This document shows, piece by piece, positions 1-64,000 of a stretch of 64,000 bases of DNA. The notes under the pieces were generated by a model. It saw only the letters and a program-made list of their open reading frames with translations, made no database searches and was not told the origin of the DNA. Every line of letters begins with the position of its first letter. Position 1 is the first letter of the stretch. Source of the stretch: Eunapius fragilis (Eukaryota > Porifera > Demospongiae > Spongillida > Spongillidae); assembly GCA_963681505.1 (NCBI GenBank), contig OY811987.1:2728124-2792123 (forward strand), written 5' to 3'. A program made the translations under genes and the position numbers.

Positions 1-555
1 AAGATTGGAGACATTGATCATGAGTACAGCCACATAGGAAATCGGGTTAGGCTGTAGAAATGACAAAGTTTCAGTAGAATTTGCCCCGCAGTTCACGAAT
101 GTTAGATTTATGAGCGATAGGTTAGTGATGGTATTAAAAAGAATACCTGAATCAGTGTTAATACATTCAATAATTGTTGCTGGTTCAAGGAACGTAATGT
201 TTTCATCCTGAGAGGTTGCAGTGAAGTTGAATTGCTTTGCTTTGTCATTTACAGAACGTTGAACAGGGTTTCCAAAACCAATCAACGTGATATTTGATGT
301 ACCAATGATTGTAATCACCGTGGTAATGTTTATTACATGCCTACCACTCATAAAGCATAGTACTGTATTTGACTGAAAGTACACAGATGCGTTTTGAGCA
401 AAGTAGTCAAGAGTATTGCATGATATACTGCTGGAAGCAAAGCAGGTACCATTGGGAGTAGCAATGTGGGTACAATCGTTCCATGTTAGCTCTGCCTTGC
501 ATGGGTTGATGCATGATACCAGGTAGTAATATATCACAAATTGAAGAAGTAGCAT
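1..555 (-). CDS. Secreted beta-helix-like protein, N-terminal part, runs off window
   Basis: An open frame starts at an ATG on the minus strand (codon 555-553, with an in-frame stop just upstream) and stays open for 185 codons to the window edge. The N-terminus (MLLLQFVIYYYLVSC) reads as a signal peptide. The body is rich in Ser, Thr, Asn and Cys, with many N-glycosylation sequons and short hydrophobic strands such as NITLIGFG and NLSLINLTFVNCG. This pattern is typical of right-handed parallel beta-helix repeats. I recall large families of such surface proteins, with a Cys-x-x-Leu-x-Tyr-x4-Ser start, in demosponge genomes. The role is unknown; an extracellular or membrane-anchored adhesion or recognition role is only inference. 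The 3' part, including any transmembrane segment, lies outside the window. The open frame is clear; the family assignment is moderate. Confidence 0.6.
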   Translation of the reverse strand, partial: MLLLQFVIYYYLVSCINPCKAELTWNDCTHIATPNGTCFASSSISCNTLDYFAQNASVYFQSNTVLCFMSGRHVINITTVITIIGTSNITLIGFGNPVQRSVNDKAKQFNFTATSQDENITFLEPATIIECINTDSGILFNTITNLSLINLTFVNCGANSTETLSFLQPNPISYVAVLMINVSNL

Positions 556-2866
556 CTACATTAAATAGAATAAAGAATACACTTAGCAATATACCGATGT
601 AATCCATTACTACAATTCGTCATTGTACAATTACGTTTTATCTGCGAAAGTTAATACGTGGGATCGTGGCAGCAAAAGGGACCTAGCGGATAGTTTTCAA
701 ATTATTTATTCAGATAAGCAACAGGAGCTGTATAGATTTGCCAAGATGATCAATTAATAAATGCTTCATAGATTTTGAACTGAGAGGATTTAAACTATCA
801 ATGCTGTGGTCAAAGGAGAAATATAAGAGACGTTTGATGAAACAACCAGTACGACATGCCAAATACTTTTTAATTGGTTTAGAAGAATTACATTATATAG
901 GTAGCTGTATGCACAATTGTTCGGAAGATATACGCTGTATCTTATTTATCCCATAGATGCCATTTTAGCGTGAATGGTTCCAATTGATTATAATCTGCTT
1001 ATAATAATCAGGTCACAGCTCCCAGCAAAATCACTAAACGAATTTTACAACCGGCACTCCAATACGTATACAGACCGCATGATAATAAATTGCGCGCGAT
1101 TGATTTTACAACTATTTGAGCTTTTTTTTAAAGGCTTGTTTTATAAATTAAAATTAGTTGAATGTTTTGCGGGCCATATATCTTACTTGAGGTACGACAT
1201 TATGAGAAAAGAAAATGCTTTTCAAAACACTCGACCATATCTATAAATGAAACCATCAGTGCACTAGTTGTGAGTTATTACTGGTGGCTCTGCGCGGTCC
1301 GTTTCCAGAGCCATGCAAACCTGGCGGGGGGAAAATGGGGTGTACTTCAGCGCTTTTAGTGAAGGAACCAACGCTATAGGAAATCGGTAGCAATTAATGC
1401 GGAGTCATCAGCACAGATAGGAGAACGCGCACAGAAGTAGCCACATATTTTCAACGTTGATCAGGGTAAGAGTATTATATAAATAATTTACTTCAGTTAT
1501 GGGTGCAAACAAGTGGTGGATAGTCAGTTTCCTTTTTGAGTGGACGCCACATGCACACAGCAGTTGACTGCGTGGTAAAAGGACATCCTCAGGAGCAGCC
1601 CAGCCCACAACTGTCCACTGCAGCAATCCTTGCAATATAGTCCCACTTGCAAGGTGCTCCCTGAGTAAGTCAATTCTAATAATGTTTCTATTCTGGACCA
1701 ACTTATGTGTTCCTTGCACGCGTTTGTCCATATTACATGCACCAATCCCTGAATGCTGCATTGTCGGGCATCAGTCTGCAAAGAATGTATGGTGTCCTGG
1801 TACAAAGAATCTGCAGCTGAGTGAAGTGTCCTTGCTGCATATGGACAGTCCTTTGCATTACTCAAGCCAGCAACACCAATAGTGCATACACTGTTGACGG
1901 GTATTGTGGTCCTTTAGAAGTGATGTTAGGGTGGGTGAGTACAACATTCAAAAGTGTGAAGATCAACCACCTTCAGATGTGGAGACGTCCACTGGTCACA
2001 GTTCCAACTTGCTTCATACATGCACCATATTTATTTCTTAGCCACTTACACTCATGCTGATCACTCGTGCTCATACCCCCGCTGTCAATCAACTTCAGAA
2101 ATACACATCGTTGTCTCTAAAAAAAGTCTACAAGCACATAATTGATCAGTTAGTACCTACTAGGATTAGAATAGGAATAGAATAATGATGCCTTTTTGTT
2201 TTAAGCTTTTGAATGGTGCTAGTAGAACTCCAATTTTGTACCCGACGTTTCTTAGCTCTGGATGCCAAGGAAGTTGCTAAAGGCATGCATGACATCATCA
2301 TTTCAATTTTAACCTACCACCCATAAAATATATGGCCGCAAAGTCCGTGCGCCTCACCGTCCGCACGCCCAATCAAAATCGAGAGCTCGCGTGACGTCGC
2401 AATTTATAGCAACATTCCTTAATGTGAATAAATTGAATACGGTCGTAGGCCAGAATTCAAGAATATGGATGGTGAGGTCGTTTTTTGGGATTACAGGGAG
2501 TGGCCCCTCTGGGTGTTTCATGAATGTATATCACTATTGGGTGCCAGGTTAGAGGATACTAAAACTCAACAAGATTTAGCTATCATGCCCTCAAGAGACA
2601 ATGAAACTGCAAAATCAATGAGATTTCGCGAGATAGAGTCATCTGAGTGAGGTCCTGTGGCCCTGTGACTCTTCGCCATATTCCAAGCGAGTTTATTGGT
2701 CTATTGGGGTTGGGTTATTACTCTTATCACCACGTTTTTTGAAGAGATTAAAGTGCAAGCAAATTATAGAGATGCCTTGGCCTTTGTCGATTGCCATTGT
2801 AATTAAAGAACATTTCAGTTCCAAGAGGATGATGACTCGTTACGAAGGAGAATGAAATACCATATT
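556..2866. other. Intergenic stretch, no supported gene
   Basis: Only short open frames without recognisable domains or splice context occur here. The interval is AT-rich with no long repeat that I can see. Confidence 0.5.
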
Positions 2867-3651
2867 TACGGTGGCCCTGGAGGTCCTCTCGACCTATGAG
2901 CTTCGAGCGTAGCGCTCAAGACACAAACCCGGTTTCGCCCAAAGCAATGACGCAATTGGCGTTTGAACTGTAGGCAATCACGTGAATTTCCTCAAGGCGA
3001 TGACGCATCCCTAGAGCGGTGATGTTATTAGCGTATAGTCTCAAACCGAGTTAGTGGACTATGGATGAACAAACGTAATTACGTCGTATGCGTGCACGTG
3101 CTTGTTTACGGTATCACTAAATGGAGAGATGCTTCGCAACGATCCTGAAGTGGAAAGTATGATGAATGGCGCTCGTTTTTTGGGGGTATAGATGTTGTCA
3201 TCCTAATCAACTTGGTAGGCCTTATTGCATAACAGATGAATACTCTGATTGTTATGTTATGCCTCCTATAAGTTGATTGGGATGAAAACATCTATACCCC
3301 CCCCCCCCCCCAAAAAAAAAGAGCGCCATTCACCATACGTTCCACTTTAGGATCGTTACTAAGCATCTCTCCATCATGTGACACCGTAACACGCACGTGC
3401 ACGCAATGACGTTTGTCCATCCCATGGTTCTCCTTGGGACTAACTCGGTTTGAGACTAAACGCTAATAACGTCACCGCTCTAGAGCTAATTGGGTCATCG
3501 ACTTGAGGCAATTCACGTGCTTACCTACAGTCCAAACGGTAATTGCGTCATTGCTTTGAGCGAAACAGGGTTTGTGCCTTGAGCGCTACGCAAAAATTGC
3601 TCGAAGCTCATAGGTCGAGAGCGCGACCTCCAGGGCCACCGTAATATCTGA
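2867..3651. mobile_element. Foldback (long inverted-repeat) element, MITE-like
   Basis: The left arm (about 2867-3190) reappears as reverse complement in the right arm (about 3290-3651). Matching landmarks in inverted order are ACGGTGGCCCTGGAGGTC, the CTATGAGCTTCGAGC block, the AAACGCTAATAACGTCACCGCTC block, and GAGAGATGCTT. The central part is itself palindromic, so almost the whole element can fold back. The arms differ by scattered substitutions and by a homopolymer C/A expansion at 3299-3319, so the copy is not brand new. It has no coding capacity. The short open frames inside it are by-products. Confidence 0.85.
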
Positions 3652-3837
3652 GGTTAGGTTCAGGCAGTAGCGGAGGCATATAATTTCCCGGGGATGAGGG
3701 AGCAGACCAGAGATAATTAAGTATCGCGTTAACCGGAAGTCGCGAACGGCAAACATTTGCACGCAAACTTTTTTATTCGTTTCTAATCACGGTCATTGAA
3801 AATACGGTTTCCATCCCTTCACCTCCATATTGGGCGT

Positions 3838-3845
3838 GTGTGTAT

Positions 3846-3876
<31 letters not shown>

Positions 3877-3884
3877 GGGGGGGG
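3838..3884. repeat. (TG)n / poly-G low-complexity tract
   Basis: A TG dinucleotide run passes straight into an uninterrupted G run. Confidence 0.9.
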
Positions 3885-4600
3885 ATTTCAGTCCCCAGAC
3901 GCTCAACAATCACACTCCGCCACTGGGTGTGAAAGCGTGACTCCGAACCCCACGCATATACGAATACATTCCTCCTATTGATGAACTCGAGCACACATGA
4001 ATGCAGGTGATATTGATATTCATAATGCTTCGGACGCCTCGTAGTTTTTGCAACAAACCTTATGTATGTAGCCAGGGACACTTAATAATTAAGTGTCCTT
4101 GATGTAGCAAACCTTTCCCAACACCCCCCCCCCCTCCCCCCCCCCCTCCCTTTCCCTTCCACCGGCAGACATGCATCAATCAAGTACACAGTTTGCGATG
4201 TAAATTATATTATGGTTTTGTTACGTTAGTTACAAACCGATTCAATAACCATCGTAATCAATGAGAATTCGGAGACGCGTTGTGCGCCGCATAGTTACTG
4301 CATGCATATAGCTTAGCTCAGGCCAGGCTCAGCTCTCTTGTAATTAATTATATAACCGCTCATGCATGGCCTAATTCCGCGGTGGTGCTCATCGTTATTG
4401 CAACTTACTTCATTCAATCTTACCGTTTGCAGCCTTAACGGGGATAGACAAGATCTAATTTTAGAAAAATGGGGTTAGGACCGAACAAACTCTATTTTTA
4501 GAATAATCGACCTCACAGACCAGGCTAGCAAAAATTACTTAGCGAAGTATCAATTATTAGGCAAAAGCGCAAACTGATTCGCGCTATCTGCATGGTAAAT
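3885..4600. repeat. Diverged segmental duplication, copy 1
   Basis: This block shares collinear landmarks with 5905-6420: GTGACTCCGAACCCCACGCAT, the ATGGTTTTGTTRCG / TTACAAACCGATTCAAT block, CATATAGCTTAGCTCAGGCC followed by AGGCTCAGCTCTCTTG, and TTACCGTTTGCAG. This copy is longer, with extra sequence and a C-rich tract near 4123-4150. No coding content is recognised. Confidence 0.8.
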
Positions 4601-5904
4601 TGCAGGTACCTGAATGTCTCAAGCCGTAAGATATAGGTTGTAGAGGACATTTAGGTCTCATTGAATACGAAAACGTTAAAATATATGCGCTAGGTCCCTA
4701 TTCGCTGCCTCGATCCCACATACATTATAATTTATTATGTGGGACTTGCATATATTTAGGACCTAAACCATGGTTTAGGACATAAATCTACTGTTTAGGA
4801 CACAACACTCATCATGCATGTACTACTAAAATGTTCACAATCCGGACTTAGAAATTTCCGGATGTTGTTGAGACAAGGTAAAAGAAATGCTGTATAGTAA
4901 GTATAATTGCAATTAAGTGCTTAATGACTGCAAGTACAAACACATGCAGGAGTATAATGGTGGTCTTGAAAAAACTCAGCAAAGAGTGACACCACCGCAA
5001 GGTTTTATTACACATGACGCTTACACCTTATGAGCAGATCTCGCATGGGACACTATTACATGTATATCTATGCTATGTATTGCGAGGACGTGACTTATGA
5101 GGTGGGTTTGGCAAATTATGTAATACGTACATGAACGTTAATTCTGTCTCCATTCCTTAGCACTTGGTAACTATGAAGCATTCTGCACATGCATAGGATT
5201 TGTGTACTCGTTATTGGTGTTACAGAATATTGTGCACGTGGTCTTCACATGTCAATTTGCTATTAATGATCATGACGACCACATTGACGATTATCTATCA
5301 GGGCTCAAGGATTTGTTTTAATTCTCATTGTTTGTGTGTGTCGTGTTTCTCGGAAAATCAGGATTCAAAATGATTATAATTATAGAGAATCAAATGGCAC
5401 AGTAAACGGGCACTACTATTAACCAGCTAACAACTACAGCTAGTTGACACTAAGAATGAGGAAAGAGTCCCTTAAATATGTGTTAAAAAACCCCAGAATG
5501 CGCATGTGTTAGAGGACGGAATGGCTTCTGGCAACATGGTCAGAACAGTTGTTTGACACAATGCATATAAGTCCCGGGGCGCTTAACAATTACTAACCCT
5601 ATCGCCCTAACTTTAGGGCTAGGGTTGGTATATAAAATTTTGGCCCGCGTGAAATGTTCGATTTCTCGGATCGGGTGTTGTTGTGATTCCACGCATGCTT
5701 CCTTAGTCTAGTAAGCATTGGGCTTATGGGCGGCATCCTGGCACTTCCAACTGTGCTAGAAGTAGATGCATGTATGCATACAGTATATAAGATTAGATAC
5801 TCTAAGGTATCTATGATATAAGCTATATCACCTACATATATGGTTCGGGATAGGGGTGTGAGTGAGTTGATGATTGTTGAATAACTCACACCTGCGATTG
5901 CGCT
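4601..5904. other. Intergenic stretch with small hairpins
   Basis: No gene is recognised. A small inverted repeat (TCCCACATA...TATGTGGGA, about 4712-4746) and three TTTAGGAC motifs (about 4757-4802) are present. Confidence 0.5.
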
Positions 5905-6420
5905 GCCTTTTAATGGGGGAACGCGTGACTCCGAACCCCACGCATAAACGTGCACGTGCGCATTACTGCCATTGATTCCGAACACGAGCACACGTGGGAG
6001 TGCAGGTGACGCCGAGTTGTTTATGCAACAAACCTGCCCCAACCTGCCCCACCCCCACATACAGACACCGACAGAAATGCATCAGTCAAGTACCCAGTTC
6101 GCGATGTAAGTTACATTATGGTTTTGTTGCGTTTACTTACAAACCGATTCAATGTAGTAAGCATGCTGAATGAGAACGCGTAGCAGCATTGTTAGGCGTG
6201 CATGCATGCATATAGCTTAGCTCAGGCCAGGCTCAGCTCTCTTGCATATACCGCTCATGCATGACCTTATTGGGGGGCTTAACTTACTTCAGTATTACCG
6301 TTTGCAGTCTGTACGGGGATAGGCAAACTCTATTCGGCCTACAGGCCAGGTTATCTCAGCGACGTATCAATTATTAGGCAATAGCGGAAGTGATTCGCGG
6401 AATCTGTGGTCAATTGCACT
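5905..6420. repeat. Diverged segmental duplication, copy 2
   Basis: This is the second copy of the 3885-4600 block in the same orientation, with the landmarks in the same order. It ends near the shared ATCAATTATTAGGCAA motif. The open frame across 5599-6060 on the minus strand follows this repeat and is not supported as a gene. Confidence 0.8.
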
Positions 6421-7379
6421 CCCACAGCATGCCCTCCATGAAATTGTTAACCACCCACACCCAATGACCAACATTCGTGCCAGCATCACTGGGTGCACGC
6501 CATGACTACAACACAACATACATCAACACACAACATAACTCACACACTGAACAGACACTCCATGTGTCTTTCAAATCCAATTATCACAGCATACTAGTAC
6601 CCAGGCTTGAGCAGGGAGCAATCTCTAGCTAAGCTACATTTAAAGAGAGTGAGCCCACACTCCCTCAGGGAAACACCCCGTGGATAAACTCCCTAAGGCT
6701 TTATGGGGCCAAAAACCACTCACACACACACACACACCACACAAGTACAATCAATAGTGTTTTCAACAGCATGGTTCCACCACCAGTTCACCAGCTGACC
6801 ACCAGTTAAGGATCAATCCTGCATGGTCTCATGAGAAATAAAACTACAACAATATGTATGCCACAGCGTGAACGTATCAGACGCCTAGACTGACTTAGCA
6901 ACATCCTTCACACCTCTTTATACATACCCCTATGTGGCACTCTATTTAACCAATCACCAACATTTCGGTGTGAGCTTATTTCCTGTCTAATTCAGTACCT
7001 TCAACTGATAGGAAATATATAATGCAGTACAACCTCAAACTGGTAGGACTCAAAGTGCCGGGGGGGGGGGGGGGGGGAGGAGGAGGGGGATCCTAAGTGC
7101 CCCGGCTCCCCTCAGGCACTTTATGGCATTTATATTATGTATTAAAATCCCCCACCCCTCTGCATGGCACTTACATGTAGAAGCTCTGTTTAATTGCATG
7201 AGTTGCGCATATTATAATTATAATAATTTTTCAATATACGATGTATTAAAAATCAAAAAACTAACTAGCTAACTATTTATATTAAGGGCTGTCCACATCT
7301 GGCTAGTTTAGCTCTTTGCTATCATCTGACCAGGGTGATGTTAAGCCTCCCATAAATGTCATTGAGTACCCTAGCCTAG
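6421..7379. other. Intergenic stretch
   Basis: No gene is recognised. It contains a short (CA)n run near 6719-6736 and a poly-G tract at about 7062-7077. Confidence 0.5.
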
Positions 7380-7960
7380 TTCAATGTGGAGCCAAATGAA
7401 GCAAGAATAGAGAAAGTTTCCAGTGCTTTCTCATGCAGTTGCTGTAGCTCTCTAATGCCAAAGACACACACACCCAGCCCAACTCACTTAGGGTCATTGA
7501 ATGCGTGTTTTCTGGCTTCAGCTACAGAGGAAGCAGCACCAGTATCCACACTAGCTTTGGCCAGAGTAGCAGGGGTGAGAGGACATTGAAAGCAGCTGGT
7601 TTACTTAATTTCCAATCCATCACCAGAAAATCTGCAGGGTGAGTGCCATCTAGTCCTGTAGTGAGGCTATGTCCTGATTCAACCCTTGTTGCCAATCGAG
7701 CTTGGCGGCAAAATCCCACCTGCACATCATGCAGCCTGATCTGGCACACCACCATGTCACCTCCCCGCCTGCAGGTGACAGCATGATGGCCCAAAGGGTC
7801 AAGAGCACTGTCAGGGCAAAGGGAACAAGATGAACCTCTTAAGGTGTCCCGGACCCAACCACCATTTAATTGCCGCCTGCAAATCACTTGGCTCTGAATG
7901 AAGCCCAAGCCCTTCTGATGGTACAACTGTTAGCCAAGATGATGAATGGGGTGCAGATGT
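7380..7960 (-). pseudogene. Retroelement C-terminal fragment (CCHC plus endonuclease-like), copy A
   Basis: On the minus strand the frame carries CSLCPDSALDPLGHHAVTC (spacing C-x2-C-x8-GHH-x3-C), then HPADFLVMDWKLSKPAAF. In a shifted frame LSELGWVCV follows. The same order of motifs recurs elsewhere in the window (30480-31293, 58740-59130), which identifies a dispersed family. A CCHC motif followed by a P-A-D...D-W...K segment resembles the C-terminal zinc knuckle and restriction-like endonuclease of non-LTR retrotransposons; that link is from memory of the family. No reverse-transcriptase core is seen next to it, and frames are broken, so it is a dead piece. Confidence 0.6.
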
Positions 7961-8535
7961 AGAGAGAGAAGCCGGGCTTTTTCTGCTACTGTAGCAGCTT
8001 CCAGAAGTTTTAATGCATGGTCATCTAACCTTCGAGACAAGTCTCTCTGTGGGATCGGACAATAAAGAATAGACTCCACAGAAACACAGTCTTCAGTGAT
8101 GTGAGACCAAGGTGTTGTAGCGGTTCATTGATCGGAGCATGTGAGGGTTCTCTAATCATCCAGGCCTGAAGAACTCAGTGATAAAATATAGGCAGCCCAG
8201 GAGTGGTGAGAAAGAGAGCAAAGGCCAAGACCCCCAAAGCACACCAAGTTGTGCCCGTTTCCATGCCACACCAGAAATTGTTGATGGCTACACAGTTGGA
8301 ACAGCACTGTTTGATGTCATCACCAAACAACTGAAGTGAGTCAGAAACCAGATGTGGTCTGGTCACATGTACCAGCTTGACACACAGGTACGAAAGAATT
8401 AGAGCTACTTGAATATCAATGCTGACTACTACTTCCACTTCTTGGAGAGCTGCTTAAGGTATATAATAATATTTATTAGTCATTGCACAAATTGATTTCA
8501 CGGTTATGACAGATTAAAATATATTATATATATAT
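7961..8535. other. Unassigned stretch between two retroelement pieces
   Basis: It holds an 87-codon minus-strand frame at 8175-8438 with no domain that I can recognise. It probably belongs to the adjacent retroelement remnants. Confidence 0.4.
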
Positions 8536-8539
8536 ACAA

Positions 8540-8720
8540 CACGTGACATAACACATCTATAATGGTTGAGCTATCCTAGAGAGGACAACTGTTGAGTTGG
8601 CATGGACTAGGTTGACGTTCAACCAACCATAGATCTCATGGCATACAATAGAATTCAGCCGGCACATGGACATGGCAAGTCTGGGGTAATTGTGGAAATG
8701 ATGGCAGTGGCTTCCTTACC
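8540..8720 (-). pseudogene. Retroelement tail fragment, copy G
   Basis: The minus strand reads EIYGWLNVNLVHANSTVVLSR, matching the terminal (I/L)YGRLxLxLVRANxxAxLSR motif of the family. The DNA is about 75-80% alike by eye to 59378-59549, in the same orientation. Confidence 0.6.
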
Positions 8721-8835
8721 CAACTCAGTATGTTCCACTACCATACCACTCTAGTTCAGAACATTAGGGTCATTAGATTGGTGCTTCCTTCAGTCTGTGG
8801 CCTGGGCAGCAGCAGTGGCCAACACTCCTGATCCC

Positions 8836-12985
<4,150 letters not shown>

Positions 12986-15900
12986 ATTCCGACGGCGAGG
13001 TGGACTGGAATACATTTGGAAACATCCTGACAGGAGAGCTCCTTGGACAGGTGTGTAAACTGACGCCGTCGAGGCTTTTGTTCTGTGCTGTTACCTTGGT
13101 GAACTCGCGCGTAAAAAAAAATGGAGTTGTATATCCATTGCAGTGTATGCCAGACAACTGCCTATTGCCTGTTTGTGTTTGTTTACTTTTAGCGTTTTGC
13201 CTATCATGAAAATTAGTGTGATGTCATTTCATCCATGTTGTATCGACATATTGATTTGGACGCTTTCACTATAGATCCATTGTGCGTCCTTTCTGGATCC
13301 TTTGTACGGATCGAAGCAGCGAGGGCTGATACCTGAGACAAACTGGGAGTGAGTTACTAAATATTGCAGGCGGGGACATATACCCTCTGGCTATTCATTT
13401 GAGAAGTAATTATACGTAAACAGATGCCCAGCGTGATCACTTTTAATTAACACGTCACACCTGAATTGCCTTTCCCAGGCTCAGCCAACTCCCAGTTAAA
13501 TGACGTGGACAGTACCTCACAGTGGTGTCAATGAGGTAGTGCTGTGGTGTGACAAATGAAAGATGTAAATGTATGGCTAGAAAATTCGGTGCCCTAAAAC
13601 TCCACAAAGAATGGGCCATTCCTTTAAGCATAAAATATTTTGGTGAGGGAGAAGGAGGCATTTTACAAGCTGATTAGATGTTTCGATATTATCCTTAGTT
13701 ATAAATTTCAAAAAGGCAACATGGTTAAAATGTTGTGGGCTCAAAGCAGACTGGGGTGGTTGTTTTTATTTACTTTTATTTTCAAAGGCCTTTGCGATAA
13801 TTTTGGAGGCATACAGATCAATGTATGAGATGAATACAACAGAACACTCACGATGAGCATGTACCAACATGTACATACGGCATGAATATGCTGCTAACTA
13901 AATGTGCTAGTGATTGTCGCGGTCCTATGTCTTCTAGGACAAACCTTGCATGCAAGGCTTGCACACCGAATTAGCAGAAGTTATATGTAAACTACATAAC
14001 CCTGCCCAACAAGATTCCTTAGTACATGGATACGCATCCTAAAAATGCTAGCGCAGAACACAACACATCTAATGAGATGTATGTAGAAATGTGATGCGTC
14101 ATGTTGTGTTACATAATGTCCACGTCATTTAACTGGAAACAACACTACCACTGCGGTTACCTACAGAAATCACACCCACACTGTTCTGCGCACAAACGAT
14201 TATGCTTTCACAGCTACTTTTGCTCAGGCAGAACTTTTGATGTCCATTGTAACTGCATACCACTTGATTACTTGTACATAATACCCATCCCGGCCTTTTT
14301 CACAAATTAGAACACACCGCCCACGTACACAGTCAGAGGATTAATGATTGCTCTGGTTCACTACATTTATTGATTGTGTACATTCTGCTAGGTATGTTGG
14401 GACCAAGCACAACATAGTCATCTTGAAGAAGAGGGTGGAGGGAACCTCTCTGGATAGGTACATGTGAATGTGCAGTGGTGTGCCATGATGTTGAATGTCA
14501 AGCACTTTTCAAGGGACTAAAACATGTGTCCATTGCAGCTTCATGGGTCGAGGTGTCATCGACTTCCCCATAGGAAGAGTTGCTCAGTATATTGGCAACA
14601 TGGAACAGACGCACCTCTGGGAACGGTACCTTGCGGTAGGTACACCCTCTCTCTGACATGTGTATGGTGCAGAAATATTTAATAACTCCCCGCACACATA
14701 GATGCATACATATACACCATCAATGAGTCACATGCCATACTTCACTTTCCCTGGGGTACAGTATGTCTTGGGTAATGAATATTTCAGTCCTTGCTCTTGA
14801 TCTCGTCTGTATGCGATGACAAGGTGGCAGGGTAGATGGGGTAATAATACTCAATTTTTTACTCACTGCAAAAAAGAAATCTACTAAAGCATCAATTGAA
14901 AGCCCTACCTCCCTGAAAGATAAATGGCTTGTTTAAACATGCATATTTCCGTAAATGTGAATCCTTTCATGAATGTTCTGTACAATAAAATGGTATTTCC
15001 ACATGATTTAGAAAAAGGTACACCAAAGCATTCATGGCTATGGACATATGCACATTTAAACATGAACTCCCTCCCCTCCCCAATGTGCTCCAATCTCTGC
15101 CACTCCAGAAGTTAAAGGGTTCAGGGTGGTTTGCCATATTTTAAGCCATTGCTTTCACTTACGCCATCATAGCAGAAAATTAAAAAGTACCCCCCCTCCC
15201 TCCCCCCTTCAATTACATTTAGCGGGCGTACATGTACATATCATTAATCAGTGCCTGGATGATGTGGTGAAAAATACATTAGACAACTGCTTACATTGTA
15301 ACATATAAGGCTTTTTGTTTTAATTTCATTTTGAGGGTGGATTGCATTTTATTTACAGCATGTACTCCCTGGGGTAGAGCATGTACTCCCTGGAGTACAG
15401 CATCATTCAGCACGGCTTTGAATATCACTGTGGGCTGTATGTGAATTGTGTGTCATTGTTGTAACTGCATTAAAAGTGGAGTGTTATATGCTGAGAGTTT
15501 TGCGTGTTGTTTGCTATTCCTTTAGGATATCAGGTGTATAAAGCAGCTGTCTGAGGATAATGGAGACACTATAGGTGACTGTGACGCTTCTGAGTGTCAT
15601 ACCTGTTGCTTAGTACATCAAATTGCAGTGTACAGACGCTACCAAGCCACTGCATGCCTTATGAATTTCGAAGCTGATTTTGTTTACTACTTGAGGTCTA
15701 AATTTCATGTACGTCTTGCTGAAGGTTGTATGGGGTGACATTGCTTTGCTTTACAGGGTGAACAGTTTGTGCATACTGCAGCATCTGTGAGTGACATGTT
15801 TTATCCACCAACACCAGGAGTGTTTAGAGGAAAGGTGGGCACTTTAACTGTATTATTCTACACAGTGTCTTTTGATTTGACATTAAATGTTATTGTTATG

Positions 15901-17740
15901 AATTCAGGCTTTATAGCACTAAAAATGTTTGGGAATATAGATTTAGGGTGTAAGATGTGTGGTTTAGCAAATTTGTCCAAGGGGATAGCAATAAATTCCT
16001 GCCTTAATGTTACATGCATTGTACATTGCCTTACACATTAATTCTATCCGATCTATTGAGCTCTGGATATCTGATCTCAAGTAACCTTGCTAAAAATGTT
16101 TTGGCAATAAAATAAGGGTATCTTTCATGAAGCTTATCTACCATAAAATTGTGTTTCCTTCCATATCCTTTCTGACCTACTTACAGTCCGCTCTTGATAT
16201 AAGCGTAACATTTGCGCTGTTCTACCATGCACTCTTAAACCGGGTACCATATGAATGTATAATATTAGTGTATAGGTAAATAGTGGCCAGAATCTATATA
16301 AGCTGTAGTCTTAAATAGTGTAGCTAGCTGCAAGAACACCCTGTGCTCATTCTCTGTAAATACATTCACATTGTCTCTTAATAAGTGGCATAGGTTAGAG
16401 GGGCACTGTGCTTTGTCTCATTTACAGAAACAGTTTGAGGTTCTATGTTATTGGAGTCAGGCTAGTCAATGTTTGCTATTACTAGCCCCCCCTCTCTGCA
16501 CTTCTTATCTCTACCCCTGCCTATAATAAAACGTTTTCAATGGGTCCTTTAAAATTTTCAGTGATGCTCTACCTGTATGTGCTAGTATGAGTCTGACAAA
16601 TCAGTATCGAATTACTTATAATGCTGATGTGGTTCACTTAACCATTGTTTTATGAGTGCCCCTGTATTAGTTATTACAGCTACACATGAACATAACAGCC
16701 TGAAATGTCGATATTGAATCAGTAGTGTAATCGGGACTATGACCAGTAAAAGCATAACTGTTTCATAAATTACTTTATTATCATCACAACCTTCTTTTGC
16801 ATTTTCCATACCATTTCTATCGGTGAAAACCTATTTATAGGGTCTAAAATTTTCACTACCAGAAGTGCAAAGTTTGCAAGCTCATTGGGTTTGAATTCCA
16901 TGGTATCTCAAGTTACTGTAGGCATGTCATACATGTAAATGCATCAATATACATATAGATGATATTTTTTGTTCAAATCATTGTTATCCATTGCGAGGAT
17001 ATTGATGTGCAAAGGTCTTATCCAATTTTAAGTCTGTAAAACAGCCTGAAGGTACCAGAAGGGTTCTATTATGTGTATTGTGAGAAACTATAACCACCAC
17101 AAGCCCATATGTAATTTTAACCCACAAAGGTATTGCTGGACACTGTCCCATGTTGTTAGACATTGTGTCTGCACTCTGCATGCACATCTTGTGATGTAAA
17201 TAAATACCCTGTTTATAAATGTGAAACCATTGGATAGATGCTTCCAGGGTCAGGGCATGTGCTCGAGCCATACATGGGAGATCCCAACAGGACATTGGTC
17301 ACCTACATGGCAGCTGTAAGTCCTTCTACTCTACTGATGTCAGTGCAGACATTGCTTTTATTTTGCTGTACATTATGAGGTGTGTGCATAGAGATATCTA
17401 TATCATAATTTTATGCAGGTTTCAATTGATGGAGTTCCAGCGATTGCCACAAACAAAGTGATACAAAACCTCTCTATCAGTACCCACTATCTGAATAAAC
17501 ACTTGAAGAGGATCTGGATCATTCCGCATGACCAGGCTCATACCGAAAGTAATGGTGGCTCTGAACATCTGTCAAAACTTGTGAATGATGCTGGCAATTC
17601 AGACATGGATGATTTCAATGATCAAAGGGAAAATGAAATCGAGATACAAGCATCGATGATGAGCTCTTCTGACATTGAATGTAGACATGAAGAAATTCAA
17701 GAGGGCAGAAATTGCATCGAGACGCATCAAGTTCCTGATT
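12986..17740 (+). CDS. START domain unit A (first half of probable double-START gene)
   Basis: Nine exons with matching phases: 12986-13050, 13275-13348, 14392-14457, 14539-14635, 15526-15574, 15629-15708, 15757-15834, 17238-17315 and 17419-17740. They give about 303 residues. START hallmarks in order are EVDWNTFGNIL, KHNIVILKKR, LWERYLA, ADFVYYLRS, a GSGHVLEPY / TLVTYMAA segment, then VSIDGVPAIATNKVI as the C-terminal helix. START domains form a helix-grip pocket that carries sterols, phospholipids or ceramide between membranes; the ligand here cannot be told. An acidic Ser/Glu-rich tail of about 80 residues follows. The last exon can read to a stop at 17767-17769, or splice at a GTACGT donor (17741) into unit B, which keeps frame. 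The N-terminal exon is missing. Confidence 0.8.
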
Positions 17741-17857
17741 GTACGTTTCATCTTGAAGCATGGCTATAGTGAGGGGTGGGGGAGCATTATTTACAACATC
17801 CAGAGATAGCCCCGTACTGATTTCGTAGTAATAATTCATGTTCTGTATTATCATAAG

Positions 17858-19214
17858 ATCTGTACAAGAATGGGGAGGTGGACTGGGATGTACTTGGAGA
17901 GGAAATCACCAGACGTACTCTACAAGAGGTGGAAAGTTTTAGAGCAGTAGATGTGAAGTATGGAAGTGGCACAACAGTGCCTCAACACAAGAATCAATGG
18001 AGGTGAAATGTTTGTAATCCATTGAATTTTATGACTAAATGTCATGTCTGAACAGATTTGTGTTTGAAAAGCATGATGTGGTTGTTTACACACAGAAGCA
18101 AGATAACTCAACCATTGATTGGTGTGTTAGTGTGTTGTTGGCAACTAGTTAGATTATTGACAAAGTTATGATCTGACAGTTTTCTTGGCTGTGGTGTTGT
18201 GGATGCACCAATGAAAGTGGTGAGTGACTTTCTCCAAGATATTCAGTCCACCTTTTCATGGGATAATACCGTTACCGTGAGTTCAACATACATGTACAAC
18301 CTTGCACTTCAAAACTAAATTTATTATCCCACTATATCCATCTGTAACAGGATGCACAGTATGTGAAAGTGATACAAAAGTCACGAACCCGTACAGATTT
18401 TATCAGTAAATGCCTAAACCTGTGCACACATACTGTGCACATTTGTTCTCCTCCCAATTCTCCCTCCACTCCCTCTCCCTCCACTGCCCCTTCTCCACTC
18501 ATACACTCAGCATGCCTGAATTATGAGACCACTAAGTGTTTGGTCCATGCCAAGAGAGAAAACCTCAGCTTTGTGCGATGCGTTTTGACTGTACGTTATC
18601 AGCAGATGTCAATGACATTGCAAGATTGGTCACTAACTGTTATGCGTCTGTTGCAAACAGGATGAAAAGTTTGTAATGAGTGCAATATCTGTTGAACACC
18701 CAGATTGCCCACCTCCCCCAGATACTACCAGAGTTAAGGTAAACTTACTGAAATAACAATCATATGCACCTGTGTCCCCCCCCCCCCCAACACACACACA
18801 CACCTTTGAATTACATTTTCCCAGGTATACTCGGGATCAGGCTGGGTAATGGAGCCATATCGTGGAAGTGAGACACAGACCTTGGTCACTTACTTGGCTC
18901 ATGTTGGTGGAGTACATTTTTGTTGTCACCTCTGGGCCTGCCTCTCAACAACTCGTATTTCCTTCCTTTTTTTACAGGTGGATCTGATGGGTCTTCCATC
19001 GGTGATAGCAAACTACGTGCTCAGGAGCTACCCACTTGCTGTGCACTATGTCCGACTACACCTTCCCCCTCCACCTCATGACACTGCTGCCACCTCCTAC
19101 TATCCTAACACCGGTGCGGCTGTGGGCAATAGTGAGCCCATTGCCCTGCTGTCTGATATAGGGCAGAGATTGAACAAAGGGTGGAGCATTAGTGGCTGGA
19201 ACAATGCCACATGA
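17858..19214 (+). CDS. START domain unit B (second half of probable double-START gene)
   Basis: Eight exons: 17858-18002, 18056-18121, 18180-18270, 18351-18405, 18511-18590, 18661-18738, 18825-18902 and 18978-19214 (TGA stop). All join in frame. Motifs in order are GEVDWDVLGEEI, FEKHDVVVYTQKQ, GVVDAPMKVVSDF, DEKFVMSAISVEHP, GSGWVMEPYRG, TLVTYLAHV, and GLPSVIANYVLRSYPLAVHY. Exon lengths (66, 80, 78, 78) equal those of units A and C, so the three are duplicates. The first exon starts in phase 1 with no room for an upstream Met exon: only 88 bp separate it from the stop of unit A. This argues that A and B are one mRNA. The RCEFER-type core is changed to LNYETTKCLVHAKRENLSF, so the pocket may differ. 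Introns are only 53-105 bp. Confidence 0.8.
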
Positions 19215-19600
19215 TCACTGAATTTTTAGTGCAGTTACAAACTTCTCAATCAAGAATATCTCATTTGGGCTGAATTTTATTGAAGACAAAGGGGGTTGGG
19301 GCAAGTAGGTGTATTACAGTTCTCATGAATGGTTGCAGAATCATGCGAAAAAAAGTTCGTTTAAAATGGTCAATTTGTGGCAATGTCAGCTAGCTGCATG
19401 CTACTTCCCCCTGTAGACATACTGATTGATCGAATAGTGGACCGTTATTGGCAAGGCAGGACTGTTTTTGGCGGAAAAAAAAAAAATAGTCCGAGCAGAT
19501 CAACTTTGGCAGATAAAAATGGTCAGGCCAGTTTTGAATAAGACCGCTTTAACTTGGCACACTGCGCATGCGCACTAAGTATCACATGATCAGTTGCAGA
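19215..19600. promoter_or_regulatory. Spacer between the START gene and the secreted-protein gene
   Basis: This 386-bp gap must hold the 3' end of the START gene and the promoter of the next gene. I see no clear AATAAA. An A run lies at about 19479-19490. Confidence 0.3.
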
Positions 19601-20311
19601 ATGAAGATCCTTGTGGGGATCATAATCACACTCTTGTTTAACGGCGTCCTTTCACAAGGCAAGGTTCCCCCGTTGGTAGCGACCGAATTTACGGCCAATT
19701 TCATCCAAAATAAATTCAACCACAATGGCTTCGTGGTCAACCACACCTGCGCCGGTACTTACTATTCGAGCTACTCCCAACAGATGATACGAGCCGACTG
19801 CACAGTTGTAGACCTGAGCTCCAACAATCACAGCCAACCATCTCCGCTGACCAGCTTTGTTACCATCAGTCTGCTCGATTTTACGAAAAGTCCGCCTCTT
19901 AACACGGTGTTGAGCTTAGTTAACCTGGCTAACAAGTCTACTTGTGCTGTTTACGAGGCCAGTTGGTTGCCGCCCTTTTCGGCAACATTCCTCCGAGACG
20001 TCAACGCCATTTATGCTGGAAATGAAATAACGGAAGAGTACGGCGTATGCGAAAAGTGGACGTTTGTACTTGTCGAATTTCCTGGTCCCATATTTACCTT
20101 CTATTTTGATTCCTTTACGAATTTAGTGCGATATGACTTTTACGTCATCGGCGACCCTGAGCAAGGAAATGTGGGTGTGACAAACAAGTTCTACAACATA
20201 CAGACGGGTGACAAGACACTCCTACCGTCAACCATCTTCGATGGCTCTGGAAAGTGTCCACAGGAGAGCACCAAAGGCCACCCAACGAGCTCCCTGTCTA
20301 TGAAGTTATAA
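19601..20311 (+). CDS. Secreted protein, possibly ependymin-related, single exon
   Basis: The frame is open from 19568, but the start at 19601 gives a clean signal peptide (MKILVGIIITLLFNGVLSQ) and a 236-residue protein. Five cysteines remain in the mature chain, with several N-glycosylation sites. The order of a Cys-rich N-terminal strand (TCAGTYYSSYSQQMIRADC), a Cys followed by LPPFSATFLRDVNAIYAGNE, a YGVCEKW motif, and a final FYFDSFTNLVRYDFY strand resembles ependymin-related / LolA-like secreted proteins. Such proteins have a hydrophobic ligand pocket. The resemblance is by eye and weak, so the name is tentative. No introns are needed. A polyadenylation signal follows at 20362. It lies just downstream of the START gene on the same strand, but a shared function is not shown. 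Confidence 0.72.
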   Translation: MKILVGIIITLLFNGVLSQGKVPPLVATEFTANFIQNKFNHNGFVVNHTCAGTYYSSYSQQMIRADCTVVDLSSNNHSQPSPLTSFVTISLLDFTKSPPLNTVLSLVNLANKSTCAVYEASWLPPFSATFLRDVNAIYAGNEITEEYGVCEKWTFVLVEFPGPIFTFYFDSFTNLVRYDFYVIGDPEQGNVGVTNKFYNIQTGDKTLLPSTIFDGSGKCPQESTKGHPTSSLSMKL

Positions 20312-20361
20312 CAGAGAGTATCTTAGGTTATGACATGCTTAAGTGTTTGTTCAGCTATAGG

Positions 20362-20367
20362 AATAAA
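20362..20367 (+). terminator. Polyadenylation signal AATAAA
   Basis: A canonical AATAAA lies 50 bp after the stop codon of the secreted-protein gene. Confidence 0.6.
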
Positions 20368-21120
20368 TTGTAAACTAGATTCAACACCCTGATTGAATAA
20401 TTGATAATTTATTCATGAATGCTCCTTTGCTGTTAGTATATAGACAGCTGTAGGTGGGTGGAAAATGTTTTGGATTGGCCTGGCGGAGAAACAGTAATGA
20501 ACCGAGCTACAACATTTGAAACAAACTGTTTTATTGAATGCCAACGTAGTTTATACAATTTGATTTTGCATGCCTCAATACGCAACAATAAACAACGTTA
20601 TCGATTCGTTTGATGATGTCCACGTTTTTTTTTATTGATTCCATGATAAAGTAACTAGCACTTCCCGCTGATGTACATGTTAAAGACCATTAAATAATCA
20701 GCCCGTGATTTTTCAAGGTGCACGCTAGTTACATTATAATTAGTGGCTTAAGACGTTCGAATTTGCTTGAAAAGTAAAAAGACGGATATGAAGGCGATGA
20801 TGGATTGGAGAAAATTTGTGCTATGTTACACGACTTTGCATGTTCTTATTCTGCGGGATATAGCGGACAAGGTCAGTCTTGGTTAGCGAAATTTTGTTGG
20901 AACATGCCGTCATGTTGAATGAACACTAAGCAGGATTGCCACAGAAGCTGTTTTTAAAGAGACACAACTAAGCGTCAAGTTGTGTGATGATTTGACCTGT
21001 AAAATAATATAGCATGTTCTACGCATTCCGAAGTCCCCGCCTTTATCGCTCAAGTATTAACTATTACTGTTACTGAATACACCTTCGCGCACAAGCTTAG
21101 TTGTATACCAGGGGTAGGCA
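20368..21120. other. Intergenic stretch
   Basis: No gene, repeat or RNA is recognised. Confidence 0.5.
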
Positions 21121-21133
21121 CACAAACAAAAAC

Positions 21134-21188
21134 ACACACACACACACACACACACATGCACACACATGCACACGTGCGCGGACGCAAG

Positions 21189-21236
<48 letters not shown>
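21134..21236. repeat. (CA)n microsatellite, interrupted
   Basis: Two CA runs are separated by a GCGCGGACGCAAGCACG interruption. The Cys/Val and His/Thr frames across it are artefacts. Confidence 0.9.
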
Positions 21237-21238
<2 letters not shown>

Positions 21239-21389
21239 CATACATACATACATGCACACACAATCACATATGTACATAATAATTTCCATTGCATTTGCAG
21301 GCACAAGTGTACAAACACGTTTGTATATAGATATGTGTCAGAGACATAAATGACTCCCTGATTCCCCCGGTCATTTACGCCTCTTATGA

Positions 21390-21632
21390 CTCCCCCATAT
21401 GCCACGTGAAGTTGTTGAAGTGCAGTGCATGAGAAAGCTCGCTCGCATGGACAATGATGAATTCAGTGTTTTCGAGGATTACCGAGGCCATTCAAGCACT
21501 ATCAAGACTTGCCACCCGTTTGTACACTATGCAGGGATGTCCCAAGTCACTCGTGTTTAGTGAAACATTTGGAAGACTCAGTTTGGCCCTTGTGAGAGCA
21601 AATTCCCGAGCCATTCTATCCCGCTCTCTGTA
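21390..21632 (+). pseudogene. Retroelement tail fragment, copy B
   Basis: One frame ends in LSRLATRLYTMQGCPKSLVF followed by FGRLSLALVRANSRAILSRS and a stop. This is the terminal signature of the dispersed family. The upstream half is missing or frame-shifted. Confidence 0.65.
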
Positions 21633-21702
21633 ATAAACTGTGCATGTTAGGTAAAGTATGTATTATATGTACTATAGGTGGTAGTAATACTGGGAATCAT
21701 AA

Positions 21703-21803
21703 ATAATATTATGGATTATGGAGATGTTAGTTACAAGGAATTTTTGTGTACATCCAATGACAGGATAACCTGAAGCCATGTGTATATAGTATATATATAT
21801 AGT
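21703..21803. repeat. Direct repeat, about 100 bp, copy 1
   Basis: The sequence from ATAATATTATGGATTATGGA to the TATATAGTATATATA run is repeated almost exactly at 22008-22107. Confidence 0.9.
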
Positions 21804-22007
21804 TCCTGGCAGAGAAAGGAAATTGGTATATTACGTATTCAAAGCTATATAGTGGGCCCCCCCTCCCCCCTCCTCCAACAAATACCCCGCAACCGTCATG
21901 AATACAGGTTTAAAAGAGCGTACGCCCCTTCATGTGAATAGGTCATGTTCAGTTTTCCAGAGAAGAGCAGCTAACATAATCACGCCTCCCACCCAAAATA
22001 CGTCGGT

Positions 22008-22107
22008 ATAATATTATGGATTATGGAGATGTTAGTTACAAGGAATTTTTGTGTACATCCAATGACAGGATAACCTGAAGCCATGTGTATATAGTATATA
22101 TAGTATA
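22008..22107. repeat. Direct repeat, about 100 bp, copy 2
   Basis: Near-identical partner of 21703-21803. The second copy abuts the left inverted repeat of the MITE-like element at 22113. Confidence 0.9.
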
Positions 22108-22112
22108 TAGTT

Positions 22113-22585
22113 TGTCTCGTACCCAGACCATCAATCCCACAGCTGCGGGGGTGGATTACATCACACCGCTACGTGGATAGATGGTCTGGTGCATAGATCG
22201 AACCTTTTGGTTCTGTGGATCCTCAAGTGTTACGCAATCTTTGTGTCATCACATACATGGGGTGTCATTTTGTGTCGTCATATACTAATTATCGTGTCGT
22301 CATAACTAATTACCTGGCAAGAGGGAACGTGCATGCGACCGCGCGCCTAGTAAGAATTAGGAAGCACCCAACAGGCAAATGTCCTTTTATGACTGTGGCA
22401 TGAGAAACAGTTTACCTTAAACAATCTAGTTCCAGAAAGCACGCAGGAAGCAGCTGCTCCAAAAGATAGAAAGGAACGTTGAGGCTGAGGTTTAGGGGCA
22501 GGCGGCCTGGCATATATCCACGTAGCGGTGATGTTATCCATCCGCAGCTGTGGGGTTGATGGTCTGGGTACGAGACTAATGGCGA
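22113..22585. mobile_element. MITE-like element with about 70-bp inverted ends
   Basis: The left end (GTCTCGTACCCAGACCATCA, then CCACAGCTGCGG and ACCGCTACGTGGAT) returns inverted at 22515-22585. Open frames across the interior are not supported as genes. Fragments of the same end (GGTCTGGGTACGAGAC) occur near 60121-60136 and, less exactly, near 23070-23082. Confidence 0.8.
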
Positions 22586-23131
22586 GTATGGATGCTGGGG
22601 AACGGAAAGCACGGTTCGAAGGCAACTTCCAATCGTAAATATGTGACTCAAACTTAAACCTAAATACAAAAATAAGCCAGCAGAACTAGGTTGGATAATT
22701 AAACCAAGCTTGGTTTTCACTGTATATAGCGGAGATGTCAAACCAGATTGGACATGCATGCTGGTTAAGAGGTGCCTCAACAGGATTTGGTGGCAATGGG
22801 CGTATGAAGTCTGGGACTGAAGAAGCCACCCCACCATACACCATTACACTTCTTGGAATAGGAGTCATTCCCCCATATTATTAGACCCTTGTTTTTACAA
22901 CACTATTGCCTTCAAACAAATCCTATATGCCCACCAGCTATCTCACAGAGAATGTTTTTTTTTTGTTTGATTTTTGTTCATACGATCTGTACATCGAATG
23001 GGGGCCTTAACTGTTGGCGCAGCTGTGATTATGACGTCGCTAGCATACGAAGCACAGCTGGTACTGGGCCTGGGTACGAGATTACACTTATTAACTTCTA
23101 ACGTCAGCGTCCTGCACGACGATACGAGAAA
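22586..23131. other. Intergenic stretch
   Basis: No gene is recognised. Short overlapping frames lack domains. Confidence 0.45.
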
Positions 23132-23136
23132 CGTTA

Positions 23137-23291
23137 CAGGGGCGTACCGAGAGGGGGTTCGTAACCAAGGAAACCCGTAAAATTGCTAGTAAAATCTGCC
23201 AAGGAAACCCGTAAAATTGCTAGTAAAATCAGATTTTACTAGCAATTTTACGGGTTTCCTTGGTTACAAACCCCCTCTCGGTACGCCCCTG
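23137..23291. mobile_element. Palindromic MITE-like element with 5-bp target duplication
   Basis: The ends are perfect inverted copies (CAGGGGCGTACCGAGAGGGG and its complement), and the inverted arms extend through CCAAGGAAACCCGTAAAATT. Each arm-internal block (CCAAGGAAACCCGTAAAATT then GCTAGTAAAATC) is tandemly repeated in the left half. The element is flanked by CGTTA on both sides (23132-23136 and 23292-23296). Confidence 0.88.
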
Positions 23292-23299
23292 CGTTAGGT

Positions 23300-23820
23300 C
23301 CCGGTTGTTCTTTGTGTGTCCGCGGTTGTCGGAAAGCCGCTCTATACGTCAATACACTCGTAAAAGATCAATATGTATGACACATAGTCATTCGATTCCG
23401 CTATACCAGAGATACTCGACTCTACAACTGGCTATGAGTAGTATTCGCACCACAAACTACTGTAGCTCTGTATATGTATTCATACCCGCGGTCAGGCCGC
23501 CGAAGCGGGTTCGAAGCATGAAAAACCTTTACCCTACCACGAACCTTTTTAAAAAGAAGTGATATACGATTGTCGCCGTTTCCTTCGAAATGCCGGGATA
23601 TATAGACCTATATCTAATCAATACCCTTGCGATTTCTCCGAAAGGTACGATCGATGAAATTCAGTGAGCTATAAATTTTAGTTGTCGCATCTGACTTTGC
23701 ACGAAACTTTGAATACCATTTTCCAAGTATTTATCGGCCATCAGTAGATATTCACACGATATGTTTGTATGCCGCGGATATTCATACGTCACCGCAGATG
23801 ACAGCGCATGCGTAAAAAAT
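23300..23820. other. Upstream region of the small Gly/Asn-rich gene
   Basis: Overlapping short frames have no recognisable domain. This stretch leads into the TATA box of the next gene. Confidence 0.4.
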
Positions 23821-23834
23821 CGCCTTTACTTTTG

Positions 23835-23843
23835 TATAAATAG
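23835..23843 (+). promoter_or_regulatory. TATA box
   Basis: TATAAATAG lies 49 bp before the start codon of the small gene, a fitting distance for a short 5' untranslated region. Confidence 0.6.
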
Positions 23844-23891
23844 TTTTCTCAGCTCAGTGTGCCATCATAAACTTGACAAAGAGATTGCAAT

Positions 23892-24107
23892 ATGTCACAG
23901 ACAGGAGCTAAAACCCCAGCAGACTTGGACAACCACTCCAATCAGCTTAATCCGAACAATAAGGAGTACAAAGGCGGCGGCGGTGGATATGGTGGAGAAG
24001 GAACCAAAGCAGACTTGGACAACCACTCCAATCAGGGTAACCCCAACAATAAGGAGTTTGGAGGCGGCGGTGGTGGAGCGGGAAAGAAGTCCGGAGGGGG
24101 AAACTAA
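23892..24107 (+). CDS. Small Gly/Asn-rich protein with two DLDNHSNQ repeats
   Basis: The single-exon frame encodes 71 residues. It contains two copies of a motif, ADLDNHSNQLNPNNKEY and ADLDNHSNQGNPNNKEF, each followed by a glycine-rich linker, and ends in a basic KKSGGGN tail. The protein is polar with no signal peptide or membrane segment, so it is probably cytosolic or nuclear and largely disordered. I recall short proteins with a DNHxNQxNPNN motif from several eukaryotes, but no function that I could name. A TATA box, a clean start context and an ATTAAA signal at about 24129 support a real gene. The alternative frame at 23761-24129 (122 codons) shares the DNA but breaks the repeat and is less likely. 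Confidence 0.8.
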   Translation: MSQTGAKTPADLDNHSNQLNPNNKEYKGGGGGYGGEGTKADLDNHSNQGNPNNKEFGGGGGGAGKKSGGGN

Positions 24108-24128
24108 AGAAGCAGTACTGACATTATA

Positions 24129-24134
24129 ATTAAA
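24129..24134 (+). terminator. Variant polyadenylation signal ATTAAA
   Basis: ATTAAA sits about 20 bp after the stop codon of the 71-residue gene. Confidence 0.4.
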
Positions 24135-24603
24135 GCCTGCCAGTTGTCTGCGCTGTTCTGTCAGTTGCAATGTCTGTATATATTTATGCTGCTTGGATGT
24201 ATAGATATAGATTTAGATTGACACATGAAGTAACTATATTTCATCACTGCGAGGTTGGCGAGAAATGTGCAACATGCACGCAATTATATAATTGGTATGT
24301 AATTAACGAATGAAGCATGCATGTCTGGGATAAAATATAAATATATAGCGATATGACTTCTCTTCGGACTGCAACTAAGCGATAACTAAATATAGAATTC
24401 ACCTGTAATAACCATGCGCTAGATCAAAAGGGCGCGATTATACTCAATAATAATTTTGCACTCAACGCAGGCAACTGTGCAGTGAGATTCTAGGTAAGGG
24501 CCCCACCAGAATTTTAATCTCATTGTCGGTGACTGTGATCTCTACTACACTCGCACTTTAAAATAAGAAACAGCGCACACATTTAAAATAAGCCCTATAT
24601 ATG

Positions 24604-24851
24604 GGACAGTGTCCAGTAGAATCACCCTTCTGGCTAGTTTTTCAAGTTTTCAAATTTTTTGATTTTCCTTGAACACCCATACGCTTCTGTCAAATGGTCC
24701 TTACGCATCCTAAATCGGACTATCCATCACAAAGTTATTAGGCACTGAATTTATAATTAGTCATACATTTCAATGCGAGCGTTACTTTTCTTTTGCTTGC
24801 TCTGGAAATTTTGAAAAAGTACCATAAGGGTGATTTAGCTGGACACTGTCC
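24604..24851. mobile_element. MITE-like element, ends GGACAGTGTCCAG
   Basis: The outer 13 bp are perfect inverted copies, and the similarity continues inward (AATCACCCTT, then a CTAG/GTAC-type block and TTTTTCAA). Both flanks are AT-rich (TATATAT). There is no coding capacity. Confidence 0.8.
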
Positions 24852-25302
24852 GATATATTCACCATTGTGATGTTAAAAGGCTTTTTAAACTAGCAACTGC
24901 AAACCGGATAGATCCGGGTTGGGAGTGCGTCAACACTAGATAATTTGCATTCTTTGCCCAACCCAGCTAGAGCGAGGGGGCGTATCCATGGCTAATATGG
25001 CCGACTCACATTGGAAACGCGCACATTGGCACATTGAAGAGGATTTAAATGGTCTAACGTAGTCATGCAAGCTTCATGCTTATCAACCTTTTTGTACTTC
25101 TCCACACAAGGTTTTTCATTTTATGGCGGCATTCTTCCATGCACGATCGTACCACGTGTGGGTTCTACGTCTCAGAAGAGGTTGCAGGAGTCGGCGGAGG
25201 TATACTGATGACGGCTGAATGGGTTACATTTTTACGAATTGCTATAGGCACCTGGCCATTTTTGTATTTATAATTCTCTCTCGCTTACTTGGCATAATAA
25301 CT
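24852..25302. other. Intergenic stretch
   Basis: No gene is recognised. Confidence 0.5.
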
Positions 25303-25484
<182 letters not shown>

Positions 25485-25899
25485 TGATCAGCCGAAGGTC
25501 ACGTATAATTGTCTGTAAACATGCAGTTCAGAGTAAGCATGAATCGAATTATTGGAAACACGAGTACATAATTAAGTCTTCTCAGGCGCCCCTTTTCAAG
25601 ATAGATAGTTGCCATGGCGATCACCTCTTCTCAGGTAATAGTTATTCACAGCCAATACATTCGCGTGCTCTCTTATATGATTAATTAGTTCAGATGCACT
25701 CATAGTATAGTTTTCTGAGAATATCGCGCGCGTGCATCAATACTAGTCTTGATTCCAGCCTTGTAACTTATGCTCCCGATCCGAATCCGGTCACAACAGC
25801 AGCTTACATGAATCTCATTACAGCATGCGCGCGGTTGGCAGATTCTACAAGCTGTACCTGGTTGCCACAACTTCGTGCGCTAACACTACCACTTACGTA

Positions 25900-26030
25900 A
25901 CAAGTGATAAAAACATTCTCTATACGAGAAGGTTGGTGGTACATGTATTCAGGGATCAAAGGGGATGATGGTGTAAACAGCAAGGGAACAAGGCTTCTTG
26001 ATTCAAAAGGAAAAATGAAATATACCTATA
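25900..26030. mobile_element. Solo arm related to the foldback element at 32345-32640
   Basis: The order AACAAGTGATAAAAACATTC, ACGAGAAGGTTGGTGGTA, GATGGTGTAAACAGCAAGG, GGAACAAG and TATACCTATAAT follows the left arm of the 32345-32640 element. The matching inverted end is not found nearby. Confidence 0.6.
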
Positions 26031-26568
26031 ATATCATATTTAACCACATATAATATTATCTCTGATTTAACTGTGGGGTCTATTCATCAAATCCAGCTCA
26101 CTCCCGGCCTAGAAGGTACAGAAGACAAGCCCCGAAAATTACCAATTCCTTATGCTTAACACCGCATCCGTGAGAACAGGACATTTTTTTTGTCGAACCC
26201 TCCATTCATAAAATTAGTCGGAAAATTGTTTCTCGCTACGAGAGTGGCATTTTTGGATAGCCCAACCATCGCTAAAATTGTTTATGTCATTTTTAATCTT
26301 GTAGCAAGATGAAGATTGTATGCATTGTAAGAGACGCGATTCGCAATTTCTCGGTCATCGCGGGGACATAAGTACACTTCTTTCTCAAGTCCTATTCAAC
26401 AAGTTTAATTGTGCTTTCATGCTTAGTTTGTTTACCAATAGAGATCATAGCGAATAACGCTTAGATTTTGTACAAAACGTTAAGCCAACTTGCCTTGGTA
26501 AGTCCCCAGACCCATGTGAAGTGACGTAATTCGTTATTTTAGTAATTAGTGGACGAGTCGAGTGTAAA

Positions 26569-28533
26569 ATGTTGCCATCATGTGCTGAGAAGCACAAGAA
26601 ACCAGCGTGCACTAAGTGTGATACAGGAACGCGTTGCATTAAGTGTTGTCTATGCAATCCCCACCAACGTCCAGGTCGTCCAAGGAAGATAGATCGTTAC
26701 CAGATACACCCGTACGGATAAATCCGGAACGTAGTAGTGTCCATTGTGCAGTTTCTATCGTTGATACGACATGTGGAAAAGATAGTCCCACTTGCAGCAA
26801 CTATGGATCATCACAGGCGCATATTCTTAGGAGAGGGTGATGGGTGTGAAGAGGGAGAGGGGGATGAAGATAAAGCAGGGGGGTGGTGTTATGATAAAGA
26901 GCTCGAGGGAATGCAAGACAGGGCTGGTGGGTGCGAAGAGGTAGACATGGGTGACTTGCAGATGGAAAGGAATGTCAACTACGAGTGGATTAGTGAGGAT
27001 GAGGAGGAAGTGGATGATGATAAGGGAGTGGACAAAGTGGATCTCCATTTTATTGACTGCGTAGTCCAAGATGAGCAGAAAGCTGATGGTAACATTGTGC
27101 TGTCATGCTTAGAGGCTGCCCTTCATGCATTGAGACAACGGTTCCCCCATGTCACCAAACTAATTGTCCGGAGTGACAATGCTAAAAATCTGGCTGGCAA
27201 GCAAACCAAGCTGCTCCTTCCATATGTCTAGCTGTTCAGTGCTGGACTACAGTTAGTAGTATACTACCACAATGAGGCCCAGAGTGGCAAGGATGTGTGC
27301 GACACACACTTCTCACATCAACAGTCCCGAGTTGAAGCCTATATCTGGTGCAGGGAAATGGTGGAAGAAAAGTATCTACTCCCAAGCAGCTTGCAGTGGC
27401 ACTAATGGAGAAATCCCTCAGCAACACTACTGTTTTGTTGGTGAAACCAGATTTTAAGGCCCCATATAGATCTAAAGTCATCCCTGCCATATCTGGAATA
27501 TCTGAATATTATGCTGCTCAATATGCCACAACTGACGGCCAACAGCATATCAAGTTCTATAAATGCCTGGGACAGAAGGTGCCATCTGCATGTGTCCCCA
27601 TTCCTTCCTGCCATGCTACATCACTGATTAATGCTATGGGTGAGGAGGGCATCAATTTTACTGGTGTTGCTGTGCTTTTGAACAGTTTTAGTGAAAGTAC
27701 TGGTGTGCAAGTTAGGTAGGACAAGGGTCGATACAAGAAGCGGACTAAAGGCATAAGCCAGAGAGAGATGCAGCGCGTGCAGAAGCAGCATGAGGATGAA
27801 AAGGCACTGAAGAGGATACAGGCAGTGTACCCACAGTGTACAGTGTCCCTGTATCACTTCAAGTCACAACTATTGCTTGCAAAACATGTGTGCAGTGGGG
27901 TGATGGAACACCAAGATGTACTCAGTATTGCAATGCGGTATGCTGACACTCTTCTGGCCATAATGGACTTCACTGTTTCTGGTGCTGTAGACCGAGCATC
28001 TAACCGCTTGCTTACAGATGACAGCAATCTAACCTATGCCACATTTGAGTTCAATTTCTATGCAGGATGGGCCTATACACAAAAAAATGCCACCAGAGCT
28101 GACCACCAGGGTAACTAGGCTGATACATGAGTTCTGAAAGGCTGGTGAGAACAAATATCTAGGGAAAGTTAAGATCTCAGCCGATGGTGCATGTGTTTTG
28201 TAGATTAGATGAGCTGCAGTCACAGAAAATGATTCGTCTGAGTAAATTGCCAGTTGCAGGGAAGATAGTGTTGTGTACCATACCATTGGGAGGCAGTCGG
28301 AGCCAAAATTTTCAGAGCGCAAACGTGGAAGGTCCCAAAGGAATGAAACAACCCAAGGAAGGCAGAAGAAGGCCAGAACGACCTTTGAGAACCTGAAGTT
28401 CGACAAGGACATGTCCCAGTGGAAAAAGGAAGAACTGCAAACATATCTCTGCCATCACAACATCAAGAAAACAGGGAACAAGTCTGAGCTAGTAAGGCGC
28501 ATCACAGAGTACATGAAAAATTCACAAAATTGA
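26569..28533 (+). pseudogene. Decayed transposase-like DNA-binding protein with C-terminal SAP domain
   Basis: The reading frame is broken by stops and shifts, but the parts align in order. The N-terminus (26569-26718) is Cys-rich (CAEKH...CTKC...CIKCCLC) and followed by PGRPRK, an AT-hook-like core. An acidic linker lies at 26830-27060. A middle part holds LIVRSDNAKNL, GKDVCDTHFSHQQSRVEAYI and ISGISEYYAAQY, which recalls an RNase H-fold DDE-type transposase family seen in marine invertebrates (my recollection, not a search). The C-terminus (about 28396-28530) is a SAP DNA-binding domain: WKKEELQTYLCHHNIKKTGN then KSELVRRITEYM. It is probably a dead transposon gene or a dead host gene derived from one. 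Confidence 0.6.
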
Positions 28534-28573
28534 TACGTTTTGTGCAGGATTAACATCAGAAAAGCCGTTGACA

Positions 28574-28703
<130 letters not shown>

Positions 28704-28743
28704 GATAATCGACAAACGCGTGGCTTATATGCCACTAATTAAC

Positions 28744-28910
28744 AGGGGCGGATCCAGGATTTTGGGAAAGGGGGGTCTGATAAATATATTCACAACTGGG
28801 GGAGGCATGCCCCCTCCCGTGAAAGCAAGGGGGTCTGGGGGAGCGCTGATAGCTCCACCAGTGGGGTCTGGGGCGAAGCCCCAGCCACTTTTTTGCTTTT
28901 GCGTTTATTT
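28744..28910. mobile_element. CAGGGGCGGAT-type MITE fragment
   Basis: It starts CAGGGGCGGATCCAGG and contains GGGGGGTCTGATAAATATAT and TTCACAACTGGGGG. It shares start and middle with a second copy at 47284-47434. Internal short hairpins (GGGGCGAAGCCCC) are present. The far end is not sharply defined. Confidence 0.5.
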
Positions 28911-30479
28911 AGCATGAAATTCACAGTGATATCCAATACATATACATCACGCGATACCAGATTACTATAGAGCCTGCATGGATGGCGACGAGAAAACTCT
29001 TCATTCTTCACAATTCTATGGTTCCTACTGCTCAGCAATTAAATTCGTGACAGAAAGCGTTTGTGAATTTGTGACTGAAGCGTGCACGTGACCATGCACC
29101 AGCTATACATGTCGGTCTATAAACTTTAACGACTCATGTATGCTTTTCTCTAGTATTAGTTTGTTTACCTGTTGGGAAAAGAATCTGAGATCCATCCCAC
29201 TCACGTCTTTTGATCGCTTACCTCAATTGCTGCTCACACGCACCGATCGCGCGATTAAGTACTAATTATCTACATGCACACATGCCGTTATGTAGGAGGA
29301 TTTAATTAGATCGATATAGACCCCGCTTCTTAGCCAAGCTTTGTTTACATGTGCTAATTGAATTAACAACACAGATTCTTATACAAAAGTGTTTGCTGAA
29401 TCAGAAAAAGTAATTGCCCTGCTTTAAGTATGATTGGTTCAAAAGATCTAGGCCAATAACTGAAAAAGTCAGTTTTGGCAGCTTATCATTTGGAGCACTG
29501 TACTTATTCCTCTGAAAGACTGCAGTGCCAAAATTAGTAGAATTCGATGTTTGTGTGTATATAGAAATAAGAATATTTTCACTGTTTACGAATGAGAAAA
29601 ACGTCACTGAAAAAGTGTACTTTTTTCGGTGACGGTTGTAAGTTACGAACTTTGAACAAACACAGGATAGGCTAGAAAGTAGCTATGAAGGTGGGAATAG
29701 CATAAATATTCATGTAAAGAGTTGTATTATTATATTTCATAGCGTTTACGACAATTGGACCGCTTCCGATCAATTTTCAAAAACGTGCGTTCGACACAAT
29801 CAGCTCAAAAAATGTCCTGTTCTCAACGGATCCGGTGTTAAGCAACACAACTGCATGTACCACTGGTCGGTAAACCAGAAACTAAACATTTTATTGGAGT
29901 GGCATAATGTCTATTGTCCTGAATGTCCCCCTGGCTGTACAGCTAAATATGTTTTGTTGTTCGGTCTTTCAAGGAATCTAGTCACACAGAATAATATGCA
30001 GACACGCAGTACAAGTCCTTTTAGGGTCAGGCCGAGAAAGCAAAGCCTTTAATCTTTTTGGTACTCGTAAAACAAGCCGTGCTAGTGGGATCTATCGGAT
30101 ATCGATATCTATATTTAACGTTCCGCGCGGTATACATCGAACGTGCTAAGGAAAGTAAAAGTACACGACTTTAGCTACACTTTAACTGCAACTAGTTGTA
30201 TTAATGACAAGTGCTTCTCACCAAAGCGATGGCTACAAGCATCGTCCTTGTTTTTTCCCCTTCTATGGGTACCGTTGTACATGTGTACCGCATTCATGCA
30301 TGGCGCGATATGTACTGAAGCGCGCGGAGGTTGCTTTATCGGTTCACCGCCCGCATGGATTTTCGGAAATGGACAAAATAAGTTATTATTGCCATTATTA
30401 CAATACACACACATGGGTACAATCTTAAACATAGCCTATGGTTAATGTTAATTCAAAATACATCTGGTGAGGATGGCAG
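28911..30479. other. Intergenic stretch
   Basis: No gene is recognised. A motif near 29918-30090 (TGTCCTGAATGT ... CTCGTAAAACAAGC ... TGCTAGTG) recurs near 34299-34372, which suggests another dispersed repeat. Confidence 0.45.
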
Positions 30480-31293
30480 TGGCATTGGCCCTCACTAGAT
30501 GGAGGTTGAGTCTGCCATAGATGTCTCTATTAGTACAGCTGACTTGGGCCTGCATGTAAGAGTGGCAAGCCGAGATGCCAGCTGTGAGAAGGCTTCAATA
30601 ACTTCATTTCCCCATGCACCATAAGTCTCTGCTACCAGGAGAACACACAACCAGCCGAGTTCTTTGCATTTTACATCATTGGCCCTGAGCTTTCTGCCTT
30701 CAGTGGTGAGGGCAGCTGATCCTGCATGCAGACCTCCAACTTCCATAAGGGTATGTGTGTTAAGCGGAGAGGTTACAGAGATATCAAAGGCAGCTGTCTT
30801 AATTGCCTATTGCCGTCCAGTTAGTCAACAGAAGGTCAGCAGGATGCGTGCATGTGGCTATGATCGGCTGTGAGGTCATTGCCAGCCTCCACTTGGATGC
30901 CAAGATGGGCCTGGTGGCATGTTTCAGCCAGAACATCACGAAGGGTGTTGTGTCGTACCATCTCATGACCACCACGCTTACAAGTGGTGGCATGATGTCC
31001 CTGAGGGTCAAGGGCATTGCCAGGGCAAAGTGCACACTTTGATCGTCCATACCAAGCCACCATTTTATGGCAACTTTATGCATGGACCGGTGCATCGAGA
31101 TGTAGACCCAGCCCCTATGATGGTAGAACAAACAGCCAGGATGATGCATGTGGTACGGAAACTGAAAGCAATCGAGCTTGGTCAGCATTGGAGGAGGTTT
31201 CCAACAGCAGATTGAACATGCAAGTGTCCAATGTGCTGGATAGTTCTTTTTGGGAGACCAGAGACGAGGAGTGAATTTGCAGTGCCTTATCAT
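30480..31293 (-). pseudogene. Retroelement C-terminal fragment, copy C
   Basis: Minus-strand pieces in three frames give WWLGMDDQ / CALCPGNALDPQGHHATTC, then GIQVEAGNDLTADHSH, THPADLLLTNW, and LGWLCVLLVAETYGAWGNEV with FSQLASRLATLTCRPKSAVL. The order is the same as in copy A plus the terminal portion, so this is the most complete member of the family here. Frame breaks make it a pseudogene. Confidence 0.65.
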
Positions 31294-31887
31294 GTAATCC
31301 TACTGTTGTGTAAAATAATAATAATAATTAGTTCCGTAAAACAAAAATAAAAATAATAAATAAGTCCTGCGGATGCCCTAGTGAACAATTGCATGGATAG
31401 GTGGGATCTCTGCCGCTTTTGATGTAACAGTGACGTCTCCTCTTACACCTGTCTCACTTCATGAATCAAGCGTTACTGCAGGAACAGCTGCACTACTGGC
31501 AGAGCAGAGGGAGCACACTGAGGAAGGCCTACGCATATAGCATAGATATACTACTACGACAATGCCCCATTTACTCTAAAAGCGCCATCATAATGGTGGC
31601 GCATCAAGGCGCAATGGATTTTATTGGTTACGGTATTAATGGTTTGCCACACCGCCATTGATACCAACTCGCTGTCAAAGCTTACACTCGCGCTCCAACG
31701 TATGTTATACGTAATGCTTCTATAGTGATTTATTTTTAAAAAGTAAATTGGAGCGATCACATCGAAGCTCGGATCGGTACGTGTAGGCTGACCACCTCGC
31801 GACACACCTAGCACCTTTGGCTGAAACCCTAAGGCTAGCCCTGATGATGGCTCGTGTTTCAAATATTTGACAGTGCTTTAAATTCCC
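31294..31887. other. Intergenic stretch
   Basis: It holds an AT-rich (AAT)n-like patch at 31312-31362. No gene is recognised. Confidence 0.45.
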
Positions 31888-32275
31888 ATTGCATATGATG
31901 ATGGTGCTCGCAATGATGAATGTGATGTTCAAACTGGTGATGGTGATGGTACTCGCAATGATGAATCAGATGGTGATGTTCACTCTGGTGATGGTACTCG
32001 CAATGATGAATCAGATGGTGATGTTCACTCTGGTGATGGTGATGGTGCTCGCAATGATGAATCAGATGGTGATGGTGATGGTGCTTGCAATGGTAAATCA
32101 GATGGTGATGTTCACTCTGGTGATGGTACTCGCAATGATGAATCAGATGGTGATGTTCACCTGGTGATGGTGATGGTGCTCGCAATGATGAATCAAATGG
32201 TGATGTTCACACTGGTTATGGTGATGGTGCTCGCAATGATGAATCAGACGGTGATGTTCACTCTGATGATGGTAT
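31888..32275. repeat. GATGGT-rich minisatellite, 45/51-bp units
   Basis: Units combine TGATGGTACTCGCAATGATG, AATCAGATGG and TGATGTTCACTCTGG, with an optional extra TGATGG. The Met/Val and His-rich frames across it are artefacts. Confidence 0.9.
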
Positions 32276-32344
32276 TGTTTTTTGTTTATCTGTAAGCTAG
32301 AAATGTAATAATGTTGTGTATGTTCATTATCTATAATTATTATT

Positions 32345-32640
32345 ACAAGTAAATAAAAACATTCTCTAACGAGAGAGTTGTTGGTATATAGGATTGACCA
32401 ATGGTGGTGTAAAAAGCACGGAAACAAGAGTGACAGAAATTTTACTCGAAAATTGAAATTGGCCTATACTTAGCACATTACTCAGGCATGCGCTGTTATT
32501 TTGTGAGCGTGCTAAATATAGGCCAATTTCAATTTTCGAGTAAAATTTCTGTCACTCTTGTTTCCGTGCTTTTTACACCACCATTGGTCAATCCTATTTA
32601 CCAACAACTCTCTCGTTAGAGAATGTTTTTATTTACTTGT
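32345..32640. mobile_element. Foldback MITE with about 130-bp arms
   Basis: The left arm begins ACAAGTAAATAAAAACATTC. The right arm is its near-perfect inverse and ends at 32640. Inside, GGAAACAAGAGTGACAGAAA and TTGAAATTGGCCTATA are mirrored. The unpaired centre (about 32480-32507) holds CTCAGGCATGCGCTG. Confidence 0.9.
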
Positions 32641-32755
32641 TTCATAGGTTTTTTTTCACCGTAGTCGATGAAATGTAGGAAGAGCATATAGAATTTGGAC
32701 GATCCCCTTTATTTCTTAATGCAATAACAAACAGAAAACATGCCAGCAATGACAC

Positions 32756-33095
32756 AAAGTGCTCAGAGCTTCGGTGTGTGTGTGTGTACCTTTGGCAGTT
32801 GAGGTTTATGGATGTTGGGGTCCTGAAGCACAGACAAACCTTTCTAGACTTGCAGCGCGCCTGGCAATTAGATCAAATTGTTGCAAGTCCCAGGCCACTT
32901 CGGCTCTCTATGGCAGGTTAAACTTGGTCCTAGTTAGAGCGAATGCCAGAGCTCTGCTGTCCCGTTCAATGGCAACTGGATGTTAGTCTCCTCACCTTCT
33001 CCGTTCCAGTGTATTGTTTTTTGTTTAGTAAAATTGTGTAGCTTAAAACTGTAAATGTTGTATATGTAGTATCATTTTCAATAAATAACTTTAAT
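32756..33095 (+). pseudogene. Retroelement tail fragment with AATAAA and AAT-rich tail, copy D
   Basis: The plus frame reads VPLAVEVYGCWGPEAQTNLS, LAARLAIRSNCCKSQATSAL, and YGRLNLVLVRANARALLSRS, then stops. About 80 bp further on, AATAAATAACTTTAATAATA marks a polyadenylation-like 3' end. This gives the 3' terminus of the family. Confidence 0.7.
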
Positions 33096-33109
33096 AATAA
33101 TAATTATAA

Positions 33110-33484
33110 TTATATGAATTTGTTGTGTTGATTATTAGTTGTCCTCGCCCGCGCCCTCGTCTCCTGCGGGGACGTCCTCCTCCTTGGCCTCCCCGCCATG
33201 CTGGGTTCTGCCAGGGTGGCAGTGGCCATGCAGGCCAGGGAGGGAGCACAGGCAGCGGTGGTAGCGGGGGCAGCGCTGGTGGTGCCGGCGGGGGTAGCAC
33301 TGGTGGTGCCGGCGGGGGTAGCGCTGCTGGTAGTGGTGGTGGGGCAGTGCTGCTGGTGGTGGTAGGAGTGGTGGGGCTTCTGGAGGTGGCGGGGTGAAGG
33401 GGAGAGGAGTGGAGGATGTATGTCATCCTCTTCCTCCTCCGACCCCTCTTGATTAAAAAAACCCGTAAGGTCTTCTGCTGCCAT
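33110..33484 (-). CDS. Uncertain Pro/Ala/Thr-rich open frame
   Basis: The 124-codon minus-strand frame begins MAAEDLTGFFNQEGSEEEED, an acidic N-terminus that looks coding. It then becomes a low-complexity Thr/Ala/Pro region and ends in a basic Arg-rich tail. The central part is a short GC-rich repeat (GGTGGTGCCGGCGGGGGTAG) that is open in several frames. No domain is recognised. It may be an N-terminal fragment of a host or element protein, or chance. Confidence 0.25.
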   Translation of the reverse strand: MAAEDLTGFFNQEGSEEEEDDIHPPLLSPSPRHLQKPHHSYHHQQHCPTTTTSSATPAGTTSATPAGTTSAAPATTAACAPSLACMATATLAEPSMAGRPRRRTSPQETRARARTTNNQHNKFI

Positions 33485-34940
33485 CTACATGTACGTGACA
33501 GAGACAGAGAGTATGATTTAAAATTTTTTTACCTTATTCTTTTTTCAAGCAAGTTTACACGTGAATCCACATAGAGTATATTATTAAATTCTTACCTCTT
33601 TTTTCAAAGTGCACTATAATTCAGCGGGTGCATGACTGACTTTTATACCTGCAAAGCCTTAAGGTGATAGGGTACCCTCCTGGAATTTGAAAAAAAAATC
33701 ATACTAGCTTGTAGCCTGAGAGCATCTTAGAGGACCGTATCATATTGACAGTTATTAGATGAGCAGTAAAAATGGTACAAATATTCTAAGAACAAAACTT
33801 TATAATTGGTTTGTTGAAAACTGTAGTGCTTAAAAATCACCAAATTTGGAGGATAAATATGAAATAATATCTTCTTTCGTTTGGTGCATTCGTTTCGAAA
33901 CGGAGCAGTAGGTTTGTGCTAAAGCTTATACTAACCATCGTTTCAGGGTGAACTAATTAGGCTACTCATGGATTACTCATGCTGGGCATTCCAGAAAAGC
34001 TACTTTATCGTGATTACACGTTCTTCATTACTTAATTGTCCTTTTGGTGCATCGATAACGTTACTACCCTTTTCCACAAATGTACAGCAATTTTTTACAA
34101 AGTTACGCATCCCTGGACGCCATATTTGTACCTTGAAATTGAAATGTTATTAATAGATAGATTTTCGGTTTTCGGCTATTTAGAAAAAAGTAACTTATTT
34201 TGAAAACAAGGACAAGATATTTTCCTACACGTACGCTCTTCTTGGTGCTTAGCTCCTATCGTAATAATATGCTCAGCACTTGATCATAAGGTCTGTTGTC
34301 CTGAATGTGCAGGAAAAAGAGTTTTTACCGTTCGTATTTCAAGGTGCTCGTAAAACAAGCGATGCTAGTGTTTCTGCGCGTTATTGAAATGCTATCAAGG
34401 TGGCATATCTTAAACAATAAGGTGGATTCTCTCCGAATTATATACGGTACTTGAACAGAACTACCAATTGTTGATGACGTATTTTAATAATTCAGACCCC
34501 AAAATACATGGCGGACTCAAACTGCGCATGCGTGCGCGAATTACAAGATGGCGGATGCCAAAGTTTAAGGCATTGCGCTCGGTTAAATACGTTACTTATC
34601 CAAATGATATCAAGGTGGCATATCTTAAACAATAAGGTAGATCTTACCAACTTTTTTTTCCAAAAAAACCACGTTATGGGTACTACTACCTTAACACGTG
34701 TGCAGACTGTGCTATAATTCTAATGGTCCAATTCCATCATATTAACGGCATGTGCTAAAATTTTATTGGTCAAATTTGAAAATGCTCCAATCTAAACATG
34801 GAGGTGTAGCGTACATGAAGTAAAGATGGATAGTGTGGGAACTCAGGACTTGAACTACATGACTGCATGTAGATCTGGGATAACATGGCACCATGTAGAT
34901 TGATAAGGATATGTTTTCAGGTGAGTGTGGACAGGATAAG
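33485..34940. other. Intergenic stretch with a 39-bp direct repeat
   Basis: No gene is recognised. ATCAAGGTGGCATATCTTAA followed by ACAATAAGGT occurs at about 34395-34424 and again at 34609-34638. Confidence 0.55.
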
Positions 34941-34959
34941 TGCATGTCTGGACAGGATA

Positions 34960-37846
34960 AGTGCATGTCTCGAGGGTGAAATTCACCAAACTGCCCAGAG
35001 GGAAAGAGTGTTGGAAAGCACATCACGTCAAGATGTCTCTGTCTGCTTTCAATAGGACTGTCTTTAACATTTTGCATCTTGTACTGCTCAACATCCGTTT
35101 TTATTGACCCTTGTTGGTCAAGGGATCGAATAGTGTACGCATGTAAAGCAGCAACGTCATCAGTCGACGCTTTTTCTAACATTGTGCTAAAAGCTTTGTC
35201 AACTACTTCAACAATACCTTTAGCTGCCTCATCTAATATGCATCATCTACATTTTTATAAAGCCACTTTATTTCTTTCAGTTTTTGAATGGCTAGCTTTA
35301 CAGCATTTACACCCACTAGTGTTTGCCATACAACTTTATCCTTAGTTGGAACACCATTTACAATTATGTACAATTGAGGGTCAGGCAAAGCCACAAGAAG
35401 ATCAGTCCTACCAAGTTCAACTTCAGATAAAGTGTCCCATGTTTTATTTAGAGGCAGTGGCAGAAAGAACATGCAAGCTCTACAGGCTTGCAGTGCATTA
35501 TATGCTGGCACTTTACCTGAATATGTTCCAAGCCGCACAATAATCTGAAAAGCCTTTGCTCTCTGAATCAGTTGTTTACTGAGAGCATTTAGCAACTTTA
35601 GTTCCTCTGGTATAGGTTCAGTGACAAGCCCATTTAGAACACTTCTAGCTGGTATAGTATTCTTGTTTAGAAATGGTCGGCAGTACTGACAAATGTATAT
35701 TAGTTGTTCAGTGACACCATTCTGCAAAACATGGGCTTTCGTTTTTTGCCATGCGTCAGTTTCATATTTCTCAAGGCTAAAGTTTACACGAGACACTTGT
35801 TTGCGCTGGCATAATCGTTCACAGCTACAACATGCAAACTCTGCATCGTCATTGAACTTGGATTGTAGCTCAGCTATAAGGTCAGCATGCGTAACTTTCA
35901 AGCCTCTCTCAATGCAGCTTAGACCAGATGATGAGTGGTCTTCACTAACTACGGGATGCTCAACTCCATCCACACTAAACAAATCTGACAAATTCTCCTT
36001 CAAGCCCAGAAAAGGTATCAGCTCGTCAATACTTCCACTAGAAAGTGCTGAATCAATAGCCAAAACGTTCATGTGGCATTTGCGAGCTTTATAAAGCAGC
36101 CTAGTGAAAGCCCTTAATACAGGAAAGTGAGGTGAAGCTGCCCTAATAACCAGCAAAGGACTAGAGCATTCTGGAAGCTCACAATTAATAGGATGCCCAA
36201 GCTGTTCAATAATCCCAGAATGCAATTTCAAAGTGATACCAGTATGAACATGACCACACCCTGAATCAAGATCATCAAGCCCAGCTCGAAGATCTTCAAT
36301 GGACATTTGGAACAGTAACTTTGTCCTCAACACTATTGCTACTTCTTCACTAGTGAGGTTGCGACACTCATTTGTACATTTCCATTTCAAGGGGCGCATG
36401 GTAACCTTATCTCTGTCCCCTATCTCCTCTGACACTACACACCTACCATTGAGGTCTACTGGAATGGCCCCAAGTTGTTTTGTGTAAGTGTACGAAGTAT
36501 TTAAAAAGTACAGCAGTATGATACCTATGCCCTACTAAAATATCATTTTCTCCTAATTTCATTGCATTTATTTCACAGATAGTTTTTAGCAATGACCTTG
36601 CTTTTGCTCTTCGTACACTTAGTGCTTTAGAAACCAATGCCTCTGCCCCAATCTTACTTACTGCTGCACGGGCAGATCTAGTAACAACCTTTTGCGCTAG
36701 CAATGGATGAGACTTACAAAAGGCATCATTTACTTCACTTAGAAGCTCACTATCCCTAAGAATAGCTTTTTCAAGACCACCATTATACTCCATTAGTGCA
36801 TGAGATTTGGGTTCATACAAGGAGTAGCTATATGGGAGAAGGATATGGTTGCAGTTATTGTCATTTCACCTATAGTTCTCAGCCCTTGCAACTGCAATTA
36901 TATTCATACAGTTGCAACACATGTACATGGCTAGACAAATAAGGAAGCCTTTTTATACATCAGATTAGTAAAACAATAGACACTATTACTGTACACACAG
37001 TTGAGTCACCATGCATGCTTTACATGTGAAGTGAATGGTTTTGTGCAGATCCGTGCTGTACATCGTCGGGCGGGCCCTACTACCGCGTTTGGTCAGGTAG
37101 AAGGGTGACAAGCCCGACCAAACACCGCCCGACTATGCTCTACAAATGTTGCATGCACAGCTTTTAATGTTAATACAACATGCCATAACATACCTTTGGG
37201 TGGTAGTGGTAGTTCTGTGACCCCTGCGGTACCGCGTCCTCTCACATTTAGCCAATCGGACAGCGGGGTCATTCCAATACAGACTCCTTTTAGATGCTTT
37301 AATGGCAGCTGAATTGTCCTCGTATTTCTGCCTGTTAGCAGCGCGGTTCCCCTCGAGGTCCTCTTCATATCGCCGCCTTTTAGCAGCACGGTTCTCCTCG
37401 AGGTCCTCTTCATATCGCCGCCTTTTAGCAGCACGGTTCTCCTCGAGGTCCTCTTCATATCGTCGCCTTTTAGCAGCACGGTTCTCCTCGAGGTCCTCTT
37501 CATATCGCCGCCTGTTAGCAGCGCGGTTCCCCTCGAGGTCCTCTTCATATCGCCGCCTGTTAGCAGCGCGGTTCCCCTCGAGGTCCTCTTCATATAGTAG
37601 CCGCCTTTTAGCAGCACGGTTCTCCTCAAAGTCCTCTTTATATCGCCGCCTTTTAGCAGATCGCTTAGATTCAATATCTGCGTTGTAGCTGTCGCGTACA
37701 GAGGCCTTCTTTTCGGGATCGGCCTTGTAGAGCGCTCGGGCTTTAGCTTTGTTCTCGTCTTGCTTTTGGAGGTATTCCGCTCGTTGCTTAGATCTCTTCT
37801 TTTGATTACGCGAAGGCATTTTTAGAAAAACAACTTCACTAGCCAA
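34960..37846 (-). pseudogene. Helitron-type protein, N-terminal half, decayed
   Basis: The minus strand reads in order as follows. A basic N-terminus at 37846-37194 holds 15-residue repeats (RAAKRRRYEEDLEEN), with a GTATGT donor at 37193. A spacer at 36820-36530 contains LVSKALSVRRAKARSLLKTI. After a frameshift near 36510, a DUF6570-like region (36435-35233) has CCSCERLC, ICQYCRPFLN, LPDPQLYIIVNG and LYKNVDD. After stops, SRQRHLDVMCFPTLFPSGQF and GEFHPR (about 35060-34970) mark the start of the Helitron_like_N domain. The Rep (HUH) nuclease and the Pif1-family helicase are absent, so it cannot be autonomous. Helitrons move by rolling-circle replication. The family order is from knowledge of animal Helitrons. 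Confidence 0.75.
37290..37655 (-). repeat. 45-bp coding tandem repeat inside the Helitron-type gene
   Basis: Seven to eight units (CCTCGAGGTCCTCTTCATAT, CGCCGCC, TTTTAGCAGCACGGTTCT on plus) encode the 15-residue RRRYEEDLEENRAAK unit. One unit carries a 3-bp insertion (about 37590). Confidence 0.9.
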
Positions 37847-38049
37847 AGTAACAACTAAACTGCGATAGGAACACCAAATATTTTTTGTGCAGGTTAGAGT
37901 ATTTATACTGCCTAAAATTATTAATAAATATCTATTACATACATTATTAAATAGAACTTGACATGTGTCTATATGACATGTATGGATAACGTGCCGGTAA
38001 ATTTCGAAGCGATTGGTACTATTCCCGTCCTTCTAAACCGTTCCTAGCT

Positions 38050-38389
38050 CGAGTTATACCTTCCTAAGAAGAAGACGACGACGACGACGACGATGGAGAA
38101 TTATTTTAGGACTGGGCACGAGAAACAGGAAATTGTTTGTTTCTCTATAACTACACCGTTTTATGACACGGAACCAACGTAGAACTGTAGATCGTTGTGC
38201 TCTCATTCCATCGCGATAAAGAGATAAGCGATCCGTTTCTCCGTTGTCCCTCCAGACGCTAGTGAAGTTTTATTAATGACATTCATCAACCCTCAATCAA
38301 TCCTATATTGAACCTGCTGCCGCAGGTTCAGATTACACATATGTTACAATGACTGACCCATTCAAATCTTTTTTTTTTTAAAACATAAG
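38050..38389. other. Spacer between head-to-head Helitron and protease remnants
   Basis: It contains a short (GAC)n run at about 38072-38092. No gene is recognised. Confidence 0.4.
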
Positions 38390-39001
38390 ATGAAATCTGT
38401 ATTGAGTTCTTCAAATAAATCTTCAGGGAAACATGTCATGAAATCGCAAAAGGTGTGCAAATTTTTCCTTACATGTATGTTATTATATTTGACTGTTCAT
38501 GCAATTTTTTTGCAGCAGTGTCCATATTGGGTTAAAGATTTATCACACAGCTACAAGCATAAAACAATTATTGAAACCAACGAAATATTGGCTGATGAGC
38601 ACATTCCAGCTGCACAAAATCTTCTTAAAAAGCAATTTCAACATTTAGCTGGTCTGCAATCTACTCTACTGGTTCAAAATAAGGGATTCTCTCCAGCATT
38701 GATAAGTGATGGATCATTTCAGGAAAGTATGCCCTTATGACATGAATTCACATTTTATTTTATTTATTACATTGCCATGTGCAGTTGTACAGGTGTTGTT
38801 GTACCTGAATGTAACCACTGGGTAACCACCAGCTATCATGAAGGAGAGGTCAGGCTGTATGATAGCAAATTCAACCATGTTTTAATTGATAGCCTGAAAG
38901 AGCAAATTGCTGTAATCATGGAAAAACCAACGGGGATTTTATTTATAACTAAGGCTATAACACCTTTCCAAGGCAGGCATCAATTTTGTCTAGGCAGATA
39001 A
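38390..39001 (+). pseudogene. Ulp1-like cysteine protease fragment, decayed
   Basis: The first piece has LADEHIPAAQNLLKKQFQHL and AGLQSTLLVQNKGF. A GTATGC donor (38730) and a TGTGCAG acceptor (about 38785) remove the stop, after which VQVLL and, one frame over, CNHWVTTSYHEGEVRLYDS and KEQIAVIM follow. The His-Trp of NHW and the Asp of YDS are the expected His and Asp of a Ulp1/C48-type protease; the Cys-containing last part (DCG) is missing. I recall such domains in sponge and cnidarian transposon-linked proteins. The frameshift and missing nucleophile make it non-functional as assembled. Confidence 0.55.
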
Positions 39002-39059
39002 CAGGGGAATCATATATGCATGTACGTCTTGGCAAGATCGACGGGGAGTTAATCATGCC

Positions 39060-39240
39060 TAAGGCTGTAATAGCTCCCGGGAGTCACTTTATCAGAGGGG
39101 ACTCATATATGCCTAGGCATGAGTGACTGGGGAGCCATATATGCCTAGGCGTGAATGACTGGGGAGTCAAATATGCCTAAGCATATTTGACGGGGAGTCA
39201 TATATGCCTAGGCACGAATGACCGGGGAGTCAAAATTTAG
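39060..39240. repeat. 32-bp tandem repeat with an internal palindrome
   Basis: Units of 31-32 bp (GGGGAGTCATATATGCCTAG, GCATGAATGACT) are repeated about five times. Each contains ATGCCTAGGCAT or a variant, a 12-bp palindrome. Inverted relatives lie at about 21347-21402 (GACTCCCCCATATGCC). Confidence 0.8.
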
Positions 39241-41151
39241 GGGAGTCATTGGCGACTATGACACCGGCGCTAAACACACAATTATATGCTGTGTTTATCC
39301 CCTTTGAAAATTTGAAAGGCATTGCACATGAGAAAACAGCCATCATGAAAAATAGGAGTACCACTCCCAATGACAGCACGTACAGAAAAGTACTACAAGA
39401 ATCAGAACCATTGCCATATCCCACTTCTTGGTAACCCTTCTGCTCATATGGAATAAAGTAAAGGTTTAATGGAGAAGATCGATCGCCATGCTGGTGGTCT
39501 CTTTTCTCTTGTATCAATGACATGCTGAACGGGAGAAAGACCTCCATAGTAAATCCCTCGGAAGTGAAGTAAGAAGGTAGAGGGTGACTATGGATGAATA
39601 TAAAGGTATATAAGTGGAAATTCCAAACAAAATAGTGAGATTCCTAAAACTCTTCTTGAAGCTTGTGACAGGGATTCCTTTCCTAACATCCATTTCCTGC
39701 TCGTTTTTTGGCTGCACATTACCTATCTCAAGTGCAGAATCAATACATTTGCAAGATCATTTAATTATTATTGACGTGAATTTTCTGCGTATTTTATGAT
39801 GCAAGTAATAGAAAAAGCGTTGGCGTCTGGGGCTCTGCCACAAGCTCCCTAACTGGGTGGGACGCCCTCCAACACACTGCCCTGCCTGTTTTCATTATCC
39901 ATTAAACATCCCCCACCCACTTTCTAATGTCCTGGGTCCACCCCTGATCATCCTCCGAATATGTAGCATAAAATATAAACAAATTTTGGCCGGTACGGAG
40001 AAAGTGGAGATTTTAAGAGATTCGGAAGTTCCCTTGGTTGAAGTATATATAATATTATTGGATGAAGTGGGTTATGTTGACCACGTTTGTACATATACGT
40101 GTAAACACGAACGCATAGCATGCAGCACCCTTGCATAAACGTACACATTGACATAGTTAATTAGGTGAGTTCCAAAAATGCCGTGTATGCATGTGGTTTG
40201 TGCACAAGGCAATGTTAGCCATGCACTATCACTAATATATGCGATTTAGGTCATCACGCAATCACAACAATGATGGAGATACTTGATTCACTTTTAAAAA
40301 TAGTTCATCAGCTCCGAGAGTATATACAACCCATGTCAATTCAACTATGTGGTGACTATTATATGTATTTGTTTCAACAATTATAATGATAATGTATCAT
40401 ACATGTATTTCTTCACAGGCAATATGGTACATTCCATCCCTAATCACACACACACACACACAGACACACACACACAAACTAGCACACACGCAAGCACACT
40501 CACACATGAATTCTTCTTGACAGTGTTGATTATTACACTGAAACAATAGGTTTGAGGTACTTGGATTGGTGTCAAATGACACATTTTCCAGGTAACAGGT
40601 TTGAACTGCAACATATAATTGATGGATGTTCTGTCATGCCATTAAATTAAAACTGTGAGCCCTGACGGGAACTTTTTGGCTAGCCATATAAAGCTAGCTG
40701 AGCAGAGAATCTGTTCAAATTGCCACATATTCAGTGCGCTGATACGGTGTACATATAATAAGTCTCCAACAAAGAACACACAGTACAGTAAATGAATGTT
40801 CTGTAGCTCTTGTTTTACATTCCATCAATCTTCTCTCCATCTTGTTCTAGCTACACCACGCTGGGTTTAAAAATTACTGGATCAATAAACTGTGCTAAGT
40901 CCATAATATATTACAATCACCTGGTTCTATACACAGAGTCAGTTTCTAAACATAGATGCATACATTTTCTTCTCATACTGTTCGTAATCTTTCTGCTTCT
41001 GGTGCAATATCTGTAATTGTTTTTTGATACCACCATCTGAAAGTTAAAAGAATACGGATTTAACATTACAGTTATTCTCATCCCAGCATATTTATATGCA
41101 CACAGAAAATAAGCATGACAGATAATGCACTATAGTATACATGTAGCTATA
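39241..41151. other. Intergenic stretch
   Basis: Apart from a (CA)n run at about 40446-40478, no supported feature is seen. Short frames lack domains. Confidence 0.45.
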
Positions 41152-41192
41152 GCTCATTGATAGGAAGAGTGCCAGCACACGATTTCCTAAAC
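41152..41192. repeat. 41-bp motif repeated at 46204-46243
   Basis: CTCATTGATAGGAAGAGTGC followed by CAGCACACGATTTCCTAAA recurs with a few changes just before the old gypsy integrase fragment at 46250. Confidence 0.8.
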
Positions 41193-41399
41193 TTCCAACA
41201 GGTAGTAAATGTAATACATATACACTTTTACCAATGCAAAAAATGATTGGGGTATCGTGGTATCCGGAAGTTGTGACCTTTCCAGAAGCTTCTTTAGAGT
41301 GAAAGAAAAGGAAGCCAGATGATGGAATGTACTAAATCCATTGGAAGGCTTAAGAATGGTGTAGAGTATTAATTGTATTGGCATGTCCGCCTGCTAGCT

Positions 41400-42240
41400 T
41401 GAAGTTATCACATTGGCGACGAGGGTTAAAGCCCGACAGGAGAGGAAGTCACATTGGTGATGAGGGTTAAAGCCCAGTAGGAGAGGAAGTCACAGCTACA
41501 CAAGGTGGAGAGAGGGATCTCTTCAGAGAAAGGAGGGTCGGATCCCAGCCCCCTTAGTAGGAAGACAAGCGTCTTGCCAGGCAGTGCACCACCTGGGTAG
41601 GCCATTGCACGAGAAAGAGGGTGACCGTAGTTGTTTTGCCGCTGGAGAGAATTAAGTGTCTCTGCCATCGGGGAGGGAAAAGAGAAACTACAGCTAGGGA
41701 GGGAGAAGAGGAATGGTCTCTACTGTGACGGGGAGAGAGAAGAATCTCTGCCACCCAGTAGAGAGAAGAGTCTCAGCTACCAGGGAGGGAAAAGAGCCCT
41801 TGCCACTAGGGAGGGAGAAGACTCCCTGCTGTTGAAAGCAACGTGAGTTGCACTGTTCCCAGGAACCATTTTTCACCCCCTTTCCGATTTTGCACTCCAA
41901 TTGCACCTGTCCCTCCCTCCCTCCCTCCCTCCCGACACTCTTCAGTGAAAAAAAATGTTACGGCTGGGTGCCTTCAGCGCCATACTTGGCGCTTTGTACC
42001 TATACTACATCTCCTACTGGAGAGAGAAGTACATGAGCCAGTCACAAAAGAGCAGTGAGAGTTAGGAAGTCAGAAGGCAGTTCCAAAGGAAGGGAGTTCC
42101 TGCCCCGCCTCACAGGAGAGGCGAGACCTACTGCCTCTGGAGGAGAGGAGATTCCTTGGGGTGCTGTCACTAGGGGTGATGGGAGTCCTGTCACTGGGGA
42201 GACTAGAGTCCTGTTCCCACTCCTGCTGCCACTGGAGTCC
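41400..42240 (+). repeat. Purine-rich irregular tandem repeats, possible retroelement leader
   Basis: A 44-bp unit (CACATTGGCGACGAGGGTTA, AAGCCCGACAGGAGAGGAAGT) is duplicated at 41409-41492. GGGAGGGA-type units of about 30 bp (CTCTGCCATCGGGGAGGGAA, AAGAG) follow to 41825. TTGGCGACGAGG-type leaders are common after the 5' LTR of gypsy elements; this link is inference. Confidence 0.45.
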
Positions 42241-42322
42241 ATGGAGAGAAAGTGTTCCACACGGAAAGAAAAGGATTGGAATAAGCTGATTCAATATGTT
42301 TTATTTGCGGAGCAATTGTGGT
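42241..42322 (+). pseudogene. Gypsy integrase fragment
   Basis: The frame KDWNKLIQYVLFAEQ aligns with KDWDRLIPYVMFTYRE at about 48799-48844 in the full element. The flanking residues (MERKCSTRKE against MLWKATVQEG) also align. The piece ends 12 bp before the Harbinger insertion. Confidence 0.65.
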
Positions 42323-42526
42323 AGACTGAACTAAAGGTGGCCATACACTAGGCAACATTTCAACGTGCAACATGTTGTGCGCCGAAATGGTGCCTAGTGT
42401 ATGGCCCTACAGTATGTTGCGTCCAACACGCAACATGGTTCCTGGGATTAGAAGGGATGTCTATTCGGAGCAACATTGTTGCCACTAACATCAAAGTACC
42501 GCCATCATACGAAATTGCCAAATAAG

Positions 42527-42698
42527 ATGGCTTCTATCAGCGTTAGCAGTGTTATTTGGACAACGGATTCGATAACTCGCCTCATTGAATTGTACGAGCA
42601 ACGGCCATGCTTGTACAACACAACATTGAAGTCATATTTCAATCACGACCAAAGAAACAAAGCAATGGCTGAGTTGACAGCTGTTTTAAAAGCTACAG
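42527..42698 (+). CDS. MADF/Myb-like DNA-binding protein, exon 1 of Harbinger element (truncated)
   Basis: Starting at the second Met (MASISVSSVIWTTDSI), the frame gives a MADF signature: LIELYEQRPCLYN, then SYFNHDQRNKAM and ELTAVLKATG. It ends at a GTAAAT donor (42699). MADF proteins in Harbinger elements bind the element ends and carry the transposase to the nucleus. The next exon after the acceptor at 42760 stops within a few codons, so the C-terminal half of the domain is lost. Confidence 0.7.
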
Positions 42699-42959
42699 GT
42701 AAATTAATTCTTAGCAGCTGTAACAGCTAACCACTTACATTGTGTGAATAACATTTGCAGGCACCGCACCAAATAATAGCGGCATGTACAGTAACACGAA
42801 TATAGTTTATTTACATAGATCTACATGTACTACCCCCCCCCCCCCCCCAATTATAATATAAAAAATTGTAAATGAAACATAACTGTTGATAGAATGTGAA
42901 GTGGAAGCTAAAATCATGAGCACCAGGGCTCAGTACACCAGGGAAAAGCAAAAATCCTC

Positions 42960-43174
42960 CGAAGTGAAAACAGGGACAGGAACAGATGAGGTGTATGATA
43001 ACTGGATACATCCAGGACCTTCAGCTCTTGCAAAAGATGTTCATACGCTCCATGACTAAGCAACCACTTTTTAACCCACATAGACCTTTCCCTTCGTTTC
43101 CTACGTCGATTCTTCAATGTTATTGCAATTACAGCAGCATAAACTCCAAACAACATCAGCTTCCGCCATGGCAT
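42960..43174 (-). pseudogene. PIF/Harbinger transposase N-terminal fragment
   Basis: The minus-strand start MPWRKLMLFGVYAAVIAITL is followed by NRRRKRRERSMWVKKWLLSH and YEHLLQELKVLDVSSY. The RR-x-WV-(K/R)-x-WL ... YE-x-L-x-x-EL pattern is the typical N-terminus of Harbinger transposases. The DDE domain is missing. Confidence 0.7.
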
Positions 43175-43279
43175 CTTTGTGATGCGCGCGCAAAATGTTG
43201 CCTAGTTCTGAGTAGTATTGTTGCATGCAACCATGTTGCAAGCAACATGTTGCCTAGTGTATGGCCACCTTAATAATTG

Positions 43280-43480
43280 TTTATGTTGTAATGGGGATTT
43301 CCCCTTGGCTCTATTGTTGTGTTGTGTGCGGGCTGAAGACATCCCGCAGTGTAATGCCCTGTGGTGTAATGCAAGGGGGCTATATGTGCATTGAGTTGTG
43401 TACAGAAGATATCTTTCGCAGTGTTGGATTAAAGTTGTCGTGTCCCTGTCTCTGAGGGTATCGATTAGTCCTTCACAAGA
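43280..43480 (+). other. Possible 5' LTR / leader of gypsy copy 1
   Basis: The segment starts TGTTGTAATGGGGATTTCCC, has a GTTGGATTAAAGTT polyadenylation-like motif at 43423-43436, and ends near CTTCA before the gag frame. LTR borders are not proven because no second copy of it is in the window. Confidence 0.3.
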
Positions 43481-43589
43481 GGTGGCAAGCGGCGAGATCG
43501 TCTTCAGTCGGAAACTGTATGGACAGAGCAAGTTGTATCAGTGGATGTCTGTGCGTAAGCATACGAGTCCTCAAGGAGGGACAGCGGAT

Positions 43590-46180
43590 ATGGGCGATAC
43601 AGCAGAGTCAATCGCAGTAATGCATGAACTTTTCTAAAACCTACTAGAGTAGAGGAAGAGGGGAGAAGAGGAAGAGGGGCGCTGACGAGAGCAGGAGCAA
43701 CTAGAGCGTAATGAAGAGAGGAAACAACTAGAGGCACAGTGGGAGTAAGAACGTCTGGAGCATTTAGCGGAAAAGGAATGAGAGAGGCAAAGAAGAGAGG
43801 AAGACTTACGGCCTTGCGACAAGGAGCTGCAGGTACAGATGAAACAGTTTGCAAAGATGTTCGAGTCTATAAAAGCGAAGTCGCAACCTATAGCAGGCAG
43901 ACGTACTGTGTATCAGGAGCTATGTGTGGCGAAACTCACTGATCGTGACGATACTGAAGACTACCTCACAACGTTCGAGCATTTAATGTTGGCGTACAAC
44001 GTCCCATAGGATCGATGGATCTTCAAACTAGCACCTCAGCTGTCAGGTAGGGCACAGCAGGCCTATGCAGTGCTGACCACAGAGGAGGTGCTGAGCTACA
44101 AGGTAGCAGTGATAATTAGGCGCCGAGGAGAGATACCGTCAGTGGTTCGGGAAGTCTCCACTGTCACGTGTTCATTCGCCTGGGGGACTTGGCATACAAG
44201 CGGCTTAAGGGCTTGACAACTGTGGAGCAGGTCAAGGAAGCTACATGTACATGCATTGTCCTGGAACAGCTACTCTATACCCTGGGTCCCTCTGTCAGAG
44301 TGTGGGTAAAAGAGTGGAAGCTGAAGACAGCTCTGGAGGCAGGGCAACTGGTGGACAACTACTCTGAGGCCAGAAAGCAGGCTGCCAAGTAGGACAGACC
44401 CAGTTGAGGATCCGAGTTCATCAGCATCCAGTGAGTAGCCCACTCAGGAGTAGGCTGACAAAGGGGACGGTGACAAGAGGCCACCAAAAGAGATGCATTA
44501 CTTCAGACGAGGGTACCGACACAGTGAGTACCAGTCCCAGGTGACCTGTTACAACTGTGGTAAGCAGGGGCACATTGCTTCAAGATGTTCAGAAAAGGCC
44601 ATGCATTGTGGTGATGGTTGTTGTCATCACAAGGTTGACTTGGTTTAAGGGTGGATCATGGAGGACACAGAGTACTCAACACCCTCATCCACCATGCCCT
44701 GGCACCCCAGGAAAAGATGTTGCAAAGAGAGGCTGTGTACATTCGGTGTGCTCATGGGGACAACGCACTCTACCCACTTGCAAAGGTTGATCTGGTGGTG
44801 ATTAGAGTCCCACTATCAGTGAGGTAGCAGTTTCCAAAACACTTCCTGTATCTGTTTTGTTGGGCACAGATGTACCTGAACTAGTGCAGTTTGTGAGAAC
44901 CAACTCCCAAGACAGTAGAAACCAGGTAGGGTATAAGGCACTGATGATGGTAACGTGGGCAGGAGCAAAGAAGCGAGAGATGGAGGAAAAAATCCAGCAG
45001 CAGTCCTGAGGAGGAAGACTCAGGAGTCAGACCAACGCCAATAACCACTGTGCAGAGGGGAGAGAAACTCACAAAGGGAGATACAGGGGTGAACTCAAGA
45101 GTTTTGTTCATTCGACGATGAATTGTTTGGCGGAAGGTGGTCCAGAGTCAAGTTGACCAGAAGTCAGAAGAGGATGCAGAGGAGAGAATACCAGCAGGAC
45201 ATGCCAGTGGGAGCACTTGACATGTCTGCAGTGAAACAACAGAAGCAGCTGGAGACAGATCCTTCGTTGGTTCAGGTCAGATCTACGTACAGCCACGAGA
45301 GTAAGAGTCACGCTACTATCAATCCAGAGATGGGGTAAGAATATAGCTGGTGCTACCCATGCAGTGTTGAAAGGCAATACTGCAGCTCGCACATGAGGCG
45401 CCACTTGCAGCGCATTTAGGCATGAACAAGACAGCCAAGAGGATTCTAAATCGGTTGTACTGTATACAGGGATGTGCAAGTACTGTCACATCTGCCAGAA
45501 AGCATCAAGGCAGAAGGGAAGCAAGGCTCCCCGCCAATAGTGACGGATCCTTTTCGAGGGGTGGCAACGGACAGTGTTGGACCACTGCCCAGAACACTGT
45601 CTGGGAATCACTACATATTGGTGATGAGCGATTATGCCACCCGCTATCCTGAAGTAGTCCCAGTGAAAGCAATAGACAACCAGTAAAGCAACTAGGGAAG
45701 CAACTTCAAACCACAGCTACTGGCAGAGATCTACCAACTGTTGCATGTGCACCTGATACTGATTACTCCCTACCATCCCCAGACAGGCTGGTTGACAGGT
45801 ATAACAAGACATTAAAGGAAATGTTGCGGCAGATGACGAGGCAAACCAGGTACAATATCTACTTTTTGCCTACGGAGTTCTCCCAGGATTCCACTGGCTT
45901 CTCCCCCTCTGAGCTTTTGTGTACAAGGACCACTGGACATCTTAAAGGAGTGACGAAGGAAACCAAAGAGGTGCAGTGAAAACGTAGTCTCATATGTGTT
46001 GGGAGTATTGGCAGAACAGTGGGACTAACTCTCACTAATAGATGGAGTCCTGCATAGATGAATTGAAGATGCAAATGGGAGCAGCCATCTAAACGTAGTA
46101 CACCAAAAGTAAGTTGGCCCGACAATGCATCGTCCACATGGTGGGACTGCAAGCCATTTGGGGGAAATGAAAACACTGAG
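43590..46180 (+). pseudogene. Ty3/gypsy (Gmr1-like) copy 1: gag, protease, integrase remnants
   Basis: The gag start (MGDTAESIAVMHELF) is followed by DYLTTFEHLML and LAPQLSGRAQQAYA (about 43860-44080), then a zinc knuckle CYNCGKQGHIASRC at about 44550-44592 (C-x2-C-x4-H-x4-C). A protease-like stretch lies at 44640-44890. Integrase follows without any RT between: a CKYCHICQK piece, DPFRGVATDSVGPLPRTLSG with DYATRYPEVVPVKAI (45545-45680), and TPYHPQTG (about 45767). Many stops and shifts. The 3' half with RT and RNase H is absent. The order gag-PR-IN matches copy 2, so it is a family trait. Confidence 0.75.
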
Positions 46181-46203
46181 CTGATAGTATAGCTATATCA
46201 TAT

Positions 46204-46455
46204 CTCATCGATAGAAAGAGTGCCAGCACACGATTTCCTAAAATTTGAACAACTGAGCCGATTACAGGAACGGTTTAACAGGTTGGGGCATGCCAGTGAA
46301 GTGCGTATGTGATGCAAGACATGTTCTCATTGTGCAGCATGGAAGAATCCAACCAATACATGCAGAACACCGTTTCAGAACATAGTAGCTGGGTACCCAA
46401 AGCAGATACGGCAGTGGACATTGTCGGACTATTCCCATTAGATGACTGAAGAAGC
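46204..46455 (+). pseudogene. Old gypsy integrase fragment (zinc-binding domain and core start)
   Basis: In shifting frames the stretch gives LSRLQERFNRLGHASEV, CKTCSHCAAWKNPT, PFQNIVAGYPKQ and AVDIVGLFPLDD. This is the CC half of the HHCC domain and the first Asp region of a gypsy integrase from a family other than the Gmr1-like copies. It stops exactly where the gag frame of copy 2 starts. Confidence 0.65.
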
Positions 46456-47300
46456 AGGTAGCATTGCAGATCTGATGAAGGTAGTGATCGAGGACAGAGG
46501 TCCCAAGAGGCACAGTACCAAGAAGAAAAGAGTCAACAGGAAGCGGTGGAACTGGAGAGGGCTCAGATATGCGAGCAAATGGACATCCTGCGCAGACTAG
46601 TGGAGTCGCGACGGCCGCCTGCTACTCGGACCACTAGTGGAAGTGAGGCAAAGCTGGTAAAGTTGTTGGAGCAGGACGATGTTGAGTCGTATTTAACAAC
46701 TTTCGAGTGCATTATGCAGCGTACGAGGTGAAGGAGGAAAGGTGGGCAGTTAAATTGGCTCCACAGTTGTCGGGTAAGGCACAGCAGGCCTACGCTGCTA
46801 TGAAAGTGGAGGATGCTGGTACCTATCAGCTGTTGAAGGAGGCATGACATCTTGATAGCGAATTGGTAAGCGAGCTTGCTGTGTGAATCACTTATCTTTT
46901 CCTGAAGTGGACAAAGTGCTGCAAATCTATTGAAGAGATCCAGGATCTCATGGTAATGGAGCAGCTGCTGCACACTCTGCCATCAGAAATAAAGGTCTGG
47001 GTAACAGAGAGGAAACCCAAGACGTCGATGGAGGCAGCTGAAATGGCTGACAACTACCTGCGCGCACGGAAACAGCAGAAATATGGACATCAGCAGGAGA
47101 GAAAACCGTGGGCAAATGCGAAAGGTCCACGGGAAGGTGGCAAAAGAATGGACTCGTCTCCGAAACCAGTGGTGAGTGATGGAGGCACCCATAGATCCAC
47201 TTACGGCCAAAGGGAAACCCGGAGGGGATCCATTGCTACAATTGTGGAAAGAAGGGTCACATTTCCCGGAACTGTCCCAGCAACAGGGGCGGATATACGA
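46442..47300 (+). pseudogene. Gag of gypsy (Gmr1-like) copy 2
   Basis: The frame begins MTEEAGSIADLMKVVIEDR, similar to copy 1. KLVKLLEQDDVESYLTTFEC and LAPQLSGKAQQAYAA follow, then VMEQLLHTLPSEIKVWVTE, and after a frameshift the zinc knuckle CYNCGKKGHISRNC (about 47237-47278). Gag packages the RNA. At least three frame breaks are present. No LTR or leader lies directly upstream. Confidence 0.75.
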
Positions 47301-47434
47301 AAGGGGCGTGGCAGATAAAGAGGGGGGTTATAAATGATTTATTCACAACTATCAATGCAGATTGCCTAATTTCCTGCTATGAATAATATTATCGAAGGGC
47401 TGGGAGGGGGAACCCCCCCCCCAAATCCGCTACT
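47284..47434. mobile_element. Small CAGGGGCGGAT-type MITE inserted between gag and protease
   Basis: It starts CAGGGGCGGATA and ends AAATCCGCTACTG, imperfect inverted ends. It contains ATTTATTCACAACT and GGGGGAACCCCCCCCC, like the copy at 28744. It interrupts the link between the zinc knuckle and the protease. Confidence 0.55.
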
Positions 47435-47435
47435 G

Positions 47436-47765
47436 AGCTATGCAGTGTGCTGTATGGAATGGGAGGAAGTGGGACTTAAACATAGTGGTACCGTCGAAGG
47501 AACTGCAGTTCGAGATATCATGCTAGACAAGGGATGCACTAGGACGATGGTGCGAGGAGACCTAGTATCCAAAGACAAGATATTGGAGGGCAAGAGTGCG
47601 GTTGTCCGATGTGCTCATGGAGATACGGTGCTCTATCCATTAGTCCAGGTTTGCACGGAAGTTGATGGGTGTGTAATTAACACTGCGGCGTCTCATACTC
47701 TGTCAATGGCAGTCCTGTTAGGTGTAGATGTGCCAGATCTGTCATCAATTATCCTGTTTCCAAAG
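47436..47765 (+). pseudogene. Retropepsin-like protease of copy 2
   Basis: The frame VEGTAVRDIMLDKGCTRTMV, then GDTVLYPLVQVCTEVDG and AVLLGVDVPDL, follows an aspartic retropepsin. The active-site D-T/S-G reads D-K-G here, so the enzyme would be dead. Confidence 0.7.
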
Positions 47766-47769
47766 GGTA

Positions 47770-49305
47770 AAGACGGAGGAGGTTTCAGAGGCTTTTGTGA
47801 CTACAAGAGCTGGAACTAGGACGAAAGCAAAGGAGGAAAGACGCGACTCGAGAAAGAATGAGCTTTCTGGAGTACGACCAACTCCTGCTTTTGCTGAACA
47901 GACATGGGAACGAGGGACTGAGCTGGATGATACAATATTCCAGGGTGGTAAGCAAAGGCCAACTCAGACCAGAAGCCAGAAACAACAGAACAGGCGGGAG
48001 CACAGGTTGAAAGAGTGTCAAGACCTGCCCATAGACTCATTCCCGGAGATTTCCGCTGAGGTACTGAAGGCACTGCAAGAGGCAGATCCTACACTCAAAG
48101 CTATGCGTGGAATGGGTGGAAAGGAAAAAAGTGAGGATGGAGTCATTGTTAAGTGGAGGGAGGGGTTATTGTATCGTGTGGGGAAGGAAGGAGAGATGCA
48201 GACTAGGGAACAGCTTGTTTTGCTTACGAAGTGTCGCAGGGTAGTAATGAAATTGGCCCATAGCATTCCATTAGCTGGGCACCTGGGGAATCACAATACC
48301 ATGGACCGTACGCTGCAAAGATTCTACCAGCCAACAGTACGAAGAGACGTTGCAGAATTTTGTAAGCATTGTGAGACGTGCCAGAAGTCGTCCAAGTCAA
48401 AGCCCTAACGTGCATCACTCATCTATCTACCAATTGTGGATGAACCTTTCAAAAGGATCGCTATGGATATTGTGGGTCCTCTCCCCAGAAGTCGATCAGG
48501 AAACCGGTATATGTGATTATGCGACCAGGTACCTGGAGGCTGTTGCCATGAGGACTATCGACGCGGAGAATGTGGCAGAAGAACTGGTGAAGCTCTTCGC
48601 AAGAGTGGGGGATCCCTTCTGAGATTCTGACAGATCAGGGGTCGAATTTTACATCCCAACTTCTTGCAGGATTGTATCGATTGCTACACGTTTGCCCGAT
48701 TCGGACGACTCCGTACCACCCACAGACTGACGGGTTGGTTGAGCGGTTCAACCAGACTCTCAAGGCAATGCTATGGAAAGCAACGGTACAGGAAGGGAAG
48801 GATTGGGACCGGCTCATTCCGTATGTGATGTTCACTTACAGAGAAGTGCCTCAGTGCTCCACAGGGTTTTCACCATTTGTGCTACTGTATGGGACAGATG
48901 TACGAGGACCACTTGATGTTCTGAAGGAATCATGGGAGGCAACCGAGAAGAGCGGTGAAAGCGTGGTGTCCCACATCTTATCCATAAGAGAAGATGGAAA
49001 GCATGTCGGCGCTGGTGTGTGAGAATTTGGAAAAGGCACAAGATACCCAAAAGCGTTGGTATAACAAGAACGCTCGCCTGAGAGTCTTTAACGAAGGACA
49101 CAGTGTGTTAATACTACTGCCTACGTCACCCAATGCGCTGATGGCTCAACGGCAGGGACCGTACAGGGTGCTCAAGCAGGTTGGCAAGGTCACGTATTGC
49201 ATCGACATGAATGACCGACGTAAACGAACGAGGGTATTTCACGTAAATATGTTTCAGGATAGCAGCACACACAGGTTGTTGGATGGGCCGAAGATATTGA
49301 GGTAG
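47770..49305 (+). pseudogene. Integrase of gypsy (Gmr1-like) copy 2, upstream of RT
   Basis: The zinc-binding domain is AHSIPLAGHLGNHNTMDRTL with CKHCETCQKSS (H-H-C-C, about 48256-48395). The catalytic core shows FKRIAMDIVGPLPRS (first Asp), ILTDQGSNFTS (second Asp) and DGLVERFNQTL (Glu), spread over shifted frames. A GPY/F module follows (QGPYRVLKQVGKVTYCIDMN, RVFHVNM). Integrase lies directly after protease and before RT, which is the reverse of the usual Ty3/gypsy order. Integrase inserts the element cDNA. Frameshifts near 48410, 48505 and 48617 inactivate it. Confidence 0.85.
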
Positions 49306-49321
49306 ACATGCAGGACGAAAT

Positions 49322-50740
49322 TCCAGTCTAAAGGGAACTTGGACCTGAGGATATCCATTTTGGAGAACAGCTTACAGCCGAGCAGCAAGGAACATTACGG
49401 GCTCTGCTAGGCGATTTCTCGTCTGTGATGAGCAATACACCTGGACAGACTACTCTGATTGAACATCGTATCGAGACGGGGACTGCTCGTCCAGTGAAAC
49501 TACCACCATATCGCATTCCACACGCATATAGGCGGTGGAGAAAGAGATATAGGAGATGCTGGTGGAAGGGATCATCAAACCTTCAATGAGTGGTGTTCCC
49601 CGATTGTTCCTGTGAAAAAGGATGGCTATCTCCGCTTGTGCGTGGACTACAGACGGCTGAATAGCATCTCACAATCTGACACCTAACCTATGCCCTGTGT
49701 GGATGATCTCATCGATCAGCTAGGAGGTGCACATTACATCACTACCATGGACTTGACCCGCGTGCGGTTACTGGCAGGTTCCAGTCTCAGAAAATGTCAA
49801 GCAGATGACGGCATTTGCAACACCCTTTGGACTCTACCAGTTTAATCGAATGCCGTTTGGACTGAAGGGAGCGCCAGCTACCTCTCAGAGGCTGGTTGAC
49901 TGGGTTATACGTAATATGGAGAGTGTTTGCTATTGATGATCTGATTATATCCGGCAAGTTGTGGGAAGAGCACATTAGCCATATTAGAACTGTGTTGGAA
50001 AGACTTAAGGGGGCGAGGCTGACAGCAAAGCTGTCGAAGTGTTGTTTTGGGACAACACGTACATATTTGGGCCATGTAGCTGGCACTGGGGTTGTTCGCC
50101 CAGAACCGTCAAAGGTGCACGTTGTGCTGACCTTTCCCATTCCAGCTACCAAGACACATGTGCGCGTGTTCCTGGGACTAACTGGCTACTATTGGCGCTT
50201 CATTCCAAACTTTGCATCACTGGCCGCTCCGTTAACAGATCTGATGATGAAGTCTGCTCTGATGCAAGTGCAATGGAAGAACAGAGCAACCAGGCATTTG
50301 AGGACCTGAAGAATCATCTGTGTCTTCACCAGTACTCCAGAGCCTAGATTTTGAGAAGCCATTTATACTACAAAAAGATGCTTCTGATCAAGGATTGGGA
50401 GCTGTGCTACGCCAAAGAAACAACAGTGGCAGGGATCATCTGGTCGCCTACTATAGCAGAAAGTTGCTACCATGAGAAGAGAGGTACTCTACTATCGAAA
50501 AGGAGTGCCTCGCTATAAAAGTGTCAATGCTCCACTTCCGGACCTATCTGATGGGCTGCCAGTTCACCATTGAGACTGATCACTGGTCACTGCTATGGAT
50601 GGACAAGTAGAAGGACAGCAATTCGAAGCTAACCCATTGGAGTCTGTCATTACAGCCTTTTGACTTTACGGTCACACACCGTAAAGGACCTAAAAATGGA
50701 AATGCAGATGGTCTATCGAGGATGCCATGGGGTGAAGACG
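49322..50740 (+). pseudogene. Reverse transcriptase and RNase H of gypsy copy 2
   Basis: Broken frames give EHRIETGTARPVKLPPYRIP, RLCVDYRRLNSIS, LGGAHYITTMDLTR, FGLYQFNRMPFGLKGAPA, AIDDLIISG (YIDD box with Tyr lost), LTAKLSKCCFG and FLGLTGYYWRFIPNFA. The RNase H part (50350-50740) has DASDQGLGAVLRQ, STIEKECLAIK, TIETDHWSLLW and NADGLSRMPW. Domain order RT then RNase H is normal; its place after integrase is not. Several stops. Confidence 0.85.
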
Positions 50741-50760
50741 CAGCAACCAAACTTGCTGCT

Positions 50761-50774
50761 GAAGGAGGGAGGAA
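50761..50774 (+). other. Polypurine tract of copy 2
   Basis: GAAGGAGGGAGGAA lies directly before a TGTGAAGG that starts the probable 3' LTR. Confidence 0.6.
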
Positions 50775-51096
50775 TGTGAAGGACTGCATGGGAACCAGTC
50801 CTCCTTGTACATATGCAAGGTCAATAACCTGAATACCCTGAGTCGAAGTGTTAATTAATTCCATTCACTGGAGGCCCAACACATTCGAAGAGTCTAGATG
50901 GACACTTCCTTTTGTCTATTGTACTGGGCCATACTAACTTTGTGTGTGCAAGCACCTTTTCCCTCTGTGATTTATTCATAAGTTGATAACTATTGAGCTT
51001 TGCTATTGTGCTGGCTGTGCATACTTCTACTGGGCTGACCTTGGACCGTGACACTTGCATAAAACTATCACCCATTCAATCGCACACTGATTAGCA
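50775..51096 (+). mobile_element. Probable 3' LTR of gypsy copy 2
   Basis: The 322-bp segment starts TG after the polypurine tract and can end CA (TTAGCA) just before the older integrase sequence resumes. There is no second LTR copy in the window to confirm the borders. Confidence 0.5.
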
Positions 51097-51600
51097 TGTC
51101 GGCAAAAACTATCCACAAGCTACCTATGGAGTGGGATAAATGTCTTAATTAAGATGGTATGCATAGTTTATAATACCTCTGCTCACCCTTCAACATGTTT
51201 GATACCATTTTTCTTGACGTCAGCGCAACAAGCCAAGCTTCCACTTGTGGCTCTACACCAAATGAACTCCAGCCAGTTTGCAAGTATGCAAAGAATCTGA
51301 AGAGGAGCTTGGAAGATGCATACTCAAAACTCTGGAATCATCTTGGTACTACTGTCGAGAGGTAGGAGGGTTATGATTTGAAAGTGCACAGGAAAGCGTT
51401 CAAGAATGGTGACTTCATGAGGCTGCAAAACCGGGTCGTGGGTCAAGGAAAGGCTACGAAATTGCACTGTTCGTGGAGTGAACCATTTAAAAGACACAAG
51501 ATGCACTTGCAAGAAGTGGAAGACTGTACCATTTTGATCGACTAAAGCCATGCCCAGGGAATATATGACTGAATGACTCTAATGTTGAGAAACCGCAAGT
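51097..51600 (+). pseudogene. Old gypsy integrase, end of core and C-terminal domain
   Basis: Frames give KLPMEWDKCLN, YNTSAHPSTCLIPFF, YAKNLKRSLEDAYSKLWNHL, LKVHRKAFKNGDFMRL, KLHCSWSEPFK and HFDRLKPCPG. This is the standard end of a gypsy integrase with its basic tail, and it fits the family seen at 46204-46455. Copy 2 lies between the two halves. Confidence 0.7.
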
Positions 51601-53380
51601 GGCACCACAGAACAATGTCCTCCCAAGGAACAGGCCTCTACCTACAGGATGACAGTTGCACATATTTGACGATGATGATGACATGGATGGTGAAACAGAG
51701 AATGCTGAACCTGTTGAGAGTGATGCGCCGGGAACTAGCCCCTGAACCCTTATGCGGCTGGGTATCGGCCATCAGCGAGCTACCCAACGAGAGATCGACA
51801 ACCTCCATGCTAATACGGCAGACCTCCCTGCTCATAACTCTGTTCATGGGAAGGGGAACGATGTAATGAGATGCTGACGTAGTTATACATGAGATCACAT
51901 ACATGCACCTTTTATGCGCTTGTACAAATGTTGTACGTGTACACTACAATATAGTTCTTGCTTCCATTCCTTGATAGCTACAGTACTAGTGCTGCTACCC
52001 TTACACTGACATTTAATAGATGATGACACTACACTTCTGAACAGTAATATTACATCGCCAGTTTTGAGACCACTCAAATAGTGTTAAAGAAAATGGGGAA
52101 ACAGAGTCAGAATGGTGAGCAAATTAGAGTGCAGTGTCTCGATCTGAAAATATTTTGACCCAAAATCGTAGCATTAAACAATCAGAAAGATAATTGGAAC
52201 AGTAGGGGACCAAGTACTGAACATTGACTAGTTACTGGTTGATATGTGGATAACAAGTGAAGTGACAAATGTAGTGTCGATAAGTGATAAAGATACATTT
52301 AGGAAAGAAGTCATGGCACCCCACTTTAAACAGGAGCTTTTGCTTTTTGTGAAAAAAACTGACTCTAAGGCTCTAAGGCCTTACAAAAATCAATATACAC
52401 ATGGTTCAATTTTAAATTCATTGTCAGCGAAGAGAGTCAATTCATTAATTGTGGCTAAAAACTGTGGACAAGTAAGATCATTTGGTATATGGATTCATAG
52501 AAAGCTTACATCCCATCACTATATATTCAAGTACAAATTGCTAGTGTCTTTATGATACCACGGTTTTTTAAAAGCAGTAACACTTGAATGTGCTTGGGGA
52601 AATGGAGCTTCTTAGAAGACACAAAGTGCATAGGACCACCAACCAGTCAATGTTGAGAAGGTAACACAAGTGTGATTTAAAAGTACCATTTTAAGGTTCA
52701 CTGCAGGATTGGTTACATGTATATAGCCATCTAATTTCGATTATCCTCAGGCTGGACTGTACCTGTTAGTGCTGTCTGTATGGCCAGTGGCATGTATCCT
52801 ACAAAGTGGGCTTACTCAGGTTGTCAACTGCCCCACTTGTGATACTACATTGTAAATGTATTGATCTGGTGATAGTTTCTCACCATAAGTTGGTCAATGA
52901 TCTTTCAGTTTGGACCAATTTGCTATATATCTTGTAGCCATGCGTTTGCCGAATTCTTGATTACATGTCCTGCTCTCCATACAAAAATGCTATAAACTCA
53001 TTGTTTTTGAAATTTTTGTAATGTTAAATTGGCTATGGCTATAAAATTTCATACACAATACATCATTACACTGTAAGGTTATATGACCTCAATTTGTATA
53101 ACATATGGTACTCCTAAGTATACAATTTAAACATTTCACAAACCCCAAACGTCATGTATTTGTGTAATATATCTACATGTAATCATAACTAAGATGGATA
53201 TAAAACAAAACAAAACCCATGATTAATAATTGAGCATGTCAACTACATGTACTAAGACAAAGAGCAGACATTATGAAATGAATGATCGAAATTTTCAAAC
53301 AAATGACACAAATTTAGAAAACTACATTTATATACCAAATTAAGTTGTATATTATGGAGGCGTATTTACAGTTTACGTGT
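51601..53380. other. Unassigned stretch, includes one 103-codon frame
   Basis: The plus frame at 52244-52555 (starts MWITSEVTNVVSISDKDTF, basic, no domain known to me) could be a remnant of an element. The rest is AT-rich DNA with no supported feature. Confidence 0.35.
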
Positions 53381-53394
53381 AAATCACTTAACCT

Positions 53395-53516
53395 GTTGGG
53401 CTAAGCCCTTCAGCCCTTTTGAGATCCTTTTCGGCATCTTCATATCTGTTCAGGTGTACACAGGCAGTCCCCCTCCTGAACAATGCCTTAGTGTTGTTGG
53501 GATCAGCAGCTAATAC
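53395..53516 (-). CDS. TPR exon of a TTC9-like protein (downstream exon)
   Basis: On the minus strand, after a pyrimidine-rich TGCGTCTTTGCCAG acceptor, the frame VLAADPNNTKALFRRGTACV, HLNRYEDAEKDLKRAEGLSP follows. It is one complete tetratricopeptide unit with the A/G-x-F/L-R-R-G-x-A spacing. It ends at a possible GTTAAG donor (53394) or at the stop just after. The entry phase (0) differs from the exit phase (1) of the upstream exon at 57656, so at least one short exon lies between. TPR units bind protein tails such as those of Hsp90/Hsp70. Confidence 0.7.
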
Positions 53517-53699
53517 CTGGCAAAGACGCAGGTGTAGGGAAAAAGATGGTTCAACCCAGAAATTACCTACCAAAAATGCATACATGTATGTCCCACTGGC
53601 ATGCACAAGGCAACCCTCCAGAACCAGCACCAAAACATTAGTACTCCCCTTCAACTACCTCCCCTTTCACTCCGTCCCCTCCTCAGAGATGAAGCCAAA

Positions 53700-55100
53700 C
53701 CCTTAAGGACTTTTCTCTCATTACAGATGAAGACACATTACTAAGAATGGTTTTTTAAAAGATTTTTGAGGAAGTAGTATTACCTCAAACGTTATCTATT
53801 GGCCCTGTGCTTTAGAAAAATATACATATATTCAATCAAATAATCGTGACACGGTTTCCTGCCAAAATATGGGAAATTTTCCTCCAGTTCTGTCAACATG
53901 CATGCTTGGGAACACAGCCCAAGGTTAGAAGCTGTTAAGGTCGTGAACACGACCCGATAATGTTCTTGAACTCACTAACCAGCAGTGTCCATCACATCCC
54001 TGCTATGTAACCAAAGCTTGTGAGCGTGATGGCATAAGGAGAATGCAAAACTGAAATGATGAACAGTGCCAAGAGATAGGCTGCAGGGTTTGCATCCCTC
54101 TAGTGGTTCAGCCTTTTGGGGGTGTTAGGGACCCGGCACCCAGTGTAGCATATCTAGACTCACAGGACAACTGGCCGTGAATGTACTCAAGTCCATCACT
54201 AATATGGCAGACTAAACTTGACCGTTGTAAGAGCAAACACCAGGGCAATACTGAATATGTGTTTGCGTAATTGTGCGTGCGTATGTGTGTGGAAGGAGGG
54301 TATGTGTGTGAATGTTGCGTTTTGCTGCTGGACAGGGTTACCTATTTGGGCATGTCTATTTTAAATCAAGAACACTTTATCAAATACAAGCACTTATTAT
54401 ACTATTTGCCTGCGTACACACTCTAGTGTGTTAGTGCTCTGCTTGTAACGCATCGCTAACAATATAATATAATATATATTAACTTGAAAAAATCATAACC
54501 ACTAATCAAAATTTGTTTTGCATTAATTAATTATTATTTGCTTGGGTACATTAAAAACGTGAAAACCCAGAAATTTTGAAAAATGCAATGTCAATTCATC
54601 AGGGCAGTACTGAATAAGAAATGTGCTATGACAGCATTTGGCTAAGAATGCATGTTGACTGTGGGTACTGTGATAACATGATTGGAGAGACAGGGCTTTG
54701 TAACACCACCACTACATGGTGAGCAGTGTACAGTTACATGTAACGAAGTTTATAGTATCATGTGTGTTATGTGCTCGGTTCTTTGTTTTGACCGGCTTCC
54801 TTTGTCTGCTTTGGTACTGATGCATGGGGGTAGAAATCACATTTATTCATTCCCAGCTTCTTGAAGACAAAATAAATTAATAAGTGTGCATCAGATGATA
54901 TTAGCAGGTTAAAGTGCAATTTGTAAGAAATCATCTGCTCAGCATTGTAGTACCTGTGAGGGGGCTGCACCAAGTGGGTGCTGTGATGCATTTATGAATG
55001 GCCATCCCAAGACAAGTGGGGCTACTTCAGGATCTGGGCCTGAATCATGTGCCATCATTCATTTAACACTATCTCCACACTTCCCACCCACACTATATAC
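53700..55100. other. Intron/intergenic sequence of the TPR gene
   Basis: No exon was recognised here. It is AT-rich with no repeat of note. Confidence 0.35.
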
Positions 55101-55115
55101 ACTTCCCCACACCAG

Positions 55116-55370
55116 CACACTATCCCCACCCCATACCACGCACCCTCACTGTACGCCCACTATCCCCACCCCATACCACGCACCCTCACTGTACGCCCAC
55201 TATCCCCACCCCATACCATGCACCCTCACTGTACGCCCACTATCCCCACCCCATACCACGCACCCTCACTGTACGCCCACTATCCCCACCCCATACCACG
55301 CACCCTCACTGTACGCCCACTATCCCCACCCCATACCATGCACCCTCACTGTACGCCCACTATCCCCACA
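55116..55370. repeat. 40-bp minisatellite, about 6 units
   Basis: The unit TATCCCCACCCCATACCACG, CACCCTCACTGTACGCCCAC is repeated head to tail with only C/T changes. It lies within the presumed large intron of the TPR gene. Confidence 0.95.
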
Positions 55371-55445
55371 CCCTCACACCTTACATTATTAGCATGGGTG
55401 AGTGCCTTCTCCCATTCCTCAGTCTTCACAAAGCATGCTGTATGA

Positions 55446-56105
55446 TGAGGGGGAGTGATATGGTGAGGGGGAGGGGGAGGGGGAGAGATATGGTGAGGAG
55501 GAGATATGGTGAGGGGGAGATATGGTGAGGGGGAGATATGGTGAGGGGGAGATATGGTGAGGGGGAGATATGGTGAGGGGAGAGATATGGTGAGGGGGAG
55601 AGATATGGTGAGGGGGAGATATGGTGAGGGGGAGATATGGTGAGGGGGAGATATGGTGAGGGGGAGAGATATGGTGAGTGGAGAGATATGGTGAGGGGGA
55701 GATATGGTGATGAAGGGAGAGATATGGTGAGGGGAGAGATATGATGAGGGGGAGAGATATGATGAGGGGGAGAGATATGGTGAGGGGGAGAGATATGGTG
55801 AGGGGGAGATATGGTGAGGGGGAGAGATATGGTGAGGGGGAGATATGGTGAGGGGGAGATATGGTGAGGGGAGAGATATGGTGAGGGGGAGAGATATGGT
55901 GAGGGGAGAGATATGATGAGGGGGAGAGATATGATGAGGGGGAGAGATATGGTGAGGGGGAGAGATATGGTGAGGGGGAGAGATATGGTGACGGGGAGAG
56001 ATATGGTGAGGGGGAGAGATATGGTGAGGGGGAGAGATGTGTATGGTGAGGGGGAGATATGGTGAGGGGAGAGATATGGTGAGGGGAGAGATATGGTGAG
56101 GGGGA
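55446..56105. repeat. ATATGGTGAGGGGGAGA minisatellite, about 40 units
   Basis: Units of 14-19 bp vary in the number of G and GA. The Ser-Pro-Tyr-Leu frame across it is an artefact. Confidence 0.95.
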
Positions 56106-56428
56106 GAAATAGTTACATGTCAACATCTCAGACAATATCATACACATATACACATATGTACACACATACTCAAACGTACACAAAGACGACATACATATTT
56201 ACATGTACAATACCCACTTATTCATTAGACTTTTGCAGATCTATGATACATAATCAAGCTATAAAACAGATTAATGAATATTCTCTCAGATTAAAGGCCC
56301 GGGATTTTGGGCTTGGTTAGGAAACCAAGCCCATGAGGGAAATGGTAGCAATGTGCAGAACTGTACACAAGTGCAGGGCTGGGGACCTGTTACATCCTAA
56401 CCATTCCAACCTCCTTTGGTTCCTATAC

Positions 56429-56550
56429 GACCTCTACATCACTTCCACTGACCTCCACATCACTTCCACTGACCTCTACATCACTTCCACTGACCTCTAA
56501 ATCACTTCCACTGACCTCCACATCACCTCCACTGACCTCTACATCACTTC
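56429..56550. repeat. 21-bp minisatellite, about 6 units
   Basis: TGACCTCTACATCACTTCCAC is repeated with few changes. Confidence 0.9.
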
Positions 56551-56624
56551 CATTGCCTCGAAAAGCAAACACAACCGATTTATATACGCACATGCACACG
56601 TCATTGTGTGTATGCCTGACACAC

Positions 56625-56880
56625 AAATGCACACACCTACCCACTCACTCAGCCTGACACACATATGCACACACCTACCCACTCACTCAGCCTGACACAC
56701 ATATGCACACACCTACCCACTCACTCAGCCTGACACACATATGCACACATCTACCCACTCACTCAGCCTGACACACATATGCACACACCTACCACTCAAA
56801 CAGCCTGACACACAAATGTCCACACCTACCCACTCACTCAGCCTGACACACAAATGCACACACCTACCCACTCACTCACT
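56625..56880. repeat. 38-bp CA-rich minisatellite, about 6 units
   Basis: Units join CCTGACACACATATGCACAC and ACCTACCCACTCACTCAG. A (CA)n run follows at about 57030-57067. Confidence 0.92.
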
Positions 56881-57025
56881 GGCATGCAAAACATGCCCAC
56901 ACAAATGTACACAACACACACACATGAACACATAGACACATTCACAGGCACACACACACCCATGCATACATAAACACGTTCACAGGCAAAAGCACACACA
57001 TGCACACACAACCATGCACACGTAA

Positions 57026-57069
<44 letters not shown>

Positions 57070-57286
57070 TGGATATAGGAGCAAAGAGCCCTTAGGTATC
57101 TAAAGGAGTAAGTGTTGTGTCATCACCCAATCTACAGCTGCATGCAGTTGAGAATTACTGTGTAATGATCTTGTCCTGTTTCGCACGCGTGTCAATTCTT
57201 TAACTGGTAGTACTAGGAGCAAGCAGCTGTTTCTGCGTGGGGTCGGCCGACATGAGAAGTTACCCCATGTATAAACACTCACCTAG

Positions 57287-57493
57287 GGGCATCTCCAAAG
57301 TATTTTGGAAAAGATAACGTCATTTTGACATTTCATTATACCCCCCCCTCGTAATGTCATTGATATCCCAGGTTGTGGGAATCCGGAAGCGATTTTTTTA
57401 TTCAGTATAATCTGAAAACTTCATGTGTCTGAACCCCCCCCCCCCCTAACGTTGAGGTGACGTTATCTTTTCCAAAATAGTTTGGAGACGCCC
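57287..57493. mobile_element. MITE-like element with about 40-bp inverted ends
   Basis: GGGCATCTCCAAAGTATTTT with GGAAAAGATAACGTCA returns inverted at 57450-57493 with a few changes. The interior has two C runs and no coding content. Confidence 0.8.
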
Positions 57494-57509
57494 ACTTAGC
57501 CTTTGTAGA

Positions 57510-57582
57510 CACCTCCTCTGGGTGGTGCACCTATGCCACAAAAGTTCCTCTGGGTGGTGCACCTATGACACAAAAGTTCCTC
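57510..57582. repeat. Two 36-bp direct repeats
   Basis: TCCTCTGGGTGGTGCACCTA, TGCCACAAAAGT occurs twice in tandem with one change. Confidence 0.85.
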
Positions 57583-57655
57583 TGCTCCTTTTAACTGCGA
57601 GCTCCTCTTATCTAAGGTGGTGGTTATCTATGACATGAAATGTGCATGCACAAAC

Positions 57656-57973
57656 CTGCTAGATTGTTGGACAAGGCAATGGTGAGCTTCTTGGCAGACT
57701 CCTCCTCTGCTGCGGTGGCGTGCTGCGCTCTGTTCATGAGTCCACTCAGGTCACCGCTAAGCTTGTTAGCCACAGCTCTCGCATAGAGCAGTGCGTTGTG
57801 GTACTTCCTGAGGGCACCTCTGAAGTTCTGTCCCTCGAATAACTTGTTACCCTCCTCCCTGAGCTCGTTTGCTTTGAGGAGCTGGGCGGCTGCGGTCTGA
57901 GGCAGCTGCGAACCCTTTCCTGTGGGCTGGGCACCATAACCTTGATGGAACATACCATACATGTACGTGTACC
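57656..57973 (-). CDS. TPR exon of a TTC9-like protein (upstream exon)
   Basis: The minus frame contains AAAQLLKANELREEGNKLFE, GQNFRGALRKYHNALLYARA, then an 18-residue insert, and ESAKKLTIALSNNLA. The first TPR, with REEGNKLF and A-x-x-K-Y-x-x-A-L, is typical of TTC9/FKBP-type TPR domains. A LTIALSNNLA start of the second repeat leads to a donor at 57655 (phase 1). The acceptor may be at 57974 (GCTCACAGCAG). The Met-containing first exon further upstream was not identified. The protein is probably cytosolic. Naming as TTC9-like rests on the pattern and is tentative. Confidence 0.65.
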
Positions 57974-58076
57974 TGCTGTGAGCTTCCGTAAAAAGCGAAT
58001 GTTTACCCATATGACCATAACAAATGAATACATGCAATGAAAAAGCTACAACGGTCAATGCAGTTCTGTTTATCAA

Positions 58077-58700
58077 TTATATAGATATCCTAGTACGAGG
58101 CTGGTGCACGCCATCTTTGAACTATGTACCACTGGCCTGATGGCATAATACAGTACCTGTACCACTAAGGTTGTTGGTTAAAAGTAGCATTGTGAATGGC
58201 ACAGACTGTTTATCCGACGTCCTATTCGTCGGTCCTTAAGTCTTTCCCTGCTGTGCTCTACACTTGGCTGCATTGCCTACGAATATCTTCAATGTACCAT
58301 GCAAACACAACGTTTCTTTTAATTTATCGGGACAACATCCCAACTTTTTATGCGATGTACAAACTCACTGTACTACGTGTAGCTGAAGGTTTAGCTTCCT
58401 CTACCTCCATTTCATGAGGTGACGCCATTATATTGGGTCACGAACGATTATTAAAATTTTATAATTTGTGATAGTTCCTCTTCCTAACTTGTTAGCTAAT
58501 ACAAATACGAATATGTTTAGTATACGTATCATGTCATTCTCCTGCATCCTACTATTAATGTTTTTTTATTTTACCAAACATTCTTCTGTTATTTATTTAT
58601 TCATATATAATTCTCAACACCACCTTGTCTCAGCAATTCAGTTGTTTAATTCTTCTGTACCACCATAAGAGGCAGTTAACTCAGGCACTTCTAGTTGACT
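58077..58700. other. Intergenic stretch
   Basis: No gene is recognised. Confidence 0.4.
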
Positions 58701-58739
58701 CTGTCACCCAAAGGAGCCTCTTCAAGGTTCTTATGTACA

Positions 58740-59130
58740 TGTCCTCCACCACTATCAAGTTAAGGCTCGCCTGCTGACTGTACCTACCCCTTCATGCAGC
58801 ATCATGGCTGTTTGTTACTCCTTCAGAGGGTCTTGGTCTCCATCTTGACCCTTCCCAATTTCGGGTTGCCATTCAGTGGAGACTGGGGCCTGGAGGCTTC
58901 ATATGGTTCCTGTTGCCTATTGTGCCCTGAGATTGCCCTGGACCCACCTGGTCATCACGCTGTGGTTTCATGGTTTCCAACCTCACCACATTCTGCAAAA
59001 GTTACCTGAAGCCAAACTCACTTCAAGAACGAGATCTGTATTAAGCAGATGGATGGCTTTGAGGTCAAATGCTGCATGGTGGGAGAGGGATCAGTTTGGC
59101 ACCGGTACATCATCTGGACATTTCTAAGGC
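58740..59130 (+). pseudogene. Retroelement C-terminal fragment, copy E
   Basis: The plus strand gives GLGLHLDPSQFRVAIQWRLG in one frame and CLLCPEIALDPPGHHAV in another, the same motif pair as copies A and C. It is frame-broken. Confidence 0.6.
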
Positions 59131-59377
59131 AGGCATTAGAGCATAGGTTGGCAAAACAGTCTCTAAGCTTTTTGTGCTGTGCGATAGTGGGGTCACCTCC
59201 AGACTGACATAATTATTGGCTGGTTGAATCTCAACCTTATTCATGCCAACCCAACAGCTGTCCTCTAGCAGAGCTCCACCATCATAGATGTATTTTGCAT
59301 ACTGTCTATACATGTAATATTAACATTATTGTTATCATTATTATTGGATAAGTACTATACAGAAGCAAGAATAATAT

Positions 59378-59560
59378 AATATACAACACGTGGCAAAATA
59401 CATCTATGGTGGTGGAGCTATCCTAGAGAGAACAGCTGTTGAGTTGGCACGGACTATGTTGAGGTTCGACCGGCCATAGATCTCATGGTGTACAATGGAC
59501 TTTGGTCTCCACATAGAGGTGGTAAGTCTGGAGGCAATTGTGGCAATGATGAATTAAAAA
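59378..59560 (-). pseudogene. Retroelement tail fragment, copy F
   Basis: The minus strand reads EIYGRSNLNIVRANSTAVLSR, the terminal motif of the family, followed by an AT-rich region. It resembles 8540-8720. Confidence 0.65.
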
Positions 59561-60540
59561 AAATAAAAATAAAAATGATCACATTAGCAGTACATTGCGT
59601 CATCCCACATGCCAGTAACCTTCAACGATCTTGCAAGGTTAGCCCTGACATTTGCTTGCACAAGTATGATGCTGAGCCAGCCATACAGATACCCCAAAAC
59701 TTGGGATTTGCTGCAATTTGTGAGGATGTCTTCTTGCATGGCTATGCAAGAGCGTTGCATGTCGTTTCACCGCAGGCTCCATTAAAAGCTAGTGGAGCAC
59801 ACTGCAAAACAAGTTCCCCGAGCACTTTGCACCATTGTGTTCGTGTTTTATTGATTCTGCAGCTTTTTGCAGCAGCTCGTTAAACACATGAATTTTTTCG
59901 TGGTCACTCAGTGGCTCACAGCCTCCTGCACTATCTTTTGTTGCTATCTGGTAACAATTAAAATTTCTAAAGCCAGAAGCAGTGTGTATGTGAAGTTGAT
60001 TTAACTGGCAACTCTCAGACTGTCTTCCGTTTACACTCGTGGCATGCATGTATATTTGCTGCGGTGAGCAGAGGGAAGATCCCTCAAATAAGAGACCCAG
60101 ACAGTTAAACAATACAAGTGGGTCTGGGTACGAGACACAAAACCTCAGCAGCAATTTAGAATTTCACGATATGGCATCGGCGTGTCACTCTCCCAGCATT
60201 CCTCGCAGTAAGTCGGCCTCATGTACGTAGTTCTGTGGTGCAACAGCGTTACGGCATCGTAGTGGTGGGTTTAATCGACAGCCGCTCCCGCCAATTAATT
60301 AATTATTTAACTTACTACTGCTCGCAGCTTGGACGTCTCCGCGCGGGTACTAGCACTAGTAATGCAGTGGGGTAGTAGGAGTGCGTACGAATGGCAATGC
60401 GACAATCAAGATGAACAGCGATGGGGTGTTAAACGGCACGAATTCATGGTTGTTGATAATTAGCAAGGTGTGTACAACTCGAAATCCTGTGACATCATTC
60501 GTCACCTCTTAAAGAGTCCTGTGTATGCTCGTTTGTAGGG
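59561..60540. other. Region upstream of START gene C
   Basis: It must hold the first exon of the START C gene. One candidate begins at ATG 60362 (MQWGSRSAYEWQCDN...) and could end at a GTGTTA donor near 60427 in phase 1, which would fit, but support is weak. A minus-strand frame at 59789-60154 has no domain known to me. Confidence 0.3.
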
Positions 60541-60545
60541 GTTTG

Positions 60546-60618
<73 letters not shown>

Positions 60619-60660
60619 TGTGTGTGTGCGTGTTTGTATGTGTGTTTGTGTGTGCGCGCA
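60546..60660. repeat. (GT)n microsatellite
   Basis: A long GT run with a few TTT/CG interruptions towards its end. Confidence 0.95.
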
Positions 60661-60764
60661 CATTTATGTGTGTGTATATATTATGTTGTTTGTGTACTAA
60701 TATTCTAGTGTAAATTCATGTGTGGAATGAACGGTTGTGGCTGCGCTTATTTCCTATACTCCAG

Positions 60765-61513
60765 GAGCAAACGGTGATGTAGACTGGAAGACTCTTGGTA
60801 CGCTACTAACAGCTGATGTCCTGGGACAGGTGAGCACCCGCTGGTGACGGGTGTGAGAGGGATTCATGTTGTATGCACCTACCAAGAGGGCCTCTCTTTA
60901 TGAACAACATGTCATCCATAATGAGTAATGAACACAAATGTAGACCAAAAGGGTGGGGGAGGGGGGGGGGGGGGGGGGGAGGGGGGGGGCAGTGGGCATG
61001 TAAGCTATATGGTCACATGTTTCCTTTACAAAGGTCATTGAGGTGTCCTATGTAGACACACACTATGGACATCAACATCATCATCTTCAACCCAATACTG
61101 ACTGGGAGTGAGCAATGTATCTGTGCACCACATGCATGAACTGGGATGACCAGATGCATGAACTGGGATGACCAGATGCATGAACTGGGATGACCAGATG
61201 CATGAACTGGAATGACCAGATGCATGAACTGGGATGACCAGATGCATGAACTGGGATGACCAGATGCATGAACTGGAATGACCAGATGCATGAACTGGGA
61301 TGACCAGATGCATGAACTGGAATTGACCGCATGCATGAACTGGACTGACCAGATGCATGAACTGGACTGACCAGATGCATGAACTGGAATGACCAGATAC
61401 ATGAACTGGAATGACCAGATGCATGAACTTCTTAAGAGATGGGTGTGGTATGAAGTGTGATACTTCTGAGATGCTGTGCCAGTGAATGGTGATATTTGTA
61501 TCCATTTGCTGGT

Positions 61514-61554
<41 letters not shown>

Positions 61555-62094
61555 TGTGAGAGTGTGTGTATTGATCCACCCCATAAACATGTAGGTAAAT
61601 CCAACTTTCCTGTGAGCACTGTTATTGCTGACCCTACGTATTTTGATCATGCCACACACCTCAGATACCTCTATGAGGAGCACAACATTGTAGTGCTGAG
61701 GAAAAGAACATGTGTCCCTGGTGCATACTGGTATCTATCTGCAGTACATGTTAGCTAGACAGGCACATGAATACGAGTGTTCTTTCCCTAGGTACATGGG
61801 TCGCACGGTCCTAGACTGGTCGTTTGAAGAGCTTGCAACCTACTTGGACCATATTGAGTCTACCTACCAGTGGGACAGGCTTGTAAAGGTAGGGCTAGGT
61901 GGTGTGCATGTGGGTGCATGTGTGTGTGTGTGTGATGCATGTGCTCGTGGTTATGATATCTGCTAATAAATGTGCAGTGTGTCGTGTGATATCAAGTTTC
62001 AATATTAATCCAATGCTGCAATACGGCCACCATTCATACTGGTTCCCCCACCATGGCATGATGGTTGTGACTGTACATGTATGGTTGTGTAATG

Positions 62095-62150
<56 letters not shown>

Positions 62151-62251
62151 ATGTGTGTGTTTGTGTATGTGTGTGCATAACGTGCGAGTGTGTGCGTGCA
62201 TGTGTGTGTGTGTGCGTGTGTATGCATGTGTGGTATGTGTGTATGTATGTA

Positions 62252-62306
<55 letters not shown>

Positions 62307-63740
62307 TTGGCATGACTCCCTTATTTCCCTCTCTCTAAGGACACCAGGTATGTGGAGATACTCAACGGATGTGAGGACCGCCGTGATGCCATAGGTTTGT
62401 TGTTGTGGCCGGCAGAAGCACGCCCATATAGTCACATTCCCTTGTCAATTTACCATCACAGTGTATCGACGCTGCGAGTTTGAGCGATGTTTCTTGTACA
62501 AGTCCAAAGTTGACTTTGTCTACTTTGTTCGTTCAACTCACCACGTAAGTGATTTCAATTGTCTTCCTTTTTTTTCGTTCACGGCCCCACCACCTGTGCC
62601 ACACCCATGCCACAATCTCCACACACACACGTGCACCCCACATGACCCATCCTCAGGACGGGAAGTTTGTCAGAGCAGTGCTATCTGTTGACCACACAAA
62701 CTACCCAGCACTAGATGGGATAACCAGAGGAAAGGTAATCTGTCCATACATATGCCTTTTGACTTCTTGCTAATTTAACCGCTTGGTGCCATGCTATTAG
62801 CGTAATAGGACCTAACCACCCCTACCACATTAGAGTGCAATGACCTTACCCATTTTTAGGTTAAGCTGCCTACGTGTGAGTGTGTTTGCTTCTGTTAGTT
62901 CCTTGCAGGTACAGGTATTGTGCTGGAGCCGTACAGAAACAATCGCTCCAGGACATTGGTCAGCTACTCATTTAATGTAAGTGCTGCTTGCAAAATATTT
63001 GGCCTGGCAGTGGCTGGGCCCCTGGGCACTGCATGGCCTAGGCCCCTGGGCACTGCATGGCCTGGGCACTGCATGGCCTGGGCCCCTGGGCACTGCATGG
63101 CCTGGGTACTGCATGGTCTGGGCACTGCATGGCCTGGGTACTGCATGGCCTGGGTACTGCATGGCCTGGGCACTGCATGGCCTGGGCACTGCATGGCCTG
63201 GGCACTGCATGGCCTGGGCACTGCATGGCCGCAGATGTGCTTTATCTGTACATTGCGTTCACATGCTTTTGTGAGGTCTACAATGTTGTCAACATGATAT
63301 AGTTAATTAACCATTTTAAATTTGTGGTGTCAGCTCTTTGCAAGAAAGCAACACCATCACATGTCACCCAGGTCATACAAATCCTCACCTAGGTTACCGT
63401 TGAAGGACTGCCCTCCATTTTTGTCAACATGGCACTGAGGAAGGTACCATTGTCCATCCGCCACATTGAGCCGCAGCACCACAGGAGCAATGGGCACTCC
63501 ATGTGTGGGCTGCACGTGGGTGACCTATCGGAGGAACATGGGGAGGGGGAGGAGGACGTGCCCCTGAACCCTTCCCCAACCCCAAGGGTGTCCAGGAGTG
63601 AGCTCTACGAAGACTCTGAGCCACTCGTCATGTTCACCAGACCAGTGGGCGCCGAAGATGCTGGGGTGTCCATTGCAACCTCTGGAAGCATGTCACATAC
63701 ACCGCAGGCTGGGTCTGTGGATGCAACCTGTAGGCAGTAG
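60765..63740 (+). CDS. START domain protein, unit C
   Basis: Nine exons, all phases consistent: 60765-60829, 61034-61107, 61665-61730, 61792-61888, 62340-62394, 62462-62544, 62657-62734, 62899-62976 and 63393-63740 (TAG stop). They give about 313 residues without the N-terminal exon. Motifs in order are GDVDWKTLGTLLTADVLGQ, YEEHNIVVLRKR, YQWDRLVKDTRYVEIL, KVDFVYFVRS, VRAVLSVDHTNYP, GTGIVLEPYR, TLVSYSFNV and GLPSIFVNMALRKVPLSI. This is a complete START lipid-binding domain. The tail of about 90 residues is acidic and Ser/Pro-rich, with no membrane segment, so the protein is probably cytosolic. Exon sizes 65, 74, 66, 97, 78, 78 are identical to unit A, showing common origin. Several introns carry minisatellites. 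Confidence 0.87.
60958..60990. repeat. Poly-G tract in intron 1 of START C
   Basis: Two G runs separated by single A residues. Confidence 0.9.
61130..61430. repeat. 22-bp minisatellite in intron 2 of START C
   Basis: About 13 units of ATGCATGAACTGGGATGACC plus AG, with small changes (GGGA/GGAA/GGAC). The Ser-Ser-Cys-Ile-Trp frame on minus is an artefact. Confidence 0.95.
62097..62303. repeat. (GT)n microsatellites in intron 4 of START C
   Basis: Two long GT runs (62097-62149 and about 62257-62303) with a mixed GT/GC/AT stretch between them. Confidence 0.95.
63005..63235. repeat. 16-bp minisatellite in intron 8 of START C
   Basis: Units of CCTGGGCACTGCATGG repeated, with early units carrying an extra GGCCC. 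Confidence 0.95.
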
Positions 63741-63962
63741 GTCGTGCCGTGCCGGGTGAGGTGAGTCCGCGCCCTGCACATACATGGCCTCTGGAGAAGG
63801 AGAAGAATAGGCAACCTGGGGCAGCAGCGATGAGCTGAACACTTTTATGTGTGCTTGTATGCATGTGCCATTATTTGGATGTTTTGTGTGTGCTGTACAT
63901 ATTGTGGGTGTGTACACTAGTCTAATTATTAGTCTCTATTAAATGAAATACACATACTACAA

Positions 63963-63974
63963 ATAAAATAAAAA
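63963..63974 (+). terminator. Polyadenylation signal(s) after START C
   Basis: AATAAAATAAA lies about 220 bp after the stop codon, a fitting 3' UTR length. Confidence 0.5.
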
Positions 63975-64000
63975 AGCGATACAAAGGGATACACTATAAA

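Follow-up and report, generated by a model that had tools for sequence, protein, structure and literature searches.

Two START units, probably in one gene

The window, as we call the whole stretch of DNA analyzed here, covers 64,000 nucleotides of the freshwater sponge Eunapius fragilis, positions 2728124 to 2792123 of chromosome 17 (6,313,071 bases). On its plus strand, at 12902–19214, our splice model places a coding gene of 18 exons for a protein of 590 amino acids, in which two units, A and B, each contribute a START domain. The initial annotation had the gene run from 12986 to 19214. Its joining of the two units holds; its start does not, 12986 being the first base of the second coding exon. 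Before it comes a Met exon of 28 nt (12902–12929), which encodes MALTIDLPH, ends in phase 1 at the donor CACA/GTGAGA and is separated from exon A1 by an intron of 56 bp. The exon was found in the alignment of the window copy with its paralog c4, where a conserved stretch upstream of A1 runs from an ATG to CACA/GTGAGA. Read by eye, the c4 exon encodes these nine residues too and differs by three synonymous changes. A 28-nt Met exon sits at the same place in all five modeled A+B copies of the gene (peptides MALTIDLPH, MALTIDLPH, MASAIDFPH, MSLSIDFPH and MALSIVFPH) and in c12, a relative with unit A only (MAFSIHFPH).

From there unit A, all of it on the plus strand like everything that follows, continues through A1 (12986–13050, entered in phase 1 and left in phase 0), A2 (13275–13348), A3 (14392–14457), A4 (14539–14635), A5 (15526–15574), A6 (15629–15708, donor GTACGT), A7 (15757–15834), A8 (17238–17315) and A9 (17419–17740). 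This last exon encodes the C-terminal part of the first START domain and then an acidic linker, and ends in phase 1. The junction intron (17741–17857) leads to B1 (17858–18002), which is entered in phase 1 and has no Met, and on through B2 (18056–18121), B3 (18180–18276), B4a (18351–18405), B4b (18511–18590), B5 (18661–18738), B6 (18825–18902) and B7 (18978–19214). B7 closes with the tail IALLSDIGQRLNKGWSISGW and a TGA stop; the tail is identical in c4 and almost so in copy c9. The two units have exon lengths and phases in common: A3 and B2 are both 66 nt (phase 2 at either end), A4 and B3 97 nt, A6 and B4b 80 nt, A7 and B5 78 nt, and A8 and B6 78 nt.

One exon of unit B had to be redrawn from its first reading. 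What had been taken as a single exon, 18351–18590, is split by an in-frame intron of 105 bp (18406–18510), the translation of which resembles a Pro/Ser-rich insert. We rejected such an insert; once the intron is allowed, an apparent frameshift in c4 vanishes. Gene predictors could easily split this gene or misread exon B4.

Both units match the Pfam START profile (PF01852, cutoff 22 bits), A with 27.8 bits (E 1.9e-6) and B with 47 bits, which become 56.4 bits (E 3.5e-15) after removal of the 105-bp intron and trimming. They are 27% identical to one another (E 1e-39), and their trimmed lengths of 229 and 228 residues are in keeping with the 210 or so given for a START domain, a domain that holds its lipid in a cavity beneath the C-terminal helix and in which Trp147 of STARD1 has been described as a possible gatekeeper (PMC3127847). 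This family-wide Trp stands at the aligned column in both A and B of the window protein and in eight of ten sponge units, being missing from unit B of copy c11 and from S2, a domain encoded on chromosome 13 to which we come below. The acid/arginine pair of StAR, at the positions we take it to occupy, is kept in neither A (aligned with StAR) nor B (compared by eye). A profile of the ten sponge units, searched against solved structures, finds StAR first (E 6e-14), followed by STARD4, 6, 5, 10 and CERT. From none of this do we derive a ligand class.

In the protein, START A takes up residues 10 to 238 or thereabouts, the linker residues 239–313, START B residues 314–541 and the tail residues 542–590. 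The linker is acidic and probably disordered, with 18 acidic and 4 basic residues among its 75 and few hydrophobic ones. A Pfam search of the joined protein at E up to 0.01 (the query being without the nine Met-exon residues) gave START only, with no PH domain, and no signal peptide or membrane span was seen by eye. We also tried the linker for an FFAT-like motif, a possible tether to the ER, using the loose pattern [DE][FY]x[DST] that we assume represents it. The pattern occurs in three of four linkers, yet also in 9–23% of shuffled linkers, and we dropped it as unsupported.

An array of relatives on chromosome 17

The relatives of the window copy form an array downstream of it. A protein search of the genome (218,937,333 bases in 24 contigs) returned at least 87 matches, 86 of them on chromosome 17 between 2.58 and 3.05 Mb and one on chromosome 13 (7,354,498 bases). 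Searching exon by exon through 2728124–2982000 of chromosome 17 yielded five A+B copies (the window copy, c4, c9, c10 and c11) and three A-type units (c2, c3 and c12). The array also holds fragments at four places (2816973, 2824788–2826853, 2844900–2846038 and 2880726–2881649) and, on the opposite strand at 3.05 Mb, a B-type unit, c13. Between the stop of a complete gene and the A1 acceptor of its neighbor lie 566 bp (c9 to c10) and 494 bp (c10 to c11), against 29–171 bp from the stop of A to B1 inside the double genes. Farther afield, searches with one or two peptide patterns each gave 24 matches in other genome contigs and 25 in viral contigs, none of them confirmed as a relative.

In four of the five A+B copies the frame stays open from the Met to one stop at its very end; these copies have 18 exons each and encode 590 (window), 590 (c4), 577 (c9) and 607 residues (c11). 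The query for the splice-aware aligner was the window protein, which means that agreement for the window copy comes by construction and that the paralogs are the test. For c4 the aligner recovered the same 18-exon structure. For c9 and c11 the junction sites were set by hand, the aligner having chosen others, with a frameshift in its choice for c9. All 68 introns of these models are GT-AG, as the aligner requires. The fifth copy, c10, is damaged by a 2-bp deletion in exon B4a that shifts the frame and by a stop in B1 when the homologous acceptor is used; we left it out of the intact copies.

Both START domains are under purifying selection. Between the window copy and c4, a simple counting method gives dN/dS of 0.30 for START A, 0.40 for START B and 0.90 for the linker. 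Across pairs of copies, with several of the synonymous distances saturated, the ratio is 0.15–0.30 for START A (all six pairs computable), 0.09–0.40 for START B (five of six, one being saturated) and 0.45–0.90 for the linker (four of six), which evolves nearly freely. These values bear on the thought that the tandem is broken or a product of assembly, with no working gene in it. The fragments at four places and the damaged c10 would suit such a reading; four open copies and ratios well under 1 in both domains speak against it, and we regard it as very unlikely.

The junction between A and B

The two units meet at an intron with its donor GT at 17741 and its acceptor AG ending at 17857, 117 bp in all and GT-AG. 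It has phase 1 on both sides and leaves the joined frame open, as first proposed. Read without splicing, A would run into an in-frame stop at 17767–17769. The equivalent introns of the intact copies measure 117 bp (window), 55 bp (c4), 172 bp (c9) and 257 bp (c11), and all fit phase 1. In c4, A9 ends GATC/GTATGT and B1 follows CATAAG, the acceptor being the same as in the window copy and the donor homologous. Between these two copies the junction intron differs by 62 bp, which is not a multiple of three, and the exon before it by 12 nt.

The splice sites themselves are of mixed quality. Measured against 64 other introns of these genes, the junction acceptor of the window copy falls at the 3rd percentile, and against 5,000 random AG sites at the 64th; that of c4 is equally weak (3rd percentile of family introns). 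The window donor does better: it ranks at the 34th percentile among family introns and, among random GT sites, at the 94th. In c9 and c11 the donors we chose rank at the 0th and 3rd percentiles of family introns, and some of the other phase-1 GT sites in both copies score higher.

Might there be two adjacent genes here, A ending at its stop and B starting from a promoter of its own? An open A-only reading exists, single A-type and single B-type genes are found in the array, and the weak acceptor would fit. So would an ATG in c9 (at 2920259, 46 bases before the B1 acceptor) that reads unspliced into B1, and so would the ATGs with a phase-1 donor after them that each of the four copies has in its linker exon or gap. 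In the other copies, however, namely the window copy, c4 and c11, a scan of the linker exon and gap gave no unspliced ATG in the frame of B1, and the first Met of B, counted from the B1 acceptor, comes no earlier than residue 81 (window, c4 and c9) or 184 (c11). The candidate Met exons differ between copies in both position and peptide. The distance from the stop of A to B1 within the double genes is 88 bp in the window copy, only 29 bp in c4, and 134 and 171 bp in the others. The tail that an unspliced A would carry is not conserved (CTFHLEAWL in the window copy, RMFYHDIS in c4). A weaker point is that between 17769 and 17857 there is no AATAAA or listed variant, the same scan having found only GATAAA (at 19512) within 490 bp past the stop of B. 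Taken together, two separate genes look unlikely to us.

The same gap had led to the claim that unit B has no room for a first exon of its own. The figure of 88 bases, from the stop of A to the last base of the B acceptor, is right, and the description of the gap itself mostly so. We have dropped a claim of our own, that nothing could start B in the gap. The search behind this took in the linker exon and the gap in each of the four copies. Besides the unspliced ATG of c9, it found ATGs in other frames that are followed by a phase-1 donor, with donor scores of 5.2 (window), 6.3 (c4) and 2.5 (c9), and one with a phase-1 donor scoring 5.1 in the gap of c11. A promoter inside A, or the skipping of A, may also occur. 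From the sequence alone, then, a B-only product could arise by an internal start or by such skipping.

The double protein could have smaller companions: a B-only form spliced from the Met exon to B1, a form of B starting at a linker Met, and an A-only form that keeps the junction intron. The Met exon ends in phase 1 and A1 and B1 both begin in it, so that skipping A keeps the frame, and the paralog c13 is in effect a Met exon joined to B. Upstream of the junction donor, the linkers of the window copy, c4, c9 and c11 all contain in-frame Mets, and retention of the junction intron brings a stop about eight codons on. Against this, none of our results requires several isoforms, and the A-only tail varies among copies. 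We treat such isoforms as a possibility, and a rather doubtful one. Far less plausible still, indeed the least likely of the readings we weighed, is an operon-like transcript that spliced-leader trans-splicing divides at the B1 acceptor. The acceptor does lie 29–171 bp past the stop of A in four copies; B1, however, starts in phase 1 and without a Met, so a leader lacking a Met could not give a full START domain.

A single gene of 18 exons at 12902–19214, encoding one protein of 590 amino acids with two START domains, is very probably the right description of the locus. The open joined frame and the layout of the paralogs support the original proposal that one transcript "probably" encodes both domains, and that adverb is the fitting one for a claim read from DNA. 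What counts against the joined gene is the weak acceptor in the window copy and c4, the hand-set junctions of c9 and c11, the ATGs at which B might start, the nearly free evolution of the linker and the damage to c10, all of it from one species.

Origin, counterparts and a second locus

How might such a gene come about? Our tree covers 14 units, with A and B of c10 and the fragments at four places left out and c3 entered short (199 residues). In its group table, the four A units and the five B units each keep to one side of a branch, with support of 100/99. Since the A halves and the B halves separate so strongly, the pair predates the separation of the copies and was duplicated as a unit. The single genes, which serve as controls, fall outside the double ones: support is 100/99 for placing c12 apart from the four double A units and only 78/87 for placing c13 apart from the four double B units. 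Each has a beginning of its own. In c12, the A-only gene, a Met exon ends in phase 1 and the stop comes at 2975336, with no B unit in the following 6.6 kb. In c13, the B-only gene, a 52-nt Met exon read from the sequence (MASRDEAGLAGEVVVPH) ends in phase 1, the phase needed for A1 or B1 to follow, and no A-unit match better than E 0.29 turned up in some 6 kb upstream. The last exon of c13 is ambiguous, the aligner having placed a donor inside it; reading on gives a stop and 289 residues.

That c12 and c13 carry their own Met exons suggests a fusion of two neighboring single-START genes, which is probably how the A+B gene arose. The alternative is that c13 may be a double gene that lost its A. 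Under the fusion we favor, an A-type gene and a B-type gene of the array would have become neighbors, and splicing would have linked B to a phase-1 donor located in A's final exon. Since the array contains four open double genes as well as one gene with A alone and one with B alone, it may be possible to follow the fusion step by step within one genome.

To our knowledge, animal START proteins have one START domain each. Those of the STARD group (StAR/STARD1, STARD4, 5, 6, 10 and CERT) have the Pfam domain in common with the sponge units, no subfamily being clearly the nearest, and differ from the sponge chain in its two STARTs. Among the matches listed in the open-access literature, we found no report of an animal double-START protein, from which absence in print does not follow. 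If expressed as modeled, the sponge gene would yield a single chain carrying two START domains, and in an animal.

Related arrangements occur elsewhere. Members of the Lam/LTC family combine a StART-like VASt domain with a GRAM domain and a membrane anchor, and Pfam at E up to 0.01 finds neither domain in the sponge protein, which gives START only. Two members of this distantly related, ER-anchored StART-like family, Lam2 (Ysp2) and Lam4 of yeast, are described as having two such domains per chain, both of them sterol-binding in Ysp2 (PMC4463742, PMC12705765). The sponge protein resembles them in its two domains per chain and differs in matching START itself and in having no membrane anchor that we could see by eye. 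In plants, the HD-Zip IV gene Mt.ctg127898_1 of Medicago is reported as an exception with two START domains (PMC4226900); unlike the sponge protein, it belongs to a homeodomain-leucine zipper family. Dimeric lipid transfer proteins such as CERT (STARD11) bring two STARTs into one assembly by another route, two chains dimerizing through helices between PH and START (PMC12377715), whereas the sponge would have two different STARTs in one chain and has no PH before either. What would be new, then, is the doubling of START domains in one animal chain; two such domains per chain were already reported for yeast Lam2 and Lam4 and for one Medicago gene.

As for function, the likeliest reading is that the protein is cytosolic and that a flexible tether connects its two separate lipid pockets; it might act as a two-site lipid carrier or sensor. 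The double gene also lets one test directly what is gained from a second lipid pocket.

More tentatively, and with greater odds of being wrong than right, we would suggest that sponges have made multi-START proteins more than once. The array on chromosome 17 would have done so when neighboring single-START genes fused, and chromosome 13 would hold a second pair at a locus of its own. Within one chain, each of the two pockets may carry its own kind of lipid, and the lipids may be passed on or compared; single-A, single-B and A+B forms would coexist in one genome. The chromosome 13 locus (990782–994446) is a candidate only for a double-START protein. It has an open frame with one START match, S1 (E 1.1e-18), followed by exons of another, S2 (E 9.6e-14). 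In the tree S1 sits on a long branch, its place unsure. The exons of S2 are laid out like those of A and B, at 65, 68, 66, 97, 43, 80, 78 and 81 nt. S2 begins in frame with S1, in phase 1, and several in-frame phase-1 donors lie between the two; a short separate Met candidate for S2 is present as well.

The C-terminal tail and the chromosome 17 array

The tail that follows START B in the window's probable double-START gene ends in IALLSDIGQRLNKGWSISGW (window 19140-19199). Among the open paralogs of the chromosome 17 array that carry both units, c4 ends identically, c9 nearly so, and c11 resembles the peptide in its last part only. A similar peptide terminates one aligner model, itself doubtful, of c13, the B-only gene on the other strand. 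The peptide is possibly a conserved C-terminal motif. Pieces of A+B copies lie at four places on chromosome 17 (2824788-2826853, 2844900-2846038, 2880726-2881649 and, on the minus strand, 2816973), which suggests that copies are both added to the array and lost from it.

Further START loci

At 990671-994446 of the chromosome 13 contig, two successive START matches, S1 and S2, mark a candidate second double-START gene. S1 is contained in a single long open frame; S2 has an exon layout resembling that of the chromosome 17 START units. Within the window, c2 (60770-63740) is a further A-type unit, the last exon of which reads through to a stop. By eye, we saw no short first coding exon with a start codon within 400 bases upstream, a stretch that holds a long TG repeat. 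Immediately past the window edge lies c3, a unit resembling c2.

Neighbors of the probable double-START gene

Directly downstream of the gene, a 236-aa open frame (window 19601-20311) begins with a signal-like start and gave no significant match to Pfam. Upstream, about 2.7 kb of AAGC-type repeat (window 8755-11547), read from SKQA translations, has several frames open and is a gene-finder artefact.
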